Assembly (NCBI GenBank): GCA_000230955.3
Contig: CP007060.1
Coordinates: 558,001 to 622,000, forward strand
DNA: 64,000 nt
Reading direction: 5' to 3'
From: Halobacterium sp. DL1
Lineage (GTDB): Archaea > Halobacteriota > Halobacteria > Halobacteriales > Halobacteriaceae
This document shows positions 1 through 64,000 of this stretch, piece by piece. The stretch's first letter is position 1. Every line of letters starts with the position of its first letter. Both the position numbers and the translations under genes were made by a program. Below the pieces are notes generated by a model that was given only the letters and a program-made list of their open reading frames with translations, was not told where the DNA came from and made no database searches.

Positions 1-2
1 CG

Positions 3-2252
<2,250 letters not shown>

Positions 2253-2646
2253 ACGTCTGGCCGTTCGAGGGGGTCAATTCTTTCCGTTGAACGGTACATA
2301 CGTATCTCGTTGAGACGGTGAGTGCTGAGGACGGCGGTTCACGCGACCGGCGAGTTTGTGGAGGACCAGGAGGGGGAAATTCCCGCGCTACAGAAGTACT
2401 GTCTACACCGTCTAACTACCCGTTATTGCCTATCCATCTGCAAATGAGGGGGGCGAATCGATTGACGCCCACGGATTCTACGTCTCCCCAGTTTGGTGTC
2501 GAGGACGGTCGGATTCTTCGCTAATGCTTGGAGTACACTGAACGGGGAGTAATGGGTCGCCGCGAAGGAAGATACTGACATAGTGGTCCCCTCCGTCAGG
2601 CGGTAGTGGACCACACACCTGGCTGCCTGCGCTGGATGAGGGCGCG
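2253..2646. other. Intergenic region without a supported gene
   Basis: About 390 bases between the convergent copper ATPase and copper chaperone genes. Short open frames exist on both strands (for example 2318-2524 plus and 2423-2614 minus), but none has a recognisable motif, convincing composition or a promoter. I see no tRNA, repeat array or clear terminator. A decayed gene cannot be excluded. Confidence 0.4.
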
Positions 2647-2844
2647 TTACTTCGACGCGTCGTAGCCCGCGTCGTCGACAGCAGCGACGAGGGTGTCGGT
2701 GTCCGACGTACCCTCTACGGTCGCGGAGTCGGATTCGCGGTCTGCGTCCGCGCTCGTCACGCCATCCACGTCGCTGAGCGCCTCTTCGACGGTCTGTTCA
2801 CAGTGTCCACACGTCATTCCCTCGACAGTGATTGTTTCCGACAT
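2647..2844 (-). CDS. copZ: CopZ-like heavy-metal-associated (HMA) domain protein
   Basis: A 65-residue single-domain metallochaperone. It contains the HMA signature GMTCGHC with the two metal-binding cysteines and follows the ferredoxin-like fold pattern to its end (GYDASK). Family members carry Cu(I) in the cytoplasm and hand it to CopA-type ATPases such as the one at 3-2252. Length and start (MSETITVEGMTC) are typical. It is transcribed towards copA. An IS element is inserted only about 80 bases upstream of the start codon, so its normal promoter region has probably been altered. Confidence 0.92.
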   Translation of the reverse strand: MSETITVEGMTCGHCEQTVEEALSDVDGVTSADADRESDSATVEGTSDTDTLVAAVDDAGYDASK

Positions 2845-2920
2845 ACAGTCTACGTGTAGGACACGACGGTCTTTATCAGTTGCTGCTTCGAATCCATTGT
2901 AACTTGCGTCACTGGGGTTA

Positions 2921-2928
2921 GATTCTTA
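2921..2928. repeat. Left copy of the 8-bp target-site duplication
   Basis: GATTCTTA immediately precedes the left inverted repeat of the IS element. The same eight bases follow the right end at 3855-3862, as expected for a simple transposition event. Confidence 0.9.
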
Positions 2929-2943
2929 GGCTCTGTAGTTTCG
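2929..2943 (+). repeat. Left terminal inverted repeat of the IS element
   Basis: GGCTCTGTAGTTTCG matches the reverse complement of 3840-3854 over 15 of 15 bases. Similarity continues imperfectly for a few more bases inward. Confidence 0.92.
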
Positions 2944-3000
2944 CTAGACGGAGACGCCGCGACTGCGTTATTGCTGTAGAAAGCGAAGAGACAGAACGTT

Positions 3001-3822
3001 TTGGTATCGGAATTCCGCCTCCTCACGCGTGTTACGGTCGCTAAGGCTAAATCTGTTGTCGCTACCCCGGACGAACCCGCCGACCCCGAAGGGGGTCGCG
3101 GGTTCGCCGAGTGGGCGATGCTCACGCTGCATGCACTCCGCATCGAGCTGGGAAAATCCTACCGCGTCGCGGTGGATTTGCTCAGCGAAATGCCTGGCGT
3201 CCTCGAAGAGATTGGCCTCACGCGTCTCCCGCACTATACCGTTCTCCGCACGTGGTTCGCACGGATTCCGACCAAGACGTGGCGTGCGTTCCTCGACGCG
3301 TCGGTCGAGGAACGCACTGGCCACGCGGCTATCGATTCGACAGGCTTCGACCGCGACCAGCCCAGCCGCCACTACGCTAACCGCACTAACTACCGCGTCC
3401 GAGCGCTCAAAGTCACTGCACTCGTGGATGTCGAAACGCTGTACATCACCGACATCCACTCGACCACTTCGAAGAAACACGATGCGAAGATCGGCCCGCA
3501 GGTCGCCCGGCGGAACGCCGGCGACCTGCGAAGCCTCGCCGCCGACCGAGGCTATGACGCGAAAGCCTTCCGCGACGAACTCCGCGAAAACGGCATCAGA
3601 CCGCTGATCAAGCACAGGATCATGAATCCACTCGATCACGCTCACAACGCCCGCATGGACGGTGATCGGTACCACCAGCGCTCCATGTCAGAAACCGTCT
3701 TCTCGTCAATCAAGCGCACGCTCGGCGCCGCCGTGCGTGCGCGTAGCTGGTGGCTGGAGTTCCGTGAAATGCTGCTGAAAGCGACCGTCTACAACCTCCG
3801 GCGGAGCGTGAGATATCCGTGA
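3001..3822 (+). CDS. IS5-family DDE transposase
   Basis: Cuts and joins the ends of the surrounding insertion sequence. About 273 residues with a DDE catalytic triad: first Asp in AAIDSTGFD, second Asp in AADRGYDA, and the Glu in QRSMSETVFSSIK with the downstream basic helix typical of IS5 transposases. No stop or frameshift interrupts the frame. The start is uncertain: an in-frame stop lies at 2977-2979, and the first usable initiator after it is TTG at 3001, with no ATG before the conserved region. A non-ATG start is therefore likely. Copy appears intact and potentially active. Confidence 0.92.
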   Translation: MVSEFRLLTRVTVAKAKSVVATPDEPADPEGGRGFAEWAMLTLHALRIELGKSYRVAVDLLSEMPGVLEEIGLTRLPHYTVLRTWFARIPTKTWRAFLDASVEERTGHAAIDSTGFDRDQPSRHYANRTNYRVRALKVTALVDVETLYITDIHSTTSKKHDAKIGPQVARRNAGDLRSLAADRGYDAKAFRDELRENGIRPLIKHRIMNPLDHAHNARMDGDRYHQRSMSETVFSSIKRTLGAAVRARSWWLEFREMLLKATVYNLRRSVRYP

Positions 3823-3839
3823 AATCAACCGCAGTATAC

Positions 3840-3854
3840 CGAAACTACAGAGCC
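3840..3854 (-). repeat. Right terminal inverted repeat of the IS element
   Basis: Reverse complement of 2929-2943 (15 of 15 bases), starting 17 bases after the transposase stop codon. Confidence 0.92.
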
Positions 3855-3862
3855 GATTCTTA
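3855..3862. repeat. Right copy of the 8-bp target-site duplication
   Basis: GATTCTTA directly follows the right inverted repeat and is identical to 2921-2928. Confidence 0.9.
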
Positions 3863-3945
3863 GAACTATCCGGGGTTCGTGGTGGGTTCGAAAACCGTTG
3901 CGCTGTCTTCGAGCCAGTTCGCCGTCTTCGGAGTTGGCAACGACC

Positions 3946-4299
3946 TCACTGAAAGGACAGTCCGCAACCACACTGCTGGTCGGCGTTTGGGTTGTCGATA
4001 CTGAGTCCGGTCCCGTGGGCTGTATCCTCGATGGCGACCTTAGACCCGTTGAGGTACTGCTGGCTCGGACGGTCGACGAACACGGTGATGTGATTTGTCT
4101 CGCAGATGACGTCGTCCACTGCCGGGTCGTCTGTGAGATCGAACTGGTAGGAGAGTCCCGCACAGCCGCCTCGTTCGACGGACACGCGAAGCCCGGCGGT
4201 TTCGGAGTCGAACCCCTGGGAGTGGAGCATGGACTCGATCTGCTCCGCAGCGTCGCTGGTAAGCGTGATTTCCCCGCGGGGGTTGTCGTCCTTAGTCAT
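3946..4299 (-). CDS. IscA/ErpA/HesB-type iron-sulfur cluster assembly protein
   Basis: A-type carrier that binds Fe-S clusters and transfers them to apo-proteins. The 117-residue product has the fold signature ITLTSDAAEQIESML at the N-terminus, the first conserved Cys in RGGCAGLSYQF and the C-terminal CGCG pair typical of this family. I chose the ATG at 4299 (MTKDDNPRG). An upstream in-frame GTG at 4308 would add three residues and is less likely. The gene stands alone. The end of the IS element lies about 90 bases beyond its stop codon. Confidence 0.93.
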   Translation of the reverse strand: MTKDDNPRGEITLTSDAAEQIESMLHSQGFDSETAGLRVSVERGGCAGLSYQFDLTDDPAVDDVICETNHITVFVDRPSQQYLNGSKVAIEDTAHGTGLSIDNPNADQQCGCGLSFQ

Positions 4300-4379
4300 G
4301 CCTATCACGGGGGTTATTCTCCCTTGGTAGTAAGGGTGACGCTGTCAAGGGAGGTGACCTTGCTGTCGAAAGAGCGAGA

Positions 4380-4419
4380 CGCAGGTGGGCCGGTCTTCTT
4401 GGGAGTCCACCCGCCTGCG
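4380..4419. other. Inverted repeat (10-bp arms) in the intergenic region upstream of the ABC operon
   Basis: CGCAGGTGGG at 4380-4389 can pair with CCCGCCTGCG at 4410-4419 (one G-T wobble in RNA), with a 20-base loop. It sits between the divergent IscA-like gene and the ABC operon, upstream of the operon's TATA-like box. It could be a regulator-binding palindrome or an RNA hairpin; no known riboswitch consensus was recognised. Confidence 0.35.
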
Positions 4420-4510
4420 TCCACGGCTCGGCCCGGCCCCGACTGACAGGAGCGCGCATCAGGGATTTATTCTCTGATGAAATGCCGTACATAAGTCTGT
4501 CGGCACGCCA

Positions 4511-4520
4511 CTTATAAGTA
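4511..4520 (+). promoter_or_regulatory. Candidate TATA box of the peptide/nickel ABC operon
   Basis: CTTATAAGTA resembles the haloarchaeal TATA element. It lies about 60 bases before the ATG at 4577, implying a short leader of about 30 bases. Confidence 0.45.
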
Positions 4521-4576
4521 GGGCTCCATATGGCGTCGTAACATTGTTCTATGTGAGCTACTTGCACAGAAGTGGA

Positions 4577-6187
4577 ATGAAAGAAAAACTGTCGCGGAGG
4601 CAACTACTATCCGGCGTTGCTGCCGGTACCACCGTCACTCTCGCAGGGTGTACGGGGGGCGATTCCGGCGACGACACCACGTCAACGGACGGTACCTCGT
4701 CGGACGGAGAGACGACGACGAAGACGTACGACGAGAACCAGCTCGAGGACCAATTGACGGTCGCGCTGCCGACCGACCCCACGGCCGGCGTGTGGTCCGT
4801 GTACGGTGGCGTCATGCCGTACTACACGAACACACTCGAGCCCCTTATCTGGGTCACCGACGACATGGAACTACAACCGTGGCTGGCGAGCAACTGGGAA
4901 TCCACGGGCGAGAAGTCCTGGGAGTTCACCATCCGCGACGGCGTCAAGTTCCACAACGGCGAGACACTGACCGCCGAACACGTCGTCTGGTCGTTCGAAA
5001 CCGTCCTCAACGAGTGGTCGTACGCGCCAGGCTGGCTCCACGTCAAACCGGAGAACGTCACCGCACTCGACGACCGGACCGTCGAGTTCGTGACGACGGA
5101 CGTCTTCCCGACGTTCCCGGGCACCATCGCGCACAACATGGTGGCCATCCAGCACCCCGACCGGAGCCGCGAGAACAAAGATGTCATCGGGACGGGACCG
5201 TACCAGGTGACCAACCGCAAGAAGGGCCAGCGCGTGGAGACAGAGGCATTCAACGACTACTGGAACGGTGATGTCCAGATGCAGAACCTCGACTTCCGCG
5301 TCATCACCGACCCGACCACCCGTTCGCTCGCACTCGAGAACAACGAGGTGGACGTCGCCTACTCGCCGCCCAGTTCGAAGATCGATTCGCTGTCGGAGAA
5401 CAGTAACACGCAGGTCACCAAGCAGACCTCGCCGGGGGCGATGTACGTGGGCCTCCACAACTACAAGGAGCCGACGAACGACGTCAAACTCCGCAAGGCG
5501 CTCAACTGGGCGACGTCCCAGAAGACCCTCGTGGATACCATCCTCAACAACGTCGGCCTGCCCGCCCGCGGACCGGTCGCCAAGTCCATCTACTGGTCTG
5601 GCCACGAGAAGCTGCCGGAGTACAAGCGGGACGTCGAGAAGGCGACGTCGCTGGTCGAGGAGTCCGCCTACGACGGACAGACGCTGCAGTTCCTCGTCGG
5701 CAGCCAGACGCCCAGCGGCAGGACCATTGCGTCCGCGCTCCAGGAGTGGTACAGCGAGATCGGCGTGGACGTCGCAATTAAGCAGGTCGAGGAATCGGCA
5801 TTCGAGGACGCCGTCAGGAGCGGCGGTGGCCACCTAGTGCTCGAGAGCTCCGGTTCCAACAGCGGCGCCGCAGACTACCTCATTTACGAAACGTTCCACT
5901 CCGAAGGGGACGTCAACGAGCGATTGTACCAGGAGAACGGAACTGGCGTGTACAACCCCGGTGAGGAGGTCGACACACTCATCGAGGAGGGGTTCCAGAC
6001 CGGGGACAAGGAGCTCAAAGAAGAGAAATACGAAGAGGCGCTCCGGATCATCATGGAGGATGAAGCCAGTGTCGTGCCGCTGACGTACCAGCAGTACGTC
6101 GTCGGGTCGTACAAGGACGTCGAGAACCTCGACCTCCGTCCGATCAACGAGATGGTCCGCTGGCCCGGCACCAAGCACCTTAAATAA
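4577..6187 (+). CDS. Peptide/nickel-type ABC transporter substrate-binding lipoprotein (SBP family 5)
   Basis: Extracytoplasmic solute receptor for the permease-ATPase genes that follow. The 536-residue product starts MKEKLSRRQLL, with a twin-arginine signal and the lipobox LAGC, then an acidic Asp/Thr-rich linker. Family-5 features include VTDDMELQPWLASNWE, RDGVKFHNGETLTAEHVVWS and the GTGPYQV segment. A TTG-initiated extension to 4544 would put residues ahead of the Tat signal and is rejected. Substrate is not determined by sequence: dipeptides, oligopeptides and nickel are all handled by this family. A NikR regulator 7 kb away makes nickel worth considering. Confidence 0.92.
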   Translation: MKEKLSRRQLLSGVAAGTTVTLAGCTGGDSGDDTTSTDGTSSDGETTTKTYDENQLEDQLTVALPTDPTAGVWSVYGGVMPYYTNTLEPLIWVTDDMELQPWLASNWESTGEKSWEFTIRDGVKFHNGETLTAEHVVWSFETVLNEWSYAPGWLHVKPENVTALDDRTVEFVTTDVFPTFPGTIAHNMVAIQHPDRSRENKDVIGTGPYQVTNRKKGQRVETEAFNDYWNGDVQMQNLDFRVITDPTTRSLALENNEVDVAYSPPSSKIDSLSENSNTQVTKQTSPGAMYVGLHNYKEPTNDVKLRKALNWATSQKTLVDTILNNVGLPARGPVAKSIYWSGHEKLPEYKRDVEKATSLVEESAYDGQTLQFLVGSQTPSGRTIASALQEWYSEIGVDVAIKQVEESAFEDAVRSGGGHLVLESSGSNSGAADYLIYETFHSEGDVNERLYQENGTGVYNPGEEVDTLIEEGFQTGDKELKEEKYEEALRIIMEDEASVVPLTYQQYVVGSYKDVENLDLRPINEMVRWPGTKHLK

Positions 6188-6210
6188 CAAAGCATCCAGC
6201 GTCCCTCTAA

Positions 6211-7158
6211 ATGTTACAGTTCCTCATCCGTCGCTCTGCAACGGTGTTACTGGTCCTGTTCGGCGTCTCCGTCATCACGTTCGGTCTGATGTTCGTGACG
6301 CCGGGTGACCCCGCGGAGACGATCATGCGCCAACAGATGGGCGGTCGTGCACCCTCAGAGGAGGCCATCGACCAGTTCCGAGAAGAGCACGGCCTCGACA
6401 ATCCGATCCCAGTGCAGTACGTCGACTGGGCGACGGACGTCGTCCAGGGCGATTTCAGACAGTCGTACTTCCAGGATACGAAGGTGAGTACGATGATACT
6501 CAACAGGGTGGTGCCGACGACGGAACTCGCGCTAGCCGCGATAGCCGTCGCGGTGGCAATCGCCATCCCTGCCGGCATCATCAGTGCCATCCACCAGGGT
6601 CAGCCACCCGACTACCTCAGTCAGTTCGGTGCGTTGCTCGGCATCTCGATGCCGAATTTCTGGCTGGGGTATCTCCTCATCATCGTGTTCTCTGTCCAAC
6701 TCGACATATTCCCCGTCGCCGGCGTCGGAGGGTTGGACCACCTCGTGCTCCCCGCGATCACGCTGGGGACGGGGATGGCCGCCATCATCACGCGCCTTGT
6801 CCGCTCGTCGATGCTGGAGGTGCTCGACGAGGAGTACATTCAGACGGCCCACTCGAAGGGCCTAAAGGAGAAGATTGTCGTCTACAAGCACGCGCTACGG
6901 AACGCGCTCATCCCGGTGGTCACCATCATCGGGTTGCAGTTCGGGTACGTGCTCAACGGTGCCGTCGTCATCGAGATCGTCTTCCAGCGCCCGGGGCTCG
7001 GCAACCTGCTCATCCAGTCCATCTTCAGCCGGGACTACCCCGTCGTGCAGGGGCTGGTGCTGGTCATCGGCGCCATCTTCGTGCTGACGAACTTCGCGGT
7101 CGACATCGCGTACAGGCTCATCGACCCGCGCATCTCCTTCGAAGGTGGTAACCAATGA
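6211..7158 (+). CDS. ABC transporter permease, DppB/NikB type
   Basis: First membrane subunit of the family-5 importer. 315 residues beginning MLQFLIRRSATVLLVLFGVS, the usual DppB N-terminal helix. Five to six membrane segments are visible, and the EAA cytoplasmic loop (EYIQTAHSKGLKEK, then YKHALRNALIPVVT) contacts the ATPases. It starts 23 bases after the binding-protein gene, and its end overlaps the next gene by 4 bases, so it is co-transcribed and probably translationally coupled. Confidence 0.95.
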   Translation: MLQFLIRRSATVLLVLFGVSVITFGLMFVTPGDPAETIMRQQMGGRAPSEEAIDQFREEHGLDNPIPVQYVDWATDVVQGDFRQSYFQDTKVSTMILNRVVPTTELALAAIAVAVAIAIPAGIISAIHQGQPPDYLSQFGALLGISMPNFWLGYLLIIVFSVQLDIFPVAGVGGLDHLVLPAITLGTGMAAIITRLVRSSMLEVLDEEYIQTAHSKGLKEKIVVYKHALRNALIPVVTIIGLQFGYVLNGAVVIEIVFQRPGLGNLLIQSIFSRDYPVVQGLVLVIGAIFVLTNFAVDIAYRLIDPRISFEGGNQ

Positions 7159-8111
7159 GCAACCGACGCGAACGACCGCGCTGGAGTCCGACCAGGTTCC
7201 GCGGGGCACTCAAGTCGTTCTGGAACTCCCGGAAGACCCAGCAGTTCATCTCGAACCGGCTGAACCTCGTCGGGTTGTTCTTCGTCTCGCTGGTGGTTTT
7301 CGCGGCCGTGTTCGCCGCGCCGATCAAGATATTCGGCGTGCCGGTCCAGCCGTTCTCGATAGCGCCGTACTCGCCGACGGAACAGAACCTGTTCAACAGG
7401 CTGGCGGCTCCCTCGCTGCAGCACCCGATGGGGACCGACCAGCTCGGCCGGGACATCTTCAGCCGGATCCTCTACGGTGCGCGAATCTCGATGCGCATCG
7501 CGGTGACCGTGGTCACCATCACGCTCGCCATCGGGACGACTGTCGGGGTCGTCGCTGGCTACGTCGGCGGCTGGGTGGACGAGGCGCTGATGCGCCTCGT
7601 CGACATCCTCCTCGCGTTCCCGGGGCTGCTGCTCGCACTCGTCGTCGCGGGCATCCTCGGACCGAGCCTGAACAACATCATGATCGCGCTCGCCGTGGTC
7701 GGCTGGACGCAGTACGCCCGCGTCATCCGCGGAGAGACGCTGTCCGTGAAGGAGACGGAGTTCATGAAGTCCGCAGAGCTAATGGGCGTCTCGACGCCAC
7801 GGCTGCTGATTCGGCACGCGCTGCCGAACGTGATCACGCCGGTCATCGTGTTGGCGACGATGGACCTGGCGTACGTCATCCTCGGTACAGCCGGTCTCTC
7901 GTTCCTCGGCCTCGGTGCACAGCCACCGACGCCCGAGTGGGGAACGATGCTGGCCAGCGGCCGTGACTACGTCACGACCGCGTGGTGGATCGTCAACTTC
8001 CCCGGCCTGGCCATCATGATACTCGTGCTCGGGTTCAACCTGCTCGGTGACGGCCTTCGAGACGTCCTCGACCCGCGCGACGTAGGCAACGTGGAGGGCA
8101 AGGGCCTATGA
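7155..8111 (+). CDS. ABC transporter permease, DppC/NikC type
   Basis: Second membrane subunit, 318 residues. A basic cytoplasmic N-terminus of about 35 residues precedes the first helix. The TDQLGRDIFSRILYGARIS segment is characteristic of DppC, and the EAA loop reads EFMKSAELMGVSTPRLLIRH. Starts with ATG overlapping the stop of the preceding gene, and its own stop overlaps the following ATPase gene by 4 bases. Heterodimerises with the DppB-type subunit to form the channel. Confidence 0.95.
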   Translation: MSNRRERPRWSPTRFRGALKSFWNSRKTQQFISNRLNLVGLFFVSLVVFAAVFAAPIKIFGVPVQPFSIAPYSPTEQNLFNRLAAPSLQHPMGTDQLGRDIFSRILYGARISMRIAVTVVTITLAIGTTVGVVAGYVGGWVDEALMRLVDILLAFPGLLLALVVAGILGPSLNNIMIALAVVGWTQYARVIRGETLSVKETEFMKSAELMGVSTPRLLIRHALPNVITPVIVLATMDLAYVILGTAGLSFLGLGAQPPTPEWGTMLASGRDYVTTAWWIVNFPGLAIMILVLGFNLLGDGLRDVLDPRDVGNVEGKGL

Positions 8112-9175
8112 CGAGTGACGAACCCCTGCTTGAGGTTGAGAACCTCCACACGCAGTTCGAAACCCGCGAGGGGACAGTCCACGCCGTCGATGGCGTCTCC
8201 TTCACCGTTGAGGAAGGGGAAATCGTCGGCATCGTCGGCGAGAGCGGCAGCGGCAAGTCCGTCAACGCGCTCTCGCTCGTTCGCCTCGAGGACCCCGGAC
8301 GCATCACGGAGGGGTCCATCCGGTTCAAGGGGACGGAGATGACGGAGGCCGACGAACGCACCATCCGGCGCATCCGTGGGGACGGGATGGCGATGGTGTT
8401 CCAGGACCCCATGGAGACGCTCAACCCGGTCTTCCCCGTGGGCGAGCAGATAGAGGAGTCCCTGAAGGTCCACGAGGAACCGGACGACCAGCGACTCCTC
8501 GACTACCTGAACGTCCCGCTGTTCAGCAACCGCTCCGAGCGCAAACAGCGCCGCGGGCGGGTCGTCGAACTGATGGAAGAGGTCGGCATCCCGCACCCCG
8601 CCGAGCGCCTCGACGACTACCCCCACGAATTCTCCGGCGGGATGCGCCAGCGGGCGATGCTCGCCATCGCGCTCGCCCGGGAGCCAGACCTCCTGATCGC
8701 GGACGAACCAACCACGGCGCTGGACGTCACCATCCAGGCCGCCATCCTCGACCGTCTCAAGGAACTCAACGAGGAGAGCGGGATGTCCATCCTCCTCATC
8801 TCCCACGACTTCGGCACCATCGCCGAAATCTGCGACAAGGTGATTGTGATGTACGGTGGCGAGGTCATGGAAGCAGGCAGCACCGAAGACGTACTGACCA
8901 ACCCGCAGCACCCGTACACGCGCGCCCTGTTGGACTGCATGCCCCAGAACACACCACGGAAAGAACCGCTTCGCATCATCGACGGCCAGGTCCCGAACCT
9001 GCTCGACCCCGAACCGGGGTGCATGTTCGCGGACCGGTGCTCGCACGCGACCGACGCGTGTTACGGCCACAACATCGAGCACGTCGAGTGCGGCGACGAC
9101 CACACCGCTGCCTGCTGCCACCTCGACCAGATAGAGGGCGACGCGGGTGTCGCAATGGAGACTGATACCCAATGA
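8108..9175 (+). CDS. ABC transporter ATPase, DppD/NikD type
   Basis: ATP hydrolysis subunit, 355 residues. Walker A GESGSGKS, signature [12 protein letters not shown], Walker [14 protein letters not shown] and the switch His in LISHDFG are all present. The C-terminal oligopeptide/dipeptide transporter extension ([16 protein letters not shown]) has the cysteine pattern found in this subfamily, where an Fe-S cluster has been reported for some members. A roughly 25-residue acidic insertion follows the Q-loop. Overlaps both neighbours by 4 bases. Confidence 0.95.
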
Positions 9176-10161
9176 GTTCGGAACCGCTCGTGGAAGTCGC
9201 CGGCATCTCGAAGGAGTTCGTGACAGACGACTCCCTGCTCGCCGGCATCCTGGGCACGCGGAAGTACCTGAAGGCTGTCCGGGACGTCTCGATGTCCATC
9301 GAGAAGGGCGAGACGCTGGCGCTGGTCGGCGAGTCGGGGAGTGGGAAGTCCACGCTCGCGAACCTCGTGACGGGGCTGCACGCCCCGACGGCCGGCGAGG
9401 TCCGGTTCGAGGGCGAACCCGTGGGGACGACTACGCGCCGCGACCAGGAGACGCTCGCGGACATCGGCATGGTGTTCCAGAACCCGCGGGGGAGCCTCGA
9501 CCCGCGGATGACCGTCCGGAAAGCGATCAAGGAGCCGATGCACGCGGCTGGCTGGGACAAGCAGCGCCGCGAGGAGCGCGCCGACGAACTGATGGACATC
9601 GTGGACCTGCAGCCGTCGTTCGGGAGCCGGTACCCGTACGAACTCTCCGGTGGCCAGGCCCAGCGCGTTGCGATTGCACGCGCCGTCGCACTCGACCCCA
9701 AACTGCTCGTACTCGACGAACCGGTGTCTGCCCTGGACGTGAGCGTCCAGGCGAAGATCCTGAACCTCCTGATGGACCTCCAGGAGGAACTGGATCTGAC
9801 GTACCTGTTCATCGCGCACGACCTGAACGTCGTCGAGCACATCGCTGACCGGGTGGCCGTAATGTACCTCGGCGAGATCATGGAACGGGCACCGACCGAC
9901 CAGCTCTTCGAGAAGCCGAGCCACCCCTACACCGAGTCGCTGCTCTCCGCGATTCCAAGCGTGGTACCGGGCGGCCACAGCGACCGCATCGTCCTCAAGG
10001 AGGACCCGCCGAGCCCAGTGAATCCGCCCTCCGGGTGCGTGTTCCACACGCGCTGTCCGGCCGCGGAGGACCGCTGCGGCGAGGAGGTCCCGGACGTACA
10101 CGAGGTCGGTGAGAGCCACTCGCGATGCCACTTCGCGGAAGAGGTGTACTCGCGTGAGTGA
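9172..10161 (+). CDS. ABC transporter ATPase, DppF/NikE type
   Basis: Second ATPase, 329 residues. Walker [10 protein letters not shown], signature LSGGQAQRVAIARA, Walker B LLVLDEPVSALDVS and switch His FIAHDLN are intact. It ends with the family's C-terminal domain (SGCVFHTRCPAAEDRC). Pairs with the DppD-type ATPase to power the importer. The last 8 bases overlap the start of a small downstream gene, which extends the operon. Confidence 0.95.
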   Translation: MSSEPLVEVAGISKEFVTDDSLLAGILGTRKYLKAVRDVSMSIEKGETLALVGESGSGKSTLANLVTGLHAPTAGEVRFEGEPVGTTTRRDQETLADIGMVFQNPRGSLDPRMTVRKAIKEPMHAAGWDKQRREERADELMDIVDLQPSFGSRYPYELSGGQAQRVAIARAVALDPKLLVLDEPVSALDVSVQAKILNLLMDLQEELDLTYLFIAHDLNVVEHIADRVAVMYLGEIMERAPTDQLFEKPSHPYTESLLSAIPSVVPGGHSDRIVLKEDPPSPVNPPSGCVFHTRCPAAEDRCGEEVPDVHEVGESHSRCHFAEEVYSRE

Positions 10162-10657
10162 TGACGACTGCTGTGGGGGCGACGACACACCGGCCGCCGG
10201 TGACGACGACATCGCAGAAGGCGACGACCCGGGCCACGCGCTCCCCGAGGCCGACCTCAACTACCCGACGCTCTCATTCGACGAGGGCACCGTCACGGAC
10301 GACGGCTCGTTCGACCTCTCCAAGGAGGTGGACTACGACGAGATGATCGCGTGGGCCGAGGACCTCGCGGGTGCACTCGCGAGCCACGACCTCGCCGTCT
10401 CTGCTCCCGAAGGCTACGTCTCGTTCGGCGTTGGACCGAAGGAGGTCGACGTTTCCTTCGACACCGACGAGAATCACCGGGGGGAACTGGAACTGACGTT
10501 CCGCCTCTCCGCGAAGGCGATGCTCGTCGCCGACGAGGACAGCGAGCCGGTCGGTTCCCGGGGTGACCGGGGTTTTGTCCCGCTCTCAATGCTGGAGGGC
10601 GACCGGGAACACTACCGGTGTTACAACTGGATCGACGACCCGGAGAACCCCGACTGA
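10154..10657 (+). CDS. Small acidic protein with amphi-Trp-like domain, last gene of the ABC operon
   Basis: 167 residues starting at GTG inside the end of the ATPase gene (8-base overlap), so very likely translated with it. The N-terminus begins MSDDDCCGGDD and is followed by a disordered acidic stretch. The central part (DYDEMIAWAEDLAGALASHDL, then a beta-rich segment ending RGELELTFRLS) resembles the amphi-Trp domain found in small haloarchaeal proteins. That assignment is by eye and tentative. No enzyme motif is seen. The paired cysteines could bind metal. Possible accessory or chaperone of the transporter. Confidence 0.7.
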   Translation: MSDDDCCGGDDTPAAGDDDIAEGDDPGHALPEADLNYPTLSFDEGTVTDDGSFDLSKEVDYDEMIAWAEDLAGALASHDLAVSAPEGYVSFGVGPKEVDVSFDTDENHRGELELTFRLSAKAMLVADEDSEPVGSRGDRGFVPLSMLEGDREHYRCYNWIDDPENPD

Positions 10658-11101
10658 CGACGGTCGCAGTTGGTCGCATCTGGCCGGACTCGTCTTCTCG
10701 CCGCGTCGGCGGTTCCAGCGACGACAGCCACCGCGCTCCTGGCTTCTGCGACGCCGGTGCAGGACCGTAGATCGGACTGGGGGACCTCCAGTACACAGAC
10801 ATGCAGGAACCGGACGGTCGAGTAGCGGGAGAACGAGTCGTCGTTCGAACGGGTGGAGGCGCGGGGTGGACGGAGAGTCAGAAGACGCCGAGAATGAACC
10901 CGGACCTCATCGCTGCGAGGACCACCGCGGAGGACGTTAGGAGTATGGCGTGTACTTCTCCACGCGGTCCCCGTAGTTCGTGTAGCCGGCGATGAGTAGC
11001 AGAACACCGTTCGCTTCTGGTTGATGGCGTAGCCTGCGGCGACGGGCCAGCGGTTCCCGGGTCAGAACCGTGATCTGGTTGGCTTGGATACGGCCGTCGC
11101 C
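10658..11101. other. Intergenic region with only a possible decayed small membrane gene
   Basis: About 440 bases between convergent genes. No supported intact gene. On the minus strand two hydrophobic stretches sit in different frames (see 10878-11025). No tRNA, repeat array or clear terminator was seen. Confidence 0.4.
10878..11025 (-). pseudogene. Possible frameshifted remnant of a small membrane protein
   Basis: On the minus strand one frame reads ANGVLLLIAGYTNYGDRVEK and stops at 10937-10939. The hydrophobic character resumes in another frame (LLTSSAVVLAAMRSGFILGV) up to a stop at 10878-10880. Two membrane-like helices split by a frame change suggest a decayed two-helix protein. No homologue is recognised, and chance cannot be excluded. 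Confidence 0.25.
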
Positions 11102-12415
11102 TCACTCGAAGTCGTAGGGCCAGTCGCCGACGAGTTTCATCCCCTCGACGCGACCCTCCACGCGGAAGGACTCGGCGACCTCGCGTTCGGTACGGTGGGG
11201 AATCTCTGTCTCCTCGCGCGCGAGGTCAACAGCCAGTTCCGTGAGCAGGATTGCCTGCTCGTTGACGTTGCGGCGGTCTAGCTTGTCCAGGGTGTCGGCA
11301 GCCGTGTGGCCGTACCCACGGCCTTCGGCGTCACGAACGCCCGAGACGAAGTACCCTGGGACGCCCCAGCGCACGAGCGGCCACTGGTCCCCGCGGTACC
11401 CCTCCTTCGGGATGACCTTTGCGGGGTGGTTGAAGTGGCCGGTCGCACGCTCGACGGCCGCTGCGAGTTCGTCGAAGGTGTGCGTGAAGAACTGGAGCGT
11501 GCGACCCTGGACCACCCCGTCGAGGTTGACGATGGCCTGCACCGTGGACTCGTCCGTTTGGGCGGCGTGGTGGTCTGACCCGCAGAGGCCGACCTCTTCG
11601 GCGCCGTACGCCACGAACTCTACTCGCGTGTCAAGGTCGTCCGCGCGACGCGAGAGGGCTTCGGCGACGGCGACGAGCATCGCCGTGCCGCTGGCGTTGT
11701 CGGCCGCCCCCTCGCTCACGTCGTGGCCGTCGACATGACTCGTGACCAGCACGCGCTCGTCGGTGTCCGGGCCGACCGATGCGTGGACGTTCTGGCTCGT
11801 CGCCGGACGGACATCTGCCGACACGGAGATGGTCACCTGCTCGCCGCCGTGTCGCCGACCGAGACGGTGGCCGACCTCCTTCGAGACGCCGACCGCCGGA
11901 ATCTCACCGATGGGTTGGTCGGTCCGACCGACGCTCCCCGTGGGCGGGAGACAGCCGTCGACGTGGTTCCGGAAGACGAACCCCGCGGCCCCACCTTCGA
12001 CGGCGTGGTAGTACTTCTCTGTGCGGTGTAGCAACCGGTCGGCGTGACTGGGCATGTTCGACGCGACCTGCACCACCTTCCCGTCGACGTCGGTCGTCTC
12101 GAAGTCCTCCGGCGTCCCGTACCCGAGGTCAACGAGTTCCCCCGCGACGGTCGCCGCCGGGCTCCGAGGGAGGGCGATGCAGTCCAGGTCCTCGTCCGAT
12201 GTGGTGAGCGTGCTGTCGCCACGTTCCCACCCCTGCAGGTCGAACTCGTCGAGGCGGACGTTCCGGGCGCCGACCCGTTCGAAGGCGTCACGGGTCGCCT
12301 CCGCACCCGCTCGCTCCTGCGCCGACCCGGCCATGCGACTCCCGATGTCCGTCAGCCGGACGAGGTGGTCCCACCCCGCGTCGCTCGCGAACGTCTCGCC
12401 GATCCACTGAACCAT
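11102..12415 (-). CDS. M28-family zinc aminopeptidase with PA-type insert
   Basis: Probable co-catalytic dizinc peptidase removing N-terminal residues from peptides, 437 residues. Candidate metal ligands appear in order: His and Asp in TSHVDGHDVSEGAADNASG, the Glu pair in YGAEEVGLCGSDHH, Asp in IVNLDGVV, and a distal His in GYGHTAADT. A protease-associated-like segment lies between about residues 95 and 200. No signal peptide, so likely cytoplasmic. The gene is divergent from the cupin gene. Adjacent to a peptide-type ABC operon, it could process imported peptides, but that is inference. Confidence 0.9.
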   Translation of the reverse strand: MVQWIGETFASDAGWDHLVRLTDIGSRMAGSAQERAGAEATRDAFERVGARNVRLDEFDLQGWERGDSTLTTSDEDLDCIALPRSPAATVAGELVDLGYGTPEDFETTDVDGKVVQVASNMPSHADRLLHRTEKYYHAVEGGAAGFVFRNHVDGCLPPTGSVGRTDQPIGEIPAVGVSKEVGHRLGRRHGGEQVTISVSADVRPATSQNVHASVGPDTDERVLVTSHVDGHDVSEGAADNASGTAMLVAVAEALSRRADDLDTRVEFVAYGAEEVGLCGSDHHAAQTDESTVQAIVNLDGVVQGRTLQFFTHTFDELAAAVERATGHFNHPAKVIPKEGYRGDQWPLVRWGVPGYFVSGVRDAEGRGYGHTAADTLDKLDRRNVNEQAILLTELAVDLAREETEIPHRTEREVAESFRVEGRVEGMKLVGDWPYDFE

Positions 12416-12480
12416 ACGCCGGTGATACGCTCACCCGACAAGAATGTCGTTATTACGGCACCCCCGATTCGGTGCTAACA

Positions 12481-12488
12481 AGATATTT
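12481..12488 (+). promoter_or_regulatory. Candidate TATA box of the cupin gene
   Basis: AGATATTT lies 26-33 bases before the ATG at 12514, the spacing expected for a leaderless archaeal transcript. Confidence 0.4.
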
Positions 12489-12513
12489 CACGGCGCTGCG
12501 GCGTCGAGTACGC

Positions 12514-13047
12514 ATGGCAGAGAACACCGACCGACCTCTCCCGAACGTAACGAACCTGACCGACGGTGTCGACATCGTCCACAACGTCTACGACCAACCC
12601 GGCGTCGACACGGCGGAGGGGAGGGTGGGGATGTTGTTGCAGGGCGAGGACGTGCAGAGCCAGTTCATCGAGATGCCGGGCGGGCTGTACATGGACGAGC
12701 ACGCCCACGAGACCGAATCGATCATCGTCACGCTGCGCGGCGAGTGGGTGCTCTGTGCGCGCGGGGAGCGCGAGCATGTGACCGCTGGCGACGTGTTCTG
12801 GTTCGGCCCCGGCGTCCCCACGGGGTACGAGGTCCCCTTCGACGACGACGCGTTCATCCTCATCTTCAAGGGGACGAAGACGGAGAACAGCCCCGAGGAG
12901 TTCGTCTCCTACCTCCAGAATGAGGTTCCAGGCCTCGTCGAGGAGGAACGGGAAGACGGTGCTGTGTTCAGCTTCGAGGAACTCGACGACGACCACGCCG
13001 CCGTCGAGTTCGCCCGGGGGTTAGACGGCGCCACGTACCCGGAATGA
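12514..13047 (+). CDS. Cupin-domain protein
   Basis: 177-residue protein with one cupin barrel. The metal-binding pattern is visible as DEHAHETESIIVTLRGEW (two His and a Glu) followed by the second motif GDVFWFGPGVPTGYEVPF. Start at MAENTDRPL is preferred over an upstream in-frame start that would add 14 basic residues and read through the TATA-like element. Cupins include oxygenases, isomerases and sugar-binding proteins, and nothing here distinguishes among them. A C-terminal acidic tail follows the barrel. Confidence 0.85.
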   Translation: MAENTDRPLPNVTNLTDGVDIVHNVYDQPGVDTAEGRVGMLLQGEDVQSQFIEMPGGLYMDEHAHETESIIVTLRGEWVLCARGEREHVTAGDVFWFGPGVPTGYEVPFDDDAFILIFKGTKTENSPEEFVSYLQNEVPGLVEEEREDGAVFSFEELDDDHAAVEFARGLDGATYPE

Positions 13048-13066
13048 GCGGGCCGTTCGCCGACTT

Positions 13067-13453
13067 CTAGCGGCGCAGCGAGAGCACCTTCACCCGGCCT
13101 ACGGCGTCGAAGTCCCGGAGCCCGTAGACCAACTGCCGCACTCGCTCCGCGTCCCCGTGGCAGAACACCATCTCGAGACACCACTCACCTTGGTGGGTGT
13201 GGCTTGTCGTCTCGACGACATCCTGGAAGTCGTGTTGGACGTCGTGGAGGTCCCGAATGACCTCGTGGTGTTCGTAGTCGAAGGCGACGATGGCGCTCAC
13301 AGTCCCCTCAGTCTCTTCAAGCGTCGCGTGCGCCTCGACGTACTCGAGCATCGCCTCCCTGATTGCGCGAGACCGCGAATCGATTCCCTCCGCCTGCCAT
13401 GTCTCGTCGAACGCCTCGAGGATGTCGTCCGGAACGTTAAGGCTCGTTCGCAT
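13067..13453 (-). CDS. nikR: NikR-type nickel-responsive ribbon-helix-helix regulator
   Basis: 128 residues. N-terminal ribbon-helix-helix DNA-binding domain (MRTSLNVPDDILEAFDETW, then SRSRAIREAMLEYV) and a C-terminal ACT-like metal-sensing domain. The high-affinity nickel ligands of the family are recognisable: a His in DVQHDF, two His in SHTHQ and a Cys in EWCLEM. In other organisms NikR represses nickel-uptake ABC genes when nickel is bound. The start at 13453 places the strand residues correctly; an upstream initiator would add 16 unrelated residues. It is convergent with the cupin gene. Confidence 0.92.
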   Translation of the reverse strand: MRTSLNVPDDILEAFDETWQAEGIDSRSRAIREAMLEYVEAHATLEETEGTVSAIVAFDYEHHEVIRDLHDVQHDFQDVVETTSHTHQGEWCLEMVFCHGDAERVRQLVYGLRDFDAVGRVKVLSLRR

Positions 13454-13625
13454 GCGTTGTAGGTGACACAGTAGGAGTAAAAACCGCGCGGTCGGAGCCA
13501 CCTAGCCGGAGTTCGGATACTAGCTGAAGACGGCAGTGCGGCCGGAACTCCGGCCCAGATTATTATGATTCGCCGAAAGCGAAATAACGGAACGCAGATA
13601 ACGACCCCTCCTCGAAGCAGAGCCA

Positions 13626-14849
13626 ATGGAGGCACGTTCCGGGACCCGTCAGGAAGATTCGGCTGACGGCCTCGTACTGAAGTACTACCTCTACAAGGCC
13701 ACCAAGGCGGTCGAGTTCTACCGGCCGATCATGTACCTCTTCTTCCTCGCACAGGGACTCGACTTCACCCAGATTGCCATCCTCGAGGTGGTGTACAACC
13801 TGACCACACTGGTCGGCGAGATCCCGACGGGGTACGTCGGCGACCGCATCGGCCGCAAGAACAGCCTGCTCATCGGGACCGCCCTGATAGCCGTGTCACT
13901 GCTCGGCATCGGCCTCGCGGAGTCGTTCCCCGCGCTGGCAATCCTCTACGTCTGCTGGTCTGCGGGGTACAACTTCCGGTCGGGGAGCGAGGACGCGTGG
14001 CTCTACGACACGCTCACCGACGGCCTCTCGGAGAACGAGTTCGCCAACGTTCGCGGCCGGGGAGAGTCCGCCGCCCTCGCGGTCGGCGCCGGTGCAGCCG
14101 TCGTCGGCGGCTACCTCGGTAGCATCGACCTCTCGTACCCGTGGTTTGTGGCGTCGGCCGTCACCGGACTCGGCGTCGTGGTGTTGTTCACGTTTGACGA
14201 GCCAGAGACGTACAAGAATACGGATGCCGACGAGTTGAGCTTCCACAAGACCGTCGGAATCGTCAAAGAGGCGCTCTCGCGCCGGAACATTCGGGCTTTC
14301 ATCCTCTACTACTACGTGCTGTACGCTGCCGCCACCTACCTCGTGTTCGTGTTCCTCCAGCCAATATTCCAAACCGTCGTCACCGACCTCGGCGTCGCTA
14401 CGGCGCAGGTAGAGTCTCTACTCGGATGGTTCTACGCGGCTTATAGCATCGTCGGCGCCGTACTCAGCTACTACACGGGCGCCATCAAGGACCAATTCGG
14501 CATCCGGACGTGGTTCCTCGCGCTGCCGTTCATCGTCGGTGCGGCGCTTGTTGGGATGTACTTCGTTCCGATTCTCGCGCTCCCCACGTTCCTGGTTGCA
14601 CGGGGGCTCTCTGACGTCACGCGGTCGTTCGCCGGTCAGTACGTCAACGACCGCATCGGCACGCTCGGCCGTGCCACCGTCCTGAGCTCGATGGCGATGG
14701 TCAGCGGTCTGGCCGTCATCCCGTTCCAGCTGGGCACCGGCATCATCTCCGACCACGTGTCACCGTTGTTCGCACTGGCGGTCGTCGGCGTCGTCCTCGT
14801 TGTCGGTTCGTACGCGATTATCTTTTGGGAAGCACCGATTGCCGAGTGA
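13626..14849 (+). CDS. Major facilitator superfamily (MFS) transporter
   Basis: 407-residue membrane protein with about 12 hydrophobic segments. The loop [14 protein letters not shown] between helices 2 and 3 is the MFS signature A motif. Resembles drug-efflux and sugar-phosphate branches that begin [18 protein letters not shown] in haloarchaea, but substrate is not deducible. Transcribed away from nikR, with about 170 bases between their starts. A nickel link is only positional. The downstream neighbour is a pseudogene block, so this may be the edge of a rearranged region. Confidence 0.88.
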
Positions 14850-15013
14850 CCTTGCGAACGTCCCGGAGGGCCCTCACTCCTCTCGGTCATCCGTTGAGAG
14901 AACCCGTTTCCGAGACCTGCAAACGAGACTACGAACACCGTGTACAGATTTCGCCGACCACCAGAGCCCGATGGCGGTTGCCAGCCGGGGAGCGCGGTGG
15001 TCGAGACGAACCA

Positions 15014-15151
15014 CCCCGCCGACCGGAGTTCGTCGGTGTCCGTCCCGTCGCCGTGGTATACGGTGAACCCCTCGTTCCGCGCTCGTTCGACCATCGATAC
15101 GTCCCGTTCGACGATGACGACGTTCTCACCGCGGTCTTCGAGGCGCTCAAG
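15014..15151 (-). pseudogene. TrkA-N (RCK/KTN) domain remnant
   Basis: Minus-strand reading gives [20 protein letters not shown], then [20 protein letters not shown]. This is the second half of a Rossmann-type TrkA-N nucleotide-binding domain (acidic residue after the second strand, GD-T motif, LR-AG helix). The N-terminal GxGxxG loop is missing, because its place is taken by the CopB fragment starting at about 15152. No matching rest of a potassium transport protein follows. This is a recombination remnant, not a working gene. Confidence 0.65.
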
Positions 15152-15943
15152 GGGCGTGGCGTGCGGGCGACCGTGGACGCCGAGACGGTGGACGTGGGTG
15201 GCCCGAACCTCCTCTCGCACCTCGACAGCGACCTGCCCGACGAGCTCGCTGCGTTCGCCGACCGGGCCGGTGAGAACGCCCAGACGGTCGTCTATCTCGT
15301 TCGGAACGACGAGCCGGTTGCCGCCTTCGCACTCGCGGACGTCGTCCGTGAGGAGAGCTACAGGGTCGTCGCCGCGCCCCAGGACCTGGGCATCGAAGTG
15401 GCGATGCTGACCGGCGACTCCGCAGACGTCGCACACGCGGTGGCAGACGAACTCGGCATCGACACGGTGTTCGCCGAAGTCCTCCCCGAGGACAAGGACG
15501 AGAACGTCCAGGAACTCCAGAACCAGGGGAAGCTGGTGGCGATGGTCGGCGACGGGGTGAACGACGACCCCGCGCTCACGCGGGCTGACATCGGCATCGC
15601 CATCGGCAGCGGCACGGACGTCGCCGTCCAGTCCGCGGACATCATCCTCGTCCAGAACAACCCCCTGGACGTCGTCCGCCTCGTGAAACTTAGCAGGGCG
15701 AGCTACCGGAAGATGCAGGAGAATCTCGTCTGGGCCGCCGGCTACAACGTCTTCGCCATCCCGCTCGCGGCGGGCGTGCTGGCACCGGTCGGCGTCCTCC
15801 TTTCGCCCGCCGTCGGCGCCCTCCTGATGTCGCTCAGCACCGTCATCGTCGCTATCAACGCGCAGTTCCTCCGGCGCGTCGACCTGGACCTCCCCTCGCT
15901 CCTGGGGGTTCCACAGTCGGGAAGTGCGGGACCGACCGACTGA
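15152..15943 (+). pseudogene. C-terminal fragment of a CopB-type P1B ATPase
   Basis: From about [20 protein letters not shown] onwards the frame matches the nucleotide-binding domain and last membrane helices of CopB-type heavy-metal ATPases ([35 protein letters not shown]). Everything upstream is missing: transmembrane helices 1-6, TGES, the CPx motif and DKTGT. It therefore cannot pump ions. The hinge motif reads [10 protein letters not shown] instead of [10 protein letters not shown], an Ala-to-Asp change that also suggests relaxed selection. The fragment is abutted on its left by the opposing TrkA-N remnant. Confidence 0.88.
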
Positions 15944-16066
15944 CCACGGCCCCGCATCTCGCCGACCGCTTCGCAACCCGACTCCAGGGCCAGCAGTCAG
16001 TCCCTGGTACAGGGGTCGACTTTATCGGGTGAGGCGTACAACTCTCTCCTCTAGAGGCCGTTCACT

Positions 16067-16429
16067 ATGTCCAGCCAACATCGGGGCGACTCGCTCCTCC
16101 GGGTCGTCCTCATCGTGCTCGCCGTTATCGTGTTCGCTCCGCTCCTGATGATGTTGCTCGCGATGCCGATGATGGGGATGATGGGGTGGTGGTGGGCCGG
16201 AGGTGGACTCGGCATGGGCGCCGCACCGCTCTGGGGACTCGGGTTGATGCTACTGTTTCTCCTGGCCGTACTCGCCGTCGGATACGTCCTCTACCGCGGT
16301 CTCGTAGGCAGCCGCACTCCCGAACGCAACCGCGCTCTCGAAGAACTGCGGAGTGCGTACGCTCGCGGGGACTTCACCGACGAGGAGTTCGAACAACGGC
16401 GGCAGCGCCTCGAACGGGACCGAGAGTAG
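16067..16429 (+). CDS. SHOCT-domain small membrane protein, Met-rich
   Basis: 120 residues. Two membrane helices (LLRVVLIVLAVIVFAPLLMM and LWGLGLMLLFLLAVLAVGYV) flank the unusual stretch MPMMGMMGWWWAGG. The C-terminus ALEELRSAYARGDFTDEEFE is a typical SHOCT (short C-terminal) motif. Function of SHOCT proteins is generally unknown, though many occur as small membrane proteins near metal or stress genes. The Met cluster next to a dead copper ATPase hints at a past copper context; that is inference. Its end faces the AI-2E-type gene, 12 bases away. Confidence 0.82.
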   Translation: MSSQHRGDSLLRVVLIVLAVIVFAPLLMMLLAMPMMGMMGWWWAGGGLGMGAAPLWGLGLMLLFLLAVLAVGYVLYRGLVGSRTPERNRALEELRSAYARGDFTDEEFEQRRQRLERDRE

Positions 16430-16441
16430 TGGACGCTGCAC

Positions 16442-17476
16442 TCACTCGTCGGTTCGGTTGGGCCACGTCTGGCGGCGTTCCGCGGCGAGCAGTTCCACGA
16501 TCGCTTTGGCTAGCCCGAGCAGTACGGGGCCGACGAAGAGGCCGATGAACCCGAACAGGGAGACGCCACCGAAGATGCCGAGGACGAGGAGCCCGGAGTT
16601 GAGTTTCGCGCCCCGCTGCATCGCGAGCGGCCGGACGAAGTTGTCCGACCCGCTGATGACGACTGAGCCGTACACGAACAGTCCCACTGCACTCGGAATG
16701 GAGCCGACGAGGACGAGATAGACGACTGCCGGAATCCAGACGATGGACGCCCCGATCAACGGCAGCAGTGAGAGGACGAACGTGGCCATGGTCCAGAAGA
16801 CGAGGTCGTCGAAGCCCAAGACGGCGAAGGCGAGTACCGTCAGCACCGCCTGTATCGCGGCGACGATGACGTTCCCGATCACGGCGGCCCACAGGAGGTC
16901 GTCGGTGCGCTCGAGGAGGTCGTCCATGGTCGCCGAGTCGAGCGGGGCGACCGAGCGGAGCCAGCCGACGAGGCGGTCGCCGTCCCGGAGGAGGGCGAAG
17001 AGGGTGAACAGGAATATCACGGCGCCGATAATCAGCGCAGTGAGCCCGCCGAGGATACCGACGCTGCGTCCGAGCACACCTCGAACACCGGTCTCGATCG
17101 CCCCGGTGAGCGGCCCCGACAGCTCCGACACGTCGACATCCATCCCGATGTAGGCCTCGAGGACCGACTCGGCGGTCGCGCCCTGGGGTATCTCGATGCC
17201 GCGGACGACCGACACCGCCTGGTCCGCTGCGACGCCGACGAGTATCACGATCGGGACGAGGACGACGAGCACGGTGACGACCATCGTGGTGAGGGCGCCG
17301 AGGGTACTCCCCAGTCTCTCCGAGAGCCGGTCGCTCAGGGGGACGGCCAGGTAGGCGACCAGTCCAGCCGCGAGGATGGCCTGGAGGTACGGTAACACGA
17401 GGAGGACCGACAGCCCACCGACGAAGACCAGCAGGAGCCGGAGGAAGGTTATCGAGGACCGGTCGTCGCTACTCAT
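16442..17476 (-). CDS. AI-2E-type (UPF0118) family membrane transporter
   Basis: 344 residues with seven to eight hydrophobic segments arranged as in the AI-2E/PerM family: an N-terminal helix pair, the helix FLRLLLVFVGGLSVLLVLPY, a long middle soluble stretch, and the conserved C-terminal segment LLPLIGASIVWIPAVVYLVL with the nearby GVSLFGFIGLFVGPVLLGL. Family members export or import small signals, Na+/H+ or other solutes, and assignment to autoinducer-2 is not supported in archaea. Single-gene unit convergent with the SHOCT gene. Confidence 0.88.
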   Translation of the reverse strand: MSSDDRSSITFLRLLLVFVGGLSVLLVLPYLQAILAAGLVAYLAVPLSDRLSERLGSTLGALTTMVVTVLVVLVPIVILVGVAADQAVSVVRGIEIPQGATAESVLEAYIGMDVDVSELSGPLTGAIETGVRGVLGRSVGILGGLTALIIGAVIFLFTLFALLRDGDRLVGWLRSVAPLDSATMDDLLERTDDLLWAAVIGNVIVAAIQAVLTVLAFAVLGFDDLVFWTMATFVLSLLPLIGASIVWIPAVVYLVLVGSIPSAVGLFVYGSVVISGSDNFVRPLAMQRGAKLNSGLLVLGIFGGVSLFGFIGLFVGPVLLGLAKAIVELLAAERRQTWPNRTDE

Positions 17477-17722
17477 CGCGAGTGGGTGCGTGCTGCCCCC
17501 GATGATTCACAGCCGGGACGTCACTGGCCCCGCTCCAGTCGAGCGCGTTCGCGCCACTCATCCCGCTCATTGTACCCGGCAGTTCGGCGGAACTGGACTT
17601 CGTTATAGACGAACCGACCGCGAGCAATCTCCGGTTACTTCAGTAAATCTCGTCCTAGTATCGACTCCACGTTCGACCAGCGTCGACACGAGCAGAGAGG
17701 AGCGACTGTCGGGGTAGCGCCG

Positions 17723-17730
17723 TTTTATGG
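17723..17730 (+). promoter_or_regulatory. Candidate TATA box of the flavoprotein gene
   Basis: TTTTATGG lies 24-31 bases before the ATG at 17754, consistent with a leaderless transcript. Confidence 0.4.
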
Positions 17731-17753
17731 TTCGACGCCTCGATGGTTGCGAC

Positions 17754-19163
17754 ATGTCGACGTTCGTCGTCGTCGGCGGCGATGCCGCCGGCATGTCCGC
17801 AGCCAGTAAAGCGAAGCGCGAGGATCCCGGCCTCGATGTCGTGGTCTTCGAGAAGGGGGAGTGGGTGTCCTACGGCGCCTGCGGGCTCCCCTACTACATC
17901 AAGGGCGAGATCCAGTCCCTCGACGACCTCGTGTCGGTTACCCCCGAGGAGTTCCGCGAGGAGCGGGACATCGACCTCCGGACCGGCCACGAGGTCGTCG
18001 ACATCGACCCCGATAACCGTGTCGTCACGGCACGAAGTGCCGACGGCGAGGTGGAACAGGCTTACGACCACCTGCTCGTCGCGACTGGGTCGGAGGCGGT
18101 CATGCCCCCCATCGAGGGGCTGGACCACACGGGCGTCTTCACGCTCGGGTCGATGTCGGACGGAACCGACCTCCGGGAGTACGTCGGTCGGGCGCGCTCT
18201 GACCACGAACTCCAGCAACCGGACCGCGGGCCGGCGTGCCAGTTCCTCGAGCGGTGTAACGGACCCGTCGGCATCGTCGGCGGTGGGTACATCGGCGTCG
18301 AGATGGCGGAGGCGCTCGCGGCCAACGGCTTCGAGGTCCACCTGTTCCAGCGCGGTGACCGCATCCTGAAGGGGTTCAGCAGAGCTACGAGCGAAGCCAT
18401 CCTCGACCACCTCGGTGACCAGGACGTCGCGGTCTACCTTGGAGCGGAGGTCGAGGAACTCGTTGGCGGTGACCGGGTCGAAGCCGTCGTCACCGACGAC
18501 GAACGCGTCCCGGTCGACATGGTACTCGTCGGAACGGGGGTGCGTCCGCGGACGGCCCTCGCCGAGGACGCCGGTATCGAACTCGGCGAGACGGGGGCCA
18601 TCGCGACCGACGCCTACCGGGAGACGAACCTCCCGGACGTGTACGCGGCGGGCGACTGTGCGGAGGCCGAGCACGTCGTTACCGGGGAACCGGCGTACGT
18701 GCCGCTGGCGTTGACCGCGAACCGCCACGGCCGAGCGATCGGACAGACGGTCGCGGGCAACCCGAACGAGGGCGGCGGAGTCGCGGGGACGGCGGCGGTC
18801 AAGGCGTTCGAGATGGAGGCTGCCCGCACCGGTATCGTCGACGACGAGGCGGCTCGGGACGCCGGCTTCGAGCCGATGACGGAGACCATCGAGGCGAAGT
18901 CCCGGGCGGGCTACTATCCGGGAGGTGGGGCTGTGCTGGTGACGCTCACCGTCGACCGGCCGTCCGGTCGAGTGCTGGGCGGCAGCCTCACGTCCGAGTA
19001 CGGGGAGGGAGCGGTCCACCGGAGCCACGCGCTCGTTGGAGCCGTGACCGAGGGCATCACCGTCGACGAACTCTCGGACTACGACCTCGCGTACGCACCG
19101 CCGTTCAACACGACGTGGGACCCCGTGCTCACCGCCGCGAAAGTCCTGGAAGGAAAGCGGTGA
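17754..19163 (+). CDS. CoA-disulfide reductase / NADH oxidase-like FAD-dependent oxidoreductase
   Basis: 469 residues. N-terminal FAD fold VVVGGDAAGMSAASKAKR, single active-site Cys in SYGACGLPYYIKG as in CoA-disulfide reductases and NADH oxidases, NAD(P)-binding GIVGGGYIGVEMAE, second FAD motif PDVYAAGDCAE and a C-terminal dimerisation domain. The enzyme class reduces CoA disulfide, polysulfide or O2 with NAD(P)H. I chose the ATG at 17754 (MSTFVVVGG) because the upstream in-frame start would include the promoter. An insertion of about 15 residues occurs around residue 150 before the NAD fold. Stand-alone gene. Confidence 0.9.
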   Translation: MSTFVVVGGDAAGMSAASKAKREDPGLDVVVFEKGEWVSYGACGLPYYIKGEIQSLDDLVSVTPEEFREERDIDLRTGHEVVDIDPDNRVVTARSADGEVEQAYDHLLVATGSEAVMPPIEGLDHTGVFTLGSMSDGTDLREYVGRARSDHELQQPDRGPACQFLERCNGPVGIVGGGYIGVEMAEALAANGFEVHLFQRGDRILKGFSRATSEAILDHLGDQDVAVYLGAEVEELVGGDRVEAVVTDDERVPVDMVLVGTGVRPRTALAEDAGIELGETGAIATDAYRETNLPDVYAAGDCAEAEHVVTGEPAYVPLALTANRHGRAIGQTVAGNPNEGGGVAGTAAVKAFEMEAARTGIVDDEAARDAGFEPMTETIEAKSRAGYYPGGGAVLVTLTVDRPSGRVLGGSLTSEYGEGAVHRSHALVGAVTEGITVDELSDYDLAYAPPFNTTWDPVLTAAKVLEGKR

Positions 19164-19206
19164 GCAGTCCGGCGCTGCGAGTACCTCCCGAGTTCCCCTC
19201 GAATCG

Positions 19207-20004
19207 CTACTGGGGTCGTTCGCCGTCGTAGGCGTCCATCCACGAGCTGATGGTCTCTTTGAGCGCGCCGGTAGTGCTGCCGACGTGGAGAATCTGGTAG
19301 CCGTTCGCGGCCTTGGTGTTGACGTCGTCCATGCCGAACCCGAGGCCGCCGACGGGGACGTCTGCCTCGACGGCGGCGGAGCGGACCGTCTCGACCGCCG
19401 CCTGGACGTCCGGGTGGTCGAATTCTCCCGGGTGGCCGAGTGACACCGAGAGGTCGAGCGGGCCGACGAAGACGAAGCCGAGTTCCGGGACGTCGAGAAT
19501 CTCGTCGATGTTCGCCACGGCGGCCTCGGTTTCGATAGTGACGCCGACGAGCGTCTCGCGGTCCTCGCTCGCGACGTAGTCCTCGGCGAGCCCCCAGCGG
19601 CGGGCGCGGGGCGCTGCGAGTCCGCGTTCGCCCGGTTCGCCGTCGTACTCGAAGCGGGCCGCCCGCACCGCCTCCCGGACCGTGTCGGCGGCGTCGACGC
19701 GCGGGAGGAACACGTTGCGGACGCCCGCGTCGAGGGCCTTCCGGACGGACGCTGGCTCGGTGTCGGAGAGGCGGACGAGCAGTTCGGTGTCCGTGCGTTC
19801 GGCGGCGCGGAGGAGGTGGTCGACCGCCGGCCCGTCGCCGGGCGCGGGGCCGCCGTGTTCGAGGTCAATCCAGACGAAGTCCAGCCCGAGGTCGCCGTAG
19901 AACTCTACCAGCGTCGGGCTGTACGCGTTGTCGAGGATACCAAGCGCCACGTCGTCGTTCTCGATGCGGTCCAGCAGCGCGTTCGTCCGCGTCGGCGTCG
20001 CCAT
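19207..20004 (-). CDS. HpcH/HpaI-family aldolase
   Basis: 265-residue class II (metal-dependent) aldolase. Family members cleave or form 4-hydroxy-2-oxo acids, releasing pyruvate. Visible features: DFVWIDLEHGGPAPG near the N-terminus, substrate Arg in ELLVRLSDTEP, LPRVDAADTV, and the metal-binding Glu in VTIETEAAV and Asp in VGPLDLSVSLG. It lies 72 bases downstream of the aminotransferase on the same strand and is probably co-transcribed, so the pair may act on the carbon skeleton left after deamination. Substrate cannot be read from sequence. Confidence 0.9.
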   Translation of the reverse strand: MATPTRTNALLDRIENDDVALGILDNAYSPTLVEFYGDLGLDFVWIDLEHGGPAPGDGPAVDHLLRAAERTDTELLVRLSDTEPASVRKALDAGVRNVFLPRVDAADTVREAVRAARFEYDGEPGERGLAAPRARRWGLAEDYVASEDRETLVGVTIETEAAVANIDEILDVPELGFVFVGPLDLSVSLGHPGEFDHPDVQAAVETVRSAAVEADVPVGGLGFGMDDVNTKAANGYQILHVGSTTGALKETISSWMDAYDGERPQ

Positions 20005-20076
20005 GCCCCTCCTTCGAGGGCCGCGAGGATAACAGTACGTCCGGAGGCGCGCCCGCTCGGCCGACGGTAGCCGTCG

Positions 20077-21459
20077 CTACTGCGTCGCGGTGGCCGAGGT
20101 GACCTCGGCGATGGCGTCCGCGATGATGTCCAGGCCGGTTTCGACCTGGTCTTCGGTGACGACCAGCGGCGGGAGCAGGCGGAGCACGTTGCCGTACTGG
20201 CCGGCCTTCCAGACGAGGAGGCCGTGCTCGTAGCAGTACTGCTGGACGTCGGCGACGATGTCGCCGGCCTCGGTCACGTTGCCCTGTTCGTCGACGAACT
20301 CCGCGCCGACGAACAGCCCCTCCCCGCGGACGTCCGCGACCTGGGGGTTGTCCTCGGCGACCTCCCGGAGTCGCGAGCGGATCAGTTCGCCCATCTCGGT
20401 CGCGTGGGCGAGGAGGTCGTTGCCCTCGATGTACTCGATGGCGCGCAGGCCGGCGCGCATCGCCGGGACGTTCCCGCGGTAGGTGCCGGCGTGGTCGCCC
20501 GGGCCCCACGTGTCGAGGTCCTCGTGGTAGATGGTGCAGGACAGCGGCAGGCCGTTGCCGCCGAGAGCTTTCGCGCTCGTCACGACGTCCGGCGTCACGT
20601 CGTAGTGCTCGCTGGCCCACCACTCGCCGGTGCGGCCGAAGCCGACCTGGATCTCGTCGAAGACGAGGGGCACCTCGGCCTCGTCGGCGATGTCGCGGAG
20701 GCCTTGCAGGAACCCCTGCGGCGGGACGACGACGCCACCCTCGCCCTGGATGGGTTCTACGAAGATGCCCGCCGGGTTCGCCAGGCCGCCGTACGGTTCG
20801 AGCAGCGTCGCGCGGACCTGCTCCAGGGCGTCCTCGACGGCTTCCTCGGGGTCCTTGTTCTGCTGGAACGGGTACGGGAACGGGGCGTGGACGACGTCCG
20901 GCAGGAGCGGCGTGTAGTGCTCCTTGAACCCCTTGTTCGCGGTGAGGCTCATCGCGCCCGAGGTGGCGCCGTGGTAGGCGTTCCGGAACGCGAGCAGGCC
21001 GTTACCGCCCGTGTTGTACTTCGCGAGCTTGATGGACGCCTCGATGGCGTCGCTGCCCGTGGGGCCGCCGAAGACGACGCGGCTGTTGCCGGCGAGGTCA
21101 CCGGGCGCGCGCTCCTCGAGCGCCTCGATGAGGTCGAGGCGGGCCTCCGTCGGGAAGTCGACGGTGTGGACGAACTTCTCGGCCTGCTCGTACATCCCCT
21201 CCATCACGTACGGGTTCGTGTGGCCGACGTTCAGCACGCCGATGCCGGCGAAGAAGTCGAGGAAGGTGTTGCCGTCGACGTCGCGGACGGTGGCGCCGCG
21301 CGCCTCGTCGAGCGCGATGGGGATGTTGTTGGGGTAGGCGACGGCGCTGCTGTCGACCTCGCGCTGCCGCTGGAGCAGTCGCTCGCTCTTCGGACCGGGG
21401 ACCGTGTCGACGTTCGGGGCGTCGTCGAAGTGCAGTTCGTGGATTGGCGGGCCAGTCAT
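20077..21459 (-). CDS. Class III aminotransferase (4-aminobutyrate/diaminobutyrate aminotransferase-like)
   Basis: 460-residue PLP enzyme. Key features are [12 protein letters not shown], the phosphate-binding [16 protein letters not shown], the [12 protein letters not shown] segment with the PLP-stacking Asp, and the Schiff-base Lys in [14 protein letters not shown]. This branch transfers omega-amino groups (GABA, ornithine, putrescine-derived amines) to 2-oxoglutarate or pyruvate. It has its own promoter-like element 27-34 bases upstream. Position beside lactam-hydrolysing genes suits GABA or glutamate-like products; that is inference. Confidence 0.9.
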
Positions 21460-21485
21460 ACACGAACCTACTGGGGCCGGATTAC

Positions 21486-21493
21486 AAATAATT
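21486..21493 (-). promoter_or_regulatory. Candidate TATA box of the aminotransferase
   Basis: On the minus strand the element reads AATTATTT. It lies 27-34 bases before the start codon at 21459, in an AT-rich island within a GC-rich region. Confidence 0.45.
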
Positions 21494-21679
21494 TTGTGCG
21501 AAGTTTAGGGACTGGGTACGTATTCCCGGAAAAATATCGGATGCAGTCCACTACAGTACGCGTCGCTTCCGGGGGCCGCCTGCTGGGTGGAGTTGGCACT
21601 GCCGGGCGTCGGTCGAGTGGCTGGTCCAGAGACGGAGCGGTGGAAGAACAGGTCTCCGGGACGCAGCCGAAGACGGTCG

Positions 21680-21928
21680 TTACTCGACTTCGATGACGGC
21701 GAGCTCGTCGCCCGCGTCGACTTCCTCCTCGTTCTCCACGAAGAACTCGACGACTTCACCGTCCGCCTCGGCCGTGATGTCGTGGAAGTTCTTCATGACG
21801 CCGATGAGGCCGATTACGTCGCCGCTCTCGACGTGGTCCCCGGGCTCGGCGAAGGTGGGGTCGTCCGGGTCCGGACGCCGGTAGAACACGCCTGGCATCG
21901 GTGCTGTGACGGTGGTACGCTCGGTCAT
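21680..21928 (-). CDS. Stand-alone biotin carboxyl carrier protein (biotinyl/lipoyl domain)
   Basis: 82-residue single domain. It folds as a biotinyl-lipoyl barrel: TVTAPMPGVFYRRPDPDDP, GDHVESGDVIGLIGVMKNF, EADGEVVEFFVE. The Lys in VMKNF is the expected biotinylation site, although the usual motif is AMKM. The start at 21928 is preferred to an upstream frame extension that overlaps the TATA-like element. Separate small carriers of this kind accompany 5-oxoprolinase-type carboxyltransferase-like proteins and act with a biotin carboxylase such as the one at 27126-28478. Confidence 0.88.
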   Translation of the reverse strand: MTERTTVTAPMPGVFYRRPDPDDPTFAEPGDHVESGDVIGLIGVMKNFHDITAEADGEVVEFFVENEEEVDAGDELAVIEVE

Positions 21929-21956
21929 ATCGTTAGCGAAAATGGAACGCCGACCC

Positions 21957-21964
21957 ACATATAG
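21957..21964 (-). promoter_or_regulatory. Candidate TATA box of the biotin carrier gene
   Basis: The minus strand reads CTATATGT, 29-36 bases before the start codon at 21928. Confidence 0.4.
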
Positions 21965-22084
21965 TTTCCCCACACCGTCCGTTCAGTCGTCCGAAACGTG
22001 ACTCTCTTTCCAGATTTCGAGTCGAGATAGGAGTCAATTCAACCTGGCTGCTCGGGGCCGGAACGCGGCCGGTTCCGCCGGCCG

Positions 22085-23056
22085 TTACCCGAGGAAGTTC
22101 GCCCGGATTGTGTCGACCTTCTCGTCGTGGGCCGACCGCGCCTCGAGTGCGTCCTCCACGTCGACGGCCTCGAACGTGATGCTGCGGTGGGTGCGCGCCT
22201 GGGCGAGCATGTTCCGGTCGATGCTGATGACTGTGCCGACCGTCGCGTAGCCGCCGCCGGTCACGGCGTCGCGCATCAGGATGATGGGCTGGCCCGCCAT
22301 CTGGATGGAGCCGACCGGGTAGCCGAGGTCGACGACGTTCGTCGGGTCCGGGCCGGCGCCGAACGGCTGGTCGCGTTCCTCGAACATCCCCTCGATGTCC
22401 GGGCCGGTGAGCCGGCAGCCGACGCGGTCGGCCTCGTCGCTGATCTTCCACTCCGCGCCGAGCAGTTCGTCGCGGCCCTCGTCGGTCAGCCGGTAGTCAC
22501 AGAGCCCCATCACGACGCGGATGGTGTCGTTGTTCGCGTAGTCCGGAACGTAGCTGTCGTCGACGGCCGCGCCGACGGTGGCGTTCCCGTTGGCGGACCC
22601 GACGGGGAGCGTATCGCCCTCGTCGAGGTCGCGGCCCTCGTGGCCGCCGATGCCGATGAGCGTGTACGTCGACCGGCTCTCCATCACCTTCGGCACGTCG
22701 ATGCCGCCCGCGACGGCGAGGTACGAGCGGACGCCCTCGGTGGCGAACTGGAAGGAGAGGACGTCGCCGGCCTCCACCTGGACCGCGGTCCACGTGGGAA
22801 TCTCCTCGTCGTTCAGCGTCGGCTGCATGTCCGCCCCGGTCGCCGCGATGACGGCGTCCTCCTCGAACTCGAGGTCCGGGCCGGCGTACGTCATCTCGAG
22901 GGTCGCGGCCTCCTCGTCGTTGCCGACGATGTAGTTCGCGACCGTGTGTGCGTACTGGTCCATCGCGCCGGACGGCGGCATCCCGATGTGGTAGTGACCG
23001 AACCGTCCCGTGTCCTGCACCGTCGTCGAGAGTCCTCCGTCGAGTACGTTGATCAT
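22085..23056 (-). CDS. pxpC: 5-oxoprolinase subunit C / biotin-dependent carboxyltransferase-like (PxpC, KipA family)
   Basis: 323 residues of the CT_A_B (AHS2) family. Begins MINVLDGGLSTTVQDTGRFG, the usual KipA start, and contains GMPPSGAMDQYAHTVANYI and the later motif GAGPDPTNVVDLG. Homologous to a domain of urea carboxylase. With PxpA and PxpB it forms ATP-dependent 5-oxoprolinase in bacteria. Its ATG shares one base with the stop of pxpB (TGATG), so translation is coupled and the two subunits should be made in equal amounts. Confidence 0.92.
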   Translation of the reverse strand: MINVLDGGLSTTVQDTGRFGHYHIGMPPSGAMDQYAHTVANYIVGNDEEAATLEMTYAGPDLEFEEDAVIAATGADMQPTLNDEEIPTWTAVQVEAGDVLSFQFATEGVRSYLAVAGGIDVPKVMESRSTYTLIGIGGHEGRDLDEGDTLPVGSANGNATVGAAVDDSYVPDYANNDTIRVVMGLCDYRLTDEGRDELLGAEWKISDEADRVGCRLTGPDIEGMFEERDQPFGAGPDPTNVVDLGYPVGSIQMAGQPIILMRDAVTGGGYATVGTVISIDRNMLAQARTHRSITFEAVDVEDALEARSAHDEKVDTIRANFLG

Positions 23057-23955
23057 CAGTCTAGCACCTCCGTGATCCGCTCGTTGTAGCCCTCTGGGTC
23101 GTCGAAGAACTCCTCGGGCCGGAAGTCGATGGTCCCGATGTTGTACTCGTAGCTGCCGTCCTCGACCTCTTCGCGGATGGCGTCGTACTCGTCGCGGTCG
23201 ATGCGGCGGTAGTTGAGGATGTCACCCGGGTTCGGGAGCACCATCGAGTCCTCGAACTCCGCCAGCTCCTGGTCGACGTCGAGGACCTCGATCGGCGTCC
23301 GCCCGAACAGCTGGTAGCCGCCCGCGCCCTTCACGGGGTAGATGGCGGTGAACGCGCCGCCGTAGCCGACCGCGCGGCTCGGCGTCTCGGTGCGGGGCTG
23401 TACGTACTTCGGGACCTCGATCTGCTGGTCCCGGGGCACCATCTGGAACGTCCACGGGAGGCCGGGGACGAAGCCCACCATCGTCACCATCTGGGGGGCG
23501 CCGGCGTGGGCGTCGATGAAGTCGTCGACGTTGTCGAACCCGTTGATGCGCGCGGAGTACTCAAGGTCCGTCGAGTCGGGGTCTTGGTGGCGGTCCCGGA
23601 ACTTCATCAGCGTCTCGTGGGTCCACGGGTCGTCGTAGAGGACGGGGACGTCGATGACGCGGGCCTCCCAGGTGTACTCGGTGAGGTCGATCTCCTCGCG
23701 CAGCGATTTGAGCTCGTCGATGAGGTCGTCGGGGTGGAGCTCCGCGGGGTCGAAGTGGAGCATGTAGGAGGCGTTCGCCGGTGCGACCTCGATGAGACCG
23801 GGGAGGTCGCGCTCGCGTATCTCCTGGGTGATCGCCTGCGCTTCGAAGTTCGCGTCGAAACTCATCTCCTCGGAGAGTTCGACGAAGACGTGGTCGTCCC
23901 CGCCGTACTCGTAGCGTGGCGAGGAAAGTTCTTGTCGCTGGATGCCGTTCGTCAT
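23056..23955 (-). CDS. pxpB: 5-oxoprolinase subunit B / allophanate-hydrolase-like (PxpB, KipI family)
   Basis: 299 residues of the CT_C_D (AHS1) family. Family motifs: GDDHVFVELSEEMSFDANFE, YTWEARVIDVPVLYDDPW, MVTMVGFVPGLPWTFQM, TPSRAVGYGGAFTAIYPVKG and the end PNPGDILNYR. Acts with PxpC, with which it is translationally coupled. Somewhat longer than bacterial KipI (about 220-240 residues), because it has an N-terminal addition of about 25 residues and an acidic C-terminal extension after the conserved core. In this neighbourhood it is most likely the partner of a biotin-dependent lactam-opening enzyme. Confidence 0.92.
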   Translation of the reverse strand: MTNGIQRQELSSPRYEYGGDDHVFVELSEEMSFDANFEAQAITQEIRERDLPGLIEVAPANASYMLHFDPAELHPDDLIDELKSLREEIDLTEYTWEARVIDVPVLYDDPWTHETLMKFRDRHQDPDSTDLEYSARINGFDNVDDFIDAHAGAPQMVTMVGFVPGLPWTFQMVPRDQQIEVPKYVQPRTETPSRAVGYGGAFTAIYPVKGAGGYQLFGRTPIEVLDVDQELAEFEDSMVLPNPGDILNYRRIDRDEYDAIREEVEDGSYEYNIGTIDFRPEEFFDDPEGYNERITEVLD

Positions 23956-23983
23956 CTATGGGGCATCGTTGCCCGTATAGCGA

Positions 23984-23991
23984 GTTATAGA
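23984..23991 (-). promoter_or_regulatory. Candidate TATA box of pxpBC
   Basis: Minus-strand reading TCTATAAC, 29-36 bases before the pxpB start. A second AT-rich element (AAAATTTA) lies about 15 bases farther upstream. Confidence 0.4.
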
Positions 23992-24108
23992 TACTGGTAA
24001 ATTTTCGATACCCGACAGGTTGGAGAATACTGGGTGCAACTTCTCGGCCAGAAATCGGAACCGCGTCTGATACCGTGGGGTGAGACCGACACGAGGTTCC
24101 GCTCGACC

Positions 24109-25737
24109 CTACGCGAGGTCGCGTTCCGGGTCCGGCTGGAAGTCGTAGTCGTCGGGCTCGTCGTCGGTGTCCTCGGCCGCCCTGAGCACGTCGTCGATGC
24201 GGACGAGCTGGACCACGACGTCCGACGCCTTCGTCACGGCACCCTCCACGACCGCTGCGAGGTCGTACGGTCCCTCTTCGCCTGCCGACCGTACGGCCCT
24301 CGCGTCGGTGTCGTAGACCGCGTCCGCTCCCCCGGCGCGCAGGCTGGTGACGGCGTCGACCGCGTCCCCGCCGCTGTTGCGCGCGAGGGTACGCGGTAGG
24401 TCCTCCAGGGCGTCGGCGAACGCGTCCATCACGATGGCAGAGCGGTCCGGGACCGACCGGGCGTCCGCCCGCACCTCGGCAGCGAGCCTGGTCCACGCGC
24501 CGCCGCCGCCCGGAACGACCTGGCCGCCCTCCAGAATCGTCCGGCCGGTCACGACACCCGTCATCAGTTCGCGCTGCATCGACTCGGTGCCCGCGTGAAC
24601 GGTCCCCGAGACGAGCAGCGTCCCGACCTCGCTCTCCGGACAGCGGTCGATGCGGACGTACTGGTCGTCGTCGCCCTCGACCCGCAGCCGGCCGGCGGTG
24701 CCCACGTCGGCGGCCGTGGTGTCCGCGAGGTCCATCACGAACGACGCGCCGGTCGCCCGCGCCACGCTTCGGGCCTGCGAGGCCTGGAGGCCCCTGAACG
24801 CGGTGATGCCGGCCTCGTCGAGCGCCGATATCGCGCGGTCGCTGATGCCCATCGCGGTGAACACGACGTCGACGCCCGCGTCTACGAGCACCTGTACCTG
24901 CGTCGCGACCTCCTCGACCTCCCGCTGCTGGAACGCCGTGCGGTCGTCGGGCGTCTTCGGGTTCACGGTGACCTCCGTGCGCCCCTTCCCCTCGCTGCCG
25001 CCGGCGCGTTTGAGCTCCCGCTCCTCGATGCCGCGGCCCGCGTTCTTCCCGCCGCCGACGACGGCGACGCGCGCGTCCTCGAACTCCCGGGGCGTGTTCG
25101 GCGTTACGGGCTCCCGTTCGAGGAAGAGGCCGCGGAGCAGTTCGGCACGCGGCGCGTGTGCGTCCGAGACGTGGTGGAACTCGACGTGGTCGATGCCGCG
25201 GCCCTCGCGGCCCGTCTCCCTGGCCGTCGCGACGAGGCGGGCGGCCTCGGTGACCGCGGCCACCGTCTCGTCGTCGCCGCCGTAGCTACCCAGCGCGGCA
25301 CGGACCGCGGCCCGGCCGCGTGGGTCGTCGAGCCCGTCGACGGACGTCGCCATCTCCGGGATGGCTGTCACCGCCGCCGCACGCGCCCGGTCGAAGCCGT
25401 CGGTGACCGTCGCGCGTTGGAATCCCTCGGCGAGCAGGCCTTCGGCGCGTTCGGCGAGCGCTCGGGCCAGCAGGACCACCGCAGTCGACCCGTCGCCGAC
25501 CCGCTCTTTCTGCTGGACCGCGCCGTTGCCCACCATCACCGCTGCCGGGTGTTCGACGTCGAGCGCGTCGAACAGCTGCTGGAGGTCGCTCGCGACGACT
25601 GGCTCGCCGGTGACGACGAGCTTGTAGCGACCCTCGGGTCCGTAGAGCGCCGCTGCGAGTTCACCGAGCTGTACTGCGCCGTCGAGGACGTCCACGTCGT
25701 CGAGTGGGTCGGTGGCGGTAATCTGGCTCGGCTCCAT
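24109..25737 (-). CDS. Divergent thermosome-like (TCP-1/cpn60, group II) chaperonin paralogue
   Basis: 542 residues with the overall architecture of a thermosome subunit. Visible landmarks: LYGPEGRYKLVV (canonically LGPKGMDKMLV) near residue 33, ALDVEHPAAVMV near 58, GDGSTAVVLLARAL (canonically GDGTTTAVVL) at 81, VVFTAMGISDRAISALDEAG in the apical region, the nucleotide loop VPGGGGAWTRLA, and the helix DAFADALEDLPRTLARNSGG near the C-terminus, ending VQLVRIDDVL. The NDGATIL loop is replaced by VVASDLQQL, and the GGM-rich tail is absent. ATP use may be altered. The gene lies in a metabolic cluster and is divergent from potA. Function unknown; see findings. Confidence 0.88.
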   Translation of the reverse strand: MEPSQITATDPLDDVDVLDGAVQLGELAAALYGPEGRYKLVVTGEPVVASDLQQLFDALDVEHPAAVMVGNGAVQQKERVGDGSTAVVLLARALAERAEGLLAEGFQRATVTDGFDRARAAAVTAIPEMATSVDGLDDPRGRAAVRAALGSYGGDDETVAAVTEAARLVATARETGREGRGIDHVEFHHVSDAHAPRAELLRGLFLEREPVTPNTPREFEDARVAVVGGGKNAGRGIEERELKRAGGSEGKGRTEVTVNPKTPDDRTAFQQREVEEVATQVQVLVDAGVDVVFTAMGISDRAISALDEAGITAFRGLQASQARSVARATGASFVMDLADTTAADVGTAGRLRVEGDDDQYVRIDRCPESEVGTLLVSGTVHAGTESMQRELMTGVVTGRTILEGGQVVPGGGGAWTRLAAEVRADARSVPDRSAIVMDAFADALEDLPRTLARNSGGDAVDAVTSLRAGGADAVYDTDARAVRSAGEEGPYDLAAVVEGAVTKASDVVVQLVRIDDVLRAAEDTDDEPDDYDFQPDPERDLA

Positions 25738-25833
25738 TCAGTCGTATAGGATACCTTCTCACATCTAAGCCTTTCTTTATACTGAGTTTAACCAGGCTCC
25801 CGCCACCGGGACTGGGTTGATGCTTCTGGATAG

Positions 25834-25840
25834 ATTTATG
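25834..25840 (+). promoter_or_regulatory. Candidate TATA box of the potA-like gene
   Basis: ATTTATG lies 30-36 bases before the ATG at 25870, within the short divergent region shared with the chaperonin-like gene. Confidence 0.4.
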
Positions 25841-25869
25841 TGTGCTGCGGCGAGTACCCGCTGGTAACA

Positions 25870-26976
25870 ATGAGCACAGACGTGCGAGGAGAGGACGACC
25901 TGTCTTCCGAAGAGAAGGTCATCGAGATGCGTGACCTCCGCAAGGTCTACGACGACACCATCGTCGCTGTAGACGACGTCGACCTGGACGTTCGCGAGGG
26001 CGAGTTCTTCACCATCCTCGGCCCCTCCGGCAGTGGGAAGTCCACGCTCCTCCAGATGATCAGCGGCATCGAGACGCCGACGTCCGGCGAGATTCGGCTC
26101 GGCGGCGACGTGGTCAACGACGTCAAGCCGTACAACCGGAAGACGAGCCTCGTGTTCCAGGAGTACGCGCTGTTCCCGCACATGACCGCCCGTGAGAACG
26201 TCGAGTACGGCCTGATGCTGCGCGGCGTCCCCGAGGACGAGCGACGCCAGCGCGCCGACGAGATGTTCGAACTGATGGACCTCGGTGGGAAGGAGGGCCG
26301 GAACATTCAGGACCTCTCCGGCGGCGAACGGCAGCGCGTCGCGACGGCGCGCAGCCTCGTCATCGAACCGGACGTGCTCCTCCTCGACGAGGTGCTGGGC
26401 GCGCTCGACGAGAAACTGGCCAAGGAGATGCAGGTCGAACTGAAGCGCATCCAGGAGGAGGTCGAGAAGACGTTCGTGTTCGTCACGCACAGCCAGGAGG
26501 AGGCGTTCTCGATGAGCGACCGTATCGCCGTGATGAACCAGGGCGACGTCGAACAGGTCGGCAAGCCCCTGGACATCTACCAGGACCCGGCCACCGAGTT
26601 CGTCGCTGACTTCCTCCAGATGCCGAACCTCGTCGAGGGGACGGTGACGGCGGTCCACGACGACACGGTGACGGTCAGCAGCGACGGGACGGACTTCCGC
26701 ATCGCGCGCAGCGAACTCCGGACCGCGCCGTCGGTCGACGACGAACTGGTCTTCCTGGTCCCGAACGAGCGGCTGTCGTTCGGCGACGGCCAGGAGAACT
26801 CGTTCTCGACGGTCGTCACGGACACCATCTTCAAGGGTCCGTACACGGAGTACGCGCTCGAACTCCCCTCCGGCCGCAACCTCCGCGCCCACCAGACGAC
26901 CGGCGAGACGCTGTTCGAGGAGGGCGAGACGGTCCAGGTCGGGTTCGAACCAGACGCCGTCTCCGTCTTCGACTGA
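25870..26976 (+). CDS. potA: Spermidine/putrescine-type ABC transporter ATPase (PotA)
   Basis: 368 residues. ATPase core: Walker [11 protein letters not shown]-loop [20 protein letters not shown], signature [14 protein letters not shown], Walker [13 protein letters not shown] and switch His [10 protein letters not shown]-terminal TOBE-type regulatory domain follows ([16 protein letters not shown], to the end). The Walker B tail reads DEV rather than the usual DEP. It should energise PotB and PotC (30461-32256), although it is separated from them by two other genes. ATG at 25870 matches the start of the conserved region better than an upstream extension that overlaps the TATA element. Confidence 0.92.
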
Positions 26977-27093
26977 ACGCGAGGGACAGTCGGCTGCCGC
27001 CCCTCCGATTGGGGCCAGGTGACGACCGAACGATTCTCGTTCAATTCTCTACCGCCGCTTCGAACTGGGTACGAGAAATCCGGCACCCAAAGA

Positions 27094-27101
27094 CTAATAT
27101 T
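27094..27101 (+). promoter_or_regulatory. Candidate TATA box of accC
   Basis: CTAATATT, 25-32 bases before the GTG start at 27126, suggesting a leaderless transcript. Confidence 0.45.
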
Positions 27102-27125
27102 GCGAATCTCCTCTATTTCATCACC

Positions 27126-28478
27126 GTGTTAGACCGTGTCTTGATTGCGAACCGGGGCGAGATTGCTATCCGTATCATCCAGGCCTGCCGCGAACTCGGT
27201 ATCGACGCGGTTGCGGTGTACAGTGATACGGACGAAACAGCGAAACACGTGCGGCTCGCCGACGACGCCTACCACATCGGGAAGTCCGTCGCGCGGAAGA
27301 GCTACCTCGACCAGGAAGCCATCATCGAGGCCGCCCGGGAGGCCGACGCCGACGCCATCCACCCGGGGTACGGCTTCCTCGCCGAGAACACGGAGTTCGC
27401 CGCGAACGTCGAGGACAGCGACTTCGAGTGGATCGGGCCGCCCAGCGACGTGATGGCGGACTTCGGGGAGAAGACGAAGGCGCGGAAGATCATGGACCGC
27501 GCGGACGTCCCCATCGTCCCCGGCACGACCGACCCCGTCGAGAGCGCCGACGAGGTCCGCGAGTTCGGCGAGGAACACGGCTACCCCATCGCCATCAAGG
27601 CCGACGGCGGTGGCGGCGGGCGTGGCCTGAAGGTCGTCCATTCGGAGGACGAAGTCGACGACCAGCTCGAGGACGCCAAACGCGAGGGCGAGGCGTACTT
27701 CGACAACGCCAGCGTCTACGTCGAGCGCTTCCTGGAGAACCCCCGCCACATCGAGGTCCAGATTCTGGGCGACGAACACGGCAACGTCCGCCACCTCGGC
27801 GAGCGGGACTGCTCGACGCAGCGCCGCCAGCAGAAACTCATCGAGGAGACGCCGAGCCCCGTACTCGACGAGGAGACCCGGGAGGAAGTGTGGGAGGCCG
27901 CGCGCCGCGGCGCGGACGAGGCCGGCTACGTCAACGCCGGGACATTCGAGTTCCTCTACGAGGACGGCGAGTTCTTCTTCCTCGAGGTGAACGCCCGCAT
28001 CCAGGTCGAGCACGCGATCACCGAGGTCGTGACGGGCATCGACATCGTGAAGTGGCAGCTCCGCATCGCGGACGGCCAAGAGCTGTCCTTCCCGCAGTCC
28101 GCGGTCGAACCGCGCGGGTCGGCCATCGAGTTCCGCATCAACGCCGAGGACCCGACCAACGACTTCTCGCCGATGCCGGGCGAGGTGACGACGTACCGGC
28201 CGCCGACCGGCATCGGGACGCGCGTCGACGACGCCATCGACCAGGGGGACCGCATCGCGCCGTTCTACGACTCGATGTTCGCGAAGTTCATCGTCTCCGG
28301 GGAGGACCGCGAGGAGGCCGTCCAGCGCGGTCTGCGCGTCCTCGAGGGGACCACCATCGAGGGCGTGCCGACGACGATTCCGTTCCACCAGCAGGTGCTC
28401 ACGGACGACCGGTTCCTGAACGCAGAACACACGACGAAGTTCGTCGACGAACACCTCGACATCGCGGGCAGCGAGTAG
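27126..28478 (+). CDS. accC: Biotin carboxylase subunit (AccC type)
   Basis: 450-residue ATP-grasp enzyme that carboxylates biotin on a carrier protein using bicarbonate and ATP. Visible: N-terminal domain [33 protein letters not shown], the ATP-grasp glycine loop [46 protein letters not shown], and the catalytic segment [18 protein letters not shown]. There is no fused biotin domain, unlike the longer haloarchaeal acyl-CoA carboxylase alpha subunits. The separate carrier at 21680-21928 is the obvious partner. GTG at 27126 is chosen because no ATG precedes the conserved start and a TATA-like box is correctly placed. Confidence 0.93.
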
Positions 28479-28492
28479 CCGACCTGCCCCTC

Positions 28493-28981
28493 TCAGTTCT
28501 CAGTGACGATGTCCTTCAGGGTCTCGAGGTCGTAGTTCCGGAACGGGATGCGCTCGTTCTTGATGGTGGAGATGGCGAAGTTCGTACTGCTGCGCTGGAT
28601 GGCGTCGATGCCCTCGTAGGCGACGACGAGCTCCTCGACCATCTCACGGCTGGAGAGGTGCGCGATGACGATGAAGTCGGTGTCCCCCATCGTGAAGTAC
28701 ACCTGGCTGACCCCCTCGATCTCGCTGAGCTGTTCGCCGACCTTCTCGTGGTACCCCTCCTCGTAGTCGGCCATCACTTCGGTGATGACGGTGAGGTTGA
28801 GGCCGACCTTCTCCAGGTCGAGGTTGAACAGTTCGTCCTCGATGACGCCAGCCTCGCGCAGTTTCTCGAGGCGATAGTGGACCGTGGACTTCGGGATGCC
28901 CGTCTCCTCCTCGACGCCCTTCGGACTAGGTTCACCAATGTCCGCCACTGCTTTAATGATCTCTGCGTCTTGCTCGTCCAT
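28493..28981 (-). CDS. Lrp/AsnC-family transcriptional regulator
   Basis: 162 residues. N-terminal winged helix (MDEQDAEIIKAVADIGEPSP, then STVHYRLEKLREAGVI) followed by a RAM/AsnC effector domain of the usual alpha-beta pattern (EGVSQVYFTMGDTDFIVIAH). Lrp-type proteins sense amino acids and control uptake or catabolism genes. It is convergent with accC (14 bases between stops) and divergent from potD, with which it shares a 216-base promoter region. It is the only transcription factor in the 19-33 kb cluster and its probable regulator. The ATG at 28981 begins the canonical domain; a longer frame exists but is unlikely. Confidence 0.92.
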   Translation of the reverse strand: MDEQDAEIIKAVADIGEPSPKGVEEETGIPKSTVHYRLEKLREAGVIEDELFNLDLEKVGLNLTVITEVMADYEEGYHEKVGEQLSEIEGVSQVYFTMGDTDFIVIAHLSSREMVEELVVAYEGIDAIQRSSTNFAISTIKNERIPFRNYDLETLKDIVTEN

Positions 28982-29197
28982 AGTCGGACTGTATACAGCC
29001 GCTTGTTGTAAAACTACACGGTTTTCGCGACCATCGTTGGTCCCGGGTCGAAAGCGGTCTGACAGGGACGCAATCTCTCGCACTCCGTTTGATATTAGCG
29101 CCCTATACTCCCAAATATACTAACTGTACTTTATTTCCCGAACTCGAAAAGCGTACAAATAGGAATGTTGATATCGCGTCCAGAACAGAACCAGTGT
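28982..29197. promoter_or_regulatory. Divergent regulatory region between the Lrp-type regulator and potD
   Basis: A relatively AT-rich 216-base region. It holds AT-rich stretches facing potD (ATATACTAACTGTAC near 29116 and ACAAATA near 29155) and short tatac/atact repeats. It is the likeliest place for autoregulation by the Lrp-type protein. No specific operator sequence is recognised. Confidence 0.4.
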
Positions 29198-30442
29198 ATG
29201 GCTCCGAACAGTGATACCGAAGACCACGACGACGAATCCCGTCGTAGTTTCCTGAAGCTCGCAGGCGGCGTTGCGGGCGCATCGACCGTTGGTGGCCTCG
29301 CCGGCTGTCTCGGCGGTGGCGGCGGAGACGGTGACGGGAACAACCAGACCGACCAGACGAACACGGACAGCGACGGAGACACCCAGACCGACGACGGCGG
29401 GAGCTCCGTCAGCGAGCTCTCGTACTGGGCCGTCGGCACGACCAACCCCGAGGACTGGTCCAGCTTCAAAGATGAGAGCGGCATCAACGTCAACTACTCG
29501 GCGGCGGCGTGGAGCCCCGGCGAGACGGTGACCAAACTCGTCCAGGGTACCGCCTCCCAGGACTTCGACCTCGCCGGCAACGACACCACGCTCACGAGTG
29601 TCCTCCAGGAGCAGGGCGCCATCAAGCCCACGAACCTCCAGGAGCTCCCGAACTGGGAGCGCGTCTACGACGAGGTCAAGAACAGCGGCCCGACTGAGGT
29701 CGACGGCGAGCAACACTCGCTGTCCAGCGTCCAGAACGGCGACTCCGTCGCGTACCTCACCGACGAGGTCGGCGACCCCGGGAGCGTCAACTCCTACGGC
29801 ATCCTCTTCGACGAGGAGTTCCAGGGGAAGACCTCCATGGAGGCGGGCTGGGCGACGGCCTTCCACAAGGTCGCGCTCTACCTCAAGCGCAACAACATGG
29901 CGGAGATCGAGGACCTCGAGAACCCGTCCGAGAGCGACGTCGACGCGGTCATCAGTTTCCTCCTCGAACAGAAGAACAACGGACAGTTCCGCACGTTCTG
30001 GAGCGGCTGGCAGACCGCCGTCAACCTCCTCTCGAAGAAGGAAGTCGTCGCCATGGACACGTGGGAACCGGTCGTGTTCGCGCTCCGCGACCAGGGCATG
30101 AACGCGGAGTACCTCGAACCGAAGGAGGGCTACTCGCTCTGGGCCATCGGACCGTGGATGACCAACAAGGGCGCGAAGAACCGCGACGCCGCCGAAGACC
30201 TCGTGAACTGGATGATGGGCGGCTGGTACAACGCCCAGATTACGACCATCCGCGGCTACCTCTCGTCCAGCGACCTCGGCATCGAGTACGCCGAGGACTC
30301 CGAGGACTTCGACGCGGAGTTCATCGAGCAGCGCCACGAGGAGGTCCGCAGTCGCTTCAGCGACGACATCAGCGTCTTCGGTGAGCGGTACCCCGACACG
30401 TTCAGTTACATGAACTCCCAGTGGAACCGCCTCACCTCGTAA
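29198..30442 (+). CDS. potD: Spermidine/putrescine-type ABC transporter substrate-binding lipoprotein (PotD-like)
   Basis: 414 residues. Twin-arginine signal SRRSFLKLAGGVAGASTVGG ending in the lipobox LAGC, then an Asn/Asp/Thr-rich linker. The mature part is a family-1 periplasmic-binding fold: LSYWAVGTTNPEDWSSF, QGTASQDFDLAGND, MEAGWATAFHKVALYLKRN. The ATG at 29198 is chosen; an upstream TTG would add residues before the Tat region. It is followed after 18 bases by potB. Its true ligand need not be a polyamine; related receptors bind many small amines and organic anions. The operon context suggests uptake of the substrate of the pxp pathway. Confidence 0.9.
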   Translation: MAPNSDTEDHDDESRRSFLKLAGGVAGASTVGGLAGCLGGGGGDGDGNNQTDQTNTDSDGDTQTDDGGSSVSELSYWAVGTTNPEDWSSFKDESGINVNYSAAAWSPGETVTKLVQGTASQDFDLAGNDTTLTSVLQEQGAIKPTNLQELPNWERVYDEVKNSGPTEVDGEQHSLSSVQNGDSVAYLTDEVGDPGSVNSYGILFDEEFQGKTSMEAGWATAFHKVALYLKRNNMAEIEDLENPSESDVDAVISFLLEQKNNGQFRTFWSGWQTAVNLLSKKEVVAMDTWEPVVFALRDQGMNAEYLEPKEGYSLWAIGPWMTNKGAKNRDAAEDLVNWMMGGWYNAQITTIRGYLSSSDLGIEYAEDSEDFDAEFIEQRHEEVRSRFSDDISVFGERYPDTFSYMNSQWNRLTS

Positions 30443-30460
30443 CCGGCTCACTGGTATTTA

Positions 30461-31411
30461 ATGGCTCACGACAACTCTATATCGTCTGATAGCAGCGACC
30501 GAGGGGGTGTCGACTACTCGGCCCAGCAGCGCCTCCCGGCCGTGCTCCGGCCGCTCGTCGACAACGACCGGCTCAGGTTCGGCCTCCAGGTCCTGCCCTG
30601 GCTCTCCATCCTCGGGCTCCTGGTCTTCCTGCCGCTGGCCGCGATCTTCGTCTGGAGCGTCGCGATTCCTCAGCCGTTCGGCTTCAAACTCGGGTTCACG
30701 CTCGAGAACTACCAGGCGTTCTTCGACTCCTACCGCGTCGACACCTTCTTCACCACCATCAAGGAGGGCGTCATCCAGGTCCTGCTCGCGCTCGTGTTCG
30801 GCTTCCCCATCGCGTACTACGCGGGCGTGCTGAAGCGGGACTCGAAGTACACGTTCCCGCTCATGCTGCTGTTCGCCATCCCCTTCCTCACGAGCTACAT
30901 CCTCCGGACGCTGTCGTGGATCTCCTTCCTCGGCAGCGACGGCGTGTTCAACAGCGTCCTGCTGTTCACGGGCATCATCGACCAGCCGCTGGGGTGGCTG
31001 CTCTACTCGACGTTCGCCGTCCGGCTGGGGATGCTCGCGAGCTACCTGCCGTTCATGATCTTCCCGGCGTGGCTCGCGATGAGCCGCATCGACGACGAGA
31101 TACTGCACGCGAGCGCCGACCTCGGCGGGTCGCCGCTCGCGACGATTCGCCACGTCGTCATCCCGCTCTCGATTCCGGGACTACTCATCGGCGCGGTGTT
31201 CGTGTTCGTCGGCGTGCTCGGCGAGAGCGTCGTCCCTGTCATCCTGGGCGGCGGCAACATCTCGCTCATCGCGACCATCATCGACAACGCCGTCAACTCC
31301 GCGCGCCTCCCGCTGGCGAGCGCCATCAGCGCCGTCGTGTTGCTGTTCGCGGTGTTGCTGCTGCTCGCGTGGGAGTACGTCTACGGCCTCAGAACGGTGG
31401 GTGAGATCTGA
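30461..31411 (+). CDS. potB: Spermidine/putrescine-type ABC transporter permease (PotB)
   Basis: 316-residue inner-membrane subunit with six hydrophobic segments and the EAA loop EILHASADLGGSPLATIRHV. A hydrophilic N-terminus of about 45 residues precedes the first helix, longer than usual. Conserved PotB features include the TSYILRTLSWISFLGSDGV segment. Its last base overlaps the ATG of potC (TGATG), so translation is coupled. Confidence 0.93.
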   Translation: MAHDNSISSDSSDRGGVDYSAQQRLPAVLRPLVDNDRLRFGLQVLPWLSILGLLVFLPLAAIFVWSVAIPQPFGFKLGFTLENYQAFFDSYRVDTFFTTIKEGVIQVLLALVFGFPIAYYAGVLKRDSKYTFPLMLLFAIPFLTSYILRTLSWISFLGSDGVFNSVLLFTGIIDQPLGWLLYSTFAVRLGMLASYLPFMIFPAWLAMSRIDDEILHASADLGGSPLATIRHVVIPLSIPGLLIGAVFVFVGVLGESVVPVILGGGNISLIATIIDNAVNSARLPLASAISAVVLLFAVLLLLAWEYVYGLRTVGEI

Positions 31412-32256
31412 TGAGCACGAGTTCATCCCGCCTCTCCGACGTTCTGCGAACGGACCCGACGGTCTGGGTCTCCGACGTCTCGAAGGACTGGCTCTGGAAG
31501 GCGTTCATGGCGTTCTGGATCCTGTTCATCCTCGCGCCGCCGATCATGCTGGTGTTCATCTCGCTGGACACCGCGTCGTACGTCCGCATCCCGCAGGGGA
31601 TCACGCTCGCGAAGTACGAACTGATGCTGCAGAGCGACGCGCTCATCACTGCGATGGAGCGGTCGCTGAAGCTCGCCGTCGTGACGATGTTCGTCGCGCC
31701 GGCGCTGGCGCTGCTGGCGGTGCTGTCCTACCGGAAGACCACGTACAAGGCGCTGTTCGTCGCGGCGATGATCCTGCCGCTGTTCGTTCCGGGCGTCGTG
31801 CAGGGGTTCAGCCTGCTGATGCTGTTCAAGCAGATCGGCTTCGGGCAGGCGTTCGTCGCCACCGCCATCGGGCACGTCATCTGGGCGTTCCCGTTCGCGT
31901 TCCTCGTCATCCTGACGAGCATGTCGACGGTCCGCGACGACGTCCTGCTCGCGAGCGCCGACCTCGGCGCGAACGAGTTCGAGACGTTCCGCCACGTCAT
32001 CTTCCCCCAGATTCGGCCGGGCCTCATCAGCGCGGTCATCTTCAGCTTCGTGCTGTCGTTCAACGAGTTCTCGCGGACGGTCTACCTCCAGTTCGGGCAG
32101 AACACCATCCCGACGTACGTCTTCGCGAAACTGCAGGTGGAGCTGTCGCCGGAAGTGTTCGCCATCGCCGGCCTGACAGTCGTGCTGTCGTTCGTGCTGA
32201 TCGGCGCCGCAATCGCGGTGCTCTACGGCTCCGGTTCGCCGGACGCCGAGGAGTGA
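31411..32256 (+). CDS. potC: Spermidine/putrescine-type ABC transporter permease (PotC)
   Basis: 281 residues and about six membrane helices. The EAA loop is VLLASADLGANEFETFRHVI, and the C-terminal helices follow FSFVLSFNEFSRTVYLQFG. Forms the heterodimeric channel with PotB and is last in the potDBC operon. The convergent PxpA gene ends 88 bases beyond its stop. Confidence 0.93.
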   Translation: MSTSSSRLSDVLRTDPTVWVSDVSKDWLWKAFMAFWILFILAPPIMLVFISLDTASYVRIPQGITLAKYELMLQSDALITAMERSLKLAVVTMFVAPALALLAVLSYRKTTYKALFVAAMILPLFVPGVVQGFSLLMLFKQIGFGQAFVATAIGHVIWAFPFAFLVILTSMSTVRDDVLLASADLGANEFETFRHVIFPQIRPGLISAVIFSFVLSFNEFSRTVYLQFGQNTIPTYVFAKLQVELSPEVFAIAGLTVVLSFVLIGAAIAVLYGSGSPDAEE

Positions 32257-32344
32257 CGCCGCGGTAGCGTCACCGCTCGGGCTACTCGCACGTTCTGCTG
32301 TGGGCCGAATACCGAAGAATGGTAGCTCGAGCCGTCGCGGCGCC

Positions 32345-33106
32345 TCAGACGATCCGGTGCAGCGGCGTGAGTTCGATGTCGTGTTCCCCGATGCGGTCGT
32401 GGATGGCCTCGAGGATCTCGACGGCGTTCGGCGTGTCGCCGTGGATGCAGATGCTGTCCGCGGGCATGTCGAGCAGCTCGCCGTTGACTGCTTCGACCTG
32501 GCCCTCGGTCGCGATGCTGACGAACCGGTCGGCGACCTCTTCGGGGTCGCGGGTCTCCTTCTCCTGTTCGACGATGAGGCTCCGGTCTGGGTTGTAGTCG
32601 AGGTCGACGTAGCCCTCGAAGACGGCGTCGAGGTCGTCGTACTCCTGGGTGACCTCGTAGATGTTCCTGTCAGTCGCGAGGTAGATGAGATCGTCGTCGA
32701 CGTCGAGGATGCCCTCCATCACGGCGCGGGCGTGCTCGGGGCTGTCCGAGAGCATCGAGTACATCGCGCCGTGGGGTTTGACGTGCTGGAACGTGACGCC
32801 GTGCTGGTCGCAGAACGCGTTGAGCGCGCCGAGCTGGTAGGTCACGTAGTCCCTGACCTCCTCTGGTGTCGCGTCCATCTTCCGTCGGCCGAACCCCATC
32901 TTGTCTGGGAGGCCCGGGTGGACGCCGACGCCGACGTCGTGGTCGGCCGCGAGCGCGACGGTCTCGCGCATGACGTGCGGGTCCCCGCCGTGGTAGCCGC
33001 CGGCGATGTTCGCCGACGAGATGTACGGCATCACTTCCTCGTCGCGCCCCATGGTCCAGTTCCCGAAGCTCTCCCCCATGTCGCAGTTGATGTCAATCTG
33101 TACCAT
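32345..33106 (-). CDS. pxpA: 5-oxoprolinase subunit A (PxpA, LamB/YcsF family)
   Basis: 253 residues. Family signature at the start: MVQIDINCDMGESFGNW, with the Asp and Glu of the predicted metal site. Further motifs are SSANIAGGYHGGDP, VGVHPGLPDKMGFGRR, HVKPHGAMYSML and the terminal SICIHGDTPNAVEI, typical of bacterial PxpA. Required with PxpB and PxpC for ATP-dependent opening of 5-oxoproline. The ATG at 33106 is the canonical start and has a TATA-like element about 28 bases upstream. It lies 8 kb from pxpBC, separated by the transporter and carboxylase genes. Confidence 0.95.
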   Translation of the reverse strand: MVQIDINCDMGESFGNWTMGRDEEVMPYISSANIAGGYHGGDPHVMRETVALAADHDVGVGVHPGLPDKMGFGRRKMDATPEEVRDYVTYQLGALNAFCDQHGVTFQHVKPHGAMYSMLSDSPEHARAVMEGILDVDDDLIYLATDRNIYEVTQEYDDLDAVFEGYVDLDYNPDRSLIVEQEKETRDPEEVADRFVSIATEGQVEAVNGELLDMPADSICIHGDTPNAVEILEAIHDRIGEHDIELTPLHRIV

Positions 33107-33130
33107 ACCACGCTGTTTCGCAGGGAGCGC

Positions 33131-33138
33131 TAATAGAT
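33131..33138 (-). promoter_or_regulatory. Candidate TATA box of pxpA
   Basis: Minus-strand reading ATCTATTA, preceded by CGAAA (BRE-like). It lies 25-32 bases before the start, fitting a leaderless mRNA. Confidence 0.45.
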
Positions 33139-33223
33139 TTTCGGACGAGTTCGAACTGCCAGCATAGAGTGGGACGTGTACTCGGTTCAGTGAGAAAGTT
33201 CGGCTCGAATCCAACCACGCCGG

Positions 33224-33943
33224 TCAGGCGAGCGCAGCGACCGCCAGCAGTCCGACGAACCCCGCCGAGACCAGCCAGTCCGTCCGCGAGAACGACAGCC
33301 GCGGCTGGGTCGGGTTCCAGGCGAAACACCGCGCCTTGAGCGCCAGCGAGAAGCGGTCCGCGCGCTCGAACGCCCGGTTGAGGCCGGCCAGGGCGACCGT
33401 CTGCATCCGCTCGTGGAGGCGGCGCTGGTCGCCGAGGCGCGCCTGCTGTGCCGCGCGCGCGCTCTGGAGGTCCGCGAGCAACACCGGCAGGAACCGCAGC
33501 ACAAACGACGTGCCCGCCGCGAGGAACCGCCCGGGTTTGCCCGGGACCAGCCGCGAGATGGCGGCCTGTGTCTCTGAGACGGGCGTCGTCTGCACGTAGA
33601 CCGCGCTCGCGAGCAGGATGGCGGCGACGCGGAGGCTGTGCAGGGTCGCCGCGAGGCCGGCGTCGACGTCCACCCAGGGCGGGCCGAGGGTGACTGTCCG
33701 CGTCAGCGTGGCGAACGCCAGGAGCACGAACGGGAGCGCGTACCCCGGGAAGACGCTGCGCAGTCGGACCCTCGCTAGCGCCATCCCGCCGACGACGAGC
33801 GCCCAGACGACCGGGAGCGCGAGCGCGTCGGTCCACGTGAACGCCAGCAGCGCGACGACGAACTGTCCCAGGAGCTTCGTGCGGGCGTCGAGGCGGTGGA
33901 CGACGGTGTCCCCCGGGGCGTACGAGAGCCCGATGGCCGTCAC
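33224..33943 (-). CDS. ecfT: ECF transporter transmembrane subunit EcfT (biotin module)
   Basis: 239 residues of the CbiQ/EcfT family with four to five helices. The cytoplasmic coupling region contains two Ala-Arg-Gly-like helices (SARAAQQARLGDQRRLHER near residue 160). Links the ATPase to the substrate-specific component. Overlaps the upstream ATPase gene by 4 bases and is last in the BioY-EcfA-EcfT operon. Confidence 0.9.
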   Translation of the reverse strand: MTAIGLSYAPGDTVVHRLDARTKLLGQFVVALLAFTWTDALALPVVWALVVGGMALARVRLRSVFPGYALPFVLLAFATLTRTVTLGPPWVDVDAGLAATLHSLRVAAILLASAVYVQTTPVSETQAAISRLVPGKPGRFLAAGTSFVLRFLPVLLADLQSARAAQQARLGDQRRLHERMQTVALAGLNRAFERADRFSLALKARCFAWNPTQPRLSFSRTDWLVSAGFVGLLAVAALA

Positions 33944-34638
33944 GGCTGACGCACCCCGAGGTCCGGTAGTCGCTCGTGGACGGCGTCGTAGTCGCCATCG
34001 GCCGCGATGGTGCCGTCCCGGAGGACGACCACGCGGTCCGCAAGGTCGGCGACGTCGCGCAGGTCGTGTGTGACCACGACCACGCTGGTTCCGGCCGCTT
34101 TCAGCGCCGCGAGCCTGTCGCGGACGGCCGCCTGTGCGGGGGCGTCCAGCCCAGTAAATGGTTCGTCGAGCACGAGGTGGGCCGGCCGCATCGCGAGCGC
34201 ACCGGCGATGGCGAGGCGTTCCTGTTCGCCGCCCGAGAGCGCTGCGACGCGCTCCTCGTCCCGGCCGCCGAGGCCGACGGCGTCGAGCGCGTCCGCCACG
34301 CGGTCGGTTATCTCGTGGTGTGGGAGGCCAAGGTTCCGCGGACCGAAGGCGACTTCCTCCCCGATGGTCGCGGCGACAAACTGGTCGCGGGGGTGCTGGA
34401 ACACCATCCCGACGGCGACACGAGCGGCGACCAGGTCGTCCTGGACGGGCGTCCCGTCGACCAGCACCTCGCCGGCATCGGCCTCCAGCAGTCCGTTGAA
34501 GTGACGGACGAGCGTCGTCTTCCCGGAGCCGTTCGGACCGGCGAGCACGACGAACTCGCCGTCCGGGATGGTCAGCGAGAGGCCGTCGAGGGCCGGGACG
34601 CCGTCGAACGTCTTGACGAGGTCCCGGGTTTCTATCAT
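33940..34638 (-). CDS. ecfA: ECF transporter ATPase EcfA (biotin module)
   Basis: 232-residue ABC ATPase. Walker A GPNGSGKTT, Q-loop FQHPRDQFVAATIGEEVAFG (typical of ECF ATPases), signature LSGGEQERLAIAGA, Walker B HLVLDEPFTGLD and switch His VVTHDLRD. Sits between bioY and ecfT with 4-base overlaps on each side, so the three genes form one translationally coupled operon. One ATPase gene means a homodimer is expected. Confidence 0.93.
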   Translation of the reverse strand: MIETRDLVKTFDGVPALDGLSLTIPDGEFVVLAGPNGSGKTTLVRHFNGLLEADAGEVLVDGTPVQDDLVAARVAVGMVFQHPRDQFVAATIGEEVAFGPRNLGLPHHEITDRVADALDAVGLGGRDEERVAALSGGEQERLAIAGALAMRPAHLVLDEPFTGLDAPAQAAVRDRLAALKAAGTSVVVVTHDLRDVADLADRVVVLRDGTIAADGDYDAVHERLPDLGVRQP

Positions 34639-35219
34639 TTCGCGGCGACGGCGTCGCTACGAACGATACCGACGGCGGCGGCTATCTTCGCGGCCTCGAA
34701 CGGCACGAACGCCGCGCTCCCCGAGACGACGGCGGTGACGATGCCGGCAGGGGTCGCGAGGTAGATGCCGAGGGAGCCGAGCGCGTAGACGACGACGGTC
34801 CCGGCGACCATCGCGCCGACGAGCCGCCAGACGCCGGCGTCGTTGGGGTCTCGGAGCGTGAGTCCGGAGTGGACGACGGCGCCGATGACGAACGCGGCGA
34901 TGGGGTACGACCAGAGGTAGCCCGCGGTCGGCCCGAGGAGCGCACCGACGCCCGCACTGCCTCCCGACCAGACGGGGACGCCCGCGGCGCCTGCGACGAG
35001 GTACAGCGCCATCGAGACCGCGCCCCAGACGGGGCCGAGGTAGATGCCCGCGAGGAACAGCGCCAGCACCTGCAGCGTCACCGGGACCTGTGGTGCGAGG
35101 GGGTTCGGGAACGAGACGTACGCGCAGGCGCCGATGAGCGCCGCGAACAGCGCCGCCCGAGCGATGTTCTCGACCGTGTCGTCGCCGACGACGTCGACGT
35201 CTTCCGTCGTGGTACTCAT
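34635..35219 (-). CDS. bioY: Biotin transporter substrate-specific subunit BioY
   Basis: 194-residue integral membrane protein, the S-component that binds biotin. Characteristic motifs: the helix LAPQVPVTLQVLALFLAG, YLGPVWGAVSMALYLVAGA, and GPTAGYLWSYPIAAFVIGA. The start at 35219 (MSTTTEDVDV) is chosen; an upstream start would add seven residues. First gene of the operon. It plausibly supplies biotin to the carrier/carboxylase pair encoded 6-13 kb away, though biotin is needed by other enzymes too. Confidence 0.95.
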   Translation of the reverse strand: MSTTTEDVDVVGDDTVENIARAALFAALIGACAYVSFPNPLAPQVPVTLQVLALFLAGIYLGPVWGAVSMALYLVAGAAGVPVWSGGSAGVGALLGPTAGYLWSYPIAAFVIGAVVHSGLTLRDPNDAGVWRLVGAMVAGTVVVYALGSLGIYLATPAGIVTAVVSGSAAFVPFEAAKIAAAVGIVRSDAVAAK

Positions 35220-35373
35220 ACCCACTCCTTCTCTCGTCAACCAGCATCAAAACTGTGGTTCACGCCACCGCTCGCCACCGGGGACGCTGGCCGACGTCCA
35301 CGATACTGGAACAGACTGGTGCTCGTCCGGCAGAAACGGGATGGAGTTCGACGCCGGTGCCGGAGCGGCGCCG

Positions 35374-36240
35374 TTACCGCGCTCGCTCCACGGCGTCGGC
35401 CAGCACTTGCTCCGCGTACACCGCCAGCAGGTGCGCGCGGAACGCGCCGGACGACTGCGGGTCCGAGCGCACGTCGTCCGGGTCGACTGCCTCCTTCGCC
35501 GCGGCCCCGGCGTCCGAGAGCAGTTCGTCGTCCACGGACTCGCCCTCGAGCGTCTCTTCGACGCTCTCGAGCCTGAACGGGCGGTCGGTGACGCCCGTGG
35601 CGCCCAGGCGCGCCTCCTCGACGGTACCGTCGTCCAGTCGGACGCTCGCAGCGACGCCCACCAGCGCGTACCCCGAGAGGGGGTCCCGGCGCTTGTGGTA
35701 CGCGCTCCCGGCGTCCCCGTCGACGGGAACCTCTAGCCTGGTGGCGACCTCCTGGTCGCCGACGGCCGTCTCGAAGGACCCGTCGAAGAGGTCGGTGGCG
35801 TCGATGGTGCGCTCGCCGTCCGGCCCCTGGACGACGAGGCCGGCGTCGAGCGCCAGCACCGCCGCGGGCGGGTCCGAGCGCGGGTCGCCGTGCGCGAGGT
35901 TCCCGCCGATGGTCCCGCCGTTCCGTATCTGCGGGTCGCCGACCTCGCCCGCGGCCTCCGACAGCGCCGCCGCGTGGTCCGCCACTGATTCCGACTCCGC
36001 TAGCTCCGCGTGGGTCGCCATCGCGCCCACCGACAGCGTGCCGTCGTTCGCCTCGATGGCGGACAGCCCATCTAGTTGGCCGATGTCGACGAGCGCGGGC
36101 GGCGACTCGTCGCCGGTCTTCATGCGCGTAAGGATGCCCTGTGCGCCCGCGAGCAGTTCGCTGCCGTCGTGTTCGTCCAAGAGGCTGACCGCCTCGTCGA
36201 CGCTGTCTGCGCGGTAGTAGTCGAACGCGTCGGTGTACAT
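35374..36240 (-). CDS. FAD-binding subunit of a molybdenum hydroxylase (CoxM/CutM-like)
   Basis: 288 residues. Starts MYTDAFDYYRADSVDEAVSL as in CoxM subunits. The first FAD loop is LLAGAQGILTRMK (normally AGGQSL-P-MK), and the second is TIGGNLAHGDPRSD. Carries electrons from the Fe-S subunit to FAD. Its ATG overlaps the stop of the large subunit by one base. Third gene of an operon in the order small (2Fe-2S), large (Mo), medium (FAD). Confidence 0.92.
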   Translation of the reverse strand: MYTDAFDYYRADSVDEAVSLLDEHDGSELLAGAQGILTRMKTGDESPPALVDIGQLDGLSAIEANDGTLSVGAMATHAELAESESVADHAAALSEAAGEVGDPQIRNGGTIGGNLAHGDPRSDPPAAVLALDAGLVVQGPDGERTIDATDLFDGSFETAVGDQEVATRLEVPVDGDAGSAYHKRRDPLSGYALVGVAASVRLDDGTVEEARLGATGVTDRPFRLESVEETLEGESVDDELLSDAGAAAKEAVDPDDVRSDPQSSGAFRAHLLAVYAEQVLADAVERAR

Positions 36241-38609
36241 CAGTCCTCACCCCCCGTTGCCCGCCAGACAGTCTCCGGCGTTATCGGCATGTCCAGGTGG
36301 TCGACACCGAACGGTTCCAGCGCGTCCGAGACGGCGGCGACGAGCGTCGGCGTCCCGGCGATGGTCGCCGACTCGCCGACGCCCTTCACGCCGATGGGGT
36401 TGTGCGGACTCGGCGTGACGGTGTTGTCCGTCACGAAGTCCGGCAGCTGGGTCGCCTGGGGCACCGCGTACTCGTCCATGCGGCGCGTCTCCAGGTGGCC
36501 GTCCTCGTCGTAGGACGCGCCCTCGAACAGCGCCGCGCCGATGCCCTGGGCGATGCCGCCGTGGACCTGCCCCTCGACGATGAGCGGGTTGATGATCTCC
36601 CCGCAGTCGTCGACGCCGACGTACTGCTGGATCTCTATCTCGGCGGTCTCCGGGTCGACCTCGACGACCGCGACGTGCGTCCCGAACGGGAACGTGAAGT
36701 TCTCCGGGTCGTAGAAGTTCGTCACCTCCAGGCCGGGGTCCATCTCGTCGGGCAGGTCGTGGCCGAGGTACGCCTGGTGGGCGATGCCCTGGATGTGCAT
36801 CGACCGGTCGGGCGAGCCCGCGACCTGGAACTCGCCGTCCTCGAACTCGATGTCGTCGACGCTCGCCTCCAGCTGGTGGGCGGCGATGCGGCGCGCCTTC
36901 TCGCGGACCTCCCGCGCACCGCGCGCGATGGCGCCGCCGCCGACGGACGCGCTCCGGCTGCCGTACGTCCCCATCCCCTGCGGGATGCGGTCGGTGTCGC
37001 CCTCGATGACCTCCACGTCGTCGAGCGAGACGCCGAGTTCCTCGGCCGCTATCTGGGCGTACGTCGTCCGGTGGCCCTGCCCCTGGTCGGCCGTCCCGGC
37101 GAGCACGGTGACCGTGCCCGTCGAGTCGAACCGGACGATGGCGCTCTCCCAGCCACCCGCCTGCGAGCCAAGGTTGCCCGCCGCCTCCGACGGCGACAGG
37201 CCCGCGGACTCCACGAAGTTCGCCACGCCGATGCCGATGTAGCGGCCCTCCTCGCGGAGCTCCTCCTGGCGCTCCCGGAGCTCCTCGTAGTCGATGTGGT
37301 CGAGCGCGGTGTCCATGCCGCGCTCGTACTCGCCGCTGTCGTAGACGAGCGCCGCCGCCGACTCGTAGGGGAACTCCTCGGGCGGGACGAGATTCTGCCT
37401 GCGGAACTCGACTGGGTCCATGTCGAGTTCGCGCGCCGCGACGTCCATCGCCCGCTCGACAACGTAGATGCCCTCCGCGCGGCCCGCGCCGCGGTAGGCG
37501 TCGACCGGCGTCGTGTTCGTGAACGCGCCGACGACCCGCGCGTAGATGGTCGGAATCTTGTACTGCCCGGAGAGCACGGTCGTGTAGAGGTACGACGGCG
37601 TCGCGGAGCCGAACTGCGAGAGGTGTGCGCCCAGTCCCGCGTACGTCTCCGCGCGCAGCCCCCGCACGGTCCCGTCGTCGTCGACGGCGATCTCGACGGT
37701 GGTGTCGTGGTCGCGGCCGTGGCAGTCCGTCCGGTAGCTCTCCGAGCGGGTGGCCTGCCACTTCACCGGGCGCTCGACCTGCATCGACGCCCAGCCGGTC
37801 ACCGCCTCGTCTGGGTAGTGGTAGATCTTGCTGCCGAACCCGCCGCCCACCTCGGGCGCGATGACCTGGAGCTTGTTCTCCGGGATGCCGAGCGTCGCCG
37901 CGGCCATCAGCATCCGGTGGAGGTGGGGGTTCTGGCTGGTCATCCAGATGCGCATCTCCTCGGTCGTCGCGTCCCAGTCGGCGACCGCGGCCCGGGGCTC
38001 CATCGCGTTCGGGATGATGCGCGGCAGGCGGAGGTCGACGCTGGCCGTGTGGTCGGCATCGGCGAACGCGTCGTCGACGGCGTCCGGGTCGCCGAGTTCG
38101 AAGTCGAAGCCGACGTTGTCCTCGGCTTCCTCGTGGACCTCTGGGACGTCGGCCTCGACGGCCTCTCGCGGGTGGGTGGCGTGGTCGAGTTCCTCGTACT
38201 CGACGTCGATGCGCTCGACGGCGTCGCGGGCGACGTGTCGGGATTCGGCGACCACCGCGGCGACGCCGTCACCCTCGTGGCGCACCTTGTCGACGGCGAG
38301 CATCCGGTACTGCGGCTGGACGAGGTTCGGGAGGTCCCACGCCGTCGGGATGGCGTTCGGGACGCCGCTGTCCTCGACGTCCTGTCCGGTGAAGACGGCG
38401 ACGACGCCGTCCATCGCTTCCGCCTCGCTGGTGTCGACGTCGACGATGCGGGCGTGGGCGTGGTCCGAGCGCCGGATGGCGAGGTGGGTCATCCCCGGCA
38501 GCGAGACGTCGTCGGTGAACGTCGCTTCGCCCTTCAGCAGCGGGACGTCCTCGCGGCGCTGGACCGGCGACCCGAAGACGGCTTCGGCGGCGTCCTCGGC
38601 GTCGCTCAT
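36240..38609 (-). CDS. Molybdopterin-binding large subunit of an aerobic CO-dehydrogenase/xanthine-oxidase-like hydroxylase (form II type)
   Basis: 789 residues. N-terminal Ald_Xan_dh domain (SPVQRREDVPLLKGEATFTD), cofactor loops PEVGGGFGSKIYHYPDEA and GTADQGQGHRTTYAQIA, and the C-terminal catalytic Glu in GVKGVGESATIAG. The active-site loop reads AYRGAGRAE, which marks the form II class, not the AYxCSFR of authentic form I CO dehydrogenase. The substrate is therefore probably an aldehyde, purine or other N-heterocycle; a CO-oxidation claim is not supported. The ATG at 38609 (MSDAEDAAEAVFGSPVQRR) is chosen, overlapping the small-subunit gene by 4 bases. An upstream in-frame extension runs inside the preceding gene and is rejected. 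Confidence 0.93.
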   Translation of the reverse strand: MSDAEDAAEAVFGSPVQRREDVPLLKGEATFTDDVSLPGMTHLAIRRSDHAHARIVDVDTSEAEAMDGVVAVFTGQDVEDSGVPNAIPTAWDLPNLVQPQYRMLAVDKVRHEGDGVAAVVAESRHVARDAVERIDVEYEELDHATHPREAVEADVPEVHEEAEDNVGFDFELGDPDAVDDAFADADHTASVDLRLPRIIPNAMEPRAAVADWDATTEEMRIWMTSQNPHLHRMLMAAATLGIPENKLQVIAPEVGGGFGSKIYHYPDEAVTGWASMQVERPVKWQATRSESYRTDCHGRDHDTTVEIAVDDDGTVRGLRAETYAGLGAHLSQFGSATPSYLYTTVLSGQYKIPTIYARVVGAFTNTTPVDAYRGAGRAEGIYVVERAMDVAARELDMDPVEFRRQNLVPPEEFPYESAAALVYDSGEYERGMDTALDHIDYEELRERQEELREEGRYIGIGVANFVESAGLSPSEAAGNLGSQAGGWESAIVRFDSTGTVTVLAGTADQGQGHRTTYAQIAAEELGVSLDDVEVIEGDTDRIPQGMGTYGSRSASVGGGAIARGAREVREKARRIAAHQLEASVDDIEFEDGEFQVAGSPDRSMHIQGIAHQAYLGHDLPDEMDPGLEVTNFYDPENFTFPFGTHVAVVEVDPETAEIEIQQYVGVDDCGEIINPLIVEGQVHGGIAQGIGAALFEGASYDEDGHLETRRMDEYAVPQATQLPDFVTDNTVTPSPHNPIGVKGVGESATIAGTPTLVAAVSDALEPFGVDHLDMPITPETVWRATGGED

Positions 38610-39079
38610 TCGCTCCCACCCAGCTGGTCGGCCGTCGCCTCGATGGCGTCGACGATGTTGTGGTAGCCGGTGCACCGACAGAGGTTCCCCTCGATGGCGT
38701 CCCGGATGTCGTCGCGGGACGGGTCCTCGGCGTCCTGGAGGAACGTGTCCGCGGTCATCAACATCCCCGGCGTGCAGTAGCCACACTGGAGGCCGTGGTT
38801 CTCCTGGAACTGCGCCTGGATGGGCGCGAGTTCGTCGTCCTCGGCTAGTCCCTCCACCGTGTCGATGGTCGCGCCGTCGGCCTGGACGGCGAGTCGCGTG
38901 CAGGACTTGATGGCGTCGCCGTCCTGCCGGACGGTGCAGGCGCCACACCGCCCCGTCTCGCAGCCGACGTTGGCTCCCGTGTAGTCGAGTTTCTCGCGGA
39001 GCGCCGTGACGAGTAGCGTCCGCGGCTCCACTGTCAGTTCGTGTCGCTGGTCGTTTACTGTGAGCGTGATGTCTGGCAT
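38606..39079 (-). CDS. 2Fe-2S small subunit of the molybdenum hydroxylase (CoxS-like)
   Basis: 157 residues with two [2Fe-2S] clusters. The plant-ferredoxin type has CETGRCGACTV with the fourth Cys in SCTRLA, and the all-helical C-terminal cluster has CGYCTPGM and CRCTGY. Passes electrons from the Mo centre to FAD. First gene of the operon. It overlaps the large-subunit gene by 4 bases, so the subunits should be made together. Confidence 0.95.
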   Translation of the reverse strand: MPDITLTVNDQRHELTVEPRTLLVTALREKLDYTGANVGCETGRCGACTVRQDGDAIKSCTRLAVQADGATIDTVEGLAEDDELAPIQAQFQENHGLQCGYCTPGMLMTADTFLQDAEDPSRDDIRDAIEGNLCRCTGYHNIVDAIEATADQLGGSE

Positions 39080-39248
39080 CGGTGTGTTCCTCCCCCCTCG
39101 CCTGGTCGACGACGGGAGTTACTCCCCGTGGGGCCGGCCCACGATAACGCATACCACGGACCTGTCGAGCAAAAAGATTGGGGGCCCTGTTCGAACGAGA
39201 GGCGAGCAGCTCGGCTCAAATCCGATACACCGACAGGAACGCCGCTCC

Positions 39249-40274
39249 TCAGAGTGTGGCTTCCGCTCGTTCGGTGACGCGCTCGTAGACGGTGGCCAGC
39301 GAGTCGCGCACGGCAGCCATCCCCAGGCCGGCGTCGTCGGCGAGCGCGAGCGCCCCGCCCATGCCGACGCCTTCCTTCGCCTCGCCGGCGAGGTATGCCG
39401 CCATCGCCGGGTGGTCGCTGCGCTCGTCGAAGCCGGGGTCGGTGACGCGGAGGTCCAGGTCCTGGCTGGCGGCCAGTTCGCGGACGTTCGCGGATCCGTC
39501 GCCCGCGACGAACGACGTCGTGGCGAGGGTGAGTGGGTCCTCGATGTCGGCGTGGCGGACGAGCGCGCCGGCAGTCGCGAGCTGCGTCCCGCCCGCGAGC
39601 ACGACGTCCGTGTCGCCCTCGAGCGCGCCGACGGCGAGGCCCGCGACGGCAGCGAGCACGGGGTCGCCCATCCGATGCACCGCCTCGGTCGGCTCGCCGG
39701 CGAGGTCGCCGCGCTCGAGGCCGCTCGCCGCCAGCCCCTCCCGGACGACATCGCGTTTCAGGTCGACCGGGTTCTCCGGGAGCGATGAGGAGACGCCGGT
39801 CTGCTCGCCGAGCGCGGCGAGGACGGCCATCGCCGTCGTCGTCCCGCCGGGAATCGTCTCCGCGAGGAACAGCCGGTCGGCGTCGAGGTCGCCGCCGAAC
39901 TCCCGTGCGTCCGCGAACACGCTGTCGGCGTCCGGGACGGCAACCGGGTCGCGCACGTCCGCCCCCTGCTCGGCGCCGAGGTCGATGGTCGGCGCGCCGG
40001 TCGGTTTCGCGAGGCCCGCGTCGACGACGACGCTGTCGAAGTCGCGGCGTTCGCGGACGGCGCGGGTCACGACTGCTGGCGTCGGGCACCCCGTCGGGCT
40101 GACGGGGACCACCGGTGCGCGGGCGGCACGGCCGTACTCGAGAATCTCCGCGTCCGCGCTCGGTGTGTGCGCCATCAACGCCGGGTCGGCGCCGGCCGCG
40201 CTGATGCCCTCGATGCGCGCGGTCAGTGTGGACCCCGCGACGAGGGCGAACAGCGGCCGGGAATCGTCGGGCAT
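39249..40274 (-). CDS. cobT: Nicotinate-nucleotide-dependent phosphoribosyltransferase CobT-like (archaeal type)
   Basis: 341 residues resembling the archaeal CobT family of nicotinate-mononucleotide:base phosphoribosyltransferases, which activate the lower ligand of cobamides. Recognisable stretches: [58 protein letters not shown] and the C-terminal [18 protein letters not shown]. The ATG at 40274 is chosen over an in-frame upstream initiator lacking family similarity. It is isolated from any other cobalamin gene in the window. Confidence 0.88.
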
Positions 40275-40483
40275 GTCTCCACCGAAAGCGCGGGTGACCG
40301 TCAATTCCGCGGTCGGACGGTCGCCGGTTCGGAGCGTGCTGTCCCGCTCTCCGGCCCACGTGTTCGCGGTGTTCTGTAGCCGCGACCGCACGGGCCTCAG
40401 AGCGACTCGGCGAGTGCGGCGCTGGTCAGGCGTAAACGCGCCCCCGGACGGGGATTCATTACGCCGAGGGACCTCTGTTCGGC

Positions 40484-41929
40484 ATGGAAGAAGTCGACCT
40501 TCTCGTCGTCGGGTCGGGGTCCGGACTCGATGTCGCGTCCGTCGCGGCGTCCCAGGGCCAGTCGGTGGCCGTCGTCGAGCGCGGCCCGCTGGGCGGCACC
40601 TGCCTGAACCGCGGCTGTATCCCGTCGAAACTCCTGCTCTACCACGCCGACGTCCTCGAGACCATTGAGCGCGCCGACGAGTTCCACATCGACGTCACCG
40701 TCGACGACGTCGACTTCGCCGGGATGGTCCGAGAGGTCAACGAGGACGTCCAGGAGAGCGCCGACTCGATCCGCCGCGGCCTGGAGTCCTCCGAGCAGCA
40801 CACGCTGTACGAGGGCGAGGCTCGGTTCGTGGACGACCACGAGGTCGAGGTCGTCGGCGGCCGGGACGACGGCGCGGCGGTCCGCGCGGACACCGTCCTG
40901 ATTGCCGCGGGCACGCGCCCGGCGATTCCGTCGATGGACGGCATCGACGCGGTCGACTACCTCACGAGCACGGAGGCCCTGCAACTGGAGTCGCCGCCGG
41001 ACCACCTGGTCGTGGTCGGCGGGGGCTACATCGCGGCCGAGCTCGGCCACTTCTTCGGCGCGTTCGGCAGCGACGTGACGGTCATCAGTCGGCGGCCGAC
41101 GCTGCTCCCGTACGCGGACCGGGAGGTCGCCGACGCGTTCACCGACCGGGTCGCCGACCGGTTCGACCTCTACACCGGGTTCGAGGCGACCGCCGTCTCC
41201 GAGTCGGGCGGAGGCGTTACCGTCGAGGCGATGGCGTACGAGTACGGCGACGGCGCGGGCCCAGTCGCGGGCGGCGAGACCATCTCCGTCACGGGCGACG
41301 AACTGCTCGTTGCGGCGGGCCGCCGCCCGAACACGGACACGCTGAACCTGGACGCGACGAGCGTCCGGACGGACGCCGAGGGGTTCGTGGAGACCGACGA
41401 GTACCTTCGGACGGAGGCGGAGGGCGTCTGGGCGCTCGGCGACATCGCCGGCGAGTTCCTCCTCAAACACGCCGCGAACTACGAGGCGGAGGTGGTGGCG
41501 CGCAACCTCTTCGGTCCCGAACTGGAACCCGCCGACTACTCGGCGATGCCGTTCGCGGTGTTCGGTTCCCCGGAGGTCGCCGGCGTCGGCGCCCGCGAGC
41601 AGGACCTCCAGGCCGCTGGCGAGGAGTATGCCACGAACACGTACCGGTACGAGGACATTGCGCGCGGCGATGCGATGCACGCAGAGGGGTTCGTGAAGGT
41701 CATCATCGACCACGACGGCGGAATCCTCGGCTGCCACATCGTGGGACCGGACGCGTCGACGCTGATCCAGGAAGTCGTCGTCGGGATGAAGGCCGGGTCC
41801 GGGTCCGTCTGGGCCATCAGGGAGTCGGTCCACGTCCACCCCGCGCTCCCCGAGGTCGTCCAGCGCGCGTTCTCCGGGCAGTTCAGCAGTCCCGGCCACG
41901 AACACCACCACCACCACCACCACGAGTGA
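40484..41929 (+). CDS. Dihydrolipoyl-dehydrogenase-like class I flavoprotein disulfide reductase with C-terminal His tail
   Basis: 481 residues. FAD motif [17 protein letters not shown], redox-active cysteine pair [16 protein letters not shown] motif [20 protein letters not shown] motif [11 protein letters not shown] and a C-terminal dimer domain with [10 protein letters not shown] carrying the catalytic His. This matches dihydrolipoyl dehydrogenase and related mycothione/mercuric reductase relatives; which one is unclear because no 2-oxoacid dehydrogenase genes are nearby. The protein ends [10 protein letters not shown], a natural poly-His tail that might bind metal. Monocistronic. Confidence 0.9.
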
Positions 41930-42045
41930 GTGTCGTCCTCGGCCCGAGTAGTGTCCCGGACGAGGACCTGGTTCGCAGTGGAGTTACGAGGAGATTCCTC
42001 TGGGCAGGGCGGGCAGGCTGTCCGCCGGCCACCGACGCTAGCGTC

Positions 42046-42663
42046 CTACACCTGGTCGGGGCGCGTCGCCTGGGTGCCAACGCGACGACCCACCCACAGC
42101 AGGGTCGCGGCGAGCAACGCGACGGACAGCGGGACGAACCACTGGAAGGCGGCGACGAGGCCGGCGGTCGCCTGGATGCCGAGCACGACGAGGAAGGCCG
42201 GCCCGCAGCAGGCGATTCCCGAGAAGAGCGCGGGGAAGCCGGCGAGGACGCCCGCACCGGAGCCAAGTCCACACGACGCCGGGCTCCGGTACGCGACCCA
42301 CGACACCGCGAGGTTCGCGCCGACGAGCAGTCCCAGGCCCAGCCCGAGCAGCACGTTCAGCGGCGAGACCAGCAACTCGAACGGTCCGGCGGCGACCAGC
42401 GCCACGGGTTCGTACTGGTAGGGCGCCATCCGTTCGGTCGCACGCGCCAGCGGGTCGTCGACGACGACGAACGCGGTTCCGCCGGTGTTCCAGTCGAGGT
42501 GACCGATGCCGACGAGGTACGCCGCCAGGTAGCCGACCACCGCGAGGACGAACAGCGTCCCGCCGTCCCGCCGACCGAGCGCGCCACGGATCGCTCGCCA
42601 CGTGTTGCGGCCGCTGGCAACGCCACGCGTCGCGACCGTGCCGAGGGCCGACTCACTCGACAT
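42046..42663 (-). CDS. Membrane protein with CCGP motif, coupled to a DUF3179 gene
   Basis: 205 residues with about five hydrophobic helices. The start at 42663 (MSSESALGTV) overlaps the end of the DUF3179 gene by 11 bases, so it is probably translated together with it. The cysteine-containing helix segment FSGIACCGPAFLVVLG is distinctive. Paired cysteines in a membrane segment occur in metal-transport and thiol-redox proteins (MerT-like or CcdA-like), but no family is recognised. Function unknown. Confidence 0.8.
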   Translation of the reverse strand: MSSESALGTVATRGVASGRNTWRAIRGALGRRDGGTLFVLAVVGYLAAYLVGIGHLDWNTGGTAFVVVDDPLARATERMAPYQYEPVALVAAGPFELLVSPLNVLLGLGLGLLVGANLAVSWVAYRSPASCGLGSGAGVLAGFPALFSGIACCGPAFLVVLGIQATAGLVAAFQWFVPLSVALLAATLLWVGRRVGTQATRPDQV

Positions 42664-43753
42664 AGCTGGTCTCCGGGTAGTAGCCGGCCCAGGCGAACCA
42701 CATCGAGTCGAACGCCAGCACGCGCTCGAGTGGCAGGGCGGCCGGCTCGTGTGTCTCGTCACCGACAGCGTAGCCGCCGTCCTCGGCGGTCACCTCGCGC
42801 TCGTCGGGGTTCGCGTACACGTAGCCCGTCAGCAGATCGGGGTCCGCGACGGCCACGAGCGGCGTCTCCGCGTCCTCGGTTGCCAGAACGCGGTCCTCGA
42901 GCAGCGCCTGCTTGTCGAACGCGACCGCGTGGTCCGCCAGGCGAGCGCCGAGGACGACCACCTTCGGGTCGAGCCGGTCGTCCTCCGTGAGCGGGTCGAA
43001 GAACGTGACGTCGTTGTTGTAGTACCGCCTCCGGGGGTTGTAGCTGCCGTAGGGGTCGTCGCCGTAGCTCCTGACGTACCCCGTGTCCTCTGTCAGTACT
43101 CTGGTGTCCGGGTGTTCGTCGCGCCACGCCCGCCACGTGGTCCAGACGATGCGGAACTCCTGGAGCGTCGCTCCCGCGAGCGGACCGTCGATGGCCGTCG
43201 CGAGCATCTGGGGCCACCGGCTGTCGGTCCCGCGGTCGTACATCACCAGATTTGCGTTCAGGAGGTCGCCGGAGACGCCGAACGTCGTCTCGCCACGCTC
43301 GAACCCCTGGGCGGTTCCAGTGAGCGGACAGTAGGTGACCGCGACCGGGTCCCCCGCGATGCGGTCGTTGACGATCTCGTGGTGGACGAGGATGTACTGG
43401 GGGTACGCGCGGACGTCGTCGCCGCGCTCGACGCCGAACACCGGGTCGCCGCCCGGGATGTCGACGTCGTCGGCCGACGCGAACTGTGGGTCGTCGATAG
43501 ACGGGATTCCGTCCTTCGGGACGCCCCCGGAGACGACGTTCGAACGGAGGGACGCGTGGTCGTAGGCGACGTGTCGTGGCTCGTCCGCTGTCGGTGGTGC
43601 CGCCGTCTCGCCGGCGGTCGTCGAGCTCGAACGCTGCGACGGCTCCACGGCGTTCGGGTCACCGGACGCTGTGTCGCCGCCGAGGCAGCCGCCGACCGCT
43701 GCTGCACCGCCAGCGGCGAGTCCACGGAGGACGCCGCGGCGAGTGTGGTGCAT
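42653..43753 (-). CDS. DUF3179-domain lipoprotein
   Basis: 366 residues. Short Tat-like signal RRGVLRGLAAGGAAAVGG followed by a Cys suitable for lipidation and a Ser/Thr/Ala-rich linker. The DUF3179 core is clear: GDDVRAYPQYILVHHEIVND, then GDPVAVTYCPLTGTAQGFER and WPQMLATAIDGPLAG. Role of the family is unknown; the conserved Cys within TYCPLTGT could be functional. The downstream gene overlaps by 11 bases. Confidence 0.9.
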   Translation of the reverse strand: MHHTRRGVLRGLAAGGAAAVGGCLGGDTASGDPNAVEPSQRSSSTTAGETAAPPTADEPRHVAYDHASLRSNVVSGGVPKDGIPSIDDPQFASADDVDIPGGDPVFGVERGDDVRAYPQYILVHHEIVNDRIAGDPVAVTYCPLTGTAQGFERGETTFGVSGDLLNANLVMYDRGTDSRWPQMLATAIDGPLAGATLQEFRIVWTTWRAWRDEHPDTRVLTEDTGYVRSYGDDPYGSYNPRRRYYNNDVTFFDPLTEDDRLDPKVVVLGARLADHAVAFDKQALLEDRVLATEDAETPLVAVADPDLLTGYVYANPDEREVTAEDGGYAVGDETHEPAALPLERVLAFDSMWFAWAGYYPETSYVE

Positions 43754-44415
43754 GGTAACAAGTTGTTGCTCGACGCTGATTAGTGGTGTAGTGAGTTGGA
43801 GGTAACCGCCTCGGGGCCCGCCGCGATAGCGGCTACGGGCGCGTTCTCTCGTGGCCGCGCCCGACCCGGTGGACCATCGAAGCGACGCCGACGGAGTGCG
43901 CTGTTAGACAACTGGCAGTCCCTGAACCGGACGTGAACCCGTATCTCTCGCGTCCCACGTCCGTCCGGAGAGCAACTACGAGAACCGATATGACAAGACC
44001 AATTGATACCTCGAGGTCGACAGGGTGATCGTGCGTCGCGATGTAGCACTCGGGTTGCGTTCGTCTGCACCGTGCCGGATAGTGGGGGCGTTCCGCCCCG
44101 AGACTGGTCGTCGTACTGGCGTCGTCCTCTATTGTACGAATTCAGAGGGTAGTGTGAACCTGCCAGTTAAAAAACCATTAGGTCTCGTGGGTCGAACACT
44201 CTCACTACGTGGACCGACGGGACGGGAGGAGTAGAACTAACAAGTGTACACCTGTTATCGAAGCGGAGTTCGACCGGGTGGAGTCACGCGCCCTCCTGGG
44301 TCAGTAAATGGGCCGCGCCGCCGTCGTTCGACTGTCTCAGGCACGCTGGTAGTCTTTCAGGACCGCTCCGGCCGAGGGACTTATGCCTTCCACTGTTGAC
44401 CACCAACCAACGACC
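43754..44415. other. Intergenic region with two small perfect hairpins and no gene
   Basis: About 660 bases upstream of both the DUF3179 gene and the Sph gene, which diverge. No supported coding frame. Two perfect hairpins lie at 43820-43863. The segment CTTATGCC at 44379-44386 sits 30-37 bases before the Sph start and may be its promoter. Confidence 0.45.
43820..43863. other. Tandem perfect hairpins
   Basis: GCCGC-GATA-GCGGC at 43820-43833, then CGGGCGCG at 43836-43843 pairing with CGCGCCCG at 43856-43863 (12-base loop). They lie between divergent genes. Neither has a T-run, so a terminator role is unproven. Confidence 0.4.
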
Positions 44416-46350
44416 ATGTCACCGCAGACCACAGCGTCCGCTCGGCTCGACGTGGAGAACGTCGGGGGAATCACGGAGACGACGGTGAACGTACCCCCCG
44501 GCGTGACCGTCCTCGCGGGCCAGAACGCGACGAACCGGACGTCGTTTCTCCAGGCGATCATGGCGGCGATGGGCAGCGACAGGGTGACACTGAAGGGGAG
44601 CGCCGAGGAGGGGCGGGTCTCCTTCGAGTTCCGCGGGGAGACGTACGAGCGGACGCTCACTCGGGCCGACGGGAGCCTCAGGGTCACCGGTGAGGGCTAC
44701 CTCGAGGACCCCGGAGTCGCCGAACTGTTCGCCTTCCTCCTGGAGACGAACGAAGCCCGGCGAGCCGTCGCCCTGGACGGCGACCTGCGCGACATCATCA
44801 TGCGGCCGGTCGACGTCGACGCCATCGTCGCCGACATCGAGGAGCTCGAGGCGCGCAAGGGGGAGGTCCAGGACGAACTCGCGACCATCGAGAACCGCAA
44901 GCGCGACCTCCCGGACCTCGAACGGCGGCGGCGAGGGCTCCGGGAGCAGGTCGACGAGAAGCGCGAGCGCCTCGCGGAGGTCGAGTCGGAGATCGACGAG
45001 CAGAGCCGCGACGTCGAGGCGCGCCGGAGCGAGCGCTCGGACGTCGAGGACGCGCTCGACGAACTACAGGAGACCCGGTCGGACCTCGAGGAGGTTCGTC
45101 GGCGCGTCGAGGACGAGAACGAGAGCATCGGCTCCCTGCAGCGGGAACGCCGGGAGCTCGAGGCCGAACTCGAGGACCTGCGCGACGAACCGGTCGCGGA
45201 CACGGACGAACTCGAGGACGAACTTGACCGACTGCGGCGGCGCCGCCAGACGCTCAACGGCGAAATCTCCGAGCTCCAGAGCCTGGTGGAGTACAACGAA
45301 CAGCGACTCGAGGACGGCGGCGACGAACTCCTCGGCGCCGAGGAAGCGGGGGACGGTGACGTCACCGACCAGCTGGTCGGCGACGAGACGGTGGTCTGCT
45401 GGACGTGTGGCTCCTCGGTCGAGCGGTCCCAGATCGAGGCGACCGTCGAGCGACTCCGAGACCAGCAGAGCGAAACGGTGGCCGAACTCAACGACGTGGA
45501 GTCGACCCTCGGGGAGCGCAAGGAGCAAAAACGCGCGGCCGAGGAGCAGCGCGACCGCCGGTCGGAACTCGAGGCGGACGTCGAGGGACTGGAGGACGAA
45601 CTCGACCGGCGCCGGGAGCGAATAGAGAGCCTGAAGGACCGCCGCGAGCGCCTGACCGCGGACGTCGAAGCACTGGAGGTGACCGTCGAGGACTCCGAGA
45701 CGGGCGACTTCGACGAGGTCCTCGCGCTCCACCGGGAGGCGAACCAGCTCGAGTTCGAGATCGAGCGCCTCGAGTCCGACCTGGAGGACGTCGAGGCCGA
45801 GATAGCGTCCATCGAGTCGCAGGTCGAACGCGCCGACGCGCTCCGGGAGGAACGCGAAGAACTCCTCGCGGAGTTGACTGACCGACGGACGAAGATCGAA
45901 CAGATCGAGTCGGCCGCCGTGGAGCAGTTCAACGACCACATGGACGCCATCCTCGACGTCCTCGGCTACGAGAACATCGACCGCATCTGGATCGAGCGCG
46001 TCGAGCGCACGGTCCGGGACGGTCGCGAGCAGTCCGAGCGCGTCGACTTCGACCTCCACGTCGTCCGGAGCACCGAGGGTGGCACGGCCTACGAGGACTC
46101 GGTCCGCCACCTCAGCGAGTCCGAGCGCGAGGTCACCGGGCTCATCTTCGCGCTGGCGGGCTACCTGGTCCACGACCTCCACGAGTCGGTGCCGTTCATG
46201 CTCCTGGACTCCCTGGAGGCCATCGACGCCGACCGCATCGCCGACCTCGTCGACTACTTCGCGGACTACGCGGACTACCTCGTGGTGGCACTGCTCCACG
46301 AGGACGCCGCGGCGCTCGCGGACGAACACACCCGCATCACCGACATCTGA
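44416..46350 (+). CDS. sph3: Archaea-specific SMC-related protein (Sph-type; Sph3-like)
   Basis: 644 residues with an SMC/Rad50-like architecture: an N-terminal nucleotide-binding head, about 400 residues of coiled coil rich in Glu, Arg and Leu, a zinc-hook-like CWTC at residues 328-331, a returning coiled coil, and a C-terminal head with the signature-like HLSESEREVTGLIFALAGY and Walker B-like FMLLDSLEAID. The Walker A position reads GQNATNRTS (residues 35-43), lacking the usual Gly-Lys-Ser/Thr. In haloarchaea this protein type is encoded beside rdfA and is linked to cell-shape control. The ATG at 44416 is chosen over an in-frame start 11 codons upstream. The next gene starts 10 bases after its stop. 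Confidence 0.9.
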   Translation: MSPQTTASARLDVENVGGITETTVNVPPGVTVLAGQNATNRTSFLQAIMAAMGSDRVTLKGSAEEGRVSFEFRGETYERTLTRADGSLRVTGEGYLEDPGVAELFAFLLETNEARRAVALDGDLRDIIMRPVDVDAIVADIEELEARKGEVQDELATIENRKRDLPDLERRRRGLREQVDEKRERLAEVESEIDEQSRDVEARRSERSDVEDALDELQETRSDLEEVRRRVEDENESIGSLQRERRELEAELEDLRDEPVADTDELEDELDRLRRRRQTLNGEISELQSLVEYNEQRLEDGGDELLGAEEAGDGDVTDQLVGDETVVCWTCGSSVERSQIEATVERLRDQQSETVAELNDVESTLGERKEQKRAAEEQRDRRSELEADVEGLEDELDRRRERIESLKDRRERLTADVEALEVTVEDSETGDFDEVLALHREANQLEFEIERLESDLEDVEAEIASIESQVERADALREEREELLAELTDRRTKIEQIESAAVEQFNDHMDAILDVLGYENIDRIWIERVERTVRDGREQSERVDFDLHVVRSTEGGTAYEDSVRHLSESEREVTGLIFALAGYLVHDLHESVPFMLLDSLEAIDADRIADLVDYFADYADYLVVALLHEDAAALADEHTRITDI

Positions 46351-46360
46351 GCCACTCCGC

Positions 46361-46978
46361 ATGACTGACTCACGCGACGACCGGCCCTCGAGCAAGGTGG
46401 CGCGACTGATTGCGGACTACGAGCTCGACGGACTCGGCGACGACCTAGAGGCGCGGTGGACCGGCGAGGGCGCCGAACGAACGAGTCTGCGGGACCTCGC
46501 GGACCTGTTCAACCGGCGGCTGGTGGAGGCGGCGTTGCGCGACGCCGGGATGCGTGTCCTCGAACGGGACGTCGAGACGACGTACGAGGCCCTCACGGAC
46601 GACGACGTCAGCCCCGGGGTCCGGACCGACACGCGGACGCGACTGCGACGGAACGGCGTCGACGTCGACGCGCTGGAGTCGGCGTTCGTCACGTACCAGG
46701 CCGTGCGGTCGTACCTGCAGTCCTGGCGGGATGCCGAGTACCGGGAGTACTCCGACTCGGAGAAGCTCCGGAAGGACCGGGAGACCATCGAGCGCCTCTC
46801 GAACCGGGCGCTCTCGGTCACCGAGGACCGGGTGGAGAAGCTCCGCGAGACGGGGCGCCTCGACCTCCCGGAGTTCTCTGTCTTCCTCGACCTCCGGGTG
46901 CTCTGCCAGCGTTGCGAGACGCAGTACGACGTCTCGGACCTCCTCGAACGGGGCGGCTGTGACTGCACGAACGTTTGA
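46361..46978 (+). CDS. rdfA: Rod-determining factor RdfA family protein
   Basis: 205 residues. The haloarchaeal RdfA signature is visible near the start: SSKVARLIADYELDGLGDD, then WTGEGAERTSLRDLADLFN. A middle helical part follows, and a C-terminal probable zinc knuckle has Cys residues in LCQRCETQYD and GCDC. In Haloferax volcanii RdfA has been reported to be needed for the rod form. It lies 10 bases after the Sph-type gene and is likely co-transcribed. It contains no enzyme motif and is thought to be regulatory. Confidence 0.9.
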   Translation: MTDSRDDRPSSKVARLIADYELDGLGDDLEARWTGEGAERTSLRDLADLFNRRLVEAALRDAGMRVLERDVETTYEALTDDDVSPGVRTDTRTRLRRNGVDVDALESAFVTYQAVRSYLQSWRDAEYREYSDSEKLRKDRETIERLSNRALSVTEDRVEKLRETGRLDLPEFSVFLDLRVLCQRCETQYDVSDLLERGGCDCTNV

Positions 46979-47379
46979 ACGCTACTCGGTGCCCGAACTG
47001 CTCGACTATTTCCTCACCACGGGCGGGCGGTGTCGTGAACACGCTCGCCGCTCAGCGGTGACGTCGCGCGACTGACGCCTGTCGCGTTCGTGGAGGCTCG
47101 ACCCCGCGTAAGTGGCAAATTACCTTAAACTAGTGAATTATGATGGGTAGGCAACGGAGGCTCCAATTCCGTCGAGCCGTGGTCGGTCGGCGGCGGACTA
47201 TTCTGGTCGTGGTGTTCAGGTCGTGGCGAGTGTCAGGGTGAACCGGTGTCGCTCCCGAAAACCCTCGGTTGGAGTTGCCGCCCTCTACTTGCTCTCGACA
47301 CCCAGGGAGCCACTCCGTCGGCGTCCCGCGGGACCCCGCAGTACGCCACCTTCAAGTCGCTACTACCTCGTAACTACGC
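46979..47379. other. Intergenic region without a supported gene
   Basis: About 400 bases. It contains an AT-rich patch (TTACCTTAAAC at 47120-47130) followed by a 33-codon Arg-rich frame from 47140, which is too short and unsupported to call. The patch could be the promoter of an unannotated small RNA, but there is no structural evidence. The element CCTTCAAG near 47350 may serve the next gene. Confidence 0.4.
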
Positions 47380-48753
47380 ATGGAATCGAAGCGTTTCCTC
47401 TTCGTCTCTGCGGACGCCGCCCTCGTCACGGACCTCGCCTGGCAGGTCCACCGGGAGGGCCACGACGTCAAGTACTACATCGAGGCCGAATCCGACCAGG
47501 AGATCGGGGACGGGTTCGTCCCGAAGACCGACGACTGGCGGAGTGACGTCGAGTGGGCCGATGTCGTCATCTTCGACGACATCTGGGTTGGCTCCGACAT
47601 CGGGACCGGCGGGCTCGCGGAGGAGCTCCGGGCGGAGGGCAAGGCCGTCGTCGGGGGGACGCCGAACACCGACCACCTCGAGGAGGACCGCGGCTACGCG
47701 ATGGAGGTCCTGGAGGACCACGGCGTCAACACCGTCGAACACCACATCTTCCACGACTTCGGCGAGGGCATCGAGTTCGTCCAGCAACACCCCGCGCCGT
47801 ACGTCATCAAACCCCTGGGGGAGGTCCAGAACGTCAAGCGTCTGCTCTACGTCGGCAACGAGGACGACGGCAGCGACGTGGTGGACGTGCTGCGGGCCTA
47901 CGAGAAGGCGTGGGGGCACCGGATGAAGGGGTTCCAGCTCCAGCGGAAGGTCGAGGGCGTCGAGATAGCCGTCTGCGGGTTCTTCGACGGGGACTCGTTC
48001 ATCGACCAGGTGAACTTCAACTTCGAGCACAAGAAGCTGTTCCCGGGGAACGTCGGCCCGCAGACCGGAGAGATGGGGACGTCGATGTTCTGGGGTGGGC
48101 ACAACGAACTGTTCACGGAGACGCTCGGCAAACTCGAGGGGTGGCTCGCCGAGGAGGGGTACGTCGGCAGTATCGACGTCAACTGCATCGTCAACGCCTC
48201 GGGCATCTACCCCCTGGAGTTCACGCCGCGATTCGGCTACCCCACCATCTCGCTCCAGGAGGAGTCCTTCGAGTCGCCCACGGGGGCGTTCTTCTACGAC
48301 CTGGCCCACGGCATCGACCCCGAACTCTCCGTCCACCAGGGGTTCCAGGTCGGCGCCCGCATCGTGCTCCCGCCGTTCCCCTTCGACGACGAGCAGACGT
48401 ACGACGAGAACTCCCGGAACGCCGCCATCGTCTTCGAGACGGAGCGCCGCGAGGGAATCCACATCGAGGACGCGAAGTGCGTGTCGGTACGCGACACAGG
48501 AACGGCGAGCGGGGAGCCGTGCGACCCGCGAGCCGACGAGGACTGCCAGTGGCGCGTCGCCGGCGAGAACGGGATGCCCATCGTCGTCACCGGCAAGGGG
48601 GAGACGATGCGTGAGGCCAGGGAGCAACTGTACGGCCGCATCGACGACATCGTCATCCCCAACCTCTACTACCGCGACGACATCGGCGAGCGGTGGCTGC
48701 GCGGCGAGGGCGACCGCCTGCAGGCGTGGGGCTACCTCGGACCGGGGACGTAA
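47380..48753 (+). CDS. PurD-like ATP-grasp protein (phosphoribosylamine-glycine ligase paralogue)
   Basis: 457 residues resembling the PurD/GARS family. The N-terminal Rossmann region is SKRFLFVSADAALVTDLAWQ, followed by ATP-grasp features YVIKPLGEVQNVK, EGVEIAVCGFFDGDSF and SIDVNCIVNASGIYPLEFTP, with the Glu and Asn that bind Mg-ATP. The usual PurD N-terminus with its GGREHA-type glycine loop is absent, so the purine reaction is doubtful. A carboxylate-amine ligation of unknown substrates is likely. A Cys-containing insertion (GEPCDPRADEDCQWR) occurs near the C-terminus. Stand-alone gene. Confidence 0.85.
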   Translation: MESKRFLFVSADAALVTDLAWQVHREGHDVKYYIEAESDQEIGDGFVPKTDDWRSDVEWADVVIFDDIWVGSDIGTGGLAEELRAEGKAVVGGTPNTDHLEEDRGYAMEVLEDHGVNTVEHHIFHDFGEGIEFVQQHPAPYVIKPLGEVQNVKRLLYVGNEDDGSDVVDVLRAYEKAWGHRMKGFQLQRKVEGVEIAVCGFFDGDSFIDQVNFNFEHKKLFPGNVGPQTGEMGTSMFWGGHNELFTETLGKLEGWLAEEGYVGSIDVNCIVNASGIYPLEFTPRFGYPTISLQEESFESPTGAFFYDLAHGIDPELSVHQGFQVGARIVLPPFPFDDEQTYDENSRNAAIVFETERREGIHIEDAKCVSVRDTGTASGEPCDPRADEDCQWRVAGENGMPIVVTGKGETMREAREQLYGRIDDIVIPNLYYRDDIGERWLRGEGDRLQAWGYLGPGT

Positions 48754-48857
48754 ACACACTCGCGGGCGAGATGTCTCCGGGGAACTGGACGCGGACGGTC
48801 GTCGCTGCTGGGTTCCGTTTTCAGGTCACCTAAGGGGCCGGGGTGCTACCAGTGGGT

Positions 48858-49994
48858 ATGCGGAGTTTCACTATCACTGAGGTCTGGGACATCCCAATCC
48901 GGATCAACACGTCGCTGTTGATCTTCCTCCCGATTCTGGCGTGGCTCATCGGGAGTGGTCAGCAGATCGAACTGTACGCCGGTCTCATCGAGGGGTTCAC
49001 GGGCGCGGGCTTCGACCTGGCGCGTCTCCAGGTCGGGTCGACACCGTGGGTCATCGGCATCACGGCTGCGGTCGGGCTGTTCGTCAGCGTCACGCTCCAC
49101 GAACTCGGCCACTCGTGGGTGGCGCTGCGGTACGGCATCGAGATCGAGTCGATCACCCTCTGGATTCTCGGCGGCATCGCGTCGCTGAAGGCGCTCCCGA
49201 AGGAGTGGAACCGCGAGTTCTGGATCGCCATCGCCGGCCCGGCGACGAGCGTTCTCGTCGGCGCGGTCTGTTACGTCGGCGTCCTCGCCGTCCCGGAGTC
49301 ACTCCCCGTCGTGCGGTTCGTCTTCGGTTACCTCGCGCTGACGAACCTGCTGCTGGCCGGGTTCAACCTCCTCCCAGCGTTCCCGATGGACGGGGGCCGC
49401 ATCTTCCGCGCCATCCTCGCGCGCAACCGGCCGTACGGGAGCGCGACCCGGATCGCGGCGCGGGTCGGCGTCGGGTTCGCGTTCCTGTTCGCCATCGTCG
49501 GCGTCCTCAATTTCAACGTCATCCTCCTCCTGCTCGCGTTCTTCATCTACGGCGCGGCGACGACGGAGTCGCGGACGGTCCTCCTCGACGAACTGCTCGA
49601 GGGCATCACCGTCGGCGACATCATGACTCGCGACCCGGCGACCGTCCAGGCCGACACGACCATCACGGAGTTCGGCGACCAGCTGCTCCGCGACCGCCAG
49701 TCCGTTCACCTCGTGGTCGACGACGCTGGGGACCCCCTCGGGCTGGTGACTCTCGACGACCTCAAAGCGGTCCGCGGTAAGGACCGCGCGACGACCCGTA
49801 TCGGCGACGTCGTTCGCACCGTGACTCGTGTCGAACCGACCGACGACGCCTTCGACGTGCTGGCCCTGCTCAACCAGTCGGGCAGTTCGAATGCGCTCGT
49901 CGAGGAGAACGGGGCCCTCGTCGGCGTGCTCTCGAACTCCGACTACGCCCACGCCATGTCGGTCCGGCGTGGCTTCCAGAGCACCAGCGGCTAG
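48858..49994 (+). CDS. Site-2 protease-like metalloprotease with CBS pair
   Basis: 378 residues. M50 intramembrane protease domain: several hydrophobic helices, the zinc motif HELGHSW in VTLHELGHSWVALRY, and the second metal motif NLLPAFPMDGGRI with the Asp ligand. From about residue 250 two CBS domains follow (VGDIMTRDPATVQADTTITE, then VTRVEPTDDAFDVL), which in this subclass respond to nucleotides. Probably cleaves membrane-anchored regulators or signal remnants. The ATG at 48858 (MRSFTITEVWDIPIRIN) fits the family start. Monocistronic. Confidence 0.93.
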   Translation: MRSFTITEVWDIPIRINTSLLIFLPILAWLIGSGQQIELYAGLIEGFTGAGFDLARLQVGSTPWVIGITAAVGLFVSVTLHELGHSWVALRYGIEIESITLWILGGIASLKALPKEWNREFWIAIAGPATSVLVGAVCYVGVLAVPESLPVVRFVFGYLALTNLLLAGFNLLPAFPMDGGRIFRAILARNRPYGSATRIAARVGVGFAFLFAIVGVLNFNVILLLLAFFIYGAATTESRTVLLDELLEGITVGDIMTRDPATVQADTTITEFGDQLLRDRQSVHLVVDDAGDPLGLVTLDDLKAVRGKDRATTRIGDVVRTVTRVEPTDDAFDVLALLNQSGSSNALVEENGALVGVLSNSDYAHAMSVRRGFQSTSG

Positions 49995-50092
49995 CGGCGC
50001 CCAACACGTTGGGGACAGACTGACCCTCGGATTGGCCCCGCGTCCTCGAGCAGTTCCTGGTCGGCCGGGACTGACCGGCCGCGCCCGGCAGC

Positions 50093-50100
50093 TATTTACT
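50093..50100 (+). promoter_or_regulatory. Candidate TATA box of the DoxX gene
   Basis: TATTTACT lies 26-33 bases before the ATG at 50126, the expected leaderless spacing. Confidence 0.45.
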
Positions 50101-50125
50101 CCTCCCATCGAGTCTAACTGATATT

Positions 50126-50680
50126 ATGTCCGCAGAAGAGGTGCGACTCGACAGCACCGTTGGCGGGTTCACCGCCTCGGGGCGCCTCCACACGCTGAGC
50201 GTCTGGTTCATCCTCGCGCTGCGGCTGATGGTGGGGCTGGCGTTCTTCCAGAGCGGCGTCGACAAGGTCCTGTCCGGAAGTTTCAGCGCGGCAGGCTACC
50301 TGCAGAACGCGCCGCCAGCGAACGGCAGTCCGGTCGCGGACCTGTTCGTCCAGATGGGGAGCACGCCCTGGTTCGTCGACTTCGTCAACGTCGCGGTGCC
50401 GTGGGGCGAGGTGCTCATCGGTCTCGGCCTCCTCGTCGGCGCGTTCACGCGCCTCGCGGCGTTCTTCGGGGCGTTCATGATGCTCCTGTTCTACCTCGGC
50501 AACTGGGACATCGCCCACGGCTACATCAACGGCGACTTCGCGTACATGCTCGTCTTCCTCTCCGTCGCAGCGTTCGGCGCCGGACGCATCCTGGGCCTCG
50601 ACGCAGCCATCGAGCAGTACGACGTCGGTGGCCAGGCGCTCGTTGAGCGCTACCCCTGGACGCGCTACCTCCTGGGGTAG
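50126..50680 (+). CDS. DoxX-family membrane protein
   Basis: 184 residues with four membrane helices. The family motif around LRLMVGLAFFQSGVDKVLSG and the segment PWGEVLIGLGLLVGAFTRLA are typical of DoxX/DoxD-like proteins, and LLFYLGNWDIAHGYINGDFA follows. In other archaea DoxD is a subunit of thiosulfate:quinone oxidoreductase, and many haloarchaeal members are of unknown role. It is followed after 65 bases by a peroxiredoxin-like gene, so an oxidative-stress context is plausible. Confidence 0.88.
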   Translation: MSAEEVRLDSTVGGFTASGRLHTLSVWFILALRLMVGLAFFQSGVDKVLSGSFSAAGYLQNAPPANGSPVADLFVQMGSTPWFVDFVNVAVPWGEVLIGLGLLVGAFTRLAAFFGAFMMLLFYLGNWDIAHGYINGDFAYMLVFLSVAAFGAGRILGLDAAIEQYDVGGQALVERYPWTRYLLG

Positions 50681-50745
50681 GCGCTCGCCGCCCGCGTCCA
50701 TGTTCGCGCCGGATTTTTTTCTGTGGCCGGGCCGTATGTTCGGCT

Positions 50746-51219
50746 ATGCTGACAACCGGCGACAGCGTCCCGACGTTCTCCGCGACGGTCGGGACGAGCG
50801 ACCACGAGGACTTCGACCTGGACGACCACCTCGGCGACGGCCCGGTCGTCCTCGCGTTCTTCCCGGGCGCGTTCACCCCGCCGTGCACGAACGAGATGGT
50901 CGCGCTCCAGGACCACCTCGACGAGTTCGAGGACGCGGGCGCGACCGTCCTCGGCGTGAGCGTCGACTCGCCGTTCGCTCAGGGGGCGTTCTGCGAGGAA
51001 CACGGCATCGAGTTCGACCTCGTCAGCGACATGGGCGGGGCGGCCATCCGGCAGTTCGGCCTCGAGATGGACATCCCCGACCTCGGCCTCTACGGCGTCG
51101 CCAACCGCGCGACGTTCGTCGTCGACGAGAACGGGACGGTCGTCCACACCTGGGTCGCCGACGACCCGACGAACGAACCGGACTACGACGAACTGCTCGA
51201 CGCCGTCCACGCCGCGTAA
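50746..51219 (+). CDS. Peroxiredoxin (AhpC/TSA or Bcp-like)
   Basis: 157 residues with a thioredoxin fold. The peroxidatic Cys is in PGAFTPPCTNEM, with FFPGAF as the usual strand before it, followed by VLGVSVDSPFAQGAFCEEHG containing a second Cys as the possible resolving residue. Reduces hydrogen peroxide or organic peroxides. Starts LTTGDSVPTFSATVG as in family members. No fusion. Confidence 0.93.
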   Translation: MLTTGDSVPTFSATVGTSDHEDFDLDDHLGDGPVVLAFFPGAFTPPCTNEMVALQDHLDEFEDAGATVLGVSVDSPFAQGAFCEEHGIEFDLVSDMGGAAIRQFGLEMDIPDLGLYGVANRATFVVDENGTVVHTWVADDPTNEPDYDELLDAVHAA

Positions 51220-51221
51220 GC

Positions 51222-51367
51222 AGGCGCCGCTGGCCGACCGGGAGCGTTGTGGCGACGCCGGCGGCCGCCAGACCGCCGAGCACCGTGCGGCGTGAACCGC
51301 TCCCTCCACGGCTACCAGTCGGGGCGTCCTCGTCGGCCGACCCGCGAGTAGCGTGGTCTGAGTTCAC
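51222..51367 (-). pseudogene. Orphan Tat signal peptide remnant
   Basis: The minus-strand frame from 51367 begins MNSDHATRGSADEDAPTGSR and continues with SRRTVLGGLAAAGVATTLP, a textbook haloarchaeal twin-arginine signal sequence. No mature protein follows: the frame enters the end of the peroxiredoxin gene antisense and becomes unrelated Arg-rich sequence. It looks like the 5' end of an exported-protein gene whose body was deleted. Confidence 0.55.
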
Positions 51368-51436
51368 ACGGAACGTACGGCGCGTCGTCAGAAATCCGTG
51401 ACGGCGGTCGGCGGAACGACGAATGTGTGACGCGGG

Positions 51437-51916
51437 CTATTCTTCGTCGCTAGACCACGGGGGTGCGCTCGATATCCCCTGCTCGGAGTGGTTGTGCAGG
51501 ATGTTGAGCACGTCGTAGATGAAGTCGGTGAGTCCGGGAGCGGTCGCGGGGTCGAGGGAGACGAGTGTGCCGCGTGCGTCCCCCTGGATGAAGTGGAGAA
51601 TGAGCGCGTCGTCGAAGGCGCGGATCGTGCAGTAGAGCGCGCCCACGCTGTAGAGGTTCTCCTGTCTCGTCCGGCCGACGTCCTGGAGGCGGAGGTCGTC
51701 GATGATCTCCTCGACGCGGGCCTCGCCGGGCTGGTCGTCGAGGTCGTCGTTCGTCTCGATGACCGCGGTGTCGCGGTCGTAGTGGGCGACGGACCGCAGG
51801 TTCGCACCAATCGAGTTATGCAAATACTCAAGGAGTTCTTTCGGAATCGGGTCAGATACGTTACCTGAATCGAATCCGCTGGAGTCGCGTGGTTCTGCCG
51901 AACAATCCTTGGTCAC
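51437..51916 (-). CDS. Conserved haloarchaeal hypothetical protein
   Basis: 159 residues, acidic. I do not recognise a family. It has an N-terminal Ser/Asp-rich stretch, then a helix (KELLEYLHNSIGANLRSVAH), a beta-rich middle region (ENLYSVGALYCTIRAFDDAL, then ILHFIQGDARGTLVSLDP) and a C-terminal helix. The pattern resembles small haloarchaeal signal-transduction or gas-sensor-type proteins, but no catalytic residue stands out. Single gene with its own upstream region. Confidence 0.75.
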   Translation of the reverse strand: MTKDCSAEPRDSSGFDSGNVSDPIPKELLEYLHNSIGANLRSVAHYDRDTAVIETNDDLDDQPGEARVEEIIDDLRLQDVGRTRQENLYSVGALYCTIRAFDDALILHFIQGDARGTLVSLDPATAPGLTDFIYDVLNILHNHSEQGISSAPPWSSDEE

Positions 51917-52007
51917 TGTGGATGATTCGTGGAACGAGTATAAATCGTTATTTGAAACCAGGGTGACACGGAAGCATCCCCCGAGCGCACCGCTCTCGGT
52001 ACTCCCG

Positions 52008-52700
52008 TCACGCCTTGCCGCCGAGGCCGACGCCGAGCGCCATGAGGACGGACCCGACGACCACGATACCGCCGCCCCAGAGCACGAGCAGGCGGGTCAC
52101 GTCGGGAAACTGTTCGACGAGCGGCACGAACAGCCTGAGGTCGAGGCCGACGACGAGCACCGCGCCCACGACGTCGAACAGCAGGTCGAGTGCGGTGTCG
52201 CGGCGCCCGTAGTGGACGAGCACGGGTTCGACGTCGAAGCGCTCGCCGACCTCGCGGGCGACCAGTTCGACGAGTTCCCAGAAGACGCCCATGGCGAGCG
52301 TGAACAGGATGGTCAGGCCAGCGACGGCTTCCGTGGAGAGGGCCACCTCCGGCGCGCCCGCGACACCGACGAGGAGGCCAGCGTACAGCAACGCCGCGAA
52401 GAGCGCGGCCGAGACGGTGTGGGTCAGGTGGTCCCACCACCACGTGGTGTCGCGTTCGTAGAGCCCCAGCATGCCCAGCGAGTGGAGGAACCCGGCTGCC
52501 GCGAGCCACAGCGCGACCACAGGGTCGACATCGACAGCGCCGCCCGAGGCGAGCGCGGCGATGGGCGGCAGGAAGGCGACGACGAGAACGAAGAGCGCGT
52601 TGACCGCCGCCGAGGCGTTGCGCTGGCGGAGCGCCTCGACCAGCGTGCCCACGACGGCCACTCTGAGCGCGAGCACGGCGGCGTCGAGTAGTTCGGTCAT
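52008..52700 (-). CDS. Multi-pass membrane protein (YjdF/DUF2238-like)
   Basis: 230 residues with about six hydrophobic helices. The helix-turn DTTWWWDHLTHTVSAALFAA resembles the D-x-x-x-H region of DUF2238/YjdF proteins, and later GVFWELVELVAREVG and DTALDLLFDVVGAVLV fit the same family. The start at 52700 (MTELLDAAVLALRV) is preferred; an upstream Arg-rich extension is unlikely. Function of the family is unknown. Confidence 0.8.
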   Translation of the reverse strand: MTELLDAAVLALRVAVVGTLVEALRQRNASAAVNALFVLVVAFLPPIAALASGGAVDVDPVVALWLAAAGFLHSLGMLGLYERDTTWWWDHLTHTVSAALFAALLYAGLLVGVAGAPEVALSTEAVAGLTILFTLAMGVFWELVELVAREVGERFDVEPVLVHYGRRDTALDLLFDVVGAVLVVGLDLRLFVPLVEQFPDVTRLLVLWGGGIVVVGSVLMALGVGLGGKA

Positions 52701-52805
52701 CGGACTGTGGGACCTCCGCGTTCCTCTCTGCCCACGCACCGACGCGACATGTGGATTGCGTAGAGGGGGTGGCTCGGAGAGACTGGGAAGACGGTTCGAC
52801 TGCGG

Positions 52806-53444
52806 CTACCCATCTCCGGGGCGCCGCGACTGACCGGCCTGCGTCGCGACGTACCGGTCGGGGATGTGGGCGTGCGTCTCCACCGGGAGCACCGCGACGA
52901 CGCGGACGACGAGCGAGGGGAGGACACGGCGGACTGCCGCGTAGACGCCGGCGACCGCCAGCGTGGCGACGACGACCCACCAGAGCAGCCCGGTCTGGGT
53001 CGTCAGCAGCGGGAGGGCCAGCCCGACGGAGAGCGCCAGGTCAGCGAGAGAGCCGTCGTAGCCCACCCAGCGACGCGGGGCGACCCACCGGCCCCGGAAG
53101 TGGTCGTAGACGGCCCGCTCGGAGGTCGCCTCCCAGGGACGGAGTTCCAGACCGCCCCCGAAGACGTCGCTCACGCTGTGGACCGCCGCGGCCACCAGGA
53201 AGACGGCGGCGGCGACAGTGGTCGGGGTCGGAATCAGGACAGCGGTGACGACCGCTCCAGCGCCGGCCACCGAGTAGTACACCGGGTAGTGCAGCGTCTT
53301 GCGGTGGGCGACGTAGAGGTCGAGGTCCGGGAGCACACCACCGAGGAGGCCTGCGAGGAGCACGACGCCGGCGTACTCTGGTGCGGCGAGCGCGACGGGG
53401 AGGGCCAGCACCATTCCAGCGAGCGCGTGCGTCGGCAGCATCAT
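52806..53444 (-). CDS. Predicted membrane-bound metal-dependent hydrolase (YdjM/DUF457-like)
   Basis: 212 residues. Starts MMLPTHALAGMVLALPVALA with the family's His near the N-terminus, followed by GGVLPDLDLYVAHRKTLHYP with two Asp and a His, then VHSVSDVFGGGLELRPWE. These match the metal-dependent hydrolase family in which these residues are thought to bind metal. Four to five membrane helices. Role unknown. Start codon either 53444 or one codon later. Confidence 0.88.
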   Translation of the reverse strand: MMLPTHALAGMVLALPVALAAPEYAGVVLLAGLLGGVLPDLDLYVAHRKTLHYPVYYSVAGAGAVVTAVLIPTPTTVAAAVFLVAAAVHSVSDVFGGGLELRPWEATSERAVYDHFRGRWVAPRRWVGYDGSLADLALSVGLALPLLTTQTGLLWWVVVATLAVAGVYAAVRRVLPSLVVRVVAVLPVETHAHIPDRYVATQAGQSRRPGDG

Positions 53445-53524
53445 AGAGACGGAGAGAGGCGACGCTCCCGTTTGAACGTATCGGCGACGCAGGCTGTCGG
53501 TAACCCGGGCCTACGCGGCAGTGG

Positions 53525-54214
53525 TTACGCGCGACGGCTCGGCGACGCGACGGTCTCGACGCCGGGACTGTAGAAGTGGACGGGGTCGGTCTCCGGGTGG
53601 GCGAACCAGTTCGCGCGGAACAGCGTGTTCGCCTCGATCGAGACGTCGGCCTCGTAGAGCGGCCACGGCTCGTGGTCGACGGTCGCGTACTTGATTTCGC
53701 CCGCGGGGGACTCCGTGTAGTAGCGGCCCCGCTCGACGAGGAAGTGGGCCAGCGAGCCGGGTTCGACGGACACGCGGTCGCCGGTCGGCTCGTACGTCCC
53801 CCGGAAGCGGACCGGGCGAGCGCCCGGGTGGAGCCTGTCGCTCTCGAAGCGCACGCGCTCGCCGTCGGTCTGGAGGTCGATGCGGGCGTAGTAGTACGGG
53901 AGGGAGTGGAGCAGTCGCGCTCCGAGGACGCCGAACACTCCCTCGGCGTCGAGGCTGAAGAAGTAGACGCCTGGGTCGCCGTCGTGGGTGACGTACGTCC
54001 GCAGGTTGAGTTCGGGCAGGCGGAACCCGAGGTCCTTCGGCGCCCACGTCGGCCGGACGTCGACGTTCGTGAACGGGACGACGGAGAGCCACGCCCGTCC
54101 GTCGAACGTGTCGAGGTCGAGCGCCTCGGGGAGGTGCGGTCGGACCACCGACGGGTCGACCGGCCAGTTGGCGAACAGGACGTGCCGCCAGCTCATGTGC
54201 ATGGAGACTACCAT
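53525..54214 (-). CDS. YqjF-type (DUF2071) family protein
   Basis: 229 residues. Family signature: SWRHVLFANWPVDPSVVRPH at the start, FDGRAWLSVVPFTNVDVRP, GVYFFSLDAEGVFGVLGARL, and the closing WFAHPETDPVHFYSPGVET. DUF2071 proteins adopt an acetoacetate-decarboxylase-like fold and have no settled function. The ATG shares a base with the stop of the 38-codon frame upstream (TGATG), suggesting translational coupling. Confidence 0.9.
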   Translation of the reverse strand: MVVSMHMSWRHVLFANWPVDPSVVRPHLPEALDLDTFDGRAWLSVVPFTNVDVRPTWAPKDLGFRLPELNLRTYVTHDGDPGVYFFSLDAEGVFGVLGARLLHSLPYYYARIDLQTDGERVRFESDRLHPGARPVRFRGTYEPTGDRVSVEPGSLAHFLVERGRYYTESPAGEIKYATVDHEPWPLYEADVSIEANTLFRANWFAHPETDPVHFYSPGVETVASPSRRA

Positions 54215-54330
54215 CAGTGGGCACCACCGCTCCGGCGGTCCATCGTCACGCCGGTGGCGACGGCGACGAACGACGCGAGGCCCTCCATCGTCGTCCAGCG
54301 GCGGTCGTGGAGGGATGCGAATCGGTCCAT
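54214..54330 (-). CDS. Small 38-residue protein coupled to the YqjF gene
   Basis: Frame from an ATG at 54330 encodes MDRFASLHDRRWTTMEGLAS, a short hydrophobic stretch (FVAVATGVTMD) and a basic tail. It ends exactly at the start codon of the DUF2071 gene (TGATG overlap). It may be a real small membrane-proximal protein or a leader peptide for translational coupling. No homologue is recognised, so it is tentative. Confidence 0.4.
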   Translation of the reverse strand: MDRFASLHDRRWTTMEGLASFVAVATGVTMDRRSGGAH

Positions 54331-54474
54331 GACGGGGTTGCTATCGGGTACGGGGCCGGGGGTGTTAAAAGCAGACGCGTGGCTGTCGAGACGTCGCGGG
54401 CCGCATCCCGACGAGGTTGTCATTCGTTACCAATGGTTAAGTGGTGGCCACGCGAGGTAGTACGTGACGATAAC

Positions 54475-55950
54475 ATGGCGACAGAATCCACGACAGACGG
54501 CGCGCTCAATCGGTGGTACCGCAGCCGAATCGGCACGGCGACGACGGACGACGAGGTGCGGGGGTACTGGCTGTTCGCGCTCGGGGTCGTCCTCGGCGTC
54601 GCCGGCATCCTGCTGTTCGTCCCCAGCGAGTCGGCCGGCGCGCTCCGCCAGTGGGCCGTCGTGGCCGCCGCAACGGGGCTGGTCTGCGTGTTCGCGGGGC
54701 CGATAATCCGGCTCCCACTGAAACGCGGGGCGACACTGTTCGTCTACGCGGGCGCCGCCATCTGTCTGGTCGCAGTCGCCTGGTTCGTCCTGGCGTACCC
54801 CTACGACTGGAGCCCGCAGACAGGCCAGCCGACCATCGTCGTCCTCTACTCGCTGGGACTGCTGGCGATGGGGCTCGGCGGCGTGTTCGTCCCGCTGCTG
54901 ACGACCGGCGTTGTGGGCGAGGACGAACACGAGGCGCTGCAGTCCGAAGCCGAGGACCTCCGGCACTCGGTCAGTGACACGGAGGCCGACGAGTCCGACC
55001 TCGCGGCCCAGCTCCGCGCGCTCCGCCAGAGCCAGGCCCGCTTCGAACTGTACGAGGACAAGGGTGGCCAGTACCGCTGGCGGCTCCGCCACCGCAACGG
55101 CAACGTCATCGCCGACGGCGGCGAGGGGTACACCCAGAAGCACAACGCCCAGAAGGGGATGCAGAGCGTGCAACGGAACGCCCTCGGCGCGACCGTGCTA
55201 CACGTCGAAAGCGAGACCGACCTTCCCGAGGCCGAGGAGTCCTTCGAGCCGGTCGAGGAAACCCCCAGCCAGGCGTCGTTCGAACTGTACGAGGACAACG
55301 CGGGCGAGTTCCGGTTCCGCCTCCGCCACGACAACGGCAACGTCATCGCCGACGGCGGCGAGGGGTACACGTCCCGTAGCGGCGCCAGGACCGCCATCGA
55401 GCGCATCCAGGAGTACGTGGGGCCGGCCGACTACCTCCAGTTCGACCCGACGGGCTTCGAGATCTACCGCGACAGCGCCAGCGAGTGGCGCTGGCGGCTC
55501 GTCCACCGGAACGGCAACGTCCTCGCCGACTCGGGGGAGGGCTACTCCCGACGCCGCGACGCGCGCCGCGCGGTCAACCGCATCCGTTCGAACCTCGACG
55601 ACATGACCGTCGAGGTGTACGAGGACGCCGGCGACGAGTACCGCTGGCACCTCGAGAGCGCGAACGGCCGCCTCATGGCGGACTCCGGCGAGGGGTACGC
55701 CGACCGCGGCGGCGCAGAGGACGCGGTCGAGCGCTTCGAAACGTACGCGTCCGAGGCGTCCGTGCTGGACGTGGGTCGCGCCGCCTTCGAACTGTTCGAG
55801 GACAGCGCGGGCGACGCCCGCTGGCGGCTCCGCCACCGCAACGGGAACATCCTGGCCGACGCCGGGCAGGGGTACGCCGACCGCACTCGCGCCCGCGAAG
55901 GCATCGAGAGCGTGAAGCGACACGCGCCGAACGCCGACACCGAGGAGTAG
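54475..55950 (+). CDS. Membrane protein with five tandem DUF1508 (YegP) repeats
   Basis: 491 residues. Four membrane helices in the first 160 residues (WLFALGVVLGVAGILLFV, then WAVVAAATGLVCVFAGPII, YAGAAICLVAVAWFVLAYP and VLYSLGLLAMGLGGVFVPLL), a short coiled-coil-like linker, then five repeats of about 45 residues. Each repeat has the core FELYED-x-W-x-L-x-NGNV-ADGGEGY and begins near 55042, 55280, 55458, 55612 and 55786. YegP-type domains usually occur as one or two repeats in small soluble proteins, so membrane anchoring with five is unusual. The ATG at 54475 follows a TTAAGT-type element. Function unknown. Confidence 0.88.
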   Translation: MATESTTDGALNRWYRSRIGTATTDDEVRGYWLFALGVVLGVAGILLFVPSESAGALRQWAVVAAATGLVCVFAGPIIRLPLKRGATLFVYAGAAICLVAVAWFVLAYPYDWSPQTGQPTIVVLYSLGLLAMGLGGVFVPLLTTGVVGEDEHEALQSEAEDLRHSVSDTEADESDLAAQLRALRQSQARFELYEDKGGQYRWRLRHRNGNVIADGGEGYTQKHNAQKGMQSVQRNALGATVLHVESETDLPEAEESFEPVEETPSQASFELYEDNAGEFRFRLRHDNGNVIADGGEGYTSRSGARTAIERIQEYVGPADYLQFDPTGFEIYRDSASEWRWRLVHRNGNVLADSGEGYSRRRDARRAVNRIRSNLDDMTVEVYEDAGDEYRWHLESANGRLMADSGEGYADRGGAEDAVERFETYASEASVLDVGRAAFELFEDSAGDARWRLRHRNGNILADAGQGYADRTRAREGIESVKRHAPNADTEE

Positions 55951-56070
55951 CCCGCTCCCCGCCGCCGTCCCTTTTCTGAGGACTGTTCTCCGAACGCTCT
56001 GCCCGGCGATGGGGTCGCCCCCACGCTCCGTACCGGTAGTTGTTACCCTCTCGGCTGCAGACTGCCCCCA

Positions 56071-57441
56071 ATGACGGAGCGATGGCTCTACTCGTGGGCG
56101 CTCGGCTCGGTCGCCTTCGGCGGCGCCTCCCTGCTCGTTCCCCTCTACGTCGTCCAGCTCGGCGCGTCGCCCGTAGAACTGGGACTGCTCGCCGCGACGG
56201 CCGCGGCCATCGGCGCGCCCGGCGCCATCCTGTTCGGTCGCCTCGCCAACCGCGTCGGCCACCGCCGCCCGCTCGTGCTCGCGACGCTGGCGACGGTCGC
56301 CGCCGCGCTCGCAGTGGTGCCGCTGCTGGACAGCATCACCGCCGTCGTCGTCGCGAACGCGGCGCTCTGGCTCGTGGTGTCGTCGGTCGCGCCCGTGACG
56401 ACGATGCTCGTCGTCGACGACGCCCCGGAGTCCGCCTGGGACGAATGTATCGGGCGCCTCAACACGTACCAGGGGTACGGCTGGGCCGTCGGCCTCGTCC
56501 TCGGGGCGGTCTGGCCAGTCGTCGGCAGCCGGCTCGTCGGCGGCGGGTCGGTCACCCGTGCGCTGTTCTGGCTGCTCGCCGCCTGTGCCGCGGTGAGTTC
56601 CATCGGCGCCGCACGTTCGCTCCCGCGGACCGGCGGTGAAGTCCACGTCACGAGCGAGCGGGAGGCCCGGCGCATCGCGCGCCTGCTGTCGGGGACCCGG
56701 CGCGGCATCAGGGGGGCGACGTTCGCCTTCTCCCCGAACCGGCTCTACTGGTCGACCCGCGGGCTCGACCTGCGACGCCTCCACCGCCGACTCGATGCAC
56801 CCCTGACGACCTACCTGGTCGCCGCGGTCCTGTTCTTCACGGGGTTCGCCGCGTTCTGGGCGCCGCTGCCGCTGTTCCTCACGGACATCGGCTTCGACGC
56901 CGGCCGAGTGTTCGCGCTCTACCTCGCGTCCAGCGTCGCCTCGGCCGTGCTGTACGAGGGCGTCGGTCGGTTCGCCGCCCGGTACGACGTCCGCCGCCTC
57001 CAGTCGGGCGCGCTCGCGGTCCGCGGCCTGTTGTTCCCCACAGTCGCCGTCGTCGGGGGCGTCGGGACGGCGTCGCTTGGCTTCGGGGCCGCCGGCGTCG
57101 CCCTCGCCGCCATCGGGGTGACGTGGGCGGTCATCGCCGTCGTGGGGACTGCGCTCGTCACCCGCCTGGCGCCGCCCGGTCTCCGCGGAGAGACCCTCGG
57201 CGTCTACACGGCCCTCGGCGCCCTCGCGGGCGGTGCGGGTAGCCTGCTCGGCGGGTGGGTTGCGACCTTTGGCTACCTGCCCGCGTTCGGCGCCGCCGCC
57301 GCGCTCGTGCTCGCCGGCGCCGTCCTCGTCTTCTCGCTTCCAGCGCCGGACCGGCAGCCCACAGCACGGGCGCCCGACGCGACGACTGCCCAGGACGCTG
57401 GTGCGGAGACGACGCCCGGCGACCTGTCGAGGGACGCGTAG
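56071..57441 (+). CDS. Major facilitator superfamily transporter
   Basis: 456 residues with about 12 membrane segments. The MFS motif GRLANRVGHRRPLVLATLA lies between helices 2 and 3. A basic loop of about 50 residues (EREARRIARLLSGTRRG, and onwards) separates the two halves. The C-terminal tail is Ala/Asp/Thr-rich. Substrate unknown. Single gene starting at ATG 56071 (MTERWLYSWALG). Confidence 0.88.
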   Translation: MTERWLYSWALGSVAFGGASLLVPLYVVQLGASPVELGLLAATAAAIGAPGAILFGRLANRVGHRRPLVLATLATVAAALAVVPLLDSITAVVVANAALWLVVSSVAPVTTMLVVDDAPESAWDECIGRLNTYQGYGWAVGLVLGAVWPVVGSRLVGGGSVTRALFWLLAACAAVSSIGAARSLPRTGGEVHVTSEREARRIARLLSGTRRGIRGATFAFSPNRLYWSTRGLDLRRLHRRLDAPLTTYLVAAVLFFTGFAAFWAPLPLFLTDIGFDAGRVFALYLASSVASAVLYEGVGRFAARYDVRRLQSGALAVRGLLFPTVAVVGGVGTASLGFGAAGVALAAIGVTWAVIAVVGTALVTRLAPPGLRGETLGVYTALGALAGGAGSLLGGWVATFGYLPAFGAAAALVLAGAVLVFSLPAPDRQPTARAPDATTAQDAGAETTPGDLSRDA

Positions 57442-57606
57442 TCGCGGAGCCATCGAACGCCACGACCCTCCGGGCCGGGGTTCCCCGTCGCCGTCCTGAC
57501 GACCACCAGCCACTTGGTCTCTCCGAGGACCCCATCGCCCGACCGCGGTTGGAGCAAGTATCGGGCGGACCCGAACACGGAAGTCCTCGTACCGACTGGC
57601 GGGGAC

Positions 57607-58515
57607 ATGGAGCTGGTCGGTCGACTGCTGGGGCTGCTCGTGTTGCTGCTGGCGGGGGCCGGACTCCGCTCGGTCGGCCTCCTCGACGAGTCCCGCAGCG
57701 CCCGGCTGAACGCCGTCGCCTACTACGTCGCGCTCCCGGCGCTCATCTTCGTCTCGACGTACGACCAGGCGGTCGGCCGGCTACTGACGCCGGCGCTGAT
57801 CGTCGGCCACGTCGGGGTACTCCTCGCGGTGGCCGCGGTCGCCTGGGCCATCCACCGGGGGAGTGGGCAGACGCAACGCCAGAGCGTCGCCATCGTCCAG
57901 TCGTACCACTCGAACGTCGGCTACCTCGGGTTCCCGCTCGTCGCCGCGACGTTCGACGCGACGGTGACTGCCATCGCGGGCGTCGTCCTCGGTATCATAT
58001 CCATCGTCCAGGTGCCGCTGACGATACTCGTCCTCGTGGGCGTCAACGACGCCGAGGTCCCCATCCACCACGAACTGAAACAGCTGTTCACGAACCCGGT
58101 GCTGGTGTCGCTGTTCGCCGGCCTCGCCGTCGGCTCCGCGGGCCTCGACGTGCCCGCGGCAGCGGCCAGCGGCCTCGACGTCGTCGGGAGCCTCGCGCTC
58201 CCGCTGGCGCTGCTCTGCGTCGGGGCGTCTCTCGACGTCGACCTGCCGGCCATCGACTACGCGGCGACGGGCTCCGTCGTCGCGATGAAGATACTGGTGA
58301 TGCCAGCGCTCGCGTGGGCCGTCTTCTCGGCGCTCGCCGTCGACGCGGCGACGTTCACAGCGAGCATCGTAATGCTGGGGACGCCGACGGCCGTCTCGAC
58401 GTTCGTCTTCGCGGGCGAACTCGGCGGTGACACGGAGTTCGCCTCGCTCAACGTCTTCCTCACGACGCTCGCGTCCGTCGCATCGCTGTTCCTCCTGATC
58501 GCTCTAGTGAGCTGA
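57607..58515 (+). CDS. AEC (auxin efflux carrier)-family transporter
   Basis: 302 residues with about ten hydrophobic helices. The family pattern NAVAYYVALPALIFVSTYDQ near the N-terminus and the C-terminal MLGTPTAVSTFVFAGELGGD are typical, along with QSYHSNVGYLGFPLVAATF in the middle. AEC members export organic anions or amino-acid derivatives by secondary transport. The ATG at 57607 (MELVGRLLGLL) is preferred over an upstream in-frame start that precedes the first helix by 31 charged residues. Confidence 0.88.
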   Translation: MELVGRLLGLLVLLLAGAGLRSVGLLDESRSARLNAVAYYVALPALIFVSTYDQAVGRLLTPALIVGHVGVLLAVAAVAWAIHRGSGQTQRQSVAIVQSYHSNVGYLGFPLVAATFDATVTAIAGVVLGIISIVQVPLTILVLVGVNDAEVPIHHELKQLFTNPVLVSLFAGLAVGSAGLDVPAAAASGLDVVGSLALPLALLCVGASLDVDLPAIDYAATGSVVAMKILVMPALAWAVFSALAVDAATFTASIVMLGTPTAVSTFVFAGELGGDTEFASLNVFLTTLASVASLFLLIALVS

Positions 58516-58546
58516 TACGATCCGGGGTCCTCGCCGGACTCGTATC
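58514..58546. terminator. Hairpin at the end of the AEC gene
   Basis: ATACGA-TCCGG at 58515-58525 pairs with CCGGA-C-TCGTAT at 58534-58545 with one bulged base. It directly follows the stop codon of the AEC gene. There is no T-run, so its termination role is uncertain. Confidence 0.4.
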
Positions 58547-58647
58547 GTCGAGTGCGTTGTCGGAAATATGCAGCACTGAGAGCGGTTGTACTATCCCATT
58601 ACCGGCTCTGATGCGTCAACAATACTATCTTTTCACAAGGAGAGAAT

Positions 58648-58665
58648 CCCGCCGTTTACGGCGGG
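58648..58665. repeat. Left subterminal hairpin of the TnpB element
   Basis: Seven-bp stem CCCGCCG/CGGCGGG with loop TTTA, about 100 bases before the tnpB start. Confidence 0.85.
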
Positions 58666-58766
58666 CGTGAATCCGACACTTGCTGACCAGTCCACCGATG
58701 ACACTCTGGCCGGATATTCCACGGTAATCCACAACTATTAAGTAACTGGTTCTACATAGGCTATGT

Positions 58767-60014
58767 ATGGCGATTCAGGTCACTCGCACCTATGTTGGGG
58801 ATGTCCAAAACCACCAACAGGTGCAGTCTGATCTGGATTCGCTTGGGGACGCTGCCTCAAAAATCTGGAACGTCGCACGATGGACTGTTGATCGGGTATG
58901 GGAAGCAACCGGTGAAATCCCTGATGAAGGCACACTCAAAGCCTACATGAAAGCCCAACACTGCTGGAAGAACCTCAACGCCTTCTCAAGTCAGAAAGTC
59001 ATCGAAGAACTTTCTGACGCCTTCCAGTCGTGGTTCGACGTTCGACACAAAGATGAGACAGCTAACCCCCCCGGCTACCGCAAAGAGTACGACACTCGAC
59101 CGCGCTCAACAGTCACGTTCAAGGACAACGGCTTCAAGCACGACCCCAAACATAACCGAGTCCGGCTCAGTAAAGGTGCAAACCTAAAAGACGGATGGGG
59201 TGATTTCGTGCTGTGCGAATACGATACCCGCAACGACATTGATCTTTCTACTGTCGATACCGTTCAGAACGTTCGAGCCGTCTGGAATGGCGAACAGTGG
59301 GAAGTCCATTTCGTCGTGAGAGAAACAATTGAAACACCAGACTCACCCGGTAAGGGCGTGGCTGGTGTTGATCTCGGCGTGTCGAATATCGCAGCTGTCG
59401 CCTACCCCGATGAGTACGTGCTGTACCCCGGCAATACGATCAAGCAAGATAACCACTACTTCCAACGGAAAGAGTACAACACGGAAGGTGAAAATGGTCC
59501 ATCACAGCAAGCCCAACGCCTTCGACAGAAGCGAACTCGACGTGAGACACACTTCTACCACACACTCACGAAAACGATCATTGAGGAGTGTGTAGATCGT
59601 GATGTTGGGACGCTCGTGGTCGGCTGGCCTGAAGATGTCCGGTCGGAAGACCTCGGTAAGACGGCGAACAAATGGTTACACACATGGGCGTTCGACCGGA
59701 TATATCAGTATCTCGCCTACAAGGGCGAAAATCACGGTATTGAAGTACTGAAAGAAAACGAGTGGAACACCTCGAAAACCTGCTGCAAATGTGGTGATAC
59801 CACCGACAGTAACCGAGTTGAGCGTGGTCTGTACGTGTGTGGCTCTTGTGAGCTGGTAGCCAACGCTGACTGCAATGGCGCAGAGAATATCAGACAAAAG
59901 ATAACTCCGAATCCCTCTGTGGATAGGAGTAGCGGCTGTCTGGCACAGCCATCGACATACTTGTTCGACCGCGAGAGCGGGACGTTTCACACGAGAGAAC
60001 AAGCCGTGTCGTAG
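58767..60014 (+). CDS. tnpB: TnpB (IS605 OrfB) RNA-guided nuclease
   Basis: 415 residues, ATG at 58767. RuvC-like nuclease residues are visible: first Asp in GVAGVDLGVSN, Glu in VVGWPEDVRSEDLG, and the last Asp in ANADCNGAENIRQ. A zinc finger of CxxC type (TCCKCGDTT, then YVCGSCELV) sits between them. TnpB proteins of this class cleave DNA guided by an RNA derived from the element's right end, favouring retention of the element. No frame disruption is seen, so it may be active. No TnpA is encoded, so movement would need one supplied elsewhere. Confidence 0.95.
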   Translation: MAIQVTRTYVGDVQNHQQVQSDLDSLGDAASKIWNVARWTVDRVWEATGEIPDEGTLKAYMKAQHCWKNLNAFSSQKVIEELSDAFQSWFDVRHKDETANPPGYRKEYDTRPRSTVTFKDNGFKHDPKHNRVRLSKGANLKDGWGDFVLCEYDTRNDIDLSTVDTVQNVRAVWNGEQWEVHFVVRETIETPDSPGKGVAGVDLGVSNIAAVAYPDEYVLYPGNTIKQDNHYFQRKEYNTEGENGPSQQAQRLRQKRTRRETHFYHTLTKTIIEECVDRDVGTLVVGWPEDVRSEDLGKTANKWLHTWAFDRIYQYLAYKGENHGIEVLKENEWNTSKTCCKCGDTTDSNRVERGLYVCGSCELVANADCNGAENIRQKITPNPSVDRSSGCLAQPSTYLFDRESGTFHTREQAVS

Positions 60015-60076
60015 ACCAGCAAATATCCCACCTGCGGTACGGGAAGCCCCGGCGTTCACGCCGGGGAGGATGTCAC
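59850..60076 (+). ncRNA. Predicted guide (omega/re) RNA overlapping the 3' end of tnpB
   Basis: Inferred from family knowledge: TnpB guide RNAs and haloarchaeal sense-overlapping transcripts come from the tnpB 3' end and the right end of the element. The right-end hairpin at 60048-60067 fits the structured part, and the guide would be the sequence just past 60076. Boundaries are approximate. Confidence 0.45.
60048..60067. repeat. Right subterminal hairpin of the TnpB element
   Basis: Eight-bp stem CCCCGGCG/CGCCGGGG with loop TTCA, a typical right-end structure of this element class. Confidence 0.85.
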
Positions 60077-60120
60077 CTCGAATACGAACCTTGATATGGA
60101 TACACCTGTGGTAGAGTATC

Positions 60121-61179
60121 ATGGTAGAAGGTGGCAGCCATGGCAGAATTTCGAGGCGTTCGTACATCAAGACCGGCGTAGCCGCCACGGGACTCGGTGT
60201 CCTGGCTGGCTGCACCGGTCTGCTCGGTGGTGGCACGACGACACTTCGCGCGAACTCGCCGGCGGCGACGGGCTCCGTTCACGGTGACGCGGCCGAGTGG
60301 CTCGGCGACTACGTCTCCGAGCAGACCGACGGCGCCGTCGAGATCGACGCCTACCGGAACAGCGAACTCGGCGGCCAGATCGAGTCCATCGAGAACGTCT
60401 CCTCGGGCTCCCTGGACATGTACGTCATCCCGTACGCGCTCACGGGGACGCAGTACCGCCCGGCGCAGGTGTTCGACGCGCCGTACATGTACGACGACGA
60501 GAACCCGTACGCGGACATCTACGAGAAGACCGACCCCCAGGAGTCCGATATCGCCAAGCAGGTCATCGACGACCTCGTCTCCGAGACCAGCATCCGCTCG
60601 CTCGGCGCAGTGGTCCAGGGGACCCGTCGCGTCACGCTCAACGTCGAGGGTGAGCCGCCGCGGAACCCCCAGCAGATGAGCAACTACAAGATGCGCGCGG
60701 TGCCCATCGCGATGTACTCCGAGGCGCTGAAGGGCCTCGGCGCGCAGACGACCAACATCGACTTCTCCGAGGTGCCCCAGGCGCTCGCGACCGGCAGCAT
60801 TCAGGGCCAGGAGAACCCGTACAACATCATCCGCTCGTCGGGCATCTGGGAGCACCAGAACACGGTCCTGGAGACCGACCACATGCACGTCCCGCTCGCC
60901 ATCATCATCAACGACGACGTCTTCCAGGACCTCTCCGGCGACCAGCAGCAGGTGCTGTACGACGGCGTCCGCGAGATCCAGCCGCAGGCGACGGAGACGC
61001 TCGAGGCGAACCTCGCCGACCACCGCTCGTTCATGGAGGAGAAGGGCCTCACCATCGTCCCGCCGGAGGACCTAGAGATGGACACGTTCCGCACGGCCGT
61101 CCGGTCTCGCATCCGCGAGAACTTCCCGGACCTCATCGACACCATCGAAGAGCTCCACGGAGACGGCTACCCCGCCTAA
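60121..61179 (+). CDS. dctP: TRAP transporter substrate-binding lipoprotein (DctP family)
   Basis: 352 residues. Twin-arginine motif ISRRSYIKTGVAATGLGVL followed by the lipobox LAGC. DctP features: GSVHGDAAEWLGDYVSEQTD, then the substrate-selecting region RRVTLNVEGEPPRNPQQMSN, and VPQALATGSIQGQENPYNII. It binds small organic acids or similar solutes outside the cell and delivers them to the Na+-driven permease encoded next. ATG at 60121 starts about 45 bases from the TnpB element end, so its promoter may have been altered by that insertion. Confidence 0.92.
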   Translation: MVEGGSHGRISRRSYIKTGVAATGLGVLAGCTGLLGGGTTTLRANSPAATGSVHGDAAEWLGDYVSEQTDGAVEIDAYRNSELGGQIESIENVSSGSLDMYVIPYALTGTQYRPAQVFDAPYMYDDENPYADIYEKTDPQESDIAKQVIDDLVSETSIRSLGAVVQGTRRVTLNVEGEPPRNPQQMSNYKMRAVPIAMYSEALKGLGAQTTNIDFSEVPQALATGSIQGQENPYNIIRSSGIWEHQNTVLETDHMHVPLAIIINDDVFQDLSGDQQQVLYDGVREIQPQATETLEANLADHRSFMEEKGLTIVPPEDLEMDTFRTAVRSRIRENFPDLIDTIEELHGDGYPA

Positions 61180-61181
61180 CG

Positions 61182-61658
61182 ATGCCAGAGTCCCGGCTTC
61201 CTTTTGAGACGGTCTCTAGAGCCCTCTACGCAGTGGCCGGGCTATCCCTGCTGCTCATCCTCGTACTCATGATCGGGCGCGTCGCCTCCCGGAACCTGGA
61301 CCTCGGCTGGAGTGGACTCCAGATCATCGCACAGTTCTTCGAGGTGTGGCTGGCGTTCCTCGTCGTCGGCGCGCTCGCCTACGAGCGCGGCCACATCGAG
61401 ATCGATTACCTCTCCCAGCGCCTCCCCGAGAGCTGGCAGCCGATCCACGACATCCTCGTCAGCGTCGTCAGCCTGGCCACCGGGCTCGTCGTCTTGCTCG
61501 GGTCGCTGCGCGCGATGACGAAGTTCGCCGACTCCACCGCGCCGGTCGTCCAGATCCCGATCCCGCTGTACTACCTCGCGCCGGTCGTCGGACTGGGCTT
61601 CCTCGTTATCGTCTACGTCCACCGCATCTACACCGACGTCAACGAGGTGCTCGCGTAG
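61182..61658 (+). CDS. dctQ: TRAP transporter small permease (DctQ)
   Basis: 158 residues with four membrane helices, including LYAVAGLSLLLILVLMIGRV and PLYYLAPVVGLGFLVIVYVH. The segment QIIAQFFEVWLAFLVVGALA is typical of DctQ. Starts 2 bases after dctP and ends directly against the ATG of dctM (TAGATG), so the three form one operon. Confidence 0.92.
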   Translation: MPESRLPFETVSRALYAVAGLSLLLILVLMIGRVASRNLDLGWSGLQIIAQFFEVWLAFLVVGALAYERGHIEIDYLSQRLPESWQPIHDILVSVVSLATGLVVLLGSLRAMTKFADSTAPVVQIPIPLYYLAPVVGLGFLVIVYVHRIYTDVNEVLA

Positions 61659-62939
61659 ATGGGCGTCCTCGGCGTCATCGTCATCGCCCTGTTCATCCTG
61701 CTCGCGCTGCTCCGCGTCCCCGTCTGGGTCGCGCTGCTCGCGCCGGCGCTGGCGTACAGCTTCCTCACCGGACAGCCGGTCATCTTCTCGGCGACGAATA
61801 TGGTTCGAGCGCTCGACTCGTTCACCTTCCTCGCCATCCCGCTGTTCATCTACGTCGGCTCGCTGATGAACCACGGCGAGATCACCGAACGCATCTTCGA
61901 GTTCGCCGACAGCCTCGTCGGCCACTACGACGGCGGCCTCGCGCAGGTCAACATCATCACGAGCCTCATCTTCGCGGGCATCTCGGGCTCCGCGCTCGCC
62001 GACATCGGCGGCGTCGGTCGCGTCCTCATCAAGTCGATGACCGACGCCGACTACGACGCCGACTTCTCCGCCGCGGTAACGAGCGCGTCGGCGACCGTCG
62101 GCCCCATCTTCCCGCCGAGCATCCCGCTCATCATCTTCGGCATCATCGCGGAGGTGTCGGTGCTGTCGCTGCTGTTGGCGGGCGCGCTGCCCGCGCTCCT
62201 GACGGTGGCCGCGCTGATGGTCGGCACCGTCTACATCGCCAAGTCACAGAACCTCCCGAGCAACGACAAGCGCGCGTCGCTGTCGGCCATCGCCCGGACG
62301 TTCGTCTACGCGTTCCCGGCGCTGTTCACGCCGGTCGTCCTCATCGCAGGGATGCTGGCCGGCGTGTTCAGCCCGACGGAGGCAGCGGGCGTGACGGTGT
62401 TCTACATCCTCGTCATCAACACCCTCGTCTACCGCATCATCGACTTCGGCTACATCTGGACGGCCGCCGTCGAGACGGCCCGGACGAGCGGCACCATCGT
62501 CATCATTCTCGCGGCGGCGAGCGTGTTCAGCTTCGTGCTCTCCGTCGAGAACATCGACACGCTGTTCGCCCAGACGCTGTTCGGCATCTCGACGAACCCG
62601 TTCGTCCTGCTGCTCATCGTCAACGTCGTGTTGCTGTTCCTGGGGCTGTTCCTCGACCCTATCGCGGCCCTCGTGATGATGACGCCCATCGTCGTGCCGA
62701 CGCTCACTCAGGTCGGCGTCGACCCGGTCCACATCGGCGTCATCATGGTGTTCAACCTGATGCTGGGGCTGCTCACGCCGCCGCTGGGGCTCTCCGTCTA
62801 CCTCTCTGCGGACCTCGCGGACGTCCCGGTGGCCGACGTGTTCCGGGAGACGAAGGTGTACTACGGGATCCTGGTGGTCGCGCTGCTGATCATCACCTAC
62901 GTCCCGGAGATCACGCTGTTCGTCCCCCGGTCGCTCTAG
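61659..62939 (+). CDS. dctM: TRAP transporter large permease (DctM)
   Basis: 426 residues with about 12 helices. DctM signatures: FLAIPLFIYVGSLMNHGEIT, SLIFAGISGSALADIGGVGR, ATVGPIFPPSIPLIIFGIIA and GLLTPPLGLSVYLSADLA. It is the transport subunit of the operon, predicted to use a sodium gradient in halophiles. Its stop overlaps the convergent VOC gene by 4 bases. Confidence 0.95.
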   Translation: MGVLGVIVIALFILLALLRVPVWVALLAPALAYSFLTGQPVIFSATNMVRALDSFTFLAIPLFIYVGSLMNHGEITERIFEFADSLVGHYDGGLAQVNIITSLIFAGISGSALADIGGVGRVLIKSMTDADYDADFSAAVTSASATVGPIFPPSIPLIIFGIIAEVSVLSLLLAGALPALLTVAALMVGTVYIAKSQNLPSNDKRASLSAIARTFVYAFPALFTPVVLIAGMLAGVFSPTEAAGVTVFYILVINTLVYRIIDFGYIWTAAVETARTSGTIVIILAAASVFSFVLSVENIDTLFAQTLFGISTNPFVLLLIVNVVLLFLGLFLDPIAALVMMTPIVVPTLTQVGVDPVHIGVIMVFNLMLGLLTPPLGLSVYLSADLADVPVADVFRETKVYYGILVVALLIITYVPEITLFVPRSL

Positions 62940-63364
62940 AAGTTCGCCTTCCGCTCGGCCATCGTCTTCTCGTCTTCGACAATCTGCATCGGTACGAACG
63001 TGTCCGCCGGATCGAACGTCGCGACCTGCCAGTCGAACCCCTCCTGGGCCCGTTCACTCTCGAAGGAGAGCCCCTGTTCGCGGAACGCCGCCATGCTCTC
63101 CTCGATGTCCTCGACCTCGAAGGCGATGTGGAAGAAGCCGTCGCCGTTCTCGCGCCACGTCTCGTACACCCACCCGGACTCCGTCGTCGGCGTGATGAGT
63201 TCGAAGAGAACGCTGCCGATGGGGTAGAGTGCCACGTCGAGTTCGAAGTCTCCGGTCATCTCCCGCCTGGTCAGCTGTTCGGCGCCGTACTGGCGCTCGA
63301 AGCGTTCGACCGCCTGGTCGAGGTCGCCGACCAGGAACGCCACGTGGTGGACGTCTGTGAACAT
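62936..63364 (-). CDS. VOC (glyoxalase/bleomycin-resistance) family protein
   Basis: 142 residues. Starts FTDVHHVAFLVGDLDQAVER with the family's first metal-ligand His, followed by VLFELITPTTESGWV (Glu ligand) and GFFHIAFEVEDIEESMAAFR (second His). Members include glyoxalase I, methylmalonyl-CoA epimerase and dioxygenases; the closest feel is epimerase/glyoxalase-like. Convergent with the TRAP operon, upstream of and on the same strand as the following unknown gene. Confidence 0.88.
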   Translation of the reverse strand: MFTDVHHVAFLVGDLDQAVERFERQYGAEQLTRREMTGDFELDVALYPIGSVLFELITPTTESGWVYETWRENGDGFFHIAFEVEDIEESMAAFREQGLSFESERAQEGFDWQVATFDPADTFVPMQIVEDEKTMAERKANF

Positions 63365-63389
63365 ACGCCACGACTGTCGTGAGTCCGCT

Positions 63390-64000
63390 TCAACGTATCG
63401 GCTCGCCGCGGACGCACTCGGCGAACGCCTCGCAGTCCATTCCGGGTTCGACGCCCAGCGACCGCGCGGGCGCGTTCACCGCGCTCAACTCCCCGTCCCA
63501 CGTCGAACGGCCGTCGCCGATGCGGGCCGTCGTCGCGTCCACCGTCGCCGCGGGCACGTCGTGGTCGGCGAGCATCGGGAGGCGGGTCGTCCCCGCGTCT
63601 TCCTTCCCGCCGCCAGCGTCGTTGAACACCGCGCCGGCGACGTCCGTCGGTACGTAGGACTCCGTCTCGCCGGCGAGGCGCGCGCCGTGGCTACCCGTGA
63701 CGACGACGCAGCCGGCGTCCAACGGTTCGATGAGCGACAGCGAGTCCATCCCCCAGACGGGCACCTCGCCGTCGGCCAGCCGGTAGCGGTTGCTCCCGAG
63801 CGACGGGACGTCCGCGGGTGGGGTGCCCTCGCGCATGCGGACCACGCAGCCGAACGTGTCGCTGCCCGGCTGACAGCCGAGCGCGGCGGCCGTCTCGTTG
63901 ACGTAGCTCACCCGGCCCTCGCGCAGACAGTCCACCCCGTCGCCGATGCGCGCGGTGGCGTTGCTCACCGTCGCCGCCGCGAGCCCGACGCCGTCGAGCA
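63390..64000 (-). CDS. Unrecognised internally duplicated protein, 5' end outside the window
   Basis: The frame is open past 64000, so the product is incomplete; a GTG at 63968 is probably internal. A unit occurs twice: AAATVSNATARIGDGVDC near the edge and PAATVDATTARIGDGRSTWD later, followed by VNETAAALGCQPG and VNAPARSLGVEPG respectively. Between them lies VVTGSHGARLAGETESY, which gives a Gly-His-rich loop, and FNDAGGGKEDAGT. I do not recognise the family. Its position beside a TRAP operon and a VOC enzyme suggests catabolism of the imported acid. Confidence 0.72.
   Translation of the reverse strand, partial: LDGVGLAAATVSNATARIGDGVDCLREGRVSYVNETAAALGCQPGSDTFGCVVRMREGTPPADVPSLGSNRYRLADGEVPVWGMDSLSLIEPLDAGCVVVTGSHGARLAGETESYVPTDVAGAVFNDAGGGKEDAGTTRLPMLADHDVPAATVDATTARIGDGRSTWDGELSAVNAPARSLGVEPGMDCEAFAECVRGEPIR

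Follow-up and report, generated by a model that had tools for sequence, protein, structure and literature searches.

A divergent group II chaperonin encoded within an uptake and catabolic gene cluster of Halobacterium, with candidate relatives in other haloarchaeal clusters

The window analysed here, a 64,000-nucleotide stretch of the Halobacterium sp. DL1 genome (contig CP007060.1, positions 558,001 to 622,000), contains at 24109-25737 (-) an exact open reading frame encoding a 542-residue divergent paralogue of the group II chaperonins, which we refer to as TCPx and place in a clade designated A. The gene is flanked by pxpB-pxpC-BCCP-aminotransferase on one side and by potA-accC-potDBC-pxpA on the other. 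The first side comprises a pxpB-like gene (CT_C_D, PF02682; 23056-23955 (-)) located 153 bp downstream of TCPx, a pxpC-like gene (CT_A_B, PF02626; 22085-23056 (-)), a small gene for a biotin carrier protein (BCCP, PF00364; 21680-21973 (-)) whose biotin site reads VMKN rather than the usual AMKM, and a class III aminotransferase (PF00202; 20077-21459 (-)) that is syntenic in genomes G005 and G583. On the other side, divergent from TCPx, lies a potA-like ABC importer ATPase (PF00005 and TOBE_2; 25840-26976 (+)), followed by an accC-like biotin carboxylase (PF02786/PF00289/PF02785; 27009-28478 (+)) whose domain begins near residue 42, so that the true start is probably later, and by an Lrp/AsnC-type regulator (PF01037 and HTH; 28493-29083 (-)). 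Next come a potD-like solute-binding lipoprotein (PF13416; 29165-30442 (+)) with a Tat signal (SRRSFLK) and a lipobox (LAGC), a potB-like permease (30461-31411 (+)) whose orthologue sits beside TCPx in the window as well as in G005, G359 and G583, a potC-like permease (31411-32256 (+)), and a pxpA-like gene (LamB/YcsF, PF03746; 32345-33214 (-)). Farther along, 33224-35240 (-) and 35374-39152 (-) hold EcfT-EcfA-BioY-like biotin importer genes, named by eye, and then xanthine-dehydrogenase/CO-dehydrogenase-type genes; CoxM-like genes also adjoin several chaperonin-free pxp loci (L221-L225).

Fold and sequence both place TCPx in the group II chaperonin superfamily. Its full-length match to PF00118 covers residues 29-520 at 288 bits against a cut-off of 34.3, while GroEL models score the protein at 27-48 bits vs. 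242 for the thermosome model. Its AlphaFold2 monomer model (pLDDT 85, pTM 0.82) is a complete group II subunit with the three-domain fold and built-in lid helix (residues 263-286), and matches the Thermococcus chaperonin 1q3s with a Z score of 40.6 and an rmsd of 2.8 Å over 493 residues. TCPx is nevertheless not an ordinary thermosome subunit, failing on family cut-offs, catalytic residues and tree position alike: its scores against the archaeal thermosome models of NCBIfam (242/671, 227/450 and 216/400 bits) fall far under the curated cut-offs, and it is only 28-33% identical to Ths1 and Ths2, the two ordinary thermosomes encoded elsewhere in the same genome. An earlier note, made from the letters of the window, had described a full-length but degenerate group II chaperonin-like gene between pxpBC and potA. 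Its length and placement are borne out, whereas "degenerate" holds for the motifs and not for the gene, which is under purifying selection. Compared with Halobacterium bonnevillei, whose TCPx is split across two contig ends (83-84% identity) and has the same neighbours as in the window, dN/dS is 0.22 over 226 codons, alongside 0.23 for PxpC, 0.20 for PotA, and 0.15 and 0.30 for ordinary thermosomes; on this value we rejected gene decay.

To define the altered sites, we compared 121 sequences in all, with 64 ordinary thermosomes as reference. The catalytic Asp position (Mm-cpn D386, GroEL D398), Asp in 64/64 ordinary thermosomes, is occupied in TCPx by T393 (24559-24561 (-)); across clade A it reads T/A/T, the last T being that of the fourth member, from G583. 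The column of K161, which we take to be the sensor-loop Lys of Mm-cpn, holds Tyr in TCPx, vs. Lys in 64/64 ordinary subunits. The Mg/ATP-binding Asp of the GDG motif (D82 in TCPx) is invariant across 121/121 sequences. The loops GPEGRYK, GDGST and GGGGAW, which had been pointed out beforehand, are all found in TCPx, as are the replacement of the NDG(A/V)TIL loop (by ASDLQQLF, though with the loop's Asp, D51, retained) and the absence of a GGM tail, a feature present in 36 of the 64 ordinary subunits. Directly before the lid helix, the clade-A alignment further reveals a lid insert, GGGKNAGRGIEERELKRAGGSEGKGRTEVT (residues 228-257; 24967-25056 (-)), that is absent from the ordinary thermosome, about half of its 30 residues being inserted by comparison with the ordinary subunit. 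Among three clade-A proteins, 22 of its 30 columns are invariant vs. 185 of 539 overall (p = 8e-6), and in the AlphaFold2 model of TCPx it forms a low-confidence loop. T393, the loss of the sensor Lys, the 30-residue insert and the BCCP gene at 21680-21973 all go beyond the earlier note. In Mm-cpn, the D386A mutant binds ATP, but hydrolysis is abolished and loss of GroEL is hardly complemented (PMC5019054).

A missing catalytic Asp might also point to a role other than folding, and two explanations of this kind have to be weighed. That TCPx serves as a scaffold without folding activity, or is a paralogue heading for loss, would fit its altered motifs and the split copy found at a related clade-B locus (L082 in G333), but seems improbable given the dN/dS of 0.22, the Mg-binding Asp that is invariant in 121/121 sequences, the conserved lid insert and the synteny retained across families. 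We give slightly less credence still to a sensory or regulatory role of TCPx in the cluster, instead of one in folding: although the gene is divergent to potA, an arrangement common for regulators, and has lost ATPase residues, the full chaperonin fold and lid helix are kept in the model, and the cluster already contains an Lrp-type regulator.

On the chaperonin tree, TCPx and its orthologue from G359 form a clade of their own with 100/100 support, outside the ordinary thermosome clades, as the earlier note had proposed. With a strict cut-off, the G359 protein (43% identity) was the one further TCPx orthologue among 391 Halobacteria genomes, and a search of its family added G583 as a fourth clade-A member, 60% identical to the window's protein; since interrupted genes can escape a strict cut-off, as happened with H. 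bonnevillei, the clade-A count is a lower bound. A scan of public genomes with one protein returned the H. bonnevillei fragment as its sole match, and no clade-A member was found among IMG/VR or plasmid sequences, the plasmids yielding other divergent copies. All four clade-A loci, which span two families and no fewer than three genera, carry pxpBC together with potABCD, so that the suggested association of the clade with pxp genes is indeed conserved. Within Halobacterium, TCPx and pxpC occur together in 2 of 13 species and are both absent from the other 11. The clade-A gene of G359 is directly followed, after 39 bp and on the same strand, by another chaperonin gene (L043:10499-12079) that is divergent in a different way.

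The same pxp genes allow the question of the client to be addressed, as many pxp loci have no chaperonin. Across 48 pxp loci (H. bonnevillei having been added by hand), a chaperonin is absent from 36, all of which contain PxpC and nearly all AccC, whereas a Pot importer, an amidohydrolase and a deacetylase-like gene are all lacking in 35 of these 36. At least one of these three is present in 12/12 chaperonin-bearing pxp loci vs. 1/36 of the others (Fisher's p = 2e-10, for a module defined post hoc, in stretches that are not all centred alike and that share ancestry). These counts argue against an assembly role for PxpABC and for a link to the uptake/hydrolase module, which in clade A takes the form of potABCD as the shared extra; with clade A comprising only four genomes, its importer link reflects few independent events. 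The earlier note had favoured a chaperone dedicated to assembling PxpABC or the biotin carboxylase, and in the window TCPx and pxpB do share a strand, with TCPx 153 bp upstream, while pxpBC is near all four clade-A genes. Set against this are the core enzyme genes that occur without a chaperonin in 36/48 loci, the clade-A locus L043, where AccC was not seen, and genome G141, whose PxpC, PxpA and AccC are 85%, 91% and 88% identical to those of the window with neither TCPx nor Pot genes nearby. The counts and these closely similar enzymes led us to reject PxpABC as the client, and a dedicated assembly chaperone for either enzyme now appears very unlikely.

Profile searches combined with neighbourhood reading uncovered further divergent chaperonins that group into clades B, C, D and E, all of them with full support. 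Together with A, this makes at least five such clades in haloarchaea, and every one goes with a particular type of catabolic or uptake cluster; the deep branching among them has weak support on the tree, too weak to speak for or against a single common origin. Run over some 165 further genomes of the phylum, outside Halobacteria, the A1 profile ranked only ordinary thermosomes and no member of the divergent clades. Clade B genes neighbour a polysaccharide-deacetylase-like gene in 13/15 loci, an amidohydrolase in 9/15 and a Pot-type importer in 9/15, and the 6/15 loci without an importer in the stretch read have the amidohydrolase and polysaccharide-deacetylase-like gene instead. In loci L081, L088 and L090 the clade-B gene separates potB from potC of an importer operon and runs on the other strand, and in G333 (L082:15437-16624) it appears in two pieces beside a pxp cluster.

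Clades A and B are single genes in most loci, whereas C and D are mostly neighbouring genes, accompanied by sugar-type importers (15/18) and enolase-superfamily enzymes (14/18); convergent C/D pairs were seen in L079, L083, L085, L086 and L127-L137, among others. The two catalytic Asp residues are present in 18/18 and 17/18 clade C proteins vs. 0/18 and 1/18 in clade D, and the C and D trees mirror one another (r = 0.97, Mantel p = 2e-4), as linkage alone could also produce. Overall, of the 19.5-kb stretches around divergent chaperonin genes, 26/37 hold an importer ABC ATPase and permease; the corresponding counts are 0/20 for ordinary thermosomes and 0/20 for stretches taken arbitrarily from those genomes. 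The profiles used for detection had, however, been trained on the neighbourhoods of divergent genes, and genomes that are related do not count as independent. On plasmid pNG700 of Haloarcula marismortui, a divergent TCP-1 gene (L094:11845-13461) lies about 35 bp after the formamidase gene fmdA, which adds another kind of catabolic gene to the neighbours seen. We found no description of these haloarchaeal clades in the open literature on archaeal, haloarchaeal and operon chaperonins, subscription papers and preprints being outside the scope of the search. The earlier suggestion of an undescribed chaperonin class is plausible, but its scope proves wider than stated, with at least five divergent Halobacteria clades in different clusters.

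Taken with the neighbourhood data, these observations lead us to favour, at a probability of roughly 0.45, TCPx as a functional chaperonin subunit dedicated to the uptake module of its cluster, most likely the PotABCD importer in clade A; here we infer both the client and assembly into a ring. TCPx would bind ATP and, by itself, hydrolyse it poorly or not at all, which would suit either a slow cage of the holding type or a subunit that is specific to its client and mixes with ordinary thermosome subunits. As client we would expect one of the uptake module's proteins, with the solute-binding lipoprotein or the importer's ATPase as the most plausible candidates. In halophilic archaea Tat is the predominant export route, and its substrates are exported folded (PMC2910488). 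The Tat signal of the solute-binding lipoprotein implies that it has to fold in the cytoplasm before export, and a cytosolic cage would prepare it for this step. A Tat signal and lipobox are found on 26/27 binding proteins adjoining divergent chaperonins, but haloarchaeal binding proteins in general often have such signals, so these do not single out the client.

Mixing with ordinary subunits may also be all that TCPx does, acting as a specificity or regulatory subunit that is active only inside the hetero-oligomeric Ths1/Ths2 thermosome and redirects that cage to the proteins of the cluster. This would be consistent with a protein that has lost its catalytic Asp while keeping the ATP/Mg site and equatorial fold, and the C/D pair, in which intact proteins accompany ones with lost residues on mirrored trees (r = 0.97), makes active/inactive mixing a theme of the group. 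We consider it possible but doubtful, as TCPx is far from Ths1 and Ths2 (28-33% identity) and the A and B chaperonins are single genes in most loci.

Among known systems, the archaeal thermosome subunits (TIGR02339, NF041082/NF041083) share with TCPx the full-length fold and domain order, the Mg/ATP-binding Asp, the GP of the first loop and the terminal RIDD. TCPx differs from them in its identity of about 25-33%, in scores far below the family cut-offs, in lacking the catalytic Asp, sensor Lys and GGM tail, in its lid insert, and in its location within an uptake and catabolic cluster. In that last respect it resembles MmoG, a divergent GroEL-like chaperonin encoded within soluble methane monooxygenase operons and proposed to serve the operon product (PMC9324122): both are encoded inside one metabolic cluster (4/4 clade-A loci for TCPx), but MmoG is a bacterial group I chaperonin and TCPx belongs to group II. 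The group III chaperonins of the Carboxydothermus type are group II-like and lack the nucleotide-sensing loop (PMC5220055); unlike TCPx, they are bacterial and mostly encoded in dnaK operons. As a structural match to TCPx, the group III structure 5x9v ranks below the thermosomes (Z 34.7 vs. 40.6), a comparison of structures rather than a placement on the tree.

In the textbook view, chaperonins are generalists encoded apart from the pathways that they serve. We see about an even chance that clades A-E are instead cluster-dedicated group II lineages that move with their clusters, some of them hydrolysis-dead and one an obligate active/inactive pair, for which there is no described group II counterpart, and this broader pattern would probably come as a surprise to specialists. 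If true, repeated group II lineages locked to transport and catabolic clusters, most of which have lost the catalytic Asp, would constitute client-specific cages provided by nature, each with only a few candidate clients, and in culturable haloarchaea one could then test directly by what means a group II chaperonin becomes specific and what role a hydrolysis-dead subunit has in a ring.
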